A stretch of DNA of 64,000 bases, taken from positions 45,476,412-45,540,411 of the forward strand of contig OW799234.1 in the NCBI GenBank assembly GCA_941918925.1, in the 5' to 3' direction. The stretch comes from Phyto melanocephala (Eukaryota > Arthropoda > Insecta > Diptera > Rhinophoridae). The position numbers and the translations under genes are program-made. Positions 1 through 64,000 of the stretch are shown here, one piece after another; position 1 is the stretch's first letter; each line of letters starts with the position of its first letter. The notes below the pieces were generated by a model. It saw only the letters and a list, made by a program, of their open reading frames with translations. It was not told where the DNA came from and did no database searches.

Positions 1-2407
1 TGCAAAAAAGAATCAAATAAAAAATGTTTAAAGCTATTTGCGTTGCTATTGAGTTGTTGAGTTTGGGGAAGAATATTCCAAAGACGCGCCGCGTGTATAA
101 AGAAGTGCCATTCAGATACAAGAAGAGGGTGTAAAGGAATTATAATCTTTTTTCCTCTAGGTGATCTGGCAAGCCTAATCTTGTCTATAAGATATTGAGG
201 AGCTTCTGAATAAATAATCTTATGCAAAAATAATAGAACACGTATGTTAAGAAGATTATCAAAGGAAACACCGTACAGTTAAGCGGAAAAATTAGAAGCA
301 TGGTCATATCTTCTCAAACCATACACATATCTAATTATGTTATTATATAAAACGTTTAATTTCCTTTTACTAATTGAGTCTCAGCTTGCAAAAAGCTCAC
401 AGTCGTAAATTATACCTAGAAGAAGATAGGATTTTGCAAGAAGTTTCCTTATCCCTAAGGGAGTAAAATATTGTGTCGGCCAAAGGCACCTTAGCTTAAT
501 GTAAATTTGGCCTACGAGTGTATTAACATGGTTTGTCCAAGTAAGTGTATTATTAAACATTTTTCCAAGGTTTTTTGCAGCATTAACGATGTTGATCCTT
601 TCCCCATTTATTAGAATGTTATCATCGATAACAGAATCGATCATTTTCTTTCGAATTATTATGCACTTTGATTTATGGGGGTTTAAACAAAGTCCATTCG
701 CTGTTGCCCAACGAAAAATTCTATCCAAATTATCATTAACCCTAGCAATATTTTTATCAATAGATCGTACTGGACTGCTCAAATATAACTGTACATCATC
801 TGCATACATATGAACTTTGCAATGCAAAAGCTGTTTTGGCAAATCATTGGCATAAATTGAAAAAAGTAGTGGTCCCAGAATGGACCCTTGTGGCATACCT
901 CTTGTTAAAGGTTTTAAAGATAATTGAAAATTATTAGAAGATAAAAATTGCAAACGATTCGAAAGATATGAAGACAAAAGACGTGTTGAATTGTTAGAGA
1001 AATTAACGAAGTGCCGAAGCTTTTTGCAAAGTGTGCCATGGTCAACAGTGTCAAAGGCTTTTGAGTGGTTAGGTTAGATCCGGCAGCCGCCCGAAGGCAT
1101 AGCTCACTTGGATCCTCCGAGGGTCCCGTTGTGATTTTGAGTGGTCAAGAAGAATTAAAAAATTTAATTTTCCTTCATCCAGTTCACGTCGTATATTTTT
1201 ACAAAAACATCCAATAAGGCAGATACACAGCTATGGTTAGAGCGAAAACCTGATTGATTTTCAGACAATAATTTTTTTTCTTTGATATGTCCCGAAATTT
1301 GAATTTGTAGAATTTTTTCTAGCACCTTAGACAAATAACACAATATAGCTATTGACCTAAATTCTGAATTTGTTTTCGGTATAGGAAATACAATTGCACA
1401 TTTCCATCTGTTCGGAAAAGTACTGGTCATTATGATGGTGTTAAATAAATGTGTTATATATGGCAGGAGTACTGGAAGTAATATCTGAATAAATTTTGGG
1501 TGCATATTGTCGCAGCCCACTGCATTTGACTTAATTAATTTAAAACATGAATAAACTTCAGAATGACTCACGCAAGAGAATTTAAAGACATTATGACCAA
1601 TTTCAAAATCGTTTAACTCTAAATTGGGGAAATTATAAAAACTTTCTTCTACCGCTACAAAAGGTATATTCATGAAGATACTATTTAGCTCTTTAACATC
1701 TACTTGGTCATTAAGAACATTTTGTGTACTACCAATACCAATTTCCCGAATGTAATTCCATGTTTGCTTGGAACCAGCTGCAGAGTCGAAACGTCTTGAA
1801 TAATACTCAGTTTTTGCAATTCTAATGCTCATATTCACTTTTTTCTGGCAGCTTTAAATACTTCTTTCGACTCAGGGGTTCTGAAACGTTTCCACCTTAA
1901 GTATGCAAGGTCCCGCTTATGAATTAGAAACTTTATATGAGAAGAAAACCAAGGCTTTGTACTAGCGGATGTATTTATAGATTTAACTAGAACTGTGTTT
2001 TCATACAAATGCTGAATACTGTTTTCAAGAAATAATACTTGCTCATCTACAGGTGGCATATAGTAAACCTGTTCCCAATCGATATATGATATATTTTCCT
2101 GTAGTAAACTATAGTTTATGTTCTTAAAATCGCGAAAATAAATTTTATGTTGTGACAGAGGAATTCTAAAGTTGTATGTCAAAAATATTAAATCATGTTT
2201 CGAAAAACATGAGGCAGACACCTGGTCATATAATAAAATGTTTGATATGTTGGAAACAAAGAAAATTTCAAGCAAAGTTCTATTGGTTGTAGTATGGTGT
2301 GTTGGATTAACTGTAACTGGTGGGAGTAAGTCCGAAAGATAGCATATTATACTAAAAAATTTTTTCCAGAAGTAAAGATAATAAAGAAAAGTCAGAGAAT
2401 TTTTCAA
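1..2407 (-). mobile_element. Broken CR1/jockey-type non-LTR retrotransposon (endonuclease end, RT, C-terminal domain)
   Basis: Read on the minus strand, this is the pol gene of a non-LTR retrotransposon, which would copy its RNA into DNA at a nicked target. From 2407 to 1835 lies the end of the endonuclease domain (TNRTLLEIFFVSN, then SKHDLIFLTY). From 1838 to 1164 lies the start of the reverse transcriptase (FRSIAILCYLSKVLEKIL, SENQSGFRSNHSC). From 1160 to 381 lies the palm, with SKAFDTVDH, GMPQGSILGPLLFSIYANDL and the catalytic YADD. From 380 to 1 lies the conserved C-terminal region (NNIIRYVYGLRRYDH, ARSPRGKKI, SEWHFFIHAARLWN). It is dead: it has frameshifts near 1836 and between 977 and 1164, an in-frame stop near 280, and no upstream endonuclease (5' truncated near 2407). 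The 3' end lies outside the window. Clade assignment to CR1-like rather than jockey proper is by motif resemblance only. Confidence 0.9.
1070..1134. mobile_element. 65-bp SINE-like insertion inside the RT gene
   Basis: The insert begins TAGGTTAGATCC and ends GGGTCCCGTTGTGA. It is flanked by an exact 11-bp target duplication TTTTGAGTGGT (1059-1069 and 1135-1145). Removing it restores the SKAFDTVDH block of the reverse transcriptase, so it arrived after the retrotransposon. The duplication length suits target-primed insertion. The TAGGTTAG start and the GTCCCGTTGTGA end look like a short dispersed dipteran repeat, but I cannot name the family. Confidence 0.75.
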
Positions 2408-4909
2408 AATATTGCCATTTCAAAATACTATACAATTTAATACGACATAACTTTTTTAAATTTGGGATCTAATAAGTAGTTGGCTCCTTTTCAGTCCCGT
2501 TGGTCTCATCCATATAAAATTATAAATATTTTGTTTCTTTAAAACGCTGATTTTTGTTACTTAAAAAAAATGTCTCTCTTCTCCCATTTATTTCAAATAT
2601 CAAATTTTATATATAAAAACGTAAACATAAAAGATGCTCTCCGAACATAAAATTGATTATTATTAATTGATTATTATTAATTCAAATTTATAAAATTACA
2701 TGCATAACCCGGAGCGCTACAAAGGTTTTGTATTGTATTTATTAGAAGATAGATTTTAAAATTATCTGCCACCATTTGTTTGACATGCAATAAATAGTAT
2801 TTCATTCTCTGATCCTTCCCATTTTTTATTCTTTGGGAATTTGTTATCAAAAGTACTAAGATTAAGTCACCTCTGATCTAAACCAATTGATTTTGTGGCC
2901 GAAAAACTAAACTTATTATACAGAATTTAAACCCTATAAAAATCATAGTCCTGCAGATATGCCATTTGTTATATTTTCTTAGTATTTGAGATAATACGCC
3001 CCTCATTTGATCCTATTTAATTATTGAAATAAATTTTACAAATTTTTTTAAATGTCTAATACCCGGATTGAAAATTGTAATATTTATTGTTACTGAAATA
3101 AATCATATAATGGATTTTTTGTATGGGGGGTATCTCTTTTTCTGCTCCGATCATATCGATTTTTGATTTGAATAAGACAAACGTTATTTTTCACGTAATT
3201 TTTAGCTCAACTGTGCAAGTTGTTATTATAATACCCAACATGAATTTTGAAGACTTTATGTATTACAATACTGTGAAAATACGGTATGAGAGGTGGGTGC
3301 TTCACTTTAAGTTTTTAGAAAATATGTCCGTAAGAAACATTCTTAAGCGTCATTATTAATTTAAAAAAATTAGACTAATTGGTACAGACGTTCTCCGATT
3401 TTAGATAATCAAGTTGATTGCGTAAAAAACTGAATTGAGTTATGACAAATATTAAAAAAATAATAATAATGAAGTTGGTGCAGTCGTTCTTAAGTGAGGC
3501 GATTAACAACGAACAACATTTAATTTTTATTTGAATAGATAACAATGTGTATTTTTAAGGTCTTCTAAGTACTTTGCATTTTCGTAAATTACCTTAAAAA
3601 TATTTTTTTATTATATTTAAAAATGTTAGATAAACATAAAATATTTAAAAACTAAAGGTATAAAAAGTATAGTTGTAATTTAATAACTACCCCATTAAAT
3701 ACATCATAAACAACCCAAAATATTTACTATAAAACGGTTTTAAAAGAGTAACGAAATAGCTATTAAAGACAAGGTCTAGCAGTGATGTACATAAAATATT
3801 AAATAATAATAGATTTTTAAAAATTTTTGAAATTTTTTTTCTATTACCATAAGTATTTTGTTACGAGTTTGTTCATTAATTTAAGTAACAGCTAGTAAGT
3901 AAGTTAACAGTATATTTGTGCTCAAGTCCCTACTATGTAAATTACAATGTTAACACTTAAACATGAAATCATTCAAGTATCCAGTTTCATGTACTTCTCT
4001 TTATATTTTTTATTTTGTAGTTCATATTTCTTAGGAAATAAAAAAAGTAATATTTAATTGCAATATAGTAATTGTGCATTTGCATACTTACAAACATTTA
4101 CGTATATACAAACATCACAATTACCCAGTTAATCCAGTCTTTGGTAGGTAGATAGGTAGAACACGCAGCTCTCTTGGGTCCATTATATTGATACCTTTGT
4201 GATACCTGAATAGAATCAAAAGAACAGAAAAGAATGTGAAGCACTTCCAGTTTTAAAAAAGGAGCCATATAAAAACGTTAACGACACTTAGTGTCGGTCA
4301 CTCGGAGCAAATCTTCAACAACACTTTCGAACAAATGTCACCACAATCACGCTAGATCATATTGGCGACAATGTCGCCCATTTCTTCGTTGATATATTTA
4401 ATTACTTTAGTCGACTACACTAAAGGCAATGTCATCATTATTGATTAACAAAAATTTCTTCTGAATCTCAATATGAATCATCTTTAAAGACAGTGTAAAC
4501 TACAAATGCAATATCGTCTACAACGATTTGGCCAACTGGGTACCTTTGGATAATTTATGAAACTTATTATTGGAACGTATTTCAATTTTAAAAGCATAAA
4601 TCTAAAAACAACTACAATATGCTATTTGAAAAAATTACTAAGAAAAAACACAACAAAATTTGTAGTTTTTTATGGAATTACACAAACTTAAATTTGTAGT
4701 AATAGCACTCTTTCTTATTTAATTGTTAGATTGCAAAAAAAAAATATTTTAAACTTTTGCAGAAACATTTACTTTTTATATTAAACTTTATATTGGCAGA
4801 ACTATTTTCTTGTAGATTTTAATCAACAGCATTAATTGCAAATTTTTCAAATCATAAAAAAGCTTATTGGGTGAATATTAAAAACATTCTTCTTTGTGTT
4901 TTATATTTA
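2408..4909. other. Intergenic, no gene seen
   Basis: AT-rich sequence with stop codons in all frames and no splice-bounded coding exon. A segment near 4140-4210 (tandem GATAGGTAG, then a GGGTCC / TTGTGATACC end) faintly resembles the SINE-like insert at 1070-1134. Nothing else could be assigned. Confidence 0.5.
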
Positions 4910-5022
4910 GGTATTCATAAAAAATATTTTAGGTGTATTGAATGCTTATTTGACAAATTTCTCTACAACATCTGTCAAATAAACCTTTAATAAACTTAAA
5001 ATATTTTTTATGAATACGGCCC
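4910..5022. repeat. Short MITE, copy 1 (GTATTCATAAAAAATATTTT ends)
   Basis: A 113-bp element with inverted ends GTATTCATAAAAAATATTTT and its complement finishing GAATACGGCCC. A second copy with the same ends lies at 36986-37092. There is no coding content; it is non-autonomous, with the parent family unknown. Confidence 0.65.
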
Positions 5023-5147
5023 TTAAACTTTAAGTTATCCACCATTATAAAAAACACTCTTTAATTTTTTAATTAAATTGCTCAATAACATTTTTACCTT
5101 ATACTTGATTTCCCTGTTATTATTAAATAAAACAATCAAAACATCTA

Positions 5148-5401
5148 AAGAGTCCGCCAAATAACTTTTTTTTTTTGAAAATCAAAAAAAGTGTTGCTTC
5201 GGCTGTGTGGCACGTAGCGCCGTCCTGTTGAAACCAAATGTTGCCAATATCCTCCTCTTCAATTTTTGTGAACAAAAATTCGCTCAACATTGCCCGATAA
5301 CGATCGCCATTGACTGTAACATATTCGTTTAGCGGAAGGTTAAAACTAATTATCTGTCAAATCAGACATGAACTTAGTGTAACTATTCACGAAATAAGCC
5401 C
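5148..5401 (-). mobile_element. Mariner/IS630-type transposase relic, internally deleted
   Basis: The left terminal repeat (AAGAGTCCGCCAAATAAC) follows a TA. The minus strand then carries the transposase stretch NGDRYRAMLNEFLFTKIEEE..GNIWFQQDGATCH (with errors) near 5320-5200. The better preserved sister copy at 47774-48316 shares these ends and this coding block, but also keeps ~200 bp that are missing here. The right terminal repeat is mostly lost and the element abuts the Helitron beginning near 5402. Confidence 0.75.
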
Positions 5402-5421
5402 TTTATATATATAAAAGTGAA

Positions 5422-5452
<31 letters not shown>

Positions 5453-6063
5453 CAGCTATAGACTCCGAAACCGTAAAGCCGATCGGACTCAAACTTTGGC
5501 AAGTTGTTGTACACATTCCAGGGAGTGTTTATGGGTGGTAAAAAGTGGATGGGGCCACGTCTCATAAGAAATAAGTTATCATTTTTAGCTTCTTGCACTT
5601 GACCGATTTTTCCGAAACTTTGCACACATTTTGAGCTGTTATGACTATATAATTTCGTGATTAGAAAAGTGAGCAGGGCCACCCCCATTAAAAATATATT
5701 GTTATTTTCAGCTATTTCTACGCATTCCAATGGTTCCCTCCGATTTGCTTTTCAACTTCAGTTGACTACAGCTTCCAGTTCGCCTTGCCTTCGCTATTAC
5801 CATCAACAAAGCACAAGGACAATCTCTGCGTGTTGCAGGATTGAATTTGAAAAATCCATGCTTTTCACATGGCCAGCTGTACGTCGCAATCTCCAGAGTG
5901 AAAGCACCAAAAAATTTGTTCATTTTTACAGCAAATGAAGAAAACCAAAAATATTGTATACCCACTTGCATTACAATCAATAAAATATTATTTTTGATAT
6001 ATTCAATTTAGAATGCATTTTTATTCATTAAGGGGCGTAGCGACGCGCGCCGCGCTTGGCTAG
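5402..6063 (+). mobile_element. Helitron A, decayed copy with helicase remnant
   Basis: The 5' end is TTTATATATATAAAAGTG followed by a (GT)n run (5427-5452). Copies elsewhere start TCTATATATATAAAAGTG, so the second base is changed here. The 3' end is a GC-rich hairpin (GACGCGCGCCGCGC) then CTAG at 6060-6063, followed by T. This is the rolling-circle Helitron signature (TC...CTRR, insertion between A and T). The interior keeps one unit of the ~120-bp module that is amplified in the minus-strand copy at 11028-12022. Confidence 0.85.
5712..6011 (+). pseudogene. C-terminal end of Helitron Rep/PIF1-like helicase
   Basis: The plus strand reads FLRIPMVPSDLLF, then after damage near 5760 continues LAFAITINKAQGQSL, NLKNPCFSHGQLYVAISRV and KNLFIFTANEENQKYC, to a TAG at 6009-6011. 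KAQGQS and SHGQLYVAISR are the last helicase motifs of the PIF1-type domain that Helitrons use to unwind DNA during rolling-circle transposition. Only the last ~90 codons of a protein normally well over 1000 residues remain. The coding stretch ends about 50 bp before the Helitron 3' hairpin, as expected for an autonomous ancestor. Confidence 0.85.
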
Positions 6064-7116
6064 TATATACATATTACTGAAAAGTGTAAAATACATTTAA
6101 GAAGTATTAACAATTGAAGGATTCACAAGTGTGTTATCATATCGTATTGTCATAATATTATATATTTCTTTAATTTTAAAAAGCCTTAAATATATTGTTG
6201 CTTGCCAAAACAAGTCTTAAAAACATTTTTGTCATTGTAGCGCATCTTGTGAATACCCCAAATATACATAACGGAATATTATAAATGCTTTATGTGTATA
6301 AAATGAGATCTTGCTTAACAATTTTCCAACTCCAATTAAAATGTCTGCAATTAAAAGATTATTGATTACTCAGGCTTGTAACAGATATTTAAGTTTTTAT
6401 AGTATTAGTAATTTATATATTAATAATAAAATAATCTATACATAAAATAATAAATTATATTATTGAAATATTTTAACATTTGTGAAAAAACTTCACTCAA
6501 TCCTTAAATAATTATAATTAACAAGCTTTGGTTCCAATAACTTGAATACTAAAATAAATATAAAAACTTTCTATTATTCAATCCACAATTTACATAAAAA
6601 CTACATAAATAAGCATGTTTTTATTTATATTCCCCTAGGTTATTATTAAACATAACACATGGTCTTCGTGATCATTATTGAACGTTTGTCTATTCATTCA
6701 TCTTTATTAATGAATTTTCTCCAAAAAATTCTTTTAACAAATGTGTTCATTTTTATGTCAAGACACTATTCAAATTTCATTATTTTCATTAATTAAGATT
6801 TGTTTACATTTGATTGATTACATGCTCCATTTTTTGGATGCAATAAAAATGTTTCAAAACAATATTAGTTTTTATGCCACCAGACTTGGTTGTTAGGTTG
6901 CAGTCTCTTGTCTTGGATATTTATAAATAGATATGTTTCAAATATTTTATTTTATAATATTTTCATTTTCTGCTTTTAACCTAATAAACGCAATTTATAC
7001 AATAAAGATATTTTAGTTTTTAAATATAGAAAATAAGTGTTTGGCATTATATTGGTTTTACTATAGATTTTTAGTTGCATCATATTGTTGTTAATTTGTG
7101 GCATAGGAATAATCTA
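6064..7116. other. Intergenic, no gene seen
   Basis: AT-rich sequence. Around 6118-6256 there is a possible small MITE, with GGATTCACAAG at the left and CTTGTGAATACCCC at the right (~135 bp). This is weakly supported. No coding content. Confidence 0.4.
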
Positions 7117-8058
7117 TCTATATATATAAAAATCAATGTGTGTTTGTATGTTTGTATGTTTGTTTGTGCTTCATAGACGGTTAAACGGCTGGACCGATTT
7201 CCTTGAAATTTTCACAGAATCTTTCTGTATGACTGGAAGGAACTATAGGCTATACTTTGGTTTGAAATTGTAAGTGGGCGGGGTACCACGCCCTATTAAA
7301 TAATAAATATTATATATCACGAAAGTTAATGCAGCTAGAATCTTCAAATTAAGTACGGTAAACTTTGACATCCACACGAACATTTGGGTAAAAAATGGGC
7401 GGACTTTCAATAGTAGGCGTGGCCACATGAATTAAATACTAAATTTCGTATATTTGGAAAACGATATCGATTAGAGTACTAAAATTTTGAAAGAGCAATT
7501 TTGACACCCAAATAAACATTTCTGGAAAAAATGGGTACAACACAAATAGTGGGCGTGACAGCTCTCATAGCAATTGAATACTAAAATTCGTATATCTGGG
7601 AAGCAATAATAGTTAGAGTACCCAAATTTCGCACGAGAAGCTTTAACATCTATATGACTATTTTGATAAGAAATGGATGCTTTAGTAATAGTGGGCGTGG
7701 CACCTGTCATATGAATTAAATACAAAAATTCAAGCAATAATAGTTAGAGTACTCAAATTTCGCACGAGAAGCTTTGACAGCTATACGTATATTTTGATAA
7801 GAAATGGATGCTTTAGTAATAGTGGGCGTGGCACCTGTTATATGAATTAAATACAAAAATTCGTATATCTGGGAAGCGATAATAGTTAGAGTACCCAAAT
7901 TTTGCAAGAGACACTTTGACGTCTATATGATTATTTGAATAAGAAATGATTGATTTATTAATAGTAGGCGTGGCACTTGCAAAATAAATATATTTTTGAA
8001 CTATAAAATTTTTATTTCATTACGATGGGGGTGGCGAAGCACACCGGGTATTAGCTAG
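7117..8058 (+). mobile_element. Helitron B, non-autonomous, with internal tandem modules
   Basis: Starts TCTATATATATAAAAATC after an A and ends with a GGGGTGGCGAAGCACACCGG stem region, then TTAG and CTAG at 8055-8058 before a T. These are full Helitron ends and insertion context. The interior is a ladder of ~130-150-bp imperfect repeats, each with a GTGGGCGTGGCACCTGT-type box followed by TATATGAATTAAATAC and AATAGTTAGAGTAC. It codes for nothing; the reading frames inside are by-products of the repeats. Confidence 0.85.
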
Positions 8059-8156
8059 TACCTTATAATTTGTATTTAGTTACGCCTATGATTCCCAAAA
8101 CGTTTGAAGCAAGCACACAAAATCTTGAAAATGTTTTATGCAAATAAATCAAATTA

Positions 8157-9027
8157 AAACAAGTAAGAGCGCTATATTCGGCCGTGCCGAAACTTATATA
8201 CCCTTCACAACGTGAATTCATGCAATAACAGTGGTTTGTGTCACCATTTATCCCATATGAAATACGTACATACATATAAAAACATACATATATAAAAACG
8301 TCCCATTGTAAAATTATAAATTTACGTATGAATGTTAAAAAAAAACAAAAAAAAAAAAAAAAAATTTTAAAAAAATTTAAAAAAAAAATTTAAAAAAAAA
8401 TTTTTTTTTAAAAAAAAAATTTTTTAAAAAATTATTATGTATATAATATATATAAAACAAAAAAAAAATAAAAAAAAAAATTTAAAAAAAAAAAATTAAA
8501 AAAAAAATAATAAAAATATAAATAATATATTATATAAAAAATAAAAAAAAAAAATAAAAAAAAATAAAAAAAAAATAAAAAAAAAAATTTAAAAAAAAAT
8601 TTTTTTGGCTCAGCTGGGATTCGATGCCACGTTTTTTCTAACCAGTATACACGTTTGTATGTATGTTGTTGTTGTAATGTTGCTTTTGTGAAAAAAAAAT
8701 CGAGGTGGTCGTGGGTTTTTGCTCATATCTCAGTTGTTTATGTACCGATGTTTCTGATTTTCAATAGCGATCTACTCCCGAATATTTCTGATATTTTAAT
8801 ACCTCACCCGAGTCCAAGCGATCTCGGGGGGCTTCAAAAAGTTGATTTCAACATACACACGGACAGACGGACAGACGGACAGACTGACAGCGCTTAATCG
8901 ACTCCCCTATTCATAAGCTTTCAGAAAATATATACTTTATGGGGTCGGAAATCAAAATTGTAGAAATTTCACACGGAATGACAAACCTATATATACCCTT
9001 TTTCACTGTGTGAAGGGTATAAAAAAA
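8157..9027 (-). mobile_element. DINE-1-like element, subfamily A
   Basis: Minus orientation. The plus strand begins AAACAAGTAAGAGCGCTATA, then the inverted motif TTCGGCCGTGCCGAA and TATATACCCTTCACAACG. It passes through a long A/T block (8340-8610), the (ACGGACAG)n minisatellite near 8860 and TACTTTATGGGGTCGGAAAT, and closes GAAGGGTATAAAA. This matches the layout of Drosophila DINE-1/INE-1, a Helentron-related non-autonomous family: TTATACCC start, CCATAAAGTATATAT, GTCCGTCTG minisatellite, CGGC..GCCG-type 3' end. It carries no genes. Confidence 0.85.
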
Positions 9028-9850
9028 CTGTTGTATCTATAGAATTTCCTTCGGAACATAAATATGTAGACAGTAATAAGAAATTATTATTCTTGCAAAA
9101 AATCACAAAAGAAAAGTTAGATTGCAAAAACTGAACCATTTCACTGGCAATGAATTTGATTGTCTTTTCGGGGTTTAGCAGAGACTGACAACATGTACTT
9201 GTTTGTCGCTATAAAGTTATCTATGCGTGGTTCTCAGAAAATTTCTACACCTAGTTACTTGCTTCCTCAAAATGGAAATAACCAAGTGTAAAGAGATTCA
9301 TCATTTATAATAATTATTTAGTATTTTGACCTTTCTTGTTAAAGTATAAAAAACTATTTCAGTTTAAGGTTTTTTTAATAATAAAAGAGCTCTTTTCGAA
9401 GACATGATTATTACATGGGATATTCTACTTCGGGGTTCTCTTTTTTGCAATTAACTGCTGGAAAAGGTAGCAACAAGTAAGAAAGAAATATAAAAAAAAT
9501 TTACTGTTAAAATGAATCTATCTCCTTTTTTAAACTGCTGAAAAATAAGCAGTACGGAAGACATACTTTGTTGTGGTTTCGTATGAAATCATGCATTACT
9601 CTTAATAGATTAAAATTTTGAGAATTTTTTTACGTACGTTTTGACTTTAAGAAACTCAAAGTTACATATCTTTAACTAATAAACTTCAAATTGAAAGGTA
9701 AAAAAATTTTTAAGAGATTTGAAAAAATGTCTTCTGTTATTTTTTTTTTTTTTTTGTGGCATTTGAAGTTCAGATAAGTTCCTAACGTTGCAAAAACTTG
9801 TAAAGCAACCGTTTTGTATTTATATTTTTAATTTCTTTTATTACTTCTTT
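9028..9850. other. Intergenic, no gene seen
   Basis: AT-rich, with homopolymer runs. No feature could be supported. Confidence 0.5.
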
Positions 9851-10049
9851 CAACATACATACATACATCAACTCAATTTATAATTTTATATACGGATGTT
9901 CTTAAGCGTATAAAGTAGTTTTAAAGATAAGTAACATACATATATTTATGTATTTACGTATTTCATATTTAAGAAATGAATGGTGATACAAACAAACGTT
10001 GTGAAGGGTATGTAAGAGTCAGCACGACCGAATATAGCACTCTTGTTTT
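9851..10049 (+). mobile_element. DINE-1-like 3' fragment, subfamily A
   Basis: Keeps the last ~200 bp of the family: CATACATAC..CTCAATTTATAATTTTA, then GTTGTGAAGGGTATGTAAGA, and a diverged AGCACGACCGAATATAGCAC end. Confidence 0.75.
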
Positions 10050-11027
10050 TTTTTTAATTTTTGTTGTTTTAAGCTCAAAAATATTGTTTCGCAAATAAGT
10101 ATGTACTGCTTTTAAAATGTTCGATATAACTTTTTGAAATTTCCATTAAAGTAATATTTAAATCTAAAAAAAAAAAAACACAATTATGTACCAATTATGT
10201 ATCATTTCTCTTTATTGAACTATAAACTATGGGTTTGTTTGTTTTTTTGTAATTTAGAGAACCTTGAATTGTCATCAATATGTTATACCCATACATACAT
10301 GTGTACATGTAAAATTTTATTGAATTTATTGTGATCATATTTTAAATACGTTACGTTATTGATAGTTTTTGAAAGTGCATACACATGTAAATACCACTTA
10401 GTTGTTTATTTAGAAAAGTTTAAACAAATCGTACACGTTAATTAATGGATACCACGGTATTTTTTCTTTGCACTTATTTAAAATATTTTCAAATGTTGTC
10501 TGCATAAATTTTTGCTTAAATCTTGCATGCTTCTGTATGAATTCAGCCAGCCAACTTTGAAACAATACACTATGATTAATATCTATCCACTATATTCTCA
10601 CACTAAAATACTGCAACTCATTATGAATTAAACAGAAAAGGTTGTAAATTCATTAAAGAAATCAAATGGCTACAAAATGTTTTGTTAATGGTTTGTTTGC
10701 TTCGTCGGTTAAGTTGTTACTTCAAATCACGTAAAATGTTTATCACATATTTGCAGTACAAAAAACGAAAAAGAGATAAACAAAAAAGAGCCATCTTTAA
10801 ATAGTTATTGCATAAGTGAACATAATAAATCCGCAAGAGGAAATCCACAAATAATTATACTTTGAATATAAACTTTATATGTACATAGGTACATACATAC
10901 ATACATGCATATGTATGTAATATAAACAAAATAAAAATAAAAACAAAGAGTACAAACAAAAATCATAATGTTACCCAATGTAGGTCATGTGGCGGAACAA
11001 AATATGTTTTATTTTTTATTGTCATAA
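10050..11027. other. Intergenic, no gene seen
   Basis: AT-rich, with an (ATAC)n microsatellite around 10890-10920. No coding content recognised. Confidence 0.5.
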
Positions 11028-11963
11028 CTAGCCAAACCCGGCGCGCGTTGCTACGCCCCTTAATGAATCAAATTGCATTCTTAATTTTAATTGAATATCA
11101 AGTGCATAAACCTAAAAATTTTAATTTTTTTATGGGCGTGGCCCTGCCCACTTTTCTAATCACGAAATTGTAAAGTCAATATGTGCGCAAAGTTTCAGAA
11201 AAATCGGTCCAGTGCAAGTACTTCAAAATGATACCTTTTTTTATAGGCGTGGCACTGCCCACTTTTCTAATCACGAAATTTTAAAGTCATGACAGCTCAG
11301 TATGTGTGCAAAGTTTCAGAAAAATCGGTCCAGCGCAAGTACCTCAAAATTATAACTTTTTTTTATGGGCGTGGCTCTGCCCACTTTTCTAATCACGAAA
11401 TCATAAGGTCATGATAGCTCAATATGTGTGCAAAGTTTCAGAAAAATCGGTCCAGTGCAAGTACCTCAAAATGATACCTTTTTTTTAATGGGCGTGGCAC
11501 TGCCCACTTTTCTAATGAGGAAAGTGTAAAGTCATGATAGCTCAGTATGTTTGCAAGGTTTCAGAAAATTCGGTCCAGTGCAAGTAGCTAAAACTGATAA
11601 CTAATTTTTTATGGGCGTGGCCCCGCCCACTTTTTCAATCACGAAATTATAAAGCCATGACAGCTCAATATGTGTGCAAAGTTTCAGAAAAATCGGTCCA
11701 GTGCAAGTACCTAAAAATTAAAACCTTTTTAGGGGCGTGGCCCCGCCCACTTTTCTTATCACGAAATTATTTAGTCATGACAGCTCGATATGTGTGCAAA
11801 GTTTCAGAAAAATCGGTCAAGTGCAAGTAGCTAAAACTGATAACTAATTTTTTATGGGCGTGGCTCCGCCCACTTTTTTTCACCCATAAACACTCCCTGG
11901 TATGTGTACAACAACTTACCAAAGTTTGAGCCCGATCGGTTTTACAGTTTCGGAGTCTATAGC

Positions 11964-12002
<39 letters not shown>

Positions 12003-12022
12003 TTCACTTTTATATATATAGA
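11028..12022 (-). mobile_element. Helitron A, non-autonomous copy with ~120-bp tandem modules
   Basis: Read on the minus strand it starts TCTATATATATAAAAGTG at 12022 (after an A) followed by a (GT)n run. It ends in the hairpin GCAACGCGCGCCGGGTTTGG and CTAG at 11031-11028 (before a T). Between them are about seven imperfect ~120-bp modules, each holding a GGGCGTGGC..GCCCAC pair, AATCACGAAAT, CAGCTCAATATGTGTGCAAA and TTTCAGAAAAATCGGTCC. The same module and both ends occur in the copy at 5402-6063, which retains helicase sequence. This copy is therefore an expanded, gene-less derivative. Confidence 0.9.
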
Positions 12023-12424
12023 TTGTTAAAACTTTTAATTGTTTAACATTTTTCACCGTGATTATTTTAATTAGTAAACATTAACAGTTTGATAAAGTAA
12101 CCTAAACAATATCTAATATTATTGTTAAAATCAAGTATGTATTTTATTTAAAATGTTTAAATGTACATACTTGAGTTATAATAATTTAAAACACACTTAT
12201 TCGTATTTCTTTTGGGTTAAACATTGATTTTTTTGAGCAGAATAAACTTCTTGCTGAAGATAGACTTATTTAAAACAGCTGTTTAATGTTAAAATGGGAC
12301 ACTTTAAATTACGCGAATATTTTGTCAGATCTTTTAATATCCAAAACTAAAATAATTTCTGGCATATGGCCTCGGCGACTGCGCCGTACGAACTTAATTT
12401 TGCATTACTTTTTGGAGCATATCA
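12023..12424. other. Intergenic, no gene seen
   Basis: AT-rich spacer between the Helitron and a palindromic MITE. Nothing recognised. Confidence 0.5.
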
Positions 12425-12550
12425 GAAGCCGAATTATGGCATTCGAACGTGATCGAAATTTTAAAACTCTTATTAGAATCACTATACCACAGCGAACTCG
12501 ATCGTTCGAGTAAAATTTCGATCAATATCGAATGCCGTGATTCGGCCCCT
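12425..12550. repeat. Palindromic MITE (GGGGCCGAATTACGGC family), copy 1
   Basis: About 126 bp with imperfect inverted ends, from GAAGCCGAATTATGGCATTC to GAATGCCGTGATTCGGCCCC. Inside are GATCGAAATTTTA and TTCGAGTAAAATTTCGATC. A second copy in the opposite orientation lies at 47231-47361, nested in a mariner. No coding content. Confidence 0.75.
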
Positions 12551-13490
12551 AGTTTTATATCTTCAGTAGATAATCAATTGTTGGCTTCTAAATGATCACT
12601 TATTGCTGAAGACCAAAGTTGTCAAATTACACGAAAGAACTGGCCAATTTACAGGCACATTTCTTGAAAGAATTTAGTTACCAAAAATCTGTCTCAACAA
12701 AATGATGATTTAACGGGCTTAATGGCATTTTGTGCCATTTTGTTGGAATGATTTCTTCTCCAAAGAATTTGCAATGCCATGAGGAATAAGAATCACGAGA
12801 CCGAGTGACCGCTTACTCAGGTGCGGTATCGATACAATCGAGACCTCTAACACACTCGGATCTACAGTGGCGAATACTTCTTCTGTGCGCAGGGTTCATA
12901 TTCAATTTGGATATATACATACATATTTTATACAGCCAAAGCTAAAAATAGTCATACAATTTCCAAACCACTACAAGCCAACCAAACCAAGCGAAAACTT
13001 TATTAATTTTTATTAATAAAAATATTGTGCATATAAATATGTATTTATGAATGCATGAAGTATGTATGTGTTTGTGTATTCATCTAATCTTTTTTCTGTC
13101 AAACTAGGATATTAAACCAAAAATATGTTTTAGCATATAAAATTTTTTTAAGAAAAATAAATTGTCAAATTCATTTTTTAAGTTCAAAACGACGTCAAGG
13201 TCTAAAAAAGTATGTGTGACTGAAAAGAAATGGGCAAAATAATTTTAATATCGAAATATTATTTTCAAGTTTAATGTGGTTTTGTATTTGGTTAATTTTA
13301 CAGAATTTGGCAGCACTGTCGCCTGCAAAGCCTTTGTCCTTTAAAGTTTATCGGTGCAATTAGAAGTTTAAAATTAAAAAACGTAAATAAAATACATACA
13401 TATTTAGTTGTTTTAAATTTGTCAACAAAGATTTTAAGTCATAAAAATGTAATTGTAAAGATTTTTTTATATTTTGCTCAAATTTATGTA
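12551..13490. other. Intergenic, no gene seen
   Basis: AT-rich. The stretch at 12780-12900 is more GC-rich than its surroundings but shows no open frame or known motif. Confidence 0.45.
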
Positions 13491-14205
13491 AAAGGTGGTC
13501 CAACTATAACGCACGATGTTATGTAATTGTAAAAAACACCAAAATATTTTAGAGAATTATCCTAATGTTTTTGTATGATAGAATGATCTATAAAAATTAT
13601 GTGTGAAACAAAATATCGACAAATTGGTCTCCACGGCCTCGGTAACATAATGATTTCAATGACACTGAGAAATAATTGAGGTTCCATGTGCCGAATTATT
13701 TCATCATTAAGCTCTTGGATTGATCTTGGCTAATTGACGTCCAATTTCTCTTTTAAATATGTCCAAAGAATGAAGTCCAACAGTGTCAAATCAATTCTCG
13801 GACAATCCATCCATCCCATTAAAACCATATATCGTCCTGGTCTGCATCCACAATTTCTGGCCAAAATAAGTCCTTTATCATTTCGCGATAGCGAGCACTA
13901 TTCACAGTAACTGCTTAGCCGACCTAAGTTTCGAAGAAGTACGGCCCGATGTCGACGCTAGAAATGGTCAGTAAGCATCAGCTATTAAGTCACAATTCTC
14001 ACGTCACAAAAATCACGAAATGCATTTCAATTTGAAAGCCCATTTTCGTAAAAGTCTTCAACAATTTAACTGCGCTGCTCAATTGTGTACCTCTCCATGG
14101 TTAAATTTGTCAAACACTAAAACGAGGAAATGTTAAATTAAGTTACGAAAAAAAACTTGATCTTAACGTGTGACTCACAATGAACATTATGGTTGGACCA
14201 CCCTT
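13491..14205 (-). mobile_element. Mariner family B, decayed copy with both ends
   Basis: Terminal repeats AAAGGTGGTCCAACTATAAC (left) and ATGGTTGGACCACCCTT (right), with TA on both sides. On the minus strand, entering from the right end, the transposase N-terminus reads ERYTIEQRS..VEDFYENG..N..FRDF, then breaks up. The full plus-oriented start of the same gene is at 49146-49510. At 715 bp it is about half the usual mariner length, so it is internally deleted. Confidence 0.85.
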
Positions 14206-17157
14206 TATTTAAAATTTAAGTCATTCTTAAATGACTCATAGTTTGAACTTGTTTCTGAATTGCATTTTTTAAAGCTTTTGTTAGACAACACGATTTCAAC
14301 TATTATTGTTAATTTGTTTTTGTTTGTTTTTTTTATTTTTTTTCTCAGGAATCTCTAAAAATTACCGCATAATCATAATGAACGTAATGCAAATATTTTG
14401 TTGGTATGTGTAAGTTAGGTTTTGAAATTTTTTCAACGAATAAGCCAACAAAAGCGAATAGCTAAATAAAAGTGTAAAACGATTGGTGGATCGATTACAA
14501 CGAAAAATAAATAACTTACATGCAGTGTTAGTTGCATAACTGGAAATTATTATTGTTTTATCTGAGATCCTTTACCTGCAAACTACACATAGCTTTGTTG
14601 TCAAAATTAATTGTAACCATAAAATTTTCGTCATATGGATCGCAGATTTCTATTGTGTAACAATTTATTTACCCAGTGCTTCGGAAATTATTGCCGCAAT
14701 AAGCTGACAAATTGTTTCGTTTGCTTTTCAATTTTTCTTTTTAAATTAAAATAATTTTAAACGAAACGATGATTAATACTAAGAAATTTCTATAAAGAAA
14801 CATAAAAACTGTAAAACAAAAATATATACCTTTTTTGTACGTATTCTTTAATCGTTGTATATAGATATATGATTGGTAGTAAAATGCCGTAATTCTGTCC
14901 ACGATTTCGCTTGTGCTTAGGAATAATAAATTCTTAGTTTAGATCTAGCACAAAGATTTGTATTCATTTGTATATGTATAAGCATACAGGGTTTGGCAAT
15001 AAAACCTGTCGTCTTTTTAAAATCAAATGAAATTAATAAGATACTAAAAATGTTTGATATCTGATTTATGTTTATTTATTATTAAAAAAAAATAGTTATG
15101 AAAAGGATAACTACTGTTTAAAAAATAATAACCTTTCACGGTTGCCTTTGGTCTATAAAGGAACCTTTGATGTTACTGTTGTGGGATATGTGAAACACAG
15201 TAACCAAAGTTTTGCCGGTAAATTAAACTTCAAGGTATTTCTGTAAAGGCTAACATTTTGCATAATCTACAAGCTGTAGATTCCACCTCTATTCAATGTT
15301 GTAGCAAAAGCTGCATACCGAAAGTTTTGAATCCACAAAAGAATAATGTTTGAAGGTGGAATCGGCAAACAGACAGGAGGAACATAGAAATGTTTAGTTG
15401 TATTAAAGCAATGGTCCAAAAGCACAGATCAGTAGTGCCTCCGATCTAAAATACGGAACGAATAGTAAACTTTTCTTTATAGGTTATCAGCTGGTAAATA
15501 ACGTTGTTCCACCAAAGGCGGTTTTCTTAGAATTCAGCTTGGTGATATAACGTTAATAAGTTAGAAATCAGAATTACATATAATGAATCGAATTCAAAAT
15601 TTTTGTTGTCTTTTAAAACTACTCTAATAACACAATTAAGTTTTTAAATATTCTATTCAATCAAGTAACCTGTCATTTTGATCTTCTATCACTTTCAACA
15701 TTGACATGCACTTATTAAAAAGTCCTTTCATCTTTTTTACATTTTATTCATTACTTCATCAGAGAATGTTAAGTCATGTAAAACCATATAATTTTAAATT
15801 CCCCTCTACACAAAGAAAACAACTTTAGTCATATTTGAATGTTGCTCCACACCTTATATTTAACCGATATTCTTTATGCCGATACAAAAAGAAAACAAAT
15901 TCTCCAACATTTGTTATTAATATGCATCGATTGTTGTATTTAAAGAGATACAAAATGAAAATAATAATGACCAGGTATTTGGCACAAAACAATTGTTATA
16001 AAGAGAAAAGAAATATAAAAAGAAGAATCTGGAATGGAATGTGGTTTTGTTGTTTTTGTTTTTTATAAAGAAAAGAAATCAAACAACTTTAAATTCAAAT
16101 GATACTAAAGTGTTGGCACTTTAGTCAAAAGACGATATTGAAATTATCTAAAATAAAAACCAGTAAGAATGCCGAATCTTTAATACTATTCACTAACGAC
16201 AAAGCTCTGATATAAATTTTATTTGATATAAATAAATAAATAAATAAATTCTCAAAAGTTTTCATAGAAAACATTTTTTTACCAAATACATAATACATAC
16301 ATACATATTAAATTTAAAATTTACACAGATATTAAAATTTTATTAAAGTTAGTTTTTTGTCATAAATAAAGAGAATATTTTAAACTATTTTAATAAAGGA
16401 ATATTATTTAAGAGATCGACTCAGAATTTTGGAAATAATATTGTTTTGTATTTAGCGTTGTCAACTTTGGAATTTCAAGAAGCACCTAAACCACTAAAAA
16501 AGCGCGTAATTTTCATACAAAATCTCTGAGTTTAAACTTGTTTACTTTTGATTCAATTTATTTTATAAAATTATAAATTTTGATATAAAAATGTAATATG
16601 TTCTTATCACTCACTCCTTTTAGAAGCATAAGGAGTAGATAAACTTTAAAATAACTTTATATACAATATATATTTTTAAGCAGAGTACAAATTTAACTTC
16701 ACAGTTGCTCACATAATCACTATTTTATAAAAAAAGAAAATTGACAGATTTGCCCTTTGGAATAAGTTATTTTACAACTTGCAACGAAACTGAAGTTATC
16801 TTGCTTTCGATAATCGAGATACAGGTCTATAGATATTATATTCTTTATATCATCTGGCGAAAACGGCCTTTGAATTCTAAATTATGATGCTATCAATGTA
16901 AAGAAAAATTACTATCAATGTAATGAAAGAATTATATTTATTCGATAATGAAATTTCGCAATCTCTTAAGGAGTATCTAAGTTGAATTTAAACATTATTA
17001 TGTAATTTTAAAACTATGACGTGCCATGCCCACACAGAGCTAAGTTTAAGTTTCCTTAAAAGTACAACATTATAGTAAAAAAGTAGTATCATTTCTAATT
17101 TAGAATTACTTAAGGTTTTATTGTAAGAATAAATTTAAGAAATTAAATTAATAGCAA
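14206..17157. other. Intergenic, ~3 kb, no gene seen
   Basis: AT-rich. The segment from 14989 (ACAGGGTTTGGCAATAAAAC) to ~15520 has higher complexity and could be an old transposon, but I found no matching right end. A short frame at 15835-16068 is Lys/Tyr-rich with no recognisable domain, and I do not call it a gene. Confidence 0.45.
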
Positions 17158-17312
17158 ATCGAAGTTATACAAAGAAAGTGATACATATTTTAGTAGAAAG
17201 AGTTTATTTCATAGCGATTACTGTTAATAACAAAATAATAAATGTTGTGCTTTAAAAGTACAATGGTGGTGGGTATCAAAAATTCGGCACAGCCGAATGT
17301 AGTTATTTTTTT
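17158..17312 (+). mobile_element. DINE-1-like 3' fragment, subfamily B
   Basis: Contains GAAGTTATACAAAGAAAG, TTACTGTTAATAACAAAATA, TGTGCTTTAAAAGTACA, then GGTGGTGGGTATCAAAAATT and the CGGCACAGCCG hairpin. It matches the 3' part of the B-type element at 45957-47533 and shows the empty site for the mariner inserted there. Confidence 0.8.
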
Positions 17313-17826
17313 TTTTCTTTTCATGTTACACTTATGGTCAAACGAAGAGTTATGGACGGTGTGGGAAGTACTTTTAAATAAACTTTAATATTTTTTTTTT
17401 TTCTTAAACTTGACTGTTTGTTTATGTTTTCTTATTATTACTTCTGGTTAAAATTTTTGGATTTTACGTACATATGCAGTTCCAAATAAAGCTTTATATC
17501 CGAATGTTGGTTTTTTTTTTGCTAAAATTTATTCCGTAATAAAACAAAAATAAATACATAAATTGTAGAAATCCACTTAAATTTTACTTGCGTGTGGGAG
17601 CCTTTTATTTTTGACATGAAGCATTTAAGTATGAGCAGTAAAGTAGACAATATTCATACAACAAAATGTTCATTCAGTACTACCGTTTATAAAACTTTAT
17701 ACAGTAACAATAAACGTGTAAAAAAAACAAGTTATAAACAGCAGGGTAGCCAAGTGTTGAATTAATGATTATTTATTATTAAATATAAAATATAACTTCC
17801 AATAAGAGCGGAACAATCTTAAAACT

Positions 17827-18572
17827 AAACAAGTAAAAGCACTAAATATATTCGGCTTTGACGTATGTTTGATACCCACCACAAATTTTGTTTACTTTTA
17901 TAGAACAAAATTTATTATTTTGTTATTAACAGTATGCTATGGAAATTATATGAATTTGAGTTAAAACGTTATATGGAAGGTGGGCGTGTCGCATTTATAT
18001 TTCGTTAGTACAAAGCCTTTGACTAAAAACAATGTCTACAAAATTTTAGAATTGGACATCTAATTTTGTGAGTTTCATTTATTTCTAAATTTTGAATATA
18101 CCGGAAAAGAAACTGCGGTATATCTTTTGATCTATAAGTCCTTTCCTTATTCATAGATTTGTGCAATTTTCGGAGAAAAAAAACATATGTTTTTTACTCA
18201 GGAAATACATTCGAAATTTCATGGCTCTACAATTATGCGTTTGGACACAATTGCATTTTATTAGATGTTGGAAGGACATGGTTTTTGACCTACTCTTTCA
18301 GTACGAGCTATATTCCGATTAATATTCCTTATATTCCGATTTATCCGATTTTCAATACCAAACCAACCTTGTGTATAAGAAATATTCTAGCTTTTTCGGT
18401 CCGACCTCTATCGTGCTTTCAACAGACGGACGGACATATCTAGATCGTCATAAAATTAAACCCCTATTCAGAAAATATATACTTTATGCGGTCTAAAATG
18501 GATATTTCGATGTACTACAAACGGAATGACAAAATTTATATACCCCCAGCATTTGTGGCGGGTATAATAATA
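17827..18572 (-). mobile_element. DINE-1-like element, subfamily B, internally deleted
   Basis: The plus strand begins AAACAAGTAAAAGCACTAAA and ends ATACCCCCAGCATTTGTGGC then GGGTATAATA. It includes ACTTTATGCGGTCTAAAATG, CAACAGACGGACGGACATAT and a GGTGGGCGTGTCGCATTT box. The layout is as in 49981-51320 but shorter. Confidence 0.85.
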
Positions 18573-19627
18573 AAATTATATTTTATTTAAAAGTCTTATT
18601 TATACCATAATGTAACGTTTAAAACTCCGCCGAAACTTCACAAAAACTTGAGAATAACAATTTTAAATGATTCAGCCCCATAGATTTTGGACTAAAGCAA
18701 ATTATCGTAATTGACGAGCTGTTTATATATTCCATTTCAGCATATAAAAAGTAACGCTTAATGTTAACTGAAATAGTGTTTGTAGCATCAAAACTGCACA
18801 ATACAATCAATATCTGTGGATGTGGAAAATCCCTAAAAAACTCAAATCTATGATTATAACTAACTGAGTTATAAGCATTTAAATACAACTGCCTCTGTAA
18901 TTTTTCTTAAAATTTAAAATATAAATCATTTTTATATCTAACTTAAAGAAAGCCAGCATGTTGGTTTCGGTTCACAAGCAGCAAAGATAAAGGTGAAGTA
19001 TATATCGGAAAAAAATCAATTGCTGACATACATTGTTGTAGTTCGTAGTTGTCAACATTAAAATTTTGTTCAACAATAATGATCATTAAATATATGAGAT
19101 ATAAACGAAGGGCTTCAGCAGTCTATTTTTCGCCTAAAATTTTAAGCCAGAAATCAATTTTGTGCATTCTATAGGCAACTCGTAATCTTTATGTTTACAA
19201 CTTTGGATAAACATAAGTAAATATATGTATTTATGTTTCTTGAAAGACATGTTTTTCTTATAGGCAAGTTTTAGAATAGTCATATACCACTTATACTTTG
19301 GTAAACGCATATTCCATTCAGCACTATGAAATATAGTAGTCGGGCTTATTTTTTAACAACTTGGCAATTCTTTTATTTATATTCGTAAACAAATACGCGC
19401 TGGCGCATACCACATAAAACTATTTTTTATATAAAAAAAATAACAGAAAAATAAACGTTTTTAAATTATGTGCGTGTACAATTAATGTCAAAATGAAAAA
19501 AAAAAATAAAAATTTATTATGATTTACTTCCGCCAAATGCAGACGCAGCAAATACAAAACACCTTAATGCAATTGATTTGCAGAGTTGTTTTATTTTATA
19601 TAACGACTCACAGTGGTTCCTTTTAAA
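18573..19627. other. Intergenic, no gene seen
   Basis: AT-rich spacer between two DINE-1-like copies. No coding exon or repeat ends recognised. Confidence 0.5.
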
Positions 19628-20400
19628 GAAACAAGTAAGAGCGCTATATTCGGCCGTGCCGAATCTTATATACCCTTCACAACGTGTAGTGCAATAACAG
19701 TAGTTTGTTTCACCATTCATCCCATATGAAATACGTACATACATATAAAAAAATACATATATAAAAACGTCCCACTGTAAAATTATAAATTCACGCATTT
19801 ATGTTAAAAAAACAAAATAAAAATTTAAAAAAAAAATTAAAAAAAAAAATTTTTTAAAAAATTAAAAAAAAAATTTAAAAAATAAATTAAAAAAAAATTA
19901 TTATGTATATAATATATATAAAACAAAAAAAAAAATTAAAATATAAATAATATATTAAATAAAAAATAAAAAAAAAAATAAAAAAAAAGTTTTTTTGGCT
20001 CTGCTGGGATTCGATGCCACGTTTGTATGTATGTTGTTGTTGTAATGTTGTTTTTGTGAAAAAAAATCGAGGTGGTCGTGGGTTTTTGCTCATATCTCAG
20101 TTGTTTATGTACCGATGCTTCTGATTTTCAATACCGATCTACTCCCGAATATTTCTGATATTTTCATACCTTACCCGGGTCCAAGCGATGTCGGGGCGCT
20201 TCAAAAAGTTGATTTCAACATACACACGGACATACGGTCAGACGGACAGACTGACAGACTGGCAGGGCTTAATCGACTCCCCTATTCATAAGCTTTCAGA
20301 AAATATATACTTTATGGGGTCGGAAATCAAAATTGTAGAAATTTCACACGGAATGACAAACCTATATATACCCTTTTTAACTGTGTGAAGGGTATAAAAA
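19628..20400 (-). mobile_element. DINE-1-like element, subfamily A
   Basis: Runs from GAAACAAGTAAGAGCGCTAT to GAAGGGTATAAAAA. It has the same A/T block, GAGGTGGTCGTGGGTTTTTG, the GACGGACAGACTGACAG minisatellite and GGGGTCGGAAATCAAAATTG as the copy at 8157-9027. A shorter A-rich block and fewer minisatellite units account for the length difference. Confidence 0.9.
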
Positions 20401-20561
20401 TACCAGATTCGACCCATATATATAAATTTATTGTCCGCGATTTTGTAGTGGCAGCCAACATGAATTTTAATCTTTTATAGTGCTTGTAGATGATATCCTC
20501 TCGATTGTCTAGAAGCTAAATAAAATTGGTTTTCGTTTATCCAAAAATTTTCACGAATATT

Positions 20562-21830
20562 TCTAGAGGCTATTATATCTACAAATAGTAGCAAAGGTAC
20601 TTATAAATTATTGTATGGCTGAAAATGTTTAATTTTGGTGGTAGATATATGAGAAACAAGTAAGAGCGCTATATTCGGCCGTGCCGAATCTTATATACCC
20701 TTCACAACGTGTAGTCATGCAATAACAATTATTTGTATAACCATTCATCCCATATAAAATACGTACATACGTACACGTTAGAATAAATGTGGCATCGAAT
20801 CCCAGCTAAGCCAAAAAAATTTTTTTTATTTTATTTAATATATTATTTATATTTTATTATTTTTTATATTTTTTTTAAATTTTTTTAAAAAATTTTTTTA
20901 GAAAAATTTCTAAAAAATTTTTTAAAAATTTTTTTTTAAATTTTTTTTAAATTTTTTTTTTTGTAGTTTTTTTTATTATTTTTTTCTTATTTTTAATATT
21001 TTTTTTTTTTGTAATTTTTTTTGTTTGGTATGTTTTTTACATGTATGTATGTATGAATGTTGTTGTTGTAATTGTGAAAAAACACGAGGTGGTCGTGGTT
21101 TTTTGCTCATATCTCAGAAAGTTATGGGGCGATTGTGCTGAATTTCAATAGCGATTCATTCCTGGATATTTCCAAGAGATTGATACCATATACAGATCTA
21201 GAGGCTATTATATCTACAAATAGTAGCAAAGGTACTTATAAATTATTGTATGGCTGAAAATGTTTAATTTTGGTGGTAGATATATGAGAAACAAGTAAGA
21301 GCGCTATATTCGGCCGTGCCGAATCTTATATACCCTTCACAACGTGTAGTCATGCAATAACAATTATTTGTATAACCATTCATCCCATATAAAATACGTA
21401 CATACGTACACGTTAGAATAAATGTGGCATCGAATCCCAGCTAAGCCAAAAAAATTTTTTTTATTTTATTTAATATATTATTTATATTTTATTATTTTTT
21501 ATATTTTTTTTAAATTTTTTTAAAAAATTTTTTTAGAAAAATTTCTAAAAAATTTTTTAAAAATTTTTTTTTAAATTTTTTTTAAATTTTTTTTTTTGTA
21601 GTTTTTTTTATTATTTTTTTCTTATTTTTAATATTTTTTTTTTTGTAATTTTTTTTGTTTGGTATGTTTTTTACATGTATGTATGTATGAATGTTGTTGT
21701 TGTAATTGTGAAAAAACACGAGGTGGTCGTGGTTTTTTGCTCATATCTCAGAAAGTTATGGGGCGATTGTGCTGAATTTCAATAGCGATTCATTCCTGGA
21801 TATTTCCAAGAGATTGATACCATATACAGA
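20562..21830. repeat. Direct tandem duplication, ~635 bp unit, two copies
   Basis: The sequence from TCTAGAGGCTATTATATC at 20562 repeats from 21197. Unit 1 is 635 bp and unit 2 is 634 bp; the only difference I found is one T in a poly-T run. Each unit holds ~90 bp of non-element sequence plus the 3' half of a DINE-1-like copy. A TCT is shared at the junction (21197-21199) and at the right edge. The near identity means the event is recent, or an assembly duplication. Confidence 0.9.
20651..21196 (-). mobile_element. DINE-1-like element, 3' half only (left duplicate)
   Basis: Starts GAGAAACAAGTAAGAGCGCT and stops at CATACAGA in mid-element, exactly where the tandem duplication junction falls. 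It lacks the minisatellite and the TATACCC end, which survive only in the right duplicate. Confidence 0.9.
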
Positions 21831-22069
21831 TCTGAGGAACATATAGTTGCTTCTAAAAGTTGATTTCAACCAACACACGGACAGACGGGCAGACGGACAG
21901 ACGGATAGACGGACAGACGGACAGACGGTCAGGGCTTAATCGACTCCTCTATTCATAAGCTTTCAGAAAATATATACTTTATGGGGTCGGAAATGAAAAT
22001 TGTAGAAATTACAAACGGAATGACAAAGCTATATATACCCTTGTGCACCACAGGTGAAGGGTATAAAAA
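21286..22069 (-). mobile_element. DINE-1-like element, subfamily A2, complete
   Basis: Runs from GAAACAAGTAAGAGCGCTAT to ACCACAGGTGAAGGGTATAA. It has a six- to seven-unit (GACGGACA)n minisatellite at 21880-21935 and the A2-specific box AGAAAGTTATGGGGCGATTG. It serves as the reference for neighbouring truncated copies. Confidence 0.9.
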
Positions 22070-22070
22070 C

Positions 22071-22320
22071 AGAGGCCGTCGTGTTTTTTTGCTCATATCT
22101 CAGAAAGTTATTGGGCGATTGTGCTAAATTTCAATAGCGATTCATTCCCGGATATTTCAAAAAGATTGACAACATACACAGATCTGAGGAACATATGGTT
22201 GCTTCTGAAAGTTAATTTCAACCAACACAATAGGCTTAATAAGCTTTCAGAAAATATACACTTTATGTACTTTATGTACTTTATATAAACCCTTGAGCAC
22301 CACAGGTGAAGGGTATAAAA
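22071..22320 (-). mobile_element. DINE-1-like element, A2, truncated tandem neighbour
   Basis: Directly abuts the previous copy. It contains GCTCATATCTCAGAAAGTTA, GATCTGAGGAACATATGGTT and CACCACAGGTGAAGGGTATA. The 3' half and the minisatellite are missing, and ACTTTATGT is repeated three times near 22260. A head-to-tail arrangement is typical of DINE-1/Helentron clusters. Confidence 0.85.
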
Positions 22321-22442
22321 ATGTATTTTCAAAGAGCGCGAAAACATTTCTTCAAAGGACGTTAAAGAATCTATCGGTCGAAAACAAAAAAAAAAAAAGG
22401 AAAAATACATAAAAAAAATCAATTTACCTAAAAACTATCGCC

Positions 22443-22564
22443 TGTGTTCTGTTTTCCGAGTGAAATTAAATCACACGGAATTGCCATTGTAGTGTTATTA
22501 TTTATAACAAAAATGTTATGGCAATTCCGTGTGATTTACTTTCACTCGGAATACAGAACACAGT
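22443..22564. repeat. Palindromic MITE, ~122 bp
   Basis: Ends are CTGTGTTCTGTTTTCCGAGT and ACTCGGAATACAGAACACAG, and the inverted similarity runs ~48 bp inward (CACACGGAATTGCCAT / ATGGCAATTCCGTGTG). The short centre has no coding content. No clear target duplication. Confidence 0.8.
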
Positions 22565-23682
22565 CGTATAAGATATTACCTTACACTGTTTCGTTTTTGT
22601 CTTTGATTGGAAATTACTAGGAGCAAAAAACCATTGACATTTACAAAAGTTACAAGCCTCAAAAGGTTTTTAAGCCTTTGGTTTCCAACTTTGACTAAAT
22701 GTGTAGCTATGCAAATTCAACTATTGAAAAGATTTGGTCTTTCTCTACGAGCCCCAGTTTGCTTTATATAATTCGAATAAGTAACTTAGAACCACTGTGC
22801 GATTGTATGATGATTATGATGATGATAATGATGATTGTAATATGATATTTCCATAACACTTAAACCAAACTCAAGAAGTTAAAAAATAATATATGGGCGG
22901 ACATTAATTTAGTTCTGTTGTTGTTTAATTTGTATTTCTGACTGTCGGTCTTCATTAGCAACAACAACAAAATACACATATGTATCTAAGAAATACAACA
23001 CCTACTCTTATATCTTTATCTTTTGTCAATGTTGTTGAAAACTGGTCTGTTCAAATCGCTTTTTTTCATCTGCATACTGTTAAGTAAAAGTTGTTGAACT
23101 TTGTTTTCCCTGCTTTTTAGGTCAAATATTTAAATGATGCTTCAATACGTAGGTTTTTAAAATTATTTTTTTAATTCATTGGTTAAAGCCATAATTTTGT
23201 TTTTTATATCTTATCGTTAACGTTTAATCAAAACATCATTGTTGTACGTTTTAAAATCTCTTTTAATAAAAAGTTTAAAATACAAATGTATGTAAAATAC
23301 AGATTTCGTTCTCAAAGAACAGTTTTGATTGTTTATGTTATTTTGATATTTAAAAAGAATTTACATATACTATTTCGGGTTATTTTTCTTTTTTTAATCT
23401 AATGTTTTTGAATGAAAGCAAAACACGATAAAATTGATTTTATGTTATAGACATTAAAGCTTGAATGTGTTTTGGGCTATGTGACTGCAATAGCTCACGT
23501 GCATATAGCGTTAATTAATTTTCTACACAATTTTCAGAGTAAATTTGGCAGCATTTTTATCATTAGTATTGGAAGAAAAAAATTTCAATTTAATTTATTT
23601 TCGCAATATTTTTTCTTAGACTTGCAACTTTCATTAGTAAATTTATTTCCATCGACATTTTCTGTTTTTATGAAAGAATAAA
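22565..23682. other. Intergenic, no gene seen
   Basis: AT-rich, with a short GAT-rich microsatellite at 22806-22835. No gene or repeat ends recognised. Confidence 0.5.
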
Positions 23683-23730
23683 TGAACTTAAGCCAAATTA
23701 AAAAATGGTTCACATTGAAAATGTAATTTC
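23683..23730 (-). repeat. 45-bp box shared with the ribozyme satellite unit
   Basis: AATGAACTTAAGCCAAATTA, then AAAAAATGGTTCACATT, matches a segment of every 543-bp unit at 32612-36237 with few mismatches. The match stops abruptly on both sides. A decayed hammerhead-like motif lies ~90 bp downstream, which suggests both are relics of one Penelope/retrozyme-type lineage. Confidence 0.6.
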
Positions 23731-23804
23731 TGTTATTATTTTATAATTTCCTTAATAAGGCTTTCGAGATCATGAATTGTAAATGAAAAGACTTTATTTG
23801 AATT

Positions 23805-23870
23805 ATTAATTTATTCCGACGTTTCGTTGGTATTTTTTCAATATTTATCAGAGATAATATTTATTTAATC
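23805..23870 (-). ncRNA. Decayed hammerhead-like (Penelope-type) motif
   Basis: The minus strand reads CTGATAA, a ~19-nt stretch, then CGAAACGTC at 23826-23818. CGAAACGTC, with a two-pair stem III (AC/GU), is the typical short form in Penelope-like elements. The core CUGANGA has A where G8 is required, and stems I and II are poor, so this should be inactive. Confidence 0.4.
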
Positions 23871-24149
23871 TGGCAACATTACAAAATTAATACTGTCACA
23901 GCTATTTTAGGTAATTGTAAGCCAATAATTGCTTTATAAATAACTATAAATAACAATTGTCAAGATTTTAAGAAAATGTACAGTTCTAACAATTTGACAT
24001 TGTTTCAATAATCTGAGTCTATTCATAATAATTTGTCAAACTTATGCACTAAACACAAAGATGACAACAGGCTACCTTCAACAATCTGTCAAAATTTAAT
24101 TTTTTAACGTTTATTTTAACGCCATTTAAAACTACACTACTATCGTTCC

Positions 24150-24472
24150 CTACTTAAGGAGCTAATACGCGGCATGTTTTTTACATCTGACTTGTCAAAT
24201 TCCACACTGCTTAATACGAACATGTCGTGTGTTACCTTTAAAACATTACTTCTCTAAAAAACATATGTTAAGACATTTGACAAAATTTCAATTAGAGCGC
24301 GCTCTATTTTCTTCTGTTAAAGCATCTGACAACAGCCGTTGGCAGAAATCTCTGCTGCTGGAAAGCAGTCAGCGACGGTTGTCTGTTAAAGTACAATTTT
24401 GACAGAAATGTAGATTTGCATATGTCTCACGAATTTTAAATTCAGATGTAAAAAACATGTCGTGTATTATAG
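24150..24472. repeat. MITE with ~30-bp inverted ends (GGCATGTTTTTTACATCTGA)
   Basis: The left end is GCTAATACGCGGCATG.., then TTTTTTACATCTGA. The right end is the complement, TCAGATGTAAAAAACATGTC, then GTGTATTATAGC. About 310 bp lie between the outer ends. A GC-rich inner segment (24340-24385) contains a CTGACAACAGCCGTTGG / CGACGGTTGTCTG inverted pair. Non-coding. Confidence 0.75.
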
Positions 24473-24691
24473 CCTTTAGGCCTTATTCTATTTTTGTAGT
24501 CGAAAATGTACAGTGATGCCAATATATGTATTTAGGATTAAGGTAAATTTTTTGTTTGTTTTTTTTTAACAATTATTTTATTTAAATCCTTTTACGTTTT
24601 GTTTTATTATATGTATGCAATATTAAATAAGTATTAAATCAAATAAATATTTAGAATATTATCTTAAAAATGTAGGTTGGGTTTATGAGAA

Positions 24692-25404
24692 GTTTTAATA
24701 CCCTTCACCTGTGGTGCACAAGGGTATATATAGCTTTGTCATTCCGTTTGTAATTTCTACAATTTTCATTTCCGACACCACAAAGTATATATTTTCTGAA
24801 AGCTTATGAATAGAGGAGTCGATTAAGCCCTGACCGTCTGTCCGTCTGCCCGTCTGTCCGTGTGTTGGTTGAAATCAACTTTTAGAAGCAACTATATGTT
24901 CCTCAGATCTGTGTATGGTATCAATCTCTTGGAAATATCCAGGAATGAATCGTTATTGAAATTCAGCACAATCGGCCTATAACTTTCTGAGATATGAGCA
25001 AAAAACCACGACCACCTCGTTTTTTTTCACAATTACAACATATATACATACATACATATATTGGTTAGAGTAAATGTGGCATCGAATCCCAGCTGAGCCA
25101 AAATTTTTTTTTTATTTTATATATTATTTATATTTTTTTTTATATATTTATTTTTAATTTTTTTAAAAAATTAAAAAAAAAATTTTTTTTTAATTTTTTG
25201 TGTAATTTTTTTTCTTGTTTTTTTTTTAGAAACATACATACGTAAACTCAATTTATAATTTTACAATGGTATGTTTTTTACATGTATGTGTGTACGTGTT
25301 TTATATGAGATGAATGGTGATACAAACAATTGTTATTGCATGACTACACGTTGTGAAGGGTATATAAGATTCAGCACGGTCGAATATAGCACTGTTACTT
25401 GTTA
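24692..25404 (+). mobile_element. DINE-1-like element, subfamily A2
   Basis: Plus orientation: TTTTAATACCCTTCACCTGT at the 5' end, CACAAAGTATATATTTTCTG, GACCGTCTGTCCGTCTGCCC, and GAAATCAACTTTTAGAAGC. After a T-rich block it finishes with GTTGTGAAGGGTATATAAGA, CAGCACGGTCGAATATAGCA and CTGTTACTTGTT. Same family as 21286-22069 in the opposite direction. Confidence 0.9.
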
Positions 25405-26594
25405 TTTTGTTTCTTGTTTTATTAATTTTTTATGAAAATTTGAAATAAAGCTTTTAACATTTTTAAGTTTGTTCATACATTTTTTAGAGTCTTTTCTAGT
25501 TGTGATCTGTCATAAGCATCAGTGAAATGAATGAAGACCAGCTTCAACTCAACAACCAATAAACGCAAATATCAAATAAGTATTATTTTTTTATTGATTT
25601 ATATTCCTTCCCACCTTGCACTATAAACATTAATTTTTTATATAGGCTCAAGGTCAACTCACTTAATTACAATATTTAAATAAAACTCTTCATTTGTTTG
25701 ATTAAATATTAGTTTGTGAAATTCTTATTTTTTAATATTTCAAGCCCTTCGGTGCACTTCTTCAGGAATAAAAATTTTAGTTTAGCCGTAGTCTGTCTAT
25801 AGATAAAATCTAGCGTTCTTTTTTTTTAAATTAAAAAATTAAGAGTGGCAGCGCATTGAAATATGTAGGTATTTGTCCAACAAACAACTTCAGTATAATA
25901 TGCTACAAAATCACTGTCGTTTCAAAAATACTTGAATAACTAGGTACACTAGATGTAGTCGAGTAGTCGGTAGCCTGCCGTCGTCTATGTGTTCAATGCT
26001 GTAATTAAACCAAAAATCAACCAAAACGGTATTTAATATGTATATTCGCCTTAAAAAAAATAGTTCTCAGTTCACAGTTCACAAAAATACATTATTTTCA
26101 AAACTTAAAACAACAAAACGCCTACCTACAAAGGCCCACAAAAAAAAAACAATGTAAATAAATTCGGTACGCAACATGTGTGGAACAAAGTTTATATGTA
26201 GTATAATAAAAAATGGATATAATTTGTTTATTTTCCATAACATGTTATTTGTTTAAATGGAACAAAAAAAACTATCGCTACTTTAAAAAAGATTTCTTTT
26301 ACAATAATTTTTTTTAAACACATAATGTTACCAAATTTTCTTAAAATATTTTTCATTCTTTTAAAAATTATAAATTAGAAGCCGATAGCATAATACGCTA
26401 ATACCTTTTTAGTTTATTCTAATTTTAATTAAGATAACGATAATTAAATTTATATACCATTTACAAGCTCATAATATGTTATGTTTTTTTATTATTAAAA
26501 TTGGTTGGCTGCATAAGCATATTGCCAGGTTATCCCTCCAAAAGTGTTTGTAGTGCGACTTACTGTTCACAGGATTTATTAAGTCATGAGTTGA
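25405..26594. other. Intergenic; one decayed hammerhead-like core
   Basis: No gene. On the minus strand around 25775-25745 there is CCTGAAGAAGTGCACCGAAG, which resembles a hammerhead core (CUGAAGA ... CGAA) with a G where the last A of GAAA should be. A MITE end fragment (GCCGTCGTCTATGTGTT) sits at 25976-25992 and matches the ends of the element at 53351-53815. Confidence 0.4.
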
Positions 26595-26800
26595 TTCAGG
26601 CTCCGCAAGTCGACCTATACATTTGTATAAGAAGTCGGAGACACTCGAACAATAAGTAAAAATTGAGTTTAATGGTTCTCCTCCAGTTATAAAACTTTGG
26701 TTCAGGTACCGCAGGTCGACCTATACCATTGTATAGGAAGTCGGAGACGTCTGAACAATAATTACTGGAACTCCTCCAGTCTCATGTTAATTAAGTTTAT
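26595..26800. repeat. Imperfect tandem repeat, period ~106 bp
   Basis: TTCAGGCTCCGCAAGTCGAC at 26595 recurs as TTCAGGTACCGCAGGTCGAC at 26701. Each is followed by a small hairpin (CCTATAC..GTATAGG), GAAGTCGGAGAC and GAACAATA, then ..CTCCTCCAGT. Two units are visible. Family not recognised. Confidence 0.7.
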
Positions 26801-26818
26801 AAGGTACTGGTACATCCT

Positions 26819-26913
26819 GAGATGAATGCTGATACAATTGTTATTGCATGACTACACGTTGTGAAGGGTATATAAGATTTGGTACGGCCGAATGTAGCAC
26901 TCTTACTTGCTTT
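26819..26913 (+). mobile_element. DINE-1-like 3' end fragment
   Basis: Contains GAGATGAATGCTGATACAAT, GACTACACGTTGTGAAGGGT, ATATAAGATTTGGTACGGCC and GAATGTAGCACTCTTACTTG. Only the terminal ~95 bp remain. Confidence 0.8.
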
Positions 26914-28771
26914 TACTACAACTTACTATTATTAAAAATTTAAACCAAACGAAAAAATTTGTGGCAATAAAGAAAAACTGCTTATGTCTGTTTTTTATTG
27001 TTTTTCCGGAGTGAATTCTTATAAATTGATATCCTTAAAAATAAAGTCTATTATATGAATCCCGTCCAGCATTAATTAATGCTCTTTAATCGATAAAATA
27101 AAATAAGTTATTATATAACTTAATAAATCAAAATAGTTGAACCATTGCCTAACTGTTGTTTTGAATTGCGGGATAGCAATGGTGTTATCTTAATTTTAGC
27201 TTTTCTGGACTTAAGCAATTTTTCCTTTTTGCAACAGAAATTTTATTTTTTTTATTTTTTATTTTAAAAAAGAAATAAAATTTATTATTATTAAAAAAGA
27301 GAAAATTGTGCAACAGAAAACAGATTTGGTGTAAAAATTGCTGTATTAATGTTTTAAGTTTTTATTAACTTATAAATAAAATACAACTTCTACAATATCT
27401 TTTCTGACGGACTAAATTTGGTATTTGACAAGAGAACTTCATATCTAGTTCATAATCTTTTGTAAATATTATTGTCAAACTTTCGTAATAATTTATAAAT
27501 TAAATTAGGTCAAAAAGAAACAACTTAAAAAGACGATTTTTTAATTATGTGTGTACGTATGTAAATCGTTTTTTATTATTAGGAAAAAAAACGACTGAGT
27601 TTTTATATAAACACAGAGAAAAATTATGGTAACGCAATGGTAACGACGATTATATTATATTCTCTATAATCATTGTTTGTTATCAAAAACAAATTTCAGT
27701 TATTTTAATTTTTGTATCACATATTTTGTCACGTTAATCAAGGGTTTGTTTGAATTTTATTATTCTATGATCATCCTCAAAAATATGGTTTAAAAAACAG
27801 AAGATAGACAAGCATAGTAAATATGATGTCTTTAAAAAAAAACAATAATATTATAAATATATATAATTGCAACCAACCTTAAAATTTTAGCTAGAACAAT
27901 TGTATAGTTATGAAGCAATCAAATTATAACTTTGTAGCATTCCGTATTTTTTTTTTCTTTTTTTTTCTTCTGCTTGTCATTAGTTTAAAATTTCGAACTC
28001 GAGCTGTCAGTATATTTGTGCAAAAATTTACATTAATTTAAAAAATATATACTATAGTGTTTTTTGAGACACATAAACATTTATTCTATTAAAGAGGCAA
28101 ACACAAAATTATATACAAAGGTTGCACACAAAGATTAAAAAATCTATCAAAATAAGCATGTTGCTGTCAACATGTTGCGGTAAAACAAAACACATTTCGA
28201 ATTAATTAAAAATAATTAGAGCATAGTTTAAATAAATTTTACGAAAAAATTAAAGAATTAGTCACTTTAAAACCAAATGTGAATGTATGTATACAAGAGA
28301 AAACTATTTGGCAACTTGTTAAATACATACCCTGTAGCTAAATTTTTAACAAGTTACAGCTAAACTTAAACAAGAGCAGTTAGCAATTTGTGTGAAATAA
28401 ACCGAAAAATCTTTACCGCCGTTATATTTGGTAAGGCGTTAGTTATGGAAATCGGCTGTAGTACAACTGTTTTTTTTTTTTTTTGTTTATGTATTTTGTT
28501 TTACTTTTCTAATTGTTGAAAAAATTGCAAATTTTCAGGTCAATCTAGCGATTAAGCTCTATTTTTATTTCTTTTTGTTGGTGTTCATTGGCGTCAACAT
28601 AACGCTTGTCGCTCTTATTTAGGTTTGGCTGTTACGTTTTGGACCAGTCATATAACTAGTTGTAACACAACTATAACATATGATATTTACTCATACGCAT
28701 TCACTGAAGACAAAAAAGGTCACAATTCGTTTTTAAAAACAAAATCTTATTTATATAAACTTAAAATAATA
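26914..28771. other. Intergenic, ~1.9 kb, no gene seen
   Basis: AT-rich with homopolymers. No coding or repeat boundaries recognised. Confidence 0.5.
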
Positions 28772-28777
28772 GTGCAT

Positions 28778-28905
28778 TAGTGTAGTGGTTAGAGCGTAAA
28801 ATTTCAAACTCGAAAAACCCTGCTTCAAGACCCGGCTGTGACAAGATGCTGCTTATCTGCAGGGTAGAGACACACTTTTGCTGTTACAACCACCTGTCTT
28901 AATAT
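28778..28905 (+). repeat. tRNA-derived SINE-like sequence
   Basis: TTAGTGTAGTGGTTAGAGCG resembles the D-arm / A box of a tRNA. CCTGCTTCAAGACCCGGC, ~45 bp downstream, sits at the B-box position (GGTTCAANNCC) but carries substitutions. The acceptor arms do not pair and there is no proper anticodon arm, so it is not a functional tRNA. A unique-looking tail (AGGGTAGAGACACACTTTTG) continues to ~28905, as in a SINE. Confidence 0.6.
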
Positions 28906-29467
28906 TTATTTATGGATGAACGTAAATATGTATGGCTGCTTAAAAACGTGATGTTAAATTTTACCAAACACTCCTAAAAACGCTTTTTTTACTTTACAAA
29001 ACAAATTAAGTTGTTAATTATGTGCAATATGAAACATTTTTTTAAACGCCAACATACATATAATGGTTTTTGTATTGCCACCACACTAGCAGTTCATCAA
29101 CCACATAAAAAAAATTAAGCAAAAAAATGCATTACATATTGCAAAGTAAACAAAATATGCTTTGTTTTTTCATTTACTTGCTATAAAAATACACTAAATA
29201 CTGTACATATACAGTAGAGTGCTAATAGAAACATATATATACCAAAAGTAAATAAGTAGGTGTAGGAAGAAGAGGCTACATTTTCTTCCATACTACATTT
29301 ATGCATTTAAAGTAATGTGCGTCTGATTTTAAAATTTTATTTTTGGCTAAAAAAAAAATTGGTTTGTTCATTGTTCACAATACGAATTTATTTAAAGTAG
29401 ATCACTTTTTGTTGTTTGTCGTTTACAAAGTAAATATGTATTAATATAATAAAAAGAATAAAAATAT
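28906..29467. other. Intergenic, no gene seen
   Basis: AT-rich, nothing recognised. Confidence 0.5.
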
Positions 29468-29520
29468 AACAAGTAAGAGTGTTATATTCAGCCCTGGCGA
29501 AACTAAATACACCCTTTACT
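29468..29520 (-). mobile_element. DINE-1-like terminal fragment
   Basis: AACAAGTAAGAGTGTTATAT, then TCAGCCCTGGCGAAACTAAA and TACACCCTTTAC. This is a diverged ~50-bp relic of the CAAGTAAGAG end, lying 60 bp from a Tigger/pogo-like element. Confidence 0.65.
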
Positions 29521-29749
29521 TTAAAGTAAATAAAAATTATGACCACATCGTTACTTAGACTTGATTGAAGATTTAATATTACAGTGCTGTCTGGGTAGAG
29601 TGAACTAATTTTTTCAGAGTAATTTCACTGTAGCCAGGTTGTTCACTAAATCAAGGTTGAATTTTTTTTATTTAGAAAACTAAATGCATTTATAGGTTAT
29701 ACATTTTATTTATTTCCATGTAATACTAAAGTTTAAATTTAAATTTTGT

Positions 29750-29940
29750 TTACCGATATTGCACTGCTTGATCGCGAAGGCAATGTAGATCTTGTATATT
29801 CGCGAAATTTGTAGTATTAGCCTCAGCCCATTCGATAACCTTATCAATAACCTTAATGTCTTCAGCAGGTGATGTCGGATTTGTTTTTGCTGGTGTTTCG
29901 CCATTGTCTTCATCGTGTGATATTTCAAATGTGGCGACGA
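29750..29940 (-). pseudogene. C-terminal fragment of a pogo/Tigger-type transposase
   Basis: The minus strand reads EISHDEDNGETPAKTNPTSP, then AEDIKVIDKVIEWAEANTTN and FANIQDLHCLRDQAVQYR, followed by a stop. Acidic, short-helical C-termini like this follow the DDE domain in Tigger and jerky-like transposases. The DNA-binding and catalytic domains are absent. The assignment rests mostly on the flanking terminal repeats. Confidence 0.5.
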
Positions 29941-30195
29941 CGTCTTGCCCAGAATTTGGCTCTCTGTTCTCTATTGACCTATTGACATGACCTTAATAAA
30001 CGACACGACTTAAATAAATTAACACTTCATATAATGCGTAATTGTGAGAGTAACTTGTCAACTTACTCTAAAAGAATCATTACTTTACCGTTATTTTATG
30101 TTCTCTTTAATTTTTGTACTCTTTTTCTTTGTTTTTCTCCTTCGCCAAACCTAAAAACTCACTTAAAGTATGTTCACTCTATAAAGGTTCATGAG

Positions 30196-30574
30196 CAGTG
30201 TTGCCACGACCAAAAAAAATTTACAACCAAAATTACTTCAAAAAGTAACTAAATAAAAAAAAAGTAACCAAAATATATATTTGATTTGACGTTTTTTAAA
30301 ACAGTCATGTATTTTTTCGTACTCCAGAGTTGATCATTTGCTAAAAAAAATAAGGTTTCAAGTGCTAACAATGTTGTCTAAACATTGTCACTTAAATGAG
30401 AACATTGCAATGTTAAACGTACATATAAGAACAGGATTTATAAATAAAACATATTAAATACTACTGAATTTTGGACTTTAAAAAAGTAACCAAAAAGGAA
30501 AAAAAATACACATCTACACATTGGCAAAAAAAATAACCAATTTTGGTTATAAATAACCAAAAACGGCAACGCTG
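30196..30574. mobile_element. hAT-like MITE nested in the Tigger/pogo element
   Basis: Ends CAGTGTTGCC and GGCAACGCTG, with an exact 8-bp target duplication TTCATGAG at 30188-30195 and 30575-30582. CAGNGTTGCC ends plus an 8-bp duplication are the hAT signature. The 379-bp interior (AAGTAACCAAAA-rich) has no open frame. Confidence 0.85.
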
Positions 30575-30679
30575 TTCATGAGTGTTCATTCTACAGAGTA
30601 GTCAATGTAAACATTCTGGTGTTCACTCCAACGAGGTATTCATAGCATAGGGAGTTCACTCTACCCAGACAGCACTGTA

Positions 30680-31149
30680 TACGCTATTTTACTTTTTTTA
30701 TATTTAACTGTATTCTACTAGTCAAGCACTTTTTTATTACTATTATTGATGGGGTTAAGAAAAAAATACTTTTGTTTTATACCCACATCGCTGCTTTTGG
30801 TTGTCTGGAATCTGAAAAAATCGCTTGTTAATTGTAGAAAACCCACCAAAACAGTTGTATTTTGGTATATAGTTTTAAAACGATTTGTTAGTTTTTCTCA
30901 GGATTAATTTTTGATATTACGACTTGTAAGCTGGTGTCTTTATCGTGTCCAAAATTATTTTAGAGTTTTAGTAACTTGACATATTTAAGAAATTATTGTT
31001 GTCTATAACTTTGCCGATTTATCTTGAATTTTTTTACAAATGCCCTAAAGGCATATTATATATAAATAGTAACAGACGTGTCTAAGACTCATCCTAAGAT
31101 ATAAAAATTTTAATTTTTATGGAAAAACTATGGGAAAAACGCAGAGGCA
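30680..31149. other. Intergenic, no gene seen
   Basis: AT-rich. Nothing recognised. Confidence 0.45.
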
Positions 31150-31378
31150 GTGGGTTTCAAGAGTAACTAAATCCCGAATATTTTCTAAAAGATTGATACC
31201 ACATACAGATCTGTGTAACATGTGTGGGATACTAAAAGTGCTAAAAATCCAAGGGACTGACAGCCAGATTGACATTGCTTAGACGAAACTCCATTCATAA
31301 GCTATAAGTAAATTGTAAAATTGTGGAAGTTACAAACGGAATGACAAAGCTATAAACCACTGGTGAAGAGTATAAAAA
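31150..31378 (-). mobile_element. DINE-1-like element, strongly decayed
   Basis: Keeps CCGAATATTTTCTAAAAGAT, TTGATACCACATACAGATCT, a worn minisatellite (GACTGACAGCCAGATTGACA), TTCATAAGCTATAAGTAAAT and ACTGGTGAAGAGTATAAAAA. An older copy than the others. Confidence 0.7.
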
Positions 31379-31784
31379 TAGAGCACATGTACATACATAC
31401 TTATATGAACATACAGCTACAGACAATTTAATAGTTTTTACGCTTAATTTTAGTTTTTAATAGCAAATTTTATTTTATGAGGTTTTAATTTTCTTTTCTT
31501 TTTTCGTTAATTTAAAAGTTTATAAACAAAAATCATATTTATAAAAAGTTTTCATTATTTTTTACATTTTTTTAACACATATTTATGATTAATGCAAGCA
31601 CAAGCATATGGCTGCTTCTTAAAGAATATTTTCATAACACATAGCCTACGTACAATATATGTATATAATTATTATATTTTCAAATAGTGATAATGATATT
31701 TTAATACATTTTTAAAATTCTGTAGTTTTTGTTTACAGGTTGGCCATTTTAGCAGTTTTAGTGCGAGCTTAAGCGCTTTTTTTA

Positions 31785-32330
31785 TACCCTTCACACAGTG
31801 AAAAAGGGTATATATAGGTTTGTCATTCCGTGCGAAATTTCTACAATTTTGATTTCCGACCCCATAAAGTATATATTTTCTGAAAGCTTATGAATAGGGG
31901 AGTCGATTAAGCCCTGTCAGTCTGACCGTCTGTCCGTGTGTATGTTGAAATCAACTTTTTAAAGCCCCCCGACATCGCTTGGACTCGGGTGAGGTATCAA
32001 AATATCAGAAATATTCGGGAGTAGATCGGTATTAAAAATCAGAAACATCGGTACATAAACAACTGAGATATGAGCGAAAACCCACGACCACCTCGATTTT
32101 TTTTTCACAAAAACAACATTACAACAACAACATACATACATACAAACGTGTATACTGGTTAGAGAAAACGTGGCATCGAATCCCAGCTGAGGCAAAAAAA
32201 AATTTTTTTATTGTTTTTATATTTTTTTTTTATTTTTTTTATTTTTTTTTATTTTTTATTTAATATATTATTTATATTTTTATTATTATTTTTTTTTAAT
32301 TTTTTTTCAAATATTTTTTTTTGTGTTAAA
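31785..32330 (+). mobile_element. DINE-1-like element, subfamily A, left half (split copy)
   Basis: Plus orientation: TTTATACCCTTCACACAGTG, GGGTATATATAGGTTTGTCA, GACCCCATAAAGTATATATT, GTCAGTCTGACCGTCTGTCC, then CGTGGCATCGAATCCCAGCT and the A/T block. The element's right half resumes at 36238 after ~3.9 kb of inserted palindrome and satellite. Confidence 0.9.
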
Positions 32331-32363
32331 TAAGTATTGTAGACCTTTTTTGTTGTTTATATA

Positions 32364-32585
32364 TTTTGTTGTAGATTTTTGTTTGGCTTTAGGTCATAAA
32401 AATTCAATTTTGTTGTTTTATTTTTAAAGAAAATATTTTAAATTTTTTTATTTATTTTATTCCAATATTAGGAAATCGAAATATTGGAATAAAATAAATA
32501 AAGAAATTTAAAATATTTTTTTTAAAAATAAAACAACAAAATTGAATTTTTATGACCTAAAGCCAAACAAAAATCTACAACAAAA
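32364..32585. repeat. 222-bp near-perfect palindrome
   Basis: Arm 32364-32469 (TTTTGTTGTAGATTTTTGTT ... TTCCAATATT) is matched by its complement at 32480-32585 (AATATTGGAATAAAATAAAT ... CAACAAAA), with a 10-nt spacer AGGAAATCGA. Arms are ~106 bp with few mismatches (AAAGAAAAT versus AAAAAAAAT-type differences). It directly precedes the ribozyme satellite and is not seen elsewhere in the window. Confidence 0.9.
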
Positions 32586-32743
32586 AAATTTTTTTTGTTT
32601 TATATTTATTATATATATTTATTAAATTTTAATGTGAACCATTTTTTATTTTGGCTTAAGTTCATTTGTTATTTATTTAATTTTATAATTCAAATTAAAT
32701 TAAATTGTAACCATTTTAGGAATATTCTTTCTAAAAATCATTT

Positions 32744-32811
32744 CCGATATTAGCCGAGTGGAATGCATTTTCGAAATCAGCTACGATTTCATCATCAGCA
32801 CTCTTTATCGG
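32744..32811 (-). ncRNA. Hammerhead ribozyme, unit 1
   Basis: Minus-strand copy of the fold detailed at 35463-35530: stem I, CUGAUGA, stem II hairpin, GAAA, palindromic stem III, predicted cleavage after the C of AUUC. No base differs from that copy. Confidence 0.85.
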
Positions 32812-33286
32812 TATACTACTATGTAACCTAAAATTCCTATTTATGTTACAATTGAATGAAATTTGAATTAGTGAATCTTAGTATTATTTTTCATATTTTG
32901 TTGAATATTTAATTTCACCTATCAAATGACAATTCATAATTCAACATGTTCATATTCTTCTATATTCGTAATACATTTTCGTTATGCTTTCAATATCCAT
33001 CCTTTGGCTGGAATTATTGAAAACAAGGTTGTATTTACATTTTCATTTATATAAGTCCATCTAGGTGATAGACACTGAACAATAAATTCTTGAATGTCAT
33101 TAACACCGTGCCATGTGTGTTATAATTATATATTTATATTTTATTCGAACTTTTTTTCTATATATTAAATTTTAATGTGAACCATTTTTTATTTTGGCTT
33201 AAGTTCATTTGTTATTTATTTAATTTTATAATTCAAATTAAATTAAATTGTAACCATTTTAGGAATATTCTTTCTAAAAATCATTT

Positions 33287-33354
33287 CCGATATTAGCCGA
33301 GTGGAATGCATTTTCGAAATCAGCTACGATTTCATCATCAGCACTCTTTATCGG
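33287..33354 (-). ncRNA. Hammerhead ribozyme, unit 2
   Basis: Identical to unit 1, exactly 543 bp further on, so a minus-strand transcript would be cut into unit-length RNAs. Confidence 0.85.
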
Positions 33355-33829
33355 TATACTACTATGTAACCTAAAATTCCTATTTATGTTACAATTGAAT
33401 GAAATTTGAATTAGTGAATCTTAGTATTATTTTTCATATTTTGTTGAATATTTAATTTCACCTATCAAATGACAATTCATAATTCAACATGTTCATATTC
33501 TTCTATATTCGTAATACATTTTCGTTATGCTTTCAATATCCATCCTTTGGCTGGAATTATTGAAAACAAGGTTGTATTTACATTTTCATTTATATAAGTC
33601 CATCTAGGTGATAGACACTGAACAATGAATTCTTGAATGTCATTAACACCGTGCCATGTGTGTTATAATTATATATTTATATTTTATTCGAACTTTTTTT
33701 CTATATATTAAATTTTAATGTGAACCATTTTTTATTTTGGCTTAAGTTCATTTGTTATTTATTTAATTTTATAATTCAAATTAAATTAAATTGTAACCAT
33801 TTTAGGAATATTCTTTCTAAAAATCATTT

Positions 33830-33897
33830 CCGATATTAGCCGAGTGGAATGCATTTTCGAAATCAGCTACGATTTCATCATCAGCACTCTTTATCGG
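33830..33897 (-). ncRNA. Hammerhead ribozyme, unit 3
   Basis: Same 68-nt sequence as units 1 and 2, in phase with the 543-bp period. Confidence 0.85.
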
Positions 33898-34372
33898 TAT
33901 ACTACTATGTAACCTAAAATTCCTATTTATGTTACAATTGAATGAAATTTGAATTAGTGAATCTTAGTATTATTTTTCATATTTTGTTGAATATTTAATT
34001 TCACCTATCAAATGACAATTCATAATTCAACATGTTCATATTCTTCTATATTCGTAATACATTTTCGTTATGCTTTCAATATCCATCCTTTGGCTGGAAT
34101 TATTGAAAACAAGGTTGTATTTACATTTTCATTTATATAAGTCCATCTAGGTGATAGACACTGAACAATGAATTCTTGAATGTCATTAACACCGTGCCAT
34201 GTGTGTTATAATTATATATTTTTATTTTATTCGAACTTTTTTTCTATATATTAAATTTTAATGTGAACCATTTTTTATTTTGGCTTAAGTTCATTTGTTA
34301 TTTATTTAATTTTATAATTCAAATTAAATTAAATTGTAACCATTTTAGGAATATTCTTTCTAAAAATCATTT

Positions 34373-34440
34373 CCGATATTAGCCGAGTGGAATGCATTTT
34401 CGAAATCAGCTACGATTTCATCATCAGCACTCTTTATCGG
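34373..34440 (-). ncRNA. Hammerhead ribozyme, unit 4
   Basis: Last minus-strand copy before the array inverts. The following partial unit (34803-34863) stops before the ribozyme. Confidence 0.85.
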
Positions 34441-34919
34441 TATACTACTATGTAACCTAAAATTCCTATTTATGTTACAATTGAATGAAATTTGAATTAG
34501 TGAATCTTAGTATTATTTTTCATATTTTGTTGAATATTTAATTTCACCTATCAAATGACAATTCATAATTCAACATGTTCATATTCTTCTATATTCGTAA
34601 TACATTTTCGTTATGCTTTCAATATCCATCCTTTGGCTGGAATTATTGAAAACAAGGTTGTATTTACATTTTCATTTATATAAGTCCATCTAGGTGATAG
34701 ACACTGAACAATGAATTCTTGAATGTCATTAACACCGTGCCATGTGTGTTATAATTATATATTTTTATTTTATTCGAACTTTTTTTCTATATATTAAATT
34801 TTAATGTGAACCATTTTTTATTTTGGCTTAAGTTCATTTGTTATTTATTTAATTTTATAATTATATAATTTTCATTCAATTGTAACATAAATAGGAATTT
34901 TAGGTTACATAGTAGTATA

Positions 34920-34987
34920 CCGATAAAGAGTGCTGATGATGAAATCGTAGCTGATTTCGAAAATGCATTCCACTCGGCTAATATCGG
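34920..34987 (+). ncRNA. Hammerhead ribozyme, inverted unit 1
   Basis: First plus-strand copy, ~55 bp after the inversion point near 34866. Full stem I, core, stem II and stem III are present. Confidence 0.85.
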
Positions 34988-35462
34988 AAATGATTTTTAG
35001 AAAGAATATTCCTAAAATGGTTACAATTTAATTTAATTTGAATTATAAAATTAAATAAATAACAAATGAACTTAAGCCAAAATAAAAAATGGTTCACATT
35101 AAAATTTAATATATAGAAAAAAAGTTCGAATAAAATATAAATATATAATTATAACACACATGGCACGGTGTTAATGACATTCAAGAATTCATTGTTCAGT
35201 GTCTATCACCTAGATGGACTTATATAAATGAAAATGTAAATACAACCTTGTTTTCAATAATTCCAGCCAAAGGATGGATATTGAAAGCATAACGAAAATG
35301 TATTACGAATATAGAAGAATATGAACATGTTGAATTATGAATTGTCATTTGATAGGTGAAATTAAATATTCAACAAAATATGAAAAATAATACTAAGATT
35401 CACTAATTCAAATTTCATTCAATTGTAACATAAATAGGAATTTTAGGTTACATAGTAGTATA

Positions 35463-35530
35463 CCGATAAAGAGTGCTGATGATGAAATCGTAGCTGATTT
35501 CGAAAATGCATTCCACTCGGCTAATATCGG
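35463..35530 (+). ncRNA. Hammerhead ribozyme, inverted unit 2 (reference copy)
   Basis: Stem I outer helix is CCGATA 35463-35468 with TATCGG 35525-35530. The internal loop is AA opposite GGCTAA. Stem I inner helix is GAGTG 35471-35475 with CACTC 35514-35518. The core is CTGATGA 35476-35482. After one extra T, stem II is GAAATC 35484-35489 / GATTTC 35496-35501 with loop GTAGCT. Then GAAA 35502-35505 and the self-complementary stem III AATGCATT (35505-35512). Cleavage is expected after C35513 (a UUC site). All invariant hammerhead core bases are present. The one departure is the extra U between A9 and stem II. Short, loopless stem III is typical of Penelope/retrozyme hammerheads, which are thought to work as dimers in tandem transcripts. 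Confidence 0.88.
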
Positions 35531-36005
35531 AAATGATTTTTAGAAAGAATATTCCTAAAATGGTTACAATTTAATTTAATTTGAATTATAAAATTAAATA
35601 AATAACAAATGAACTTAAGCCAAAATAAAAAATGGTTCACATTAAAATTTAATATATAGAAAAAAAGTTCGAATAAAATATAAATATATAATTATAACAC
35701 ACATGGCACGGTGTTAATGACATTCAAGAATTCATTGTTCAGTGTCTATCACCTAGATGGACTTATATAAATGAAAATGTAAATACAACCTTGTTTTCAA
35801 TAATTCCAGCCAAAGGATGGATATTGAAAGCATAACGAAAATGTATTACGAATATAGAAGAATATGAACATGTTGAATTATGAATTGTCATTTGATAGGT
35901 GAAATTAAATATTCAACAGAATATGAAAAATAATACTAAGATTCACTAATTCAAATTTCATTCAATTGTAACATAAATAGGAATTTTAGGTTACATAGTA
36001 GTATA

Positions 36006-36073
36006 CCGATAAAGAGTGCTGATGATGAAATCGTAGCTGATTTCGAAAATGCATTCCACTCGGCTAATATCGG
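36006..36073 (+). ncRNA. Hammerhead ribozyme, inverted unit 3
   Basis: Third plus-strand copy, unchanged in core and stems. The array ends ~160 bp downstream. Confidence 0.85.
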
Positions 36074-36237
36074 AAATGATTTTTAGAAAGAATATTCCTA
36101 AAATGGTTACAATTTAATTTAATTTGAATTATAAAATTAAATAAATAACAAATGAACTTAAGCCAAAATAAAAAATGGTTCACATTAAAATTTAATATAT
36201 AGAAAAAAAGTTCGAATAAAATATAAATATATAATTA

Positions 36238-36487
36238 TTATATATATTTTAATTATTTTTTAAAAAAATTTTTTTTTTAATTTTTTTTTTAAATTTTTTT
36301 TAAATTTTTTTTTTTAATTTTTTTTTAACATACATACGTAAATTTATAATTTTACATGGGATGTTTTTATATATGTATGTACGTATATCATATGGAATGG
36401 TGATACAAACTACTGTTATTGCATGATTACACGTTGTGAAGGGTATATAAGATTCGGCACGGCCGAATATAGCGCTTTTACTTGTTT
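36238..36487 (+). mobile_element. DINE-1-like element, subfamily A, right half (split copy)
   Basis: Resumes in the A/T block, then AACATACATACGTAAATTTA, ATGGTGATACAAACTACTGT, GTTGTGAAGGGTATATAAGA, TTCGGCACGGCCGAATATAG and CGCTTTTACTTGTTT. It completes the copy begun at 31785. Confidence 0.9.
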
Positions 36488-36985
36488 AAGTCAATATTGT
36501 ACTTAAAATTAAAAAAATCTAATCGCCTATTTAGCATTTTACAAATATTTGTAATTTTCCGCATTTTATTTTTATTTTTTTGTTTAAAAAGTCAATAAGC
36601 TACACACAGAAAAAACATTGGCTGTAAAACGGTAAAAGCAATAAAAATATATTAAAAAGAACTAATATATTATTGTAACTCTTAAAAGATTTTAAAAGAA
36701 ACATATTTTTTATATTTACAAATGTAAAAGCATAACTTTATCGGAAATTAATTACACATAACACTATAATCAATTCTCCTAACTTAATTGATCAACAACT
36801 AAAATTTATATTCCAATAAAGTTAACGCAACCAAATTTAATTACGGGTATTAGGGTACAATACTAAATATTGATCTAAATAATAAAATAATTTATTTATG
36901 TCAATTTATTTTAAAAATATATTTTCGATTGTTGTAGCAAATTGTTGATTACTTGAATTATTATTTGATTACAATAAAAGACTAA
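36488..36985. other. Intergenic, no gene seen
   Basis: AT-rich. Nothing recognised. Confidence 0.5.
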
Positions 36986-37092
36986 GGGCCGTATTCATAA
37001 AAAATATTTTAGGCTTGTTAAAGGCTTCCTCTATTTACAAGATCTGTCAAATGAGCAATTAAAAAACCTAAAATAGTTTTTATGAATACGAC
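36986..37092. repeat. Short MITE, copy 2 (GTATTCATAAAAAATATTTT ends)
   Basis: GGGCCGTATTCATAAAAAAT at the left and TTTTTATGAATACGAC at the right. Inner parts read ATTTTAGGCTTGTTAAAGG and AACCTAAAATAG. Matches the element at 4910-5022. Confidence 0.7.
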
Positions 37093-37399
37093 AGTCAATA
37101 TTTAAATTATTTTTTTTTTCTTAATTTACAACTAAAAAAAAATTGTATGTAATAATTACACTATGCTAGTTGAAAAAACAGACAAGCCGGGCACCTGGCG
37201 CTTTAACATAATTCGGGTACGCTGAAACCAGAGGTGCCCGCGGTTTTTTAAGATTGGCTCTGGTTTTCGAGATATATCGTTATTTCGTTATCGTAATGGA
37301 GGAGGTTGCACAACATATGTTCGCGTTACTAAAAAACGCTTTAGCTTATTGAAAAAACTTAAAAAACCGAAATTCAACAATAAGATTTCCTTTAAGAAA

Positions 37400-39535
37400 A
37401 GTAAAACTTCTTTCTTATATCCGCAGTCGTTTTAGAAACATATTTTTTTTTATTAATTTTTTATCAAAATTTCGAAATTTTGTTTTTTAAAAATTTATAA
37501 AAAAAATTATAAAAAATGCAGCTAGGCTTCTAAGTTTTTGCAGACTTATAAAAAAACGAAGCTGCAAACAAACAAAATGATTAAAATCTTTTAGCAACTT
37601 TCGATTTTATTCACAAAAGTCGACAAATTTTCATTAATTTAAGAATTTCATAAAGCGCAATATTTGTATGGGAGCCCTCCTAAGGGATGGTGATAAAGAG
37701 AAAGTATAATTTGAGAAAATGTTAAGAACAAAAAACATTGGAGGTCGCTCATACATTTTATCTCCCTAGGAGTGAATCCTAGGTATCTCAGGCGCTGCAG
37801 TTACAAAATTTAAGGCTAGGGTTCTACGCGTATAAAAAACAGAGTTCCAAACAAAATAAGCTATTAGTGATTAAAGTCTGTCTACAACTTTTGATTTTTT
37901 CAGAAAAGATGCAATTTTTTTTATTTTTTATATTAACCAAACTAAAAAATTTTAAAACATTTATTTTTGTTGTTAATTAGTTAAAGTTAAAGTTTTTATT
38001 TAGAAATTTATTTTTCTTTCTCCTGCAGATTCCAACATATATCGCCTAATAGCGAATCAAGTTGTTTGCCGCTATACCAGTGTTCAAGCCTGGCTGTTAC
38101 TTGGTGAAATCTCTCGCCATGTTCATCAGACTCGGCTGGTGATTTTTCATTCAATTTTCCGGCATGGTAGTGCACAAAAATGTATTTTCAATGGCATTCT
38201 AACGTTTAAGTTTTTAAATGCGGTTAGCATATTTTTGATTAAAATTCGCCAGACCGATGATTTCCTAATACATTTTCTATTACTAATTTCACACAATTCC
38301 AGGCCAATAGCTCGATATTATTCAATGCAACCTCAAATTGATAGTCCTTCATAAGACGACGAATCTACGGTCCATTAAGAATTTTTGTAAAATAGAAACA
38401 TGATGATATGAAATATAAATCTAATTTAATAAAGTAGTTAGAGTTCATACCTTCTTTTACCTTCATATTTGGGCTCAATGCTTTTATAAAATTTTTTACA
38501 ATACCCAGTTAGATGTGGAGTGGAGGAAGCAAAATCTTTTCCATCGGCACAAGTAGTAATTCAATAACATTATTTCTATGCAATTTGCTTTGCTCACGTA
38601 AAGCCCAATCCCGTGTATTGTACTGGTCGCCATCGAAACACGTATTCCATAAGCACATATTTTTAGTATAGCCCAATTGCATGCCTCTTAAAAGAGCTAC
38701 CACTTTTAAATCTGCGCATATTTTCCACTTTTGGTCTTCATATTTAATTAACTGCATTATTTTTTTCATTGATGCGTATGTCTCTTTATTATTTGTGCTT
38801 AGTGCTATCGGAATAGGACTTTTTAAATTAGTAACATGTAGCAAAACTGCTTTTAAGCTACTTTTGGAAGAATCAATGAATAAGCTCCAATCTCCAGGAT
38901 TATATTCATAACAAAAGTAATTAAAATTCTTAACCGCCTCCATCTTAGAAATTGTCAAAGGCTTTAAACTTCACTAATCCCTTTCGCAAGCACTCTTTTT
39001 TATACTGTAATTGTTTTAATCAAAGTACCTGTCGAGACCTTCATGACCATGTTTTGTAAAAAAAAAGCCAGGACAAATAATATTTCTACCGGTTCCAGGT
39101 ATAACAATAGAATATGTTATTTAAGTTTTTTACAAGACCGATTAGTGCGGTTTTGACTGCACAATAAAAGACCGATAAAATACAACGATGTAAGCATTTA
39201 TGACTTTATTTCTTAATTCTAAGAATTTTTTAATCGGTAACTCCACTTTTTACTCCTCCTACACAAATTTTGCGTTTTATGAAATTCTTAAATTAATTAA
39301 TATTTGTCGACTTTTGTGAATAAAATCAAAAGTTGCTAACAGATTTTAATCATTTATGGTTTGTTTTGTTTGCAGTTTCGTTTTTTATATTTCTGCAAAA
39401 AATTGAAGTCAAACTGCATTTTTAATTTTTTATGAATTTTTAAAAAACAAAAATTTTTTAATGACAAAAAAAAAATTTTTTTTTTTTCCAAAAAAAAAAA
39501 CATTTTAAATACATATAAGAAAAATTGAGTTTCTT
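37400..39535 (-). mobile_element. Element with ~190-bp terminal inverted repeats carrying an arthropod multicopy gene
   Basis: The sequence 37490-37675 (TTTTTTAAAAATTTATAAAA, AAATGCAGCTAGGCTT, AAACGAAGCTGCAAACAAAC, TTTATTCACAAAAGTCGACA, AATTTCATAAAGCGCAA) returns as its reverse complement at 39262-39445, ~85% alike by eye. Weaker similarity continues outwards to ~37400 and ~39535. Between the two arms lies the decayed coding region at 38015-38958. The upstream part from 37180 (ACAAGCCGGGCACCTGGCGC, GGTGCCCGCGGTTTTTTAAG) may also belong to it. Superfamily unknown; outer boundaries not fixed. Confidence 0.7.
38015..38958 (-). pseudogene. Decayed gene of an uncharacterised arthropod multicopy family (CYEYNPGDWSLFIDSSK...ERFHQ)
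   Basis: The minus strand reads CYEYNPGDWSLFIDSSKSSL, then KAVLLHVTN..PIPIALS, KETYASMKKIMQLIKYEDQK, WKICADLKVVALLRGMQLGY, CLWNTCFD, NTRDWALREQS and EKILLPPLHI. The open frame ends at 38509. Past the stop and in shifted frames, more of the family continues: KLGIVKNFIKALSPNMKVKE, FKNLNVRMPLKIHFCALPCR, ESDEHGERFHQVTARLEHWY and DSLLGDICWNLQEKE, to ~38015. From memory, proteins with IDSSKxSLKAVLLHNGN, WKICGDLKV, CLCLWDSR and GERFHQDI blocks are abundant hypothetical proteins in many arthropods; their function is unknown to me. The Cys of the CFLCLWD block is degraded here. No catalytic triad is assigned. Confidence 0.75.
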
Positions 39536-39565
39536 GTGATTTAAAAAAAAATATAAAGACAATAC

Positions 39566-39756
39566 CAAGGCGAATTCAATAAGGTGAACTCGTCGCTAAA
39601 ACAACTACAAAGTGAAAAAATATAAACGTGTATTTTGTTAGTGTAAAACAAAACGATATGTCAAAAATACACAAAAATTTGACAAGTGGTCCCTAGAAGT
39701 AGGCAACAGCTGATGCTCAGCTGATCTAATAAGTTCACCTTATTGAATTCGCCTTG
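39566..39756. mobile_element. hAT-type MITE (CAAGGCGAATTCAATAAGGT), complete
   Basis: A 191-bp element with 25-bp exact inverted ends, starting CAAGGCGAATTCAATAAGGT and ending in its complement. It is flanked by an exact 8-bp duplication GACAATAC (39558-39565 and 39757-39764). A worn copy is at 51620-51697. The perfect ends suggest recent activity. Confidence 0.92.
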
Positions 39757-39764
39757 GACAATAC

Positions 39765-42732
39765 AAAAATGTAATAAGTTATTTAAATTTGAAAAAATAT
39801 GATTTTACATACTTGTATATCAAAATATAATATAAAAATACTAAAAATTTACTTTTGTGATAAAACAAATTGAAATAATGTAATTAAGGTAAGAGAAATC
39901 TTTAATTATTGTTTACAAGAATTGTAAAATATTTTCATCTTCATGTACTTATGAACATATATTTACATAACATTTCTCTTTGATAGATTATTTCTCGTAT
40001 TATATTTTGCCAACTAGTTGGCCTGCAACGTATGTATTTCAAAAAGGTTCCCTGAAAGCGTTATGAAGACAGCAATTATAGAAGAAATATTTCTTCTTAA
40101 AGAAGAGCTTTTTTAACAAAAATAAATATTTAATAAAATTTAAATTTAATTACTATTTTTTGAGTAAAATAAGTAAAAAATTCAAAAACCATTTTAGTTG
40201 GTAAAAACAATTGATTTTTTTGGGAAGCCCAATTAAATATTTACTTTCGATTGTACCAATCATATATTATGGATACAAATATAGTATTTTTTTAAGATAT
40301 CTATAATATTAAGTAACAATATCAGCTAAAACAACCGTTAAGTTGCTAAAAGTCTAGTGCTGCTACTAAAACTACGATAATAAAAAACGAAAATTTCACT
40401 TCCTATGATCGAATTTAGAGAGAGTATGTAGAACCGAAGGAATTTGATTGGCAACAAATTGGGTTGCCACAACAAATCTGTTTTCTGAGAAAAGTTTTAT
40501 TAATAACAAAAATTGTTGGAGTTCATAAAAATAATTTTTAAATTTTTCAACCTCTAAACTCTTCCTTATTGTATATAATTAAATCAAATAGTTATATTGC
40601 CGAAATAATTAATAATTTTAACAACTGTCTTGTTTATAAAAACTGTCAAAAGTTTACAAAGGATCTTCTATAAAAATTTGATTTATCTACGCTTAGGAAA
40701 TCCTTAATAATGGCCTTGAAAATATACTTTATTTTACATGTCAAAATATATGTATGTATGTACATACATGAAAAAAAAAATAGAATATTGAAAAGTTAAT
40801 TTTGTGTAACCCTACATTTACACAGGAAAGTACAGACTACTTTCATGAATATTCGTTGACTGAAAGTTCATTTTAAAAATGTCTTCGATGCTAATAATTG
40901 CAATAACTGAAACACATACTTTCTATTTTAATGAGTAAAATTTACCGCAATTTTTGTACTACCTTTAGAGTTGCCAAGAATAAAAAAGCAAATTTTAAAA
41001 ATACAATTTTTGTTCAAACACAATTTTGTAAATTTGTATAACTAGTTTTAGTAGGCAACAGTGTTAACCTAAGAATTACGCTTCTTGAAAATATCGATGA
41101 AATCTAAGTGGAAAATGGAAAAAAAATGTGAGTATGTAGCGAAAAAATGTGGGTGAATGCCGATTTCAGGCATTTACTTTAATGTGTAAATCCTTGGTAA
41201 CACACATATTGTAGTTTTAGGCTTTACTCATGTTGTCAAATTTTATATTCCCTCCCTATTGGGTATGCGGGAAAAATATAAAATCCGTCTCCTTGTAGTG
41301 GTGTCCAACGCGGTGGATTACAAAGCTTGTAACCCACAATTACGTTTCAGGCGCCATCTTAAATTTACTATAAATATGCAACCCTCCATTTTCTTATGAT
41401 GCCATCATTGATTTTTTTCATTTAATGTACTTATTCTAGTCAGGCCATTTGAAAGGAAATTCATTATCCGGCATTTTGTCTCGGACGCCATCTTTGATTT
41501 AAATTTCTTCAAAGTCCTTTTATCTAGCATCAATATTTAAACTGTCAGTTGTTTTGAAGATGAAAACGATTTTCTGTTGCATATTTTAGAAGAAACATAG
41601 CGAGGATATTATATTTCTTATAACTCAGTCAGTTTCAACTCGATATAGCGGCTGGGAATCCTAATTTGTTTATAATCAAAAATATTCACAAATTAATGTT
41701 GCCTATAACATTGCCGATTCCTGAAAATTCTTCCAAAACCTTTTTACGATTTTACTGGTTTTCAGTACCATTTTTCCGATTATTTCTAAAGAGTTGTATT
41801 TTCTTCCTATTCATAAAGAAAACCATATAATTCATGTGATGGAGAAAGAATATTGTAGAAATAAAAAATGGAATAATCCTTGCCAGCAGAGCTAAAGGGT
41901 TTAACAGTCTTGCAAAAAATCTAGTACTCGTTTTAATTGTAAAATATTTAGACGCCTGTTCGTATGACTTCCTATAACACCTTTATTCAATTACTTCTGG
42001 CAATACTGTGTGTTCATCAAAAAAAATTCAAAGATTTTTATTAAATTTTATAGATATAAATTTTTGATCTAGATATACTTATTTGTTTTGTTCTTAATTA
42101 CTCAACCTTTATAAAAAATTCTGTTTTTTTTACCCGCTAGAAAAATAATAATAGTTGTACTGCCATATACATAAAAGTTATTGAAAGCTTGCTAATGGTT
42201 TTTTTTAAACAAATTTTCATAGAAAATCTGTTAAACAAATCCTTTACGACAGCAGATGAATTCTCAATGCAGTTCGTTCTATGACGATTTTAATGCTTTG
42301 GGAGGAGCTTGAATTTTTTGAGAATATCGTTGATTTTACCGATGTTTTAGGGGCACAATTCCTATTAAATTTATTGCCGATATTGCAACTATCTGGTATG
42401 TACCACACTTTTGCATTGTTGAAATGGTTCTACTGAAAAAGTTCAAGAAATAAAAACATTTATTAAAAAGATGTAAAAAAAATTTGTAAAGTGTTCGTAT
42501 TTTTTAACAAAAGAAAATATAAATTTTTATATATAATTTACATTTTTCACTTTCCGGGATTTATTTCAATCGGAAATAGAAAGTTTTGCATTTTAAGCTC
42601 ATTATGAGTTATTTATTTTCTGGTGAAATTGTAATTTAAATATTCTCGCTTTTTCAGATACTTAACCATGAATGGCAATGAATCACCGTATTATACCACA
42701 TGTTTAATTAAATAATCGTATTTTCAATTCAG
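39765..42732. other. ~3 kb upstream of the sarcospan-like exon, no coding seen
   Basis: AT-rich. A less AT-rich block lies at 41240-41520 (GCGCCATCTTAAATTT, GACGCCATCTTTGATTTAAA appear as a diverged direct pair). ATTTTCAATTCAG at 42720-42732 is a plausible splice acceptor just before the long open exon, so an upstream 5' exon may lie here or further left. I could not find it. Confidence 0.45.
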
Positions 42733-42808
42733 CTACCTAATCGGCTTGATTAAAAATAATAAAAACACACACAAGCTGAAGAGTATTTACGAAACGAGTG
42801 TTATTGTC

Positions 42809-43978
42809 ATGATTAATCCCTCTAATACCAATAATGTTAATAGTAATAGCATTATGGCAGCATATGACGATAGGCCGAAAAGTATGTATGACAATCTAAA
42901 TAATATGACCACAAATATGACGACGAATAACAATAATAGTAATACGCCTAAAATGACAAAAGCGCCAACAATGGAAAACACAAATACAATCGTAACAGTA
43001 GCAACAGCAGCAATAACAACAATAACACCACCAACTTTATCGAAAATAAATGGAGCAGCACATTCAACGCCCTTTACGGATACTACATTTAAACTTAATG
43101 AAAACAATAATGTACCGCAACAGAAATTGCAACAACAACAACAACAACAGCTTCAAACAAACAGCAATCTGAACTTGAATGAAATACCTCATAATACAGG
43201 TAATAATGCAGCTGTATATGCGACACCATATAAAACTTCAGCACCTATTAAGCCAGTAATAACAACAACATCACCACTAACACCTTTAGCAGTACAACCA
43301 AAACACTCATTAACGTTTGCACCAATAACAAACATAACGAATAATGCATTAACGTCATTACCGTCGTTATTACATACAAATGCAGCCATAACAACAACAT
43401 CATCAACACCAACAACAACAGCAACCATAAACTCAGATACATTCAATAGTTTTAATCGACCGCTTAGTCAACATTCACAATCGGAACTAAACGATACAAG
43501 CCATAGCGTAGCTGCAGTGAAAGCTGCCTTAAATGAAGCTAAATCAAAATTCTTTGGCTTAAATGGTTATACACCATCACAACAACTACAACAACAACAA
43601 CATAATCACAACGATAACTTTATTAAAGAATCTCCAAATCATCCTCTACTGCCATTGAATAATCATCTGCTACAGCAACAACAACAAAACATACCGAATA
43701 CACAACAACAAAAACATAAAGTACAAAAACCCCAACCAAAATATCAAAATATACCAGAAAATAGTGCAATATTTCGTAATCAAAGCAGCCCCAATAGTCC
43801 TCCTGATCTGCCACCAAAACCAATTGAATATCGAAATTTACATCAACAACAACCGACCACGAAAAATATACAACGAAGCACAACACCCGATCACATTCGA
43901 AAAATGGCAGCTGCAGACACTACATCATATAATCAAATATCGTTAAATGATATAGATGGACCAGCCTCACGATCACAG
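42809..43978 (+). CDS. Sarcospan-like gene, exon 1 (low-complexity cytoplasmic region)
   Basis: Encodes MINPSNTNNVNSNSIMAAYD onwards, 390 residues. There are poly-Gln and poly-Asn tracts (residues ~110-120, ~275, ~300), a more ordered segment VAAVKAALNEAKSKFFGLNG near 238, and SPPDLPPKPIEYR near 340. The donor CAG|GTAAGA is at 43978/43979. Composition is normal for a regulatory tail in flies. An acceptor at 42732 would let the exon begin earlier, at 42733, in the same open frame. Confidence 0.75.
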
Positions 43979-46900
43979 GTAAGAAAAATTATTCATACAT
44001 GCATACATAACTTAAACGTATTTAATAAATATATAATTGCAACATATCTATTACGCTTGTCTGCACTTTTCACCTTTAATATTTAATTATATTTAATGGG
44101 AGTTTTCAATTTCGAAAACTAGACATTTTTTATACCCGCCACCAAAAAAATGGTGGGGGTATATTCATTTTGTCATTCCGTTTGTAACACATCGAAATAT
44201 CCATTTTAGACCCCATAAAGTATATATATTCTGAATCGGGGTTTGATTTGATGACGATCTAGCTATGTCCGTCCGTTTGTCCGTCTGTTGAAAGCACGAT
44301 AGAGGTCGCACCGAAAAAGCTAGAGGGCTCAAATTTTGCCAGAATCTTTCTTATAGACAAGGTTTGTTTGGTATTGAAAATGGGCTAAATCGGAGTATTA
44401 GGAAGAGAGTTATAGCTCGTAAAGCAAGAATAGGTCGAAAAAACCGTGTCCTTCTAACATCGAAAAAAAAGGAATTGTGTCCAAACGCATAAACGTAGAG
44501 TCATGAAACTTGGAATATATATTTCTCGAGTCAAAAGAATATTTCTCCCCAAAAATTGATTAAATCTATGCATTAGAAAAGGAGTTATAGGTCAAAATGT
44601 ACGAAAATTTATACCGCTCAGTGTATATTTGAAATTTAAGACGTAATAAAACTGACAAAACTATATGTACGGTTCTGAAATTTTGCAAACATGGCTTTTT
44701 GGTCAAAGTCTTCGTTATAACGGAAAATAAATGTGCCACGCCCACTTTTTTTTTAAATTTTTATAAAAATATATTAGTCATATTCATTAGCATTTATTCA
44801 TTGCAGATGGCAACATCTGTTGAAGGCGCCACTACATTTTGCAAACACTGAGGATGATGTCTTTGCTAAAGGCCATGACTGACTATCCTACAAAGTCGTG
44901 CGATTATGTCAAATAAAAATCTGATAGTTTTCTGTCCTACATGAAAAAATCGCAACAAAATGTGTTATTGGATGCCACACTGTCATACTTGCTTAGAAAA
45001 AGCAACTCTGATCGCACAGAAACTATTATTTTATGAAAATTTTCAAAAGATTATCAAATCGGACTCACTTGTCAAAAAATCTGTCACACATGTACACTTT
45101 GTGTCCATACTATCACACTTTCTGAACACACATACAATTTTTGACATATCGAGCGACTAAATCTGATAGTCAGTCATGGCCTTAAACATCACGTAGAACA
45201 CTAGATGACTCTAGTAACATTTTTTTGCACAAACTACAAAGGAATTTTATAGGGGTTTGTGAAAACGAAAATGACCGAAGTTTGTTGACAAAAATTAACT
45301 AGAGTAATGATTTGTGCCCAACTTTACATATAGTTGTACACACAGTCTTATGAGGTTTAAGATTTAAAAATATTAAAAAAAAATGTGCATCAGTAGATTT
45401 AAAATAAGTATTTGAATATTTAAAATACATATTTTAACTAAATTTTTTTTTATCTATCTATCTATTCTTTTGTAAAGGGTGGTTAAATTTTAAGGGCCAC
45501 AGGGTGATGCAAAACAGACATGCTCAGCATTTTGCTAAAACGGGAAACTTATTAGAAAGATTTTGATTTTTAAAGTTCTATAACATTTTACTTTTAAAAG
45601 ATTTTCAAACGAAATAAGTTTTGTATAATTTTAAAATTTGTTAGCCATTAGTACATGAAAATAAATTGTTTATAATGTTTAGAAATAATTTTTTTTTTAT
45701 CTTTAGGTCTAAATTTTCCTAAATTCCTTTTTTTAATACACCATAACTTCTAGAAAACATAAGATAACAAAAAGAAATTAGCACCATTTAGTAGATAAAA
45801 CTCTCCTCTATACCCCTATACCCCGCTGTATACCCGGGACGATCCGACCGTGATCACCAGACCAATTTTTGTGACACAAGGTCAAATATTTTTTTGCAAA
45901 ATTTTAGTGAAAGAGCTAAACAAATTTTTTTGTAAAGTGTTTTTTTTAAGTATTTTAGTTTTTATACCCGCAAACAAAAAAATGGTATATATATATTCTT
46001 AATCGGGGTTTTGCCAGAATATGTCTTATACACAAGGTTTGTTTGGAATAGAAAATTGGCTAAATCGGAATATAAGGAAGAAAGTTATAGCTCGTAATGC
46101 AAGAGTACGTCGAAAGAACCGTGTCCTTCCAACATCGAATAAAATGGAGTTGTGTCCACCAGCATCTACGTATGAGTCATGAAACTCCAAATATAAACTA
46201 CCTGTGCATAAACAATATATCTACCCAAAAATTGCCTAAATGCATGCATTAGGAAGGGAGTTAGAGATCAAAATGTACGAAAATTTATACCGCGCAGTGT
46301 ATTTTTCAGTATGTTCAAAATTTTAAACCTAATAAGAGTGGCAAAATTAGATCTACGATTCTGAAATTTTGCAGGAATTGCTTTTTGGTCAAAAGCTTTC
46401 TTCTGACGGAAAATAAATGTGACACGCCAACCTCCCATACAACGTTTGCTCTCAAATTCTTATAATTTCTCTATAAATCGAATAATAAAGGACTTTATTG
46501 AAATTTATAAGTTGTATTTATTAGCATAAATAACTTCGACACACCTACTATAACGCCCACTTTTCACGTTATCTACTGTTAATGAAATTTAAATTTATAA
46601 AACCGACAAAATTAGAGGTATGATGATAAAATTTGCTACGGAAATCCTTCTAGTCAATGTTATTGTTATGCCAGAAAATTTAGGTGACACGCCCACTCTT
46701 ACGCCCACATCCTATATAATGCCTTATCTCAAATTCATATAATTTCTCAATGAATAAATATTTTGGAAGAATTACGGACTATATTGAAATATCTAAGTTG
46801 TATTTATTAGCAGAAATTTTATAAATACGCTTACTTTAACGCCCATTTTCACTGAAACATTTAATTTACGAAAACATTTTACCAGCATATCGAAGTTATA

Positions 46901-49900
46901 AAGGGTGGGTTAATTTTAAGGGCCGATGTTGATTTTGAATAAAACACAAATTATTTAGGAAATTATTACCATTTCTTTTTTAATGATAATGTTTGTATGG
47001 TTCAATTATGTGTTGAACAAAATATCGGCCAAATGGCCCCCGCGACCTCAACGGCACACCTCGATCCGATAGTCCAAATTTTCAATAACATTGCTGATGC
47101 TCAATTGTTTGGCACGATGATGAGTCGAAGTTGACTGTTTTTTTGCCACACTATCGTGAAAAACAGGAATGCTTCTCATTTAACGAATTAAGAAGGCATT
47201 CATAGATGCTCTAACATTTTATACAGACCTGGGGCCGAATTACGGCCATCGATATCGATCGAAATTTTACTCGAACGATCGAGTACGCTGTGCTTTAGGT
47301 ATAGAGATTCTAATAAGAGTTTTCAAATTTCGATCACGTTCGAGTGCCGTAATTCGGCCTCTGTTTTAAATTTAAAATTTAACCACCCTCTACAAAGAAA
47401 GTTATGTATATTTTATTATAAAGAGATTATTCCAAGCGATTAACAAAATAATAATTATTGTGCTTTAAATGTACACAAAATTGGTGGTGGGTATAAAAGA
47501 TTCGGCACAGCCGAATATAGTGCTCTTACTTGTTTTTCTTCATAAAGATACAAACTGACTGACCCGGTGAACTTCGTAAAGCATCAGAACGAATAAATGT
47601 TGTGTTTACTTATTAGTTAGCTTAGTTAAACTATATTTTGTATAAATATCAAATGAATAATAAATAATTTCTGTTTAACCATTTGCTAGTTGTCGATGTA
47701 CTTTATGAAAGGATTTTTTGATAAACGATATTTTTCGTTTTTGTTTTTTGGTGTGAAACGAACAAAGTATGTAAAGGCTCCGCCAAATAACTTTTTTTTT
47801 TAAATGCTATAAAAAGGTGTAGCTTCGGCTGTGTGGCACGTAGCGCCGTCCTGTTGAAACCAAATGTTGCAAATATCCTCCTCTTCAATTTTTGTGAACA
47901 AAGATTCGTTCAACATGGCCCGATAACTATCGCCATTGACTACGGCCACTTCTTGCTCATTTTCGAAGAAAAATGGCTCAACTATGCCTCTGGACCAAAA
48001 TCCCCTCCAAACAGTGACTCGTTTTGGGTGTATCGGCTTTTTAATGTATGCGTGCGGGTTTTCTGTGCCCTAAATGCGACAATTTTGCTTGTTTACATAC
48101 CCGCCAAGATCAAAATGAGCTTCATCTGAAAAGAAAGAAAAATCGGCCAGAGTAATGTCGCAATATTTCCCAGCGTTGTTCAAGCGTATACACAACCATA
48201 TTCGTTCAGCGGAAGGATAAAACTAATTATCTGTCAAATCAGACATGAGCTAAGTGTTACCATTCACGAAATAAGCACTAGTTGAAAAAAAAAAAAACGT
48301 TAGATGGCGGACCCTTTATATGGTTTAACTATGGGTAAGGCATTCAAACAATGAAAGGATTGGCTTTAAATTTTGTTGATCGTGATGGTGAATACAAGTA
48401 GAATCGAAATATTTGTTTTAACTCGATTGGCATATCGGTTGGGATCTAAAACAATTTTCGAAATGTTAGAAAGTCAGTTAAATAGTTGGCATCTTCGCCT
48501 TTATTGGTTGCATTTGTTGATAAATTTAAAGGATTACAGTGAACTAACAACTTGAATTTGAATTGTGAATCTTAAGTGATCAACATATGTATTTGTTATT
48601 CACAACATAAATTGCTCGTTCACTCACTAAAAAATCACTGCGCATATCTTTTCTCCGTGAATACGTATTCATCGCAGACAATGATCTTATTTGCTTCTAA
48701 AACTTTGATCAATTTAATTTCGTCAACACTAAAGTGTTTTGTTTCTATAAGCGTTAAGCCTATAGTACATGAAATATAAAAAGCCACATGCACATGTGGG
48801 TTTGACGTCACTAAAACGTTTAGCACTTTGTTAAATTTTTTAAACAGCCGTAGTAGCTGCAGGCGGTAAGATTTTGATTATACACGAAATGTATTTTTGT
48901 TCAAAAATGCAAATGAAACACATATGGCGGAAGCGGATACATGTACGGTTTATAATAACGTCAAAATTACGTTACAGCCGCATGCGTATGTGGCTTTTTA
49001 CATTTCGTGTACTAACGGCTTAACGCTTCTCACTTTTCATATCAAAAAATCGGTTTAGTAGAGGTAGTTCGAAATTATATTATGACGGTATCCTTTTCAA
49101 GTAAAAAATTTTACAGACGTAGTGAAAAAAACTATTAACTTTGTAAAGGGTGGTCCAACCATAATGCACCATGTTAATTTTGAGTCACGCCTTAACTTTA
49201 AGTTTTTTTGCCTACTTGATTTGACATTTCTTTGTTTCAGTGTTTGACAAATTCAACCATTGAGAGGTACACAATTGAGCAGAGCGTTAAGATTGTTGAA
49301 GCCTTTTACGAAAACGGGCATTCAAATCAAAATACATTTCGTGCACTTTGCAATTTTTTGGTCAGAATTTGGGCACATTTTAGTAAACCAGGTCTGTAGG
49401 AAATGTGGAAATGTCTGTGCATGCTGGCCTAGTTTGTTCTGCGTCCACCTCAACTAGTCGTTGTGCCCAACAACTGAACATCACTGATACGAATTTTAAA
49501 TAAATTTCACAATACCAACGCATTTTTACTTTTTTTTCACTATTGGTCTTCTTTTAGTAATAGTTTTAAGAGAGCAAGCCGCAGCTGCTTTTGCACTTTC
49601 ACGCATTTCTCCCGGCTTTTTTTTTATACTCTGCACACAGAAGTGAAAAAGGGTATATAGAGACTTGGCATTCCGTGTGAAATTTCAACAATTTTCATTT
49701 CCAACCCCATAAAGATAAAGTTTATATTTTCTGAAAGCTTATGAATAGGGGAGTCGATTAGCTTATCTGTTAGTCTGTCCGTGTGTATGTTGAAACCAAC
49801 TTTTTGGAGCCCCCCGACTTTAATTTTTTTCTGTGTATTTGTGAAAAATTTTAAATAATTATAGATTTTATTAAAATAAAAAAAATGTCATTGAATGAAA

Positions 49901-52900
49901 ATGATTAATACACTAATAGAGAAACATTTTAAATATTTTCTGTAATTGAGAATTTTATGGATTTTTAAAATGAGTTATTAGAAACAAGTAAGAGAACTAT
50001 ATTCCGCTGTGCCGAATCTTTTATACCCACCACCAATTTCGTGTACTTTTATAGCACAAAATGTATAATCGTAGCCACCTTTTTATTTCCCGGGATCTCG
50101 AAAAATAATCCCGGGAAATCGGGAAGATTAAATAACTCAAATTCCCGGAAAATAATCCAATTTATAGCACAAAATGTATTTATTTGTTGTTAACAGTAAT
50201 CGCTATGCAATAATATCTTTATACTAAAATATGTATCACTTTCATTGTATAACTTCGATATGCTAGTAAAATGTTTTCGTAAATTTAGTCTTTCAATGAA
50301 AGTGGGCGTTAAGTTAGGCGTGTCAATAAAGTTTCTGCTAGTAAATACAACTTAGATATTTCAATATAGTCTTTTATTTTTCCAAAAACTTTGTCAATAG
50401 AGAAATTAAATATATGAATTTGAGATAAAACGTTATATGGGAGGTTGGCGTGTCACATTTATTTTTCGTTAGTACAAAGCCTTTAACCAAAAATCAATGT
50501 TTGTAAAATTTCAGTATCGTACATCTAGTTTTGTCAGTTTTATTAGGTTTTAAATTTTAAATACACTGTGCGGTATAAATTTTCGTACATTTTGATCTAT
50601 AACTCCTTTCCTAATGCATAGATTTAAGCAATTTTTAGGGATAACTAATTGTTTTGACTCGGGAAATATATATTCGGAGTTTCATGACTGTACGTTAATG
50701 CGTTTGGACATAATTGCATTTTATTCGATGTGCGAATGACACGGTTTTTTCGACCTACTCTTGCTTTACGAGCTATAACTCTCTTCCTAATATTCCGATT
50801 TAGCCCATTTTCAATACCAAAAAAAAAAACTTGTCTATAAGAAAGATTCCGGCAAAATCTGAGCCCCCTAACTTTTTTGGTGCGACCTCTATCGTGCTTT
50901 CAACAGACGGACGGACATAGCTAGATCGTCATAAAATCAAACCCCCAATTCAGTATATCGATGCCTTACTTCCTCAACCTCGTATCTTAAAAAATAAAAT
51001 TTTTCAGGAGAGACAAAAAAAAAACGGTTCATCTTTTTATACTTCGGTGTTTGGTTAAAAGTTTAAATGCAATTATTAAGGAATTGGTTGTATTTATGTA
51101 TATTAGTAGTAATAATATACTAATCTTTTTTAGTTAAAGCATAAAGCAATCGTATGATATGAAAAATTCAAAACCGTATTTTTTAAGATACGAGGTTGAG
51201 GAAGTAAGGCATCGATATATATACTTAATGGTGTCTAAAATGGATATTTCGATGTGTTATTTACAAACGGAATGACAAAATGAATATACCCCCACCACTT
51301 TTTTGTTGGCGGGTATAAAAATAATGGCAAGGCATATCCATAAGGTATATGCAACGGCGAATTGATACAACAAAGCAACTTTTCATGAGATGTTTTATGT
51401 CAAGGCCAATTCGTATATCAGGGATGGAAAAGTTGTTTTTACATATTAAATATAATAAAATCTGATTAAAAAAAGGATATAATTGTTTGAAACACATTTT
51501 TAATGACGCAAAAGCAACAAATACACATACATACACATACACATTATTATCAAAAAAGTACACGTAAGTTAATTGTTTAATACAGAATTTAAAATCACAT
51601 TTCCCTTTCCTGCATTAATAAGGCAAATTCAACCAATTTTGACATAAAGTCTACCCATCAGCTGGGCTGATAATTTCACCTGTATGAATTCGCCTTGAAT
51701 AATGGGAATAGTTTTCATCGATGCCAGCAATTGAGAAGATTAAAATTGATAAGATTCCATAGAATTTTTTAATGAGAAATCGCGTAATGAAACCTCTAAT
51801 ACAAATACTTTTGTTTTTATTGTATTGTATTTTTTTTTTTTTTTTTTTTGTTTTGTTATTGACAAATCAGAATTATATTGAATTTAATTACCTTTCATAT
51901 TTGTTTGTAATATGAGCTACATAAAGACGTAAATATATGATTTTGTAATTGTCTTTTAATAATATAGATACTCGTGTTACAAATTGTATTAAGTATGTTT
52001 ATTGTTGCACACATCATATAAAATTGATTCAATGAACAGAGAAATAAAAATAATGTTAAAGCATTTTTAAACTTTTGTAAAAAACATTAAACTTATTTAT
52101 TTTGACATGTGCAATATAGTGTTTATACGAGTTGAAATTCATAATTTAATAAAATGAGTTCAAAATTCACAAACCTTATTTCAAACAATATCGATTGTGT
52201 TACTGTAAAATCTGAAAGTGCTGTAAACTTGTTGTTAGAAACTAATACAGAGATACAACTTTATTTCATATTGTGTTGAAATGTTGTATTGAATTTCATT
52301 TATCCATAGCAAAAAAGAGAAGGAAAGTTGCTTATTTATATTTTATATATAAGTAAAATTGATAATAATAAAAGAAGTTATAATGTTTTAAAAATAATGT
52401 ATTTGTTTAGTTAAACTCATTAATTTTTAAGTCGATATCAAATGAAAAAGTGTTCGTTTTATTAAATTTAAATACAAAAAACAAAATTAATGGAATGGGA
52501 TTAAATAACAAGATTTAGCAAGCTCGACGACCGATCACTTCAGCCCACGACTGACTACTGCAAAAAATGACACTCTCCTTAACAAGTGATTTTTTTTTCA
52601 ACTTTGTTAGAAGACCTCTCATATGTTGATACCAGGGTTCACTTATCGATCCCAGCTGACTATTTTTTGGGGGGGACCAGAATATGTCAAGCACCATATA
52701 TAAAAACATATTTCAGTGCAAACCACATATAAAAAAGAGAGACGAAAAGTTCTGTCCGTCTAGTTAATACATACTTAGCATTAGCCATCTTTGCACCTGA
52801 CTCTAGCTTTACCTGTATTATAATTTGACATTTTAAATGTTTTTTTTTATAAAAGTCCATTTGAAAACATTGAGCTGCCTAAAATTTACACTAGATGCCA

Positions 52901-55761
52901 TAAGCCCATTTCTCCTTAGTCTCCGTCGCCCAAAATACTGCCCTTGCTAGTTTCTCTGTTGACAATGAAATGATGTGAATGATTACATTAACACGATTAA
53001 TTTATAACAGTGGCAACAAAAATAAATAATAAACAACGTTCAACATTTTTGGCATGCCTCCTCAAATATTCTAAATAAATTTGAAAACTGCTTTTAGATT
53101 TGCTGTATCGCTGAAAATCACAAGCATGGTACAATCATCAGGTAGGTTGTTGGAAAACGACGACTTAAATGTCAAAAAGCAAATGTGTGTGCGTGTTTTT
53201 TTGGCGGTAGAATATATACGTACACAATATATACACATACATAAACAAAATTTGTCATTTTAGTTAAACCTTAAGGTAGAGAAAAAAAAATCAGCTGTTT
53301 TAGTGAGACTACCTGATAATTGTACCATGATCACAAGTTGCTGTAATGCTCTAAACACATAGACGACAGCAAGCAGCAATATGTCAAAAACAAAATCCAT
53401 GTGTTTAAATGAAAACGATTATTTTGACGGCAGCACGACTGCACAACAGCATTTGCTGCTGCTGCCAAATTAGGATATTTTCTATTTTGACGGGCAGCAA
53501 GAAACAAATATAGTGTTGCCATTATATATATTAAATTGGAAGCAAAAAACAAAAACTTATTTTTGATATTAAACATAAAAGAACATTACAAAAACACTAT
53601 AAAGAAATAAATTTGTGCTTTTATAGTTTTTTCGTGATGTTATTACATTTTTTATCAATGACTTTAATATTATTCATCCCTGAAAATTTGTATTGCTAAA
53701 ATACACATCAGCTGATTATTATGTTGTTGCTGTCTTCAAAATAATTATGAAGCTGACTTCAGAGCAGCATTTGAAGCCGTAAAGTTGTGAAGTCTGCTGG
53801 CGTCTATGTGTTTATAGCTTAAAAGGTAAAATCTTATACGATGGCATATAACATACGCGTTTGCCCATGGAAACCGCAGAAATATGCACTGTGGTACATA
53901 CAAAAGTTTAAAAAAGAGATTTTCTTTATTTTGTATATGAAGGCAAATCAAAGTTCCATTAATTCGATTCGAGAGAAACTAAAGAAAAGCTGAACAAAAT
54001 TCTGATTATATTCCTTTAAAACGTAAGTTAATTTAGTGACATGCCAGAATGCTAATATTATTACAAGATAAATTAATTACTTACATTTTTAGAGCAACAT
54101 AAAAATTGTTTTTCTCATAAATGAAAAGGATAAAAATCATTTAAAAAATTTTGAAAAAACTATTATACATTTCGATGAAGCAAAGAGCTAAATCTAGTGC
54201 TTAGTTTGTAATGCATATCTGGTCCGTAAGCTCTACTTCTTAGAAAGAGTTAAAATGACGCTAAATTGTTTGCAAGCTTTTGGTGGTGCAAAACATAAAA
54301 TCTCATTTTGAATAGGTCAAACAAAAACGATTCAAATGATAAGTGTGAAAATTGTTTTACTGCAATTAAAAAGAAACACATTCAATTTATTTTATTAAAT
54401 TTTTAATAAATTATTTAACAATTAATTTTACAAAAAATTTCTTTTTCGAATATGTATTTGTTTTTGATTTCTATAATGTGCATTAATTTTTATTTTATTT
54501 TATTTTTTTTTTATTTTCTTTTCGTAGACCATTTGTCGTAATTTTTTCTTGTATAAACAAAATTAAAAAAATTGTCTTTGTGCATGATGTAATCATAAAT
54601 CAATACACCTTTAGATAACTTTTCCATAAAGGTTTAAATCAAAGTCAAATCTTAACTTTTATTTTATATTATTTTCTTGCAGACTGTCTACATGGCCACA
54701 ACAGTACCACAGAATATAAAAGGTAATAAAATTGCTGGACGTCATACGCCCACAAGAAGTAGTTTGCGGCACAGTCGAATGCTGGTGGTAAATAATAAAA
54801 ATTATGAAGGTACATTTTAAATTCTAATACACACATACATACATACATATGTATGTAAATATGTGTCAGGTGTGATAATGTCTTAAACAAAAGAAAATTA
54901 CTTTTTTCGCTTCTAGAAATCCAACATCCCAATCCCATGGGTTTTCGACAGCCAAATCTTGCCCGCTGCTTATTAATATTACAAATTGTCATTGGTATTT
55001 TATTGTTAAGTCTATCAATATGGATAGTATTTCTAACACCGAATGCACCAGTACAAGATAATCCATATTGGTGCGGTTTAATGGTGAGTGAACAGTATAA
55101 TTGATTTGGAGTTATAATGATGATTTTACTGATGTAATTTTAATTGCAGTTGTTAATTACGGGTATTATAGGTTTAATTGTGATACGTTATCAACGCATC
55201 AAGCGTGCTAAGGCTCGAGAGCATTGTTTTATGTTCTTGCGTATGAAATCCTATGTGCTTTCTTTGCTGTCCATTTTGTTGTGCTGTGTAGCGTTAATAT
55301 TTGCCGCTATACATTATTGTCGCCTCACGGCAGCGGATACAAAATGTAAAAGCATGCATCTTTTAGTCGAACATGGTTCATGTGTTTGCACTTTTAATAG
55401 CCCGCTTCCAGTAAATACAACAGAACCATTATTAAACGATTCGATATCATATGATGAAGATGACACAAGCCAAATAACTGACAACAGTTACAATGTAGAA
55501 TACCGGTAAGTTTGCGAAATTTTTATTTTTTCACTCTAGAAGTAAAAACAATTGAATGAAATAAAATTAAATCTAAATTATTGAAATTTCAGCGACTTAA
55601 GTTGCCAAGAAGTTACCGGACCTTGGACCTCCATTTTGTGTCTATCATTCATAATTAATTCATTGGGTTTTTTAATATCTTTGGTGTATATTATTCTATT
55701 AGCCTGCTGTCGAAGTTCATCAAAACGTCTTTATACAACCGTCCGTACGAGTACCTTTTAA
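42809..55761 (+). CDS. Sarcospan-like four-transmembrane protein (five coding exons)
   Basis: Joined exons 42809-43978, 54683-54809, 54917-55083, 55150-55505 and 55593-55761 give 662 codons plus TAA. Every junction is GT-AG and keeps frame (phases 0, 1, 0, 2). The first ~390 residues are Asn/Gln/Thr-rich with a PDLPPKP SH3-ligand-like site. Residues ~447-644 hold four hydrophobic segments (447-472, 483-502, 523-545, 618-644) with a Cys-bearing, N-glycosylation-site-bearing loop between the third and fourth. LARCLLILQIVIGILLLSL, NPYWCGLM, HYCRLT and DLSCQEVTGPW resemble sarcospan, a membrane partner in the dystrophin-glycoprotein complex; the match is from memory of human sarcospan (~243 aa). 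The long N-terminus is extra. The start is the first in-frame ATG; an upstream exon is possible because the frame stays open to 42733. Confidence 0.8.
44130..44760 (+). mobile_element. DINE-1-like element, subfamily B, 5' part
   Basis: Starts TTTTATACCCGCCACCAAAA, then GTGGGGGTATATTCATTTTG, AGACCCCATAAAGTATATAT, GTCCGTCCGTTTGTCCGTCT and AGCACGATAGAGGTCGCACC. It breaks off after a GTGCCACGCCCAC box. No minisatellite expansion. Confidence 0.88.
44870..45182. mobile_element. PIF/Harbinger-like MITE
   Basis: Ends AGGCCATGACTGACTATC and GATAGTCAGTCATGGCCT, with TAA duplicated on both sides (44867-44869 and 45183-45185). A 3-bp TAA target is the PIF/Harbinger (Tourist) signature. 313 bp, non-coding. 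Confidence 0.85.
45476..45960. mobile_element. Mariner family C, left-end fragment
   Basis: AAAGGGTGGTTAAATTTTAA then GGGCCACAGGGTGATGC matches the left end of the nested copy at 46901. No right end or coding block was found before the next DINE-1-like copy at 45957, so only the first ~50 bp are firm. Confidence 0.5.
46901..47390 (-). mobile_element. Mariner family C, nested in the DINE-1-like copy
   Basis: AAGGGTGGGTTAATTTTAAG at the left and TTTAACCACCCTC at the right, with TA at 46899-46900 and 47391-47392. Minus-strand coding near 47100-47010 reads IENFGLSDRGVPLRSRGPFG, a worn form of the mariner C-terminus (..VCRxxRGGHLxDI). The uninterrupted target is visible in the paralogous element at 17164-17181. 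Confidence 0.85.
47231..47361. repeat. Palindromic MITE (GGGGCCGAATTACGGC family), copy 2
   Basis: GGGGCCGAATTACGGCCATC to GTGCCGTAATTCGGCCTC, ~131 bp, in reverse orientation to the copy at 12425-12550. It lies inside the mariner, itself inside a DINE-1-like copy, inside the sarcospan-like intron. Confidence 0.8.
47774..48316 (-). mobile_element. Mariner family A (IS630/mariner type), both ends, decayed transposase
   Basis: AAGGCTCCGCCAAATAAC at the left and AGATGGCGGACCCTT at the right, flanked by TA. On the minus strand it reads DEAHFDLGGYVNKQNCRI, GTENPHAYIKKPIHPKRVTV, then GFWSRGIVEPFFFENEQEVA, NGDSYRAMLNESLFTKIEEE and FQQDGATCHTAE, with frame breaks. The first and second DDE aspartates lie in DEAHF and FQQDGA. 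The N-terminal DNA-binding part is missing. The sister copy at 5148-5401 is shorter. Confidence 0.85.
48745..49028. repeat. MITE with ~45-bp imperfect inverted ends
   Basis: AAGCGTTAAGCCTATAGTAC, ATGAAATATAAAAAGCCACA at the left, with the complement TGTGGCTTTTTACATTTCGT, GTACTAACGGCTTAACGCTT at the right. A TTAA occurs at matching positions (48754-48757, 49020-49023) but lies inside the repeat, so a piggyBac-type TTAA duplication is possible, not shown. Confidence 0.75.
49146..49510 (+). mobile_element. Mariner family B, 5' part with transposase start
   Basis: AAGGGTGGTCCAACCATAAT after TA, then at 49258 the transposase start reads TIERYTIEQSVKIVEAFYEN, GHSNQNTFRALCNFLVRI, with later traces (STSRCAQQLNITDT, ~49450). 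EAFYENG..N..TFRAL is the first helix-turn-helix of mariner transposases. Truncated before the catalytic domain. Confidence 0.8.
49622..49822 (+). mobile_element. DINE-1-like 5' fragment, subfamily A
   Basis: TTTTTTTATACTCTGCACAC, AAAAAGGGTATATAGAGACT, CAACCCCATAAAGATAAAG, GGGGAGTCGATTAGCTTATC and TAGTCTGTCCGTGTGTATGT, then AGCCCCCCGACTTT, where it stops. Confidence 0.8.
50067..50160. mobile_element. 94-bp insertion with a 19-bp target duplication
   Basis: TTTATAGCACAAAATGTAT is present exactly at 50048-50066 and 50161-50179. The insert between contains inverted CCCGGGA boxes (TTTCCCGGGATC, ATCCCGGGAAAT, ATTCCCGGAAAAT). The duplication length fits target-primed retrotransposition better than a cut-and-paste element. 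Family unknown. Confidence 0.7.
50956..51217. repeat. MITE with ~40-bp exact inverted ends
   Basis: TATCGATGCCTTACTTCCTC continuing AACCTCGTATCTTAAAAAAT at the left, with the complement at the right ending GAAGTAAGGCATCGATA. It sits within the DINE-1-like copy between CAGTA and TATATAC, consistent with a TA target. 262 bp, non-coding. Confidence 0.88.
51620..51697. repeat. Decayed copy of the CAAGGCGAATTC MITE
   Basis: AAGGCAAATTCAA at the left and TTCACCTGTATGAATTCGCC, TTG at the right. Shares CATCAGCTGGGCTGAT-like inner sequence with the CAGCTGATGCTCAGCTGATC segment of 39566-39756. Shortened to 78 bp. Confidence 0.65.
53125..53329. mobile_element. hAT-type MITE (CATGGTACAATCATC), copy 1
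   Basis: CATGGTACAATCATCAGGTA and TACCTGATAATTGTACCATG ends, 205 bp, with exact 8-bp duplication ATCACAAG at 53117-53124 and 53330-53337. Copy 2 lies at 58430-58671. Confidence 0.92.
53351..53815. repeat. MITE with TAAACACATAGACG ends
   Basis: CTAAACACATAGACGACAGC at the left and GCTGGCGTCTATGTGTTTAT at the right. Inner sequence is rich in GCAGCA/CTGCTG. A lone end of the same family is at 25976-25992. No firm target duplication. Confidence 0.65.
54683..54809 (+). CDS. Sarcospan-like gene, exon 2
   Basis: TVYMATTVPQNIKGNKIAGR, HTPTRSSLRHSRMLVVNNKN, YE. Acceptor TTTTCTTGCAG, donor GAAG|GTACAT. Basic, hydrophilic link between the low-complexity region and the first membrane span. Joins exon 1 in phase 0. 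Confidence 0.8.
54917..55083 (+). CDS. Sarcospan-like gene, exon 3 (first transmembrane span)
   Basis: EIQHPNPMGFRQPNLARCLL, ILQIVIGILLLSLSIWIVFL, TPNAPVQDNPYWCGLM. Acceptor TTCGCTTCTAG, donor ATG|GTGAGT. The 106-bp intron before it contains an (ATAC)n run. The NPYWCG turn precedes the second span, which continues in exon 4. Confidence 0.88.
55150..55505 (+). CDS. Sarcospan-like gene, exon 4 (spans 2 and 3, extracellular loop)
   Basis: LLITGIIGLIVIRY completes span 2. QRIKRAKAREHC is a basic cytoplasmic turn. YVLSLLSILLCCVALIFAAI is span 3. The loop after it has HYCRLT, TKCKS, GSCVC, and NTT and NDS glycosylation sequons. Acceptor TTTTAATTGCAG, donor CCG|GTAAGT, phase 2. Confidence 0.88.
55593..55761 (+). 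CDS. Sarcospan-like gene, exon 5 (last span and stop)
   Basis: DLSCQEVTGPWTSILCLSFI, INSLGFLISLVYIILLACCR, SSSKRLYTTVRTSTF, TAA. Acceptor TGAAATTTCAG. An AATAAA at about 55899 could serve as the polyadenylation signal. Confidence 0.88.
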
Positions 55762-56176
55762 GCTTAATCTAATGTTAATTAATTTTAACACAAACATTAT
55801 TAATTTAGTTGTAAAAAAAATACATTTTATTAAACAGTTTTATATGTTTTCATATACAATGTTACATATATAAAAAGTTTTACTTTAGTACTTAATTTAA
55901 ATAAATTGAACAAATTAACTTTATTTTTACAAAATAAACATAGATTTTATTTTAAAAGAAAATGTAATTCCTGCTAATAAAAAGTCTTCAGCGAGATACA
56001 TAAGCTAAAAAATAAATTGCATCTATTATGTATGTGTAACATGTGCTGTACATACATACATACATACAAAACGATTTTGAATTTTTTTATTTGAATATTT
56101 GAACAACTTATATTGCTAAAAATGCATTTGAACATTTGAAAAGGTTCTTATGTATGTATATTGAAATGGTAGTAAA
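55762..56176. other. 3' flank of the sarcospan-like gene
   Basis: AT-rich, with AATAAA motifs near 55899 and 55931 and an (ATAC)n run near 56055. No gene. Confidence 0.55.
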
Positions 56177-56963
56177 GCGAGTTTTTATAGAGGTACATAT
56201 AAAACTCTGAAATGGAATAAAACAAAGATGAATTTTTTAAAATGAAATGAAATTTACTTCATTCCAAAGATAATCTTCTGTCATTATAATCTAATTTAAA
56301 TTTGACTTTTGGCATATATATGACCACCACGGCTAACTCGAACGTAGTCTAATTTGTAGGTCCAAAGTTGTTTGTCTTTTTCCAAAACTTTTGGCCTTAT
56401 ATTGGCAATAACGCGGAGAATAATATTCTTCAAGGAGTCAATCGTTTCGGAATTAGGAGCGCAGACTGCCGACTTTACGTGTTCTTACAGAAAATAGTCT
56501 AGCGGCGTTAAATATCTCGATCTTGGAGGCCAATTCAGAGGTCTGAAACCTGAAACTATACGGTTACCAAATGTTTTCTTTAATAAATCAATTGTGGTCT
56601 TGTTAAAGCCACAGCTCTTGTACGTCATGGATGTTCAACTGGTGAACGAAAAGGTCAGTAATCAGCGGCCACGATTGAATGTAACGTTCTGACCAGCATC
56701 GTCTTTAAAGAATTGCGAACCTATGATTTCACCAGCCCATAAACACACACCAGACAGTCAGTTTATTTAAATGTAAGTAACATACACTTGAGATTATAAT
56801 CACACCAAATACGATAGTTTTGTTTATTGACGTATCCGTTTATTGCGTCAATTCAAGATAAAATGCAAAACCAAACTAAACCACTTGACAGCCGACAAAA
56901 TGGTCGCTTGTTAAAAAATTTTACCATTTTAAAGTTCCATACCTCTATAAAAAACATCCGTTA
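56177..56963 (-). mobile_element. Mariner family D, decayed copy with transposase C-terminus
   Basis: Inverted ends GTTTTTATAGAGGTAC (left) and TACCTCTATAAAAAACATC (right). The minus strand reads SMTYKSCGFNKTTIDLLKKT, FGNRIVSGFRPLNWPPRSRY, LTPLDYFL, EHVKSAVCAPNSETIDSLKN, IRPKVLEKDKQLWTYKLDYV and RVSRGGHIYAKSQI, with frame breaks. WPPRSxxLTPLDYFLW and RxSRGGH are mariner transposase landmarks; the LTPLDYF Asp is the third catalytic residue. It lies between the two convergent genes. Confidence 0.85.
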
Positions 56964-57059
56964 CAACTAAATTTTGCTTAATTATACATATGTATGTTTG
57001 TATATATATAAATGACATTGGATTTGTATGAATAATAAGCGGTTTTAATTATTTTAAAC

Positions 57060-57195
57060 TTATTTAATAATAATTTCTGCTGGTGGCAATATGCTATCGC
57101 CGTATAAGCAATACCATATGCTGGAATACCAAATAGTACGATCCACCCATTCACTACCCGCTAAAACATGTCCAATATAAGGTGAATCTCGGGAT
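57060..57195 (-). CDS. RhoGAP15B: RhoGAP15B-like, last exon (end of the final PH domain)
   Basis: SRDSPYIGHVLAGSEWVDRT, IWYSSIWYCLYGDSILPPAE, IIIK, stop. Acceptor GTATACATTTTAG. The first base completes an Arg codon begun at 61260-61259, so the 4.06-kb intron is in phase. The EWVDRTIWYSSIW helix with YGDxILPP is the usual C-terminal helix of a PH domain. Confidence 0.85.
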
Positions 57196-60100
57196 CTAAA
57201 ATGTATACAAAAAAAATAAGTTAATGGAATTTAAATGTATTTGTTTTTTTTTTGTTAAATTACATGGCTATCATTGAATTTCACAATGTGAAAATTTCCA
57301 AATAAAATTTCTGGTTCATATGAGTTTCGATTTCGTATTCTAAATTCCATTTGAATGAAATGGCTAAACTTTTTGAATAGTTTTATTTACGAATTGTTAA
57401 AATATTTCATACAAATTGTAACTTATTTCAAATAGTAATATTTTCCAAATAGGAACAAGTAATTTTTTGAAGCTTTAAAACACGGAAATTTTCACAAAGC
57501 TTTTATTCATAATATGTACCAATTGTTCACAAGTTCGAAAATTTCTATGTGGAAATTTATTTATAAAAACCGTGATAATATTTTTGCCAATGTGTTAAAC
57601 ATTTTTTTTTTATATAAAAACCTGCACCGTTCACAAAAACAGTAGAAACTTTGAATGTGTTTCCAAGAAGAAATACAAATTATAAAAAAAAAGTTTTAAG
57701 AAATAAATGCAAATATGGACACGATGGAAAGAGTAGAGATTATTCCTTTAAACTTTGAATCTATAGATTTTTTTGTCATTGACCCATTAAAGCAAAAACT
57801 TCCAAAGGCATCTCTGTTTTAGTTTTCAGATAACTTAAAGGTTGAATATTTCTGGAGATAACATTTTAATGCAGTAAGAAACCATGTCATTTTTAAGCAA
57901 GAGTTTGTAGTGTTCGCGTTTTAACGATTGTATATACATAGTTTCTATCAAGAACTGTGGTATGGTCTTGTAAGTTAATGCTGGATTACTTATTAAGGCC
58001 GTAGGTCATCGTTATGTTAGACAATGTTAGAACATATTTTCTTCAAATAATTAGCTTTGAATTCTAGTTCTTTATAGAGTATTTTTCATATGTCTGTATG
58101 GACTAGTCACCTTATCTACAGAAATATTATTTCGAGGTAATTTATTAAAAATTCTTATCCGCAAATGGCGAAGATATAAATATTTTAGGAAAAGCTTGTT
58201 AAAATAAGTATGTAAGTGTGCTATATTTGGCTGTCCCGAATCTTAATATACCCTTCATGAAAGTGTAGATAAGCAGCAATAAGCGTATACATATACATAA
58301 GTAGCTTGTAAAACAAATTTACACTTACTAAATCTCTGCTTTACATACATACATTCGTACACATAGATAAGCATACAAAATATACTAACTACAACAACAA
58401 CCCACACATTTTTTACAATCATGTTCAACCATGGTACAATCATCAGATAGCCTCAGTTCTGCAACAACAAAATTCTACATGTATTTTGTTGTTGGAAAAC
58501 GACGACTTAAATGTCAAAAAGCAAAGGTGTGTGCGTGTTTTTTTGGCGGTATAATATATACGTACACAATATATACACATACATAAACAAAATTTGTCAT
58601 TTTAGTTAAACCTTAAGGTAGAGAGAAAAAAATCAGCTGTTTTAGTGAGGCTACCTGATAATTGTACCATGTGTTCAACGTTGCTTTTGTTGTTGTTTTT
58701 ATTAAATAGAATTTGTTGTTGCAATCTCAATAAAACAGATGTTTTTTTTTTCATTTCTTAGCCGCTAATAGATCAAAACTAATGATTTTTATTACCAAAA
58801 TTTTCGAAAGTATTTCTAGTAATTTGAAAAAAATCTTGACGTTTAGATGGTGTGGTTCACAGTCAACATCGGCCCTTAAAATTTAACCACCCATTAATAT
58901 ATACATGTATCGAAAAAAACTTAAAATTTAAAAAAATTTGTTTCGTTCCTTCAAATAATGAAATTTGAAGTAATTAAAGTTTATATGGAGTAAAGAAGGT
59001 GAAGAAGGATAAAAATTATATTTTCAGTTGTAACAAAACCAACATAAAACAAAAAACCTATTCATCATATCTTAGGTGGATTTACTTATTTGACTTAAAC
59101 AAATATTTTGTCTGGACAAAAGATTTCTCTAATTAGCTAAATTTGGGGACAATGGTTTTACTAGGTAAATTTTTATTTTTTTAGAGCGCACAATATTCCA
59201 TTTTAGGAGTATTTATACCAATCATATATTTGACTTTTAATTCTTATCTTTTCAAACTAACCTTAACTCGCAGATTAAACCGATTTCAGTTATATCCGAA
59301 TATAAATAACCTAAGTTGCCGTATTGTATAGTGTTTGCACATTAAAATTTAAGAAAACCTGAGTTTTTAAAATTTAAATCATAGTAAGCAAAAAATTATG
59401 TTTGCGAATGTAATTTCATATTTTTCTCTCGTTTTTTGAATTATGCTCTGAATTGAAAAAGATAAAAGTTGCGAGACAAATTCTATTTAGGATTTTTATG
59501 TTTTTTCATTTTTTTTGCAAATAAAATAAATATTTTTTTATTTAATTCGTTTGCAATACAAATTAAATGTATTTGATTCTAAGCAAAGTGGAATCAAAAA
59601 CAAATAATTATTTTCAAAAATTTCGTCTTTTTATTTGTTGTTGTTTGTGATATGTAAAAAATCTTAACATTAAATCTGTGGCTTGGAGCTAAAAGGGCCA
59701 ATGTCAAAATATTTACTTTTGAGAAAATTGGAATTGAACTTTAACTTTTATAGGTGCTTTCATAGTGACGTTGGCCAGCATTTTATTTATTAAGCTGTTC
59801 TGGGTTAAGTATGACTTTAGCTGTTTTACCATAATGAAATAGAGCAAGAAAACAAATCTAATGCAATGATTAACTGAAAAGAGCAAAAAAGTGACAATGG
59901 CCCTTTTAGCTCCAAGCCACAGAAATAATGTACAGTGACGGCCATAATAATTTAAACAACACACAATGCGTTCTTAACAGATTGGATTTTGCTCTTAGAG
60001 CTCTGAGAGCTAGTTTACATGAAGGGACATGTCCCTGCGACTCTGCTTGCGTTGGATTGTATTTTCTTTTGGTGTCCCTTCTAAAATCTTCTTGCGTTTG

Positions 60101-63100
60101 CATGAAGGGATTTTGTTGCAGGAACAAAGCGACTTTTTGACGTTAAATTAACTAATTCTTTTTATCCCTTTATTCGTAAGAAGGGCTGCCATAAATATAC
60201 AATTTATGATTTGTCAGCAGTAGCAGTGGCAATACAAGTATTTAAAAAAGCAAAATTAAGTAAATTTCAAGAAACATAATGACTGATCTTTCTAAAGAAG
60301 AAATTATTGAAGAAATTTGAAAATAAACATAGAGATATTATTTTATTTATTATAAATATTAATATCTTTTCGTCTTGATAATTTTACACAAACTGACAAA
60401 CATAGAAAAAATATTGAACATTGAATTGAATTTACATTGAAACTATAAAAACGTTCAAGTATTTCTAACAAAATTGTTGACCTAACAGAACTGGCTGTTG
60501 AAGCATAGATCTAGATGATGCTGAAAATATAGAATAAATTTTTAATTTGCTAGAATGCTATAAAAATGCAAATAGTTTACCGAATAAAAGAAGACGAAAG
60601 GAGTGGGTAAAACCACGGAGGTTAGAGATATTTCATCTTTTTTTTTGCAAATTCCATAAAATATCATTGCTACCCCGTACTCAACGCCGCACCCCTCACC
60701 AAAAAACTCGTGTCGCAGGAGATATGTCCCTTCATGTAAACACGCTCTTAGCAGTTTAAAAAACCAACACACAATAAAAAAGTATTGCGTTTATGAATGC
60801 AAGAAATAGAAAAACAAAACATATGAAACATTGTTTCTGCCGGCGCCAAATATTCGTAATAAAATTGTGTATGTATTTATGTCCCAAAAAATTAAAAAAC
60901 AAGTTGCCACAAGTATTTAACTAAATTTCTTAGAAAAAAACCTCTAAATGGAAAAAAATTCTGTAATAAATTTTTTATAATAAATCCAAATAGGATTATT
61001 ATCATAAAATCCTAAAAGGTAATATAATTATATTTAAACCTATTTATACTCATGTTTTGTATCACTAATCAGACATACATACATTAATTCTATAAAATTT
61101 CATATTGCCTGGTGTTCAATACATATCAGTAAAACAAATCGTCGTTCGTAAATTATTGTGTGCTATGTGACATACATATAAAACCTATTCAGATAGAACG
61201 CAATAATTTACGAACGACGAAATGTGGCAAAATAAGTCTTTAATAGATGAAAGCCTACCTTAAAATTTGTGTTTTTGTTTTCTCCACAAACGTGATGGAC
61301 CAACTCCAAGAAAAATCACGCTTTTTTTCACATCCCAAATATGCTGTAGTGTTATGCAAGAATATCTCTCGTATAATTGTGCTCTTTTCGTTTTTATCCT
61401 TTTTCGATATGACTATTTTACCATCACGCAATTCACACTGATACACCTTAAACGATTTTGTTTTATTATCGGCAAATTTCAATTCTTTGCCCGGCGTTAC
61501 AGTAGCTAAATTTTTAACTGCTCTCTGTACCTCGTTTAGAATTTCAATAGGTTTTACTACGAGTATATTATTTTTACGATCATCTTCGGGCCAATAAGAC
61601 CAATTGAGTACAACTTCGAAAACTTTACTGTCATGATGTAGAGGACGCTCTAAAGTGCCATTTAAAACAACTTCATGCAATGTCACCTGGTGGGTGGAGA
61701 GCTTCATTTTGGGTGCCAGTTCTTGACAGACTTCATAAGCCGTTTTGGTGGGTGAGATAGTGACATTTATTTGAATTTTTTCCTGATATATTGATTAAAA
61801 CACCCTATAGTGTAAGTTTATATTTAAATATTTTATGCTTAAATTTTTACCTCTGTTGAATTTTCCGGATTTGGATTGAGTGTTATCCATACTTTTAAAT
61901 CTCCTGATTTTTTCACGGTATCCGTTAGGGTTTCAGCAGCAGCATAGTATTTTTGCAAACATGTTAACATTTCTTGTTCTTTTTTCTGAAATCAAAATGT
62001 TTTTAAGTCTCATATTCATACCAAGAAACTGTATGCTAACTAACTAGCCGCTACTTTTTTTTTAATATGTAAAATTCCCTTAAGGAAAGTTAGCAGCTAG
62101 TTAGTTATAAAACAGTTTATTTTTATGAATAACGAAATTGTAATATTTTATTATTTACTCACAATTTCATCTGGTGTTAAGGGGAATAAATTCTTGTGAT
62201 AACTTATTAAATCACACAAAACATCAGCCTCCTTTTGGGAGTAAACCATTTCCTCGTTTTGATGGCTTTGCATTAGTGTAGGCCCCCAAATCATGGTTAA
62301 GTTTTGTATGCTCATTTTGTTTTTCGACTTTTGCGAACTAATAAATGCTAAATGTCCCACCAGTTTTTTAAGCGTTTCCCGTTCAATTACACTCAGGCGG
62401 GCCAACAATTCTTGATATAGTGTTATTTTTTCTGCTGCCGATGTTAGTTCTGAAACGCATATGAAACTTTCCGATAGTTTGCCCATTAGGCGTTCGGGCA
62501 AATCACGCATAAACCGCTTTAATACATTTGCCACATCATGTTCATTATATTCATTACGTGTAATTTCAACATTGAAAGCATCAGAACGAAAAGCTGACAT
62601 TAGTTTTAGTATGGAATTTTCTGAACCAGATTTCCGATAGATACCCTCTGACATCGAACCGTGTATATAGACGAAATTAATACATTTATCCACAATAACG
62701 GGAACATTAAATTTCGTTAACTGTTGATCACCTAACGTGAAACCGTTATTGTGGGCCACCTCACGGATAATGTGTCGCCATATTTTAGTTTCTCTCATAG
62801 AACTCATAATCATATACACTGTAAATGGTGGGGCATCTATCATCAGTATGGGTCCAGATTCGACGTGCAAATTCTTTACACTATCATCACTATCTTTAAG
62901 CACTGTAGGAAGTATAAGGAAATGTTAGAGAATGACTTTTAAAATATTTTTTCTACTTGCCTATGCAACGAGCTTTTCTTAGGTCCATTTTTTCTACATT
63001 CCCAGTTGCTTCGGTTACAAATATAAGACGTCTTTGGGTTTTCTTCAGTACTAACCAAGTGCCACTCCATTCAGATGTTATAGAATTCTAGGAAAATACA

Positions 63101-64000
63101 AAAAAAAAAAAAACAATAAATATTTTCAAAGAACACTAATTTTAAACGTATTCTTACTTACCTTTAAATAACACCAACCAGCTCTGTAGTAGTGACAGGT
63201 GTACTTCGTAGGTATAGTATTTGTAAGACTCTCTAGAAGCTTTTGCATCCAAATACCTCTGAATAAAACAAAGGAATTGTTAAACAACAACAACATTACA
63301 ATAAAATTAAAACTCTACAACTGACCTTTCCGATTCCTTACCAACACCATATAAATGGGCAATTCTCTGCTGTTTAACGTTGCCTGATGAACCCGATGTC
63401 ATTATTAAATTAGGATTCGATAAATGTATACTAGCCGAACTATTACCATTTTTTGGCACACATGTGGTAATTTCGAAACAATAAAAATGCGTAGAGTTGT
63501 CCGTCACCCTACTATTACTCACACACTGTATGGTGGTTATATATTCCAATGGTATAGCTTCTTTGGGTGTTTTCATTTCTTGATCAAGATATGTTTGAAA
63601 CTGACGATCCCTTAAAATGGCCTTACGATTTTGCATTTCTTTTAAAATGTCTTCAACAACACCGGATGGAAAGCGTATTAGCGGGCCTTCATAACGCACA
63701 AACAAGGGAGAGAGACTCGGTCGCGGTACCATTTGCAGGGTGATCTTAACATCGTTTGATTTTGATTGAGTCTTAAAACTAGCCCGGCGTTTTAAAGCAT
63801 CCATGCGTATTTTAACATTAGAAAACACATTAATTGTGTTGTTCATAAAACGGGAAGTATTGTTGCGGGTATTTTGTTTTTGGGCACTCTCAGTTGACTT
63901 TTCGTTAGCTCCTATCGCTTCTAAGTAAGAAGGCGGACTTTCGCCTTCTTCCTCAATATTTTTTTCATTGTTAAAGGGATTAGTGCGTTTTGAAAATTCA
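57060..64000 (-). CDS. RhoGAP15B: RhoGAP15B/ARAP-like Rho GTPase-activating protein (seven exons, 5' end outside window)
   Basis: Joined exons (minus strand) 64000-63326, 63258-63162, 63087-62961, 62902-62163, 61985-61851, 61782-61259 and 57195-57060 encode ~810 residues to a TAA, with matching phases throughout. In order they give a PH-like segment (SPLFVRYEGPLIRFPSG onwards), a second PH-like segment (SEWSGTWLVLKKTQRRLIFV), the RhoGAP domain (FNVPVIVDKCINFVYIHG; SEGIYRKSGS with the arginine finger; NVLKRFMRDLPERLM; SIQNLTMIWGPTLM), a Ras-association-like region (EKIQINVTISPTKTAYEVC onwards) and a final PH domain. RhoGAP, RA, then PH is the ARAP-type order, and Drosophila RhoGAP15B is the fly member I know. 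It would stimulate GTP hydrolysis on Rho-family GTPases at membranes. An ArfGAP domain is not in the visible part. The name is by domain order, not alignment. Confidence 0.8.
58204..58320 (-). mobile_element. DINE-1-like terminal fragment
   Basis: AATAAGTATGTAAGTGTGCT, ATATTTGGCTGTCCCGAATC, TTAATATACCCTTCATGAAA: a worn form of the CAAGTAAGAG / TCGGCCGTGCCGAA end. It stops before the A/T block. Confidence 0.65.
58430..58671. mobile_element. hAT-type MITE (CATGGTACAATCATC), copy 2
   Basis: The same ends and interior as 53125-53329 (GGAAAACGACGACTTAAATG, TTTTTTTGGCGGT shared), with an exact 8-bp duplication TGTTCAAC at 58422-58429 and 58672-58679. It has ~40 bp near the left end that copy 1 lacks (58450-58490), so copy 1 is a deletion derivative or vice versa. 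Confidence 0.92.
58862..58894. mobile_element. Mariner family C right-end fragment
   Basis: GTCAACATCGGCCCTTAAAA, TTTAACCACCC: the inverted form of the family C left end (46901), here followed by ATTAATAT rather than a clear CTT-TA. Coding sequence is not recognisable to its left. Confidence 0.6.
59676..59922. repeat. MITE with 31-bp inverted ends (CTGTGGCTTGGAGCTAAAAG)
   Basis: CTGTGGCTTGGAGCTAAAAG, GGCCAATGTCA at the left, with complement TGACAATGGCCCTTTTAGCT, CCAAGCCACAG at the right. 247 bp. AAAT occurs on both outer sides, possibly a 4-bp duplication. Non-coding. Confidence 0.85.
60009..60748. repeat. MITE-like element with TTTACATGAAGGGACAT ends
   Basis: AGCTAGTTTACATGAAGGGA, CATGTCCCTGCGAC at the left, and GTCGCAGGAGATATGTCCCT, TCATGTAAACACGCTCTTA at the right form ~34-bp inverted ends, 740 bp apart. 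A second TGCATGAAGGGAT lies at 60101. No transposase frame inside. Confidence 0.65.
61139..61220. repeat. 82-bp palindromic MITE
   Basis: TCGTCGTTCGTAAATTATTG and CAATAATTTACGAACGACGA are exact complements at the two ends. ~40 bp lie between. It lies ~40 bp inside the donor end of the gene's last intron. Confidence 0.85.
61259..61782 (-). CDS. RhoGAP15B: RhoGAP15B-like, RA-like region and start of the final PH domain
   Basis: EKIQINVTISPTKTAYEVCQ, ELAPKMKLSTHQVTLHEVVL, then HHDSKVFEVVLNWSYWPEDD (Ras-association-like, ubiquitin-fold). PH domain: KTKSFKVYQCELRDGKIVIS, TIIREIFLHNTTAYLGCEKK, DFSWSWSITFVEKTKTQIL. Acceptor AATATATCAG, donor AAG|GTAGGC, ending two bases into an Arg codon. Confidence 0.85.
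61851..61985 (-). CDS. RhoGAP15B: RhoGAP15B-like, exon between RhoGAP and RA
   Basis: KKEQEMLTCLQKYYAAAETL, TDTVKKSGDLKVWITLNPNP, ENSTE: a short helix then the first RA strand. Acceptor TTTGATTTCAG, donor GAG|GTAAAA, phase 0 on both sides. Confidence 0.8.
62037..62105. repeat. Small hairpin in an intron of the RhoGAP15B-like gene
   Basis: AACTAACTAGCCGCTA at the left and TAGCAGCTAGTTAGTT at the right are inverted with one mismatch, and CCCTTAAGG lies between. Possibly a MITE remnant. Confidence 0.5.
62163..62902 (-). CDS. RhoGAP15B: RhoGAP15B-like, RhoGAP domain exon
   Basis: Begins LKDSDDSVKNLHVESGPILM (end of a PH domain: SMRETKIWRHIIREVAHNNG helix), then the RhoGAP fold: GIYRKSGSENSILKLMSAFR (arginine finger), HDVANVLKRFMRDLPERLMG, ETLKKLVGHLAFISSQKSKN, and NLTMIWGPTLMQ with the conserved Asn. 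Acceptor TACTTCCTACAG, donor ATT|GTGAGT. Confidence 0.92.
62961..63087 (-). CDS. RhoGAP15B: RhoGAP15B-like, PH-domain exon with a GC donor
   Basis: NSITSEWSGTWLVLKKTQRR, LIFVTEATGNVEKMDLRKAR, CI. Acceptor TATTTTCCTAG. The donor is ATAG|GCAAGT, a GC-AG intron with an otherwise perfect 5' site. The last base starts a Val codon completed in the next exon. Confidence 0.85.
63162..63258 (-). CDS. RhoGAP15B: RhoGAP15B-like, 97-bp exon
   Basis: GIWMQKLLESLTNTIPTKYT, CHYYRAGWCYLK. A WMQKLLESL helix ends one PH domain, and YYRAGWCYLK begins the next. Acceptor TGTTTTATTCAG, donor AAG|GTAAGT. Confidence 0.85.
63326..64000 (-). CDS. RhoGAP15B: RhoGAP15B-like, 5'-most visible exon (partial)
   Basis: The frame is open to the window edge: EFSKRTNPFNNEKNIEEEGE, SPPSYLEAIGANEKSTESAQ, then RMDALKRRASFKTQSKSNDV, SLSPLFVRYEGPLIRFPSGV, LEYITTIQCVSN and HFYCFEITTCVP. 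An acidic low-complexity stretch leads into a PH-like region. The donor is AAG|GTCAGT at 63326/63325. An internal ATG at 63846 is not the start. Confidence 0.8.

Follow-up and report, generated by a model that had tools for sequence, protein, structure and literature searches.

The inverted array of 543-bp units in the 64,000-nucleotide stretch of the Phyto melanocephala genome analysed here (the window) is one insertion, flanked by a target-site duplication, of an element dispersed in thousands of copies. This element is probably a retrozyme-type retroelement, non-autonomous and without coding capacity, that the host's own Penelope-like elements (PLEs) mobilise in trans through two-ended copying. 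In the available text of PMC7229834 and of a later review (PMC11722881), the machinery that mobilises metazoan retrozymes appears only as a proposal. The insertion footprint of the present element bears directly on that machinery: starts are fixed at two sites, as a rule a different one at each end, the tail is like that of resident PLEs, and cis letters match.

Organization of the array in the window

The exact 68-nt word of the hammerhead-like motif was found seven times in the window, four times on the minus strand (32744..32811, 33287..33354, 33830..33897 and 34373..34440) and three times on the plus strand (34920..34987, 35463..35530 and 36006..36073, with predicted cuts after 34970, 35513 and 36056, respectively). 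The cut-to-cut length was 543 bp for all five complete units, and the remaining four deviated from the first by 0 or 1 base. The left arm (32616..34886, minus strand) holds 4.18 units, and its outer end, of the short class, lies near unit position 141-145; the right arm (34867..36238, plus strand) holds 2.53 units with its outer, long and tail-bearing end near unit position 182. The two arms overlap by 20 nt at the inner junction (34867..34886), where the left arm stands at unit position 50 and the right arm at 440. The target-site duplication TTATTATATATATTT, at most 15 nt long, lies at 32606..32620, with its final five letters inside the aligned left arm, and again at 36235..36249, with its first four letters inside the aligned right arm. 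No reverse transcriptase frame of an autonomous PLE was detected in the 543-bp unit, and the longest stop-free stretch in a scanned trimer was 56 codons. The sequence-only reading of this DNA had described seven identical motifs, a 543-bp period, four units in one direction followed by about two and a half in the other, and units without coding capacity, all of which agreed with these measurements.

Insertion footprint and dispersal in the host genome

By search for a 38-nt core with up to three mismatches, 7,077 matches were found in the 740-Mb host genome (3,555 on the plus strand and 3,522 on the minus strand), and the reversed 38-nt control pattern gave none on either strand of the same genome; chance origin of the core matches is excluded. 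Units are about 589 bp long in family B and about 583 bp in family C. Instead of the long local head-to-tail blocks of a satellite, small dispersed two-arm insertions were observed, the biggest array among the examined loci having 6.7 + 4.9 units and others less than one unit per arm. A local satellite is ruled out by these small insertions and by the thousands of dispersed copies, and the term satellite, used in the sequence-only reading, had to be given up for what is a single duplication-flanked insertion.

Forty loci were fetched and examined together with the window. Two outward-pointing arms were present in 32 of the 41, and on C1, where the first 100 exact matches listed included 16 two-strand clusters, every one of these clusters was arranged minus-then-plus. 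The inverted layout had rightly been singled out as worth notice, but it is not peculiar to this locus and is already known for PLEs of Adineta vaga, as described in the available text of PMC3846280. Nine loci had one arm as judged by BLAST. L037 has a second arm of 21 nt and a duplication of 14 nt and L036 a duplication of 12 nt, these being the only two of the nine with a duplication on both sides; the match at L032 was confined to low-complexity A/T, and no duplication longer than 7 nt was detected at the remaining six.

At the examined loci the outer ends were fixed and the inner junctions variable. From 35 arm pairs, six were dropped with an end outside both classes (L015, L020, L021, L022, a diverged pair in L024 and the second alignment row of one L014 insertion). 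The 29 classifiable insertions consisted of 25 short/long (near unit positions 141 and 181, about 40 nt apart), four long/long and no short/short, and the short/long ends, their 40-nt interval and the duplications together form the pattern of PLE-like working. Flank matches of at least 9 nt were observed for 23 of the 29, compared with 1.6% of mismatched control pairs, in agreement with the dispersed insertions and duplications above 4 bp by which retrozymes are recognised; all 21 insertions with a match of at least 10 nt were short/long. Flank matches summed to 358, and 2,000 shuffles never gave more than 186.

The fixed and unequal ends bear on two other modes of copying. Self-priming, in which the far end of a single cDNA folds back and primes a copy of that cDNA, was proposed for rotifer PLEs from palindromes at inverted junctions (PMC3846280, available text), and one junction here, that of L014 at unit position 418/418, counts in its favour. 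It predicts arms of equal length with the same outer end, however, whereas arms were unequal (for instance 1.97 and 6.44, or 0.10 and 0.65 units), outer ends were 40 nt apart in 25 of 29 insertions, and the inner positions of the two arms were often far apart in the unit, so that we consider self-priming very unlikely. Twin priming as in L1 would employ a LINE enzyme, with the second DNA end priming at chance places within the RNA. It yields the same head-to-head polarity together with duplications, and a LINE-type reverse transcriptase fragment is present in the window. Yet the outer ends are fixed on either side, the second start included, rather than falling at chance places, and the tail geometry is that of PLEs; twin priming is thus highly improbable.

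Variants shared by the two arms were compared for 20 loci, nine of the 29 insertions being omitted as an arm did not cover the compared stretch. The arms differed by 0.85 variants within a locus and by 4.72 between loci, and the count of 49 variants shared between arms within loci was reached in none of 5,000 permutations. Among locus-private variants, 10 were found on both arms and 14 on one arm; at L035 none was common to both. Since a single duplication flanks the array and its arms share variants, two separate insertions or a later inversion are ruled out. The same two observations stand against a fold-back DNA transposon, or a satellite inverted by recombination after insertion. Fold-back transposons can indeed hold inverted arrays of tandem units, but their terminal inverted repeats should end alike, whereas here the two ends lie 40 nt apart in the unit and the position of the inner junction changes between insertions; with thousands of dispersed copies, some below one unit per arm, such an origin is hardly conceivable. 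Fixed ends, flank matches and shared arm variants altogether indicate that each array arose in a single insertion event, with reverse transcription starting from both DNA ends. At the level of sequence, comparison of the copies establishes the fixed ends (usually one of each), the duplications, the outward polarity, the variants shared between arms and the same polarity in PLE arrays.

Template RNA and the hammerhead-like motif

None of 70 inner ends was located within 5 nt of the predicted cut, and arms reach 6.7 units. As only about 1.3 such ends are expected under a uniform distribution, the weight of this result rests on the lack of a peak, by which a linear ribozyme-cut monomer is disfavoured as template. 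In both arms at L026 one unit carries the same 5-A insertion, a hint that the template there may have been longer than one unit. L026 and L013 are the loci that bear on whether a monomer circle serves every array.

By inspection, the type I hammerhead plan is present in all seven motifs, as had been claimed, but that claim omitted an extra U between CUGAUGA and stem II and the limit of about 2 bp that stem III, AATGCATT, can form in cis. Being self-complementary, AATGCATT would suit a dimeric ribozyme. The 68-mer folded alone reached its minimum energy (−16.9 kcal/mol) in a structure other than the hammerhead, for which −9.9 kcal/mol was calculated without tertiary terms. The putative circular monomer was 56.0% paired and more stable than 60 of 60 shuffles; its pairing is below the trait of more than 70% in the available text of PMC4918200, which is descriptive rather than a strict criterion. 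Search of Rfam, the covariance-model check named in the sequence-only reading as one that could speak against it, gave no match in the whole window at the gathering score, and none in 32500-36400 at E up to 10. This negative result says little, because Rfam was equally silent for a hammerhead in three PLE leader pieces of the host genome and in two related core-bearing loci.

A mobilisation by PLEs in which the hammerhead is inactive is compatible with the insertion model: a plain multimeric transcript would then serve as template, and the motif would be either a relic or a structure bound by protein. The silence of Rfam, the different fold of the isolated motif and the L026 insertion favour this reading, as does covariation, which did not exceed shuffles and fails as proof of the fold. 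For the PLE of anole, moreover, the ribozyme was dispensable for insertion in vitro (PMC11167929). Nevertheless, the core is kept across families whose other sequence has fallen to about 70-80% identity, and helix cells stay 91.9% paired. The set of 30 distinct cores leaves aside two cores of 42 nt. An inactive hammerhead is on balance rather unlikely.

Resident Penelope-like elements and comparison with known systems

Search of the host genome for PLEs gave 147 scored matches among 1,116 candidates, and all 17 PLE two-strand clusters were outward. The C3 array, the sole one measured at both ends, ends at leader positions 413 and 454, leaving a 41-nt tail, and one short end of the C6 array lies, as in C3, 34 nt past the start of cis block 1. 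Resident PLEs also carry a minimal hammerhead-like core. In the element, block 1, GAACTTAAGC, is present in every unit and is the same block as in PLE leaders; in the outermost (last) unit it lies at 36154..36163 (plus strand, unit position 98-107), as computed from the cut after 36056 with an offset of 97. The tail between the two start sites (36198..36237, plus strand, unit position about 142-181) contains block 2, AAGTTCGAA, at 36208-36216. A two-block motif was built from three PLE leaders, block 2 being picked after inspection. Its score in family A was higher than in any of 2,000 shuffles or of 394 window pieces, and in family B higher than in 1,999 of 2,000 shuffles; in family C the antisense score was equally high, and in family D no match was found at the element. 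Alignment of whole leaders between the element and PLEs lacked significance (the score was reached by between 14 and 128 of 300 shuffles), and that of tail with tail was weak (reached by 33 of 4,000 composition-matched pieces and 211 of 5,000 shuffles). Search for the PLE endonuclease with the Pfam GIY-YIG model gave a single match genome-wide, which coincided with no listed PLE place. The sequences suggest that the cis blocks and the tail are common to the element and PLEs. The kinship with Penelope-type elements and retrozymes noted from the sequence alone was supported on both sides, by the outward arrays, tail, minimal core and matching blocks of resident PLEs, and by the type I plan in tandem non-coding units with dispersed, duplication-flanked insertions.

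We infer the participation of the PLE enzyme, the staggered cut, the activity of the hammerhead and the shape of the template RNA. An RNA with the 543-nt unit, either a circle or an uncut multimer, would be recognised via the two cis blocks common to PLEs, and AT-rich DNA would be opened by the PLE enzyme with a staggered cut. Each DNA end would prime a separate cDNA, starting from either of two fixed sites spaced by about 40 nt, and the two ends would as a rule use different sites. The cDNAs would cross the ribozyme cut site, often running round several units, and would meet and be joined with little or no homology. The product would be an outward inverted array, short at one end and long at the other, between the copies of a target-site duplication. 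It is possible, though somewhat short of probable, that a paired PLE complex must use both start sites of one circular hammerhead RNA, one per DNA end, with rolling-circle copying proceeding simultaneously from either side of the break before the cDNAs are joined. In vitro, the anole PLE protein cut and extended both strands, with internal starts at two tail-bounding sites; these starts were alike on both strands, ribozyme mutants still inserted and no reads ended at the cut, observations that count against the mechanism outlined here (PMC11167929). Each of the thousands of copies is also a natural record of target-primed reverse transcription at two ends, and together they can be read for junction choice, template shape and processivity.

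Among known systems, pDo500 of cave crickets (PMC2808323) is likewise an insect tandem repeat with a hammerhead-like motif in its unit, but it is described as satellite DNA, and the available text of that source does not mention an inverted layout. Metazoan non-LTR retrozymes, as far as described in the available text of Cervera and de la Pena (2020, PMC7229834), resemble the element in carrying the type I plan in tandem units, in coding for nothing, in their low GC, in the target-site duplications (where these are present) and in occurring together with PLEs. Their repeats are 150-450 bp long with RNAs of about 170-400 nt, whereas the tandem unit of the element is 543 bp, its stem III is minimal and its core has one additional residue; its outward two-arm insertions with two fixed ends are not mentioned for retrozymes in that text. 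From PLEs the element differs in having neither a reverse transcriptase nor an endonuclease frame and only about 0.5 kb per unit. With those of Adineta vaga (PMC3846280, available text) and anole (PMC11167929) it shares head-to-head arms, a 30-40-nt tail on one end, short duplications, AT-rich targets, a minimal hammerhead and microhomology at the junction.

The inverted array and its copies in the genome

The window sequence itself shows all three features, namely seven exact copies of the motif, a spacing of 543 bp and a switch of direction; on these points the sequence-only reading was right. By alignment, the whole array extended from 32616 to 36238, with arms on both strands. Flank matching, with the letters checked, identified a 15-mer duplication, TTATTATATATATTT, at both array ends (32606-32620 and 36235-36249). 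Because this 15-mer is AT-only and partly repetitive, the window by itself is weak proof of duplication, and the argument rests on other loci. The array is hosted by an older dispersed repeat (31777-36487), which carries the A/T tract used as target and of which window copies near 8157-9027, 19629-20400 and 24693-25403 were without the array; left flanks of the elements at two other loci, L028 and L044, resemble the same repeat. Just beyond the array's left duplication lies an inverted repeat of 106 bp whose spacer is 10 nt long (32364-32585); the older repeat's other copies lack it.

In the host genome (739,753,867 bases, 9 contigs), the hammerhead core with at most 3 mismatches gave 7,077 matches versus 0 for the control, and a loose pattern gave 5,971 versus 4. 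The kinship with Penelope-type repeats and retrozymes guessed from sequence alone was close. Neither the label "satellite" nor the view of the array as something peculiar to this locus holds, given the 7,077 core matches. For comparison of loci, 40 were fetched from the best matches and a single contig: 13 outside the window (from 42 matches) and, on contig C1, 27 of 47 clusters into which the first 100 exact matches listed there were grouped. With the window included, two arms were aligned in 32 of 41 loci and one arm in nine. Besides the 543-bp family A, the hammerhead core was kept in three families with otherwise diverged sequence (L020:4119-6501, L052:894-1862, and L050 and L051 near the hammerhead). 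These are B, whose units measure about 589-592 bp and likewise form an inverted array pointing outward, C, with 583-bp spacing, and D.

Elsewhere in the window, Pfam RVT_1 matched the broken frames of a LINE-type reverse transcriptase at 381-1853 (minus strand), and two further tandem arrays lie at 7545-7976 (period about 131 bp) and 11098-11878 (about 123 bp). Gene exons with Ras-association and RhoGAP domains lie at 61255-62924 (minus strand), the relatives being named ARAP-like; for the RhoGAP-domain frame (62151-62924), 119 relatives were found, most of them unnamed, and among those with a name the best was from a Drosophila (65% identical).

Footprints of a single insertion event

Among the 47 C1 clusters from the first 100 exact matches listed, all 16 with matches on two strands were ordered minus then plus; 15 others had plus matches only and 16 minus only. 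The outer ends fell near unit position 141 (short) or 181 (long), and the combination was short/long in 25 of 29 insertions, long/long in 4 and short/short in none. Flank matches of at least 7 nt were observed in 25 of the 29 insertions versus 15.8% in the control, and of at least 9 nt in 23 versus 1.6%; the 21 insertions with at least 10 nt were all short/long. Total flank match was equalled by none of 2,000 shuffles. Since a match could reach up to 8 nt into the arm, in data and control alike, duplication lengths are upper bounds.

Arm variants were compared in the 20 of 29 insertions with a stretch covered by both arms. The mean difference was 0.85 between arms of one locus versus 4.72 between loci, and the 49 shared arm variants were reached in none of 5,000 permutations. 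Ten locus-private variants were on both arms and 14 on a single arm, and the arms of one locus (L035) had no variant in common. Complete units of the same array were on average 1.07 events apart (133 pairs), versus 8.24 for units of different arrays, where 66 pairs were compared and the smallest difference was 1. Gene conversion afterwards could contribute to the shared arm variants, but not to the outer ends or duplications. Polarity, outer ends, duplications and shared variants are the footprints of one event.

Hammerhead motif and template

The motif contains stem I (CCGATA/TATCGG and GAGTG/CACTC), the core CTGATGA, stem II (GAAATC/GATTTC) and GAAA, with stem III as two pairs within AATGCATT and a C preceding the predicted cut. 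An extra U sits between core and stem II. Among 30 distinct 41-nt cores, drawn from 100 listed matches of the loose pattern, 29 had T at this position and the remaining one C; the pattern itself fixes CTGATGA, CGAAA and TCCAC. One stem II pair was C-G in 9, U-G in 9, U-A in 1 and unpaired in 2 of 21 aligned variants. Covariation in the hammerhead helices was not above shuffles, though 91.9% of cells were paired. The Rfam search of window and array gave no hammerhead match, and the isolated 68-mer adopts another predicted fold; like the covariation result, both count against the hammerhead. From the motif we infer a putative ribozyme activity. Going by its title, one cited paper reportedly deals with an additional nucleotide in the core of a viroid hammerhead.

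Inner junctions varied among loci, and none of 70 inner ends lay within 5 nt of the predicted cut; the arms overlapped or sat at most 5 nt apart in 29 of 35 pairs, with 17 to 52 nt between them in six. The cDNAs passed over the cut site, and the template was therefore a circle or an uncut multimer. The monomer circle was predicted to be 56.0% paired, its stability exceeding that of all 60 shuffles. An identical 5-A insertion in one unit of either arm at L026, and a mosaic array at L013, hint at a template of more than one unit in these cases.

Resident Penelope-like elements and comparison with known systems

With a PLE reverse-transcriptase consensus as query, the search for Penelope-like elements (PLEs) gave 147 scored matches among 1,116 candidates (best E 2.1e-53), the longest frame having 873 codons. 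Grouping of matches within 12 kb yielded 110 clusters, of which 20 contained several matches; both strands were represented in 17 of the 20, and all 17 pointed outward. Such outward tandem arrays, with long open frames and up to six matches listed per array, were located at C3:6155030-6166598, C5:51663627-51683418, C6:9107526-9121358 and further places. The C3 array ends at leader position 454 on the right and 413 on the left, leaving a 41-nt tail; the C6 array, measured at its right end alone, has a short end there. By inspection, leaders of two resident PLE families (L070, L072) contain a hammerhead-like core of minimal form, in which an extra A takes the position of the extra U; the strict hammerhead pattern gave no match on PLE leaders.

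Two short blocks appear to be common to PLE leaders and the element. Their motif, GAYCTYRAGC, 28-32 nt, then AAGNTCRAN, was derived from three PLE leaders, block 2 being picked after inspection. The match in family A (GAACTTAAGC and, within the tail, AAGTTCGAA) scored 22.2 bits (0 of 2,000 shuffles) and that in family B (GAACTCAAGC and AAGTTCGAC) 21.7 bits (1 of 2,000), both above the maximum of 21.1 bits for 394 other window pieces. The family C match, 118 nt past one of the hammerheads there, was weaker at 16.8 bits, with 17.0 in antisense, and the top match at the family D locus was unrelated to the element. From the start of block 1, the short end lies at +34 nt in the C3 and C6 PLE arrays, and family A has it at +44 nt. 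Block 1 itself is 31-42 nt away from the cut in PLEs, versus 97 nt in family A. Whole-leader alignments of element and PLEs were not significant, and tail-to-tail likeness was weak. A 55-bp piece at 23673-23727, 91% alike to the unit stretch around block 1 (35057-35110), stops near the short start site, with TTTCTGTT.TTAT on either side by eye, and may represent a very small insertion of a relative.

We consider the element probably a retrozyme that depends on PLEs. The PLE machinery would mobilise it, and two-ended reverse transcription, starting from both DNA ends with as a rule one start site per end, would insert it. The Pfam GIY-YIG model matched once genome-wide, at none of the PLE places scored; the endonuclease of the resident PLEs is therefore putative, which lowers confidence in this reading.

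PMC7229834 and PMC7761336 describe retrozymes, insects included, and propose that a circle serves as the template and that PLEs probably help. Inverted pLTRs are noted in PMC3846280, one with a 31-bp tail, together with duplications of 8-10 bp, mobilisation in trans, head-to-head as the commonest order and a proposal of self-priming; inverted pLTRs and 3' extensions are also mentioned in PMC8969392. A literature search for retrozymes in head-to-head order found no paper, and the mentions of inversion in PMC7761336 and PMC11722881 do not relate to arrays of retrozymes. The PLE protein studied in PMC11167929 made cuts in both strands, extended each of them and started at two sites inside the RNA, the tail being the interval between them; its starts were alike on either strand, ribozyme mutants inserted nonetheless, and reads ending at the cut were absent. 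Within the literature searched, the insertion footprint of the element here and its paired use of two starts, each DNA end taking one, look new.
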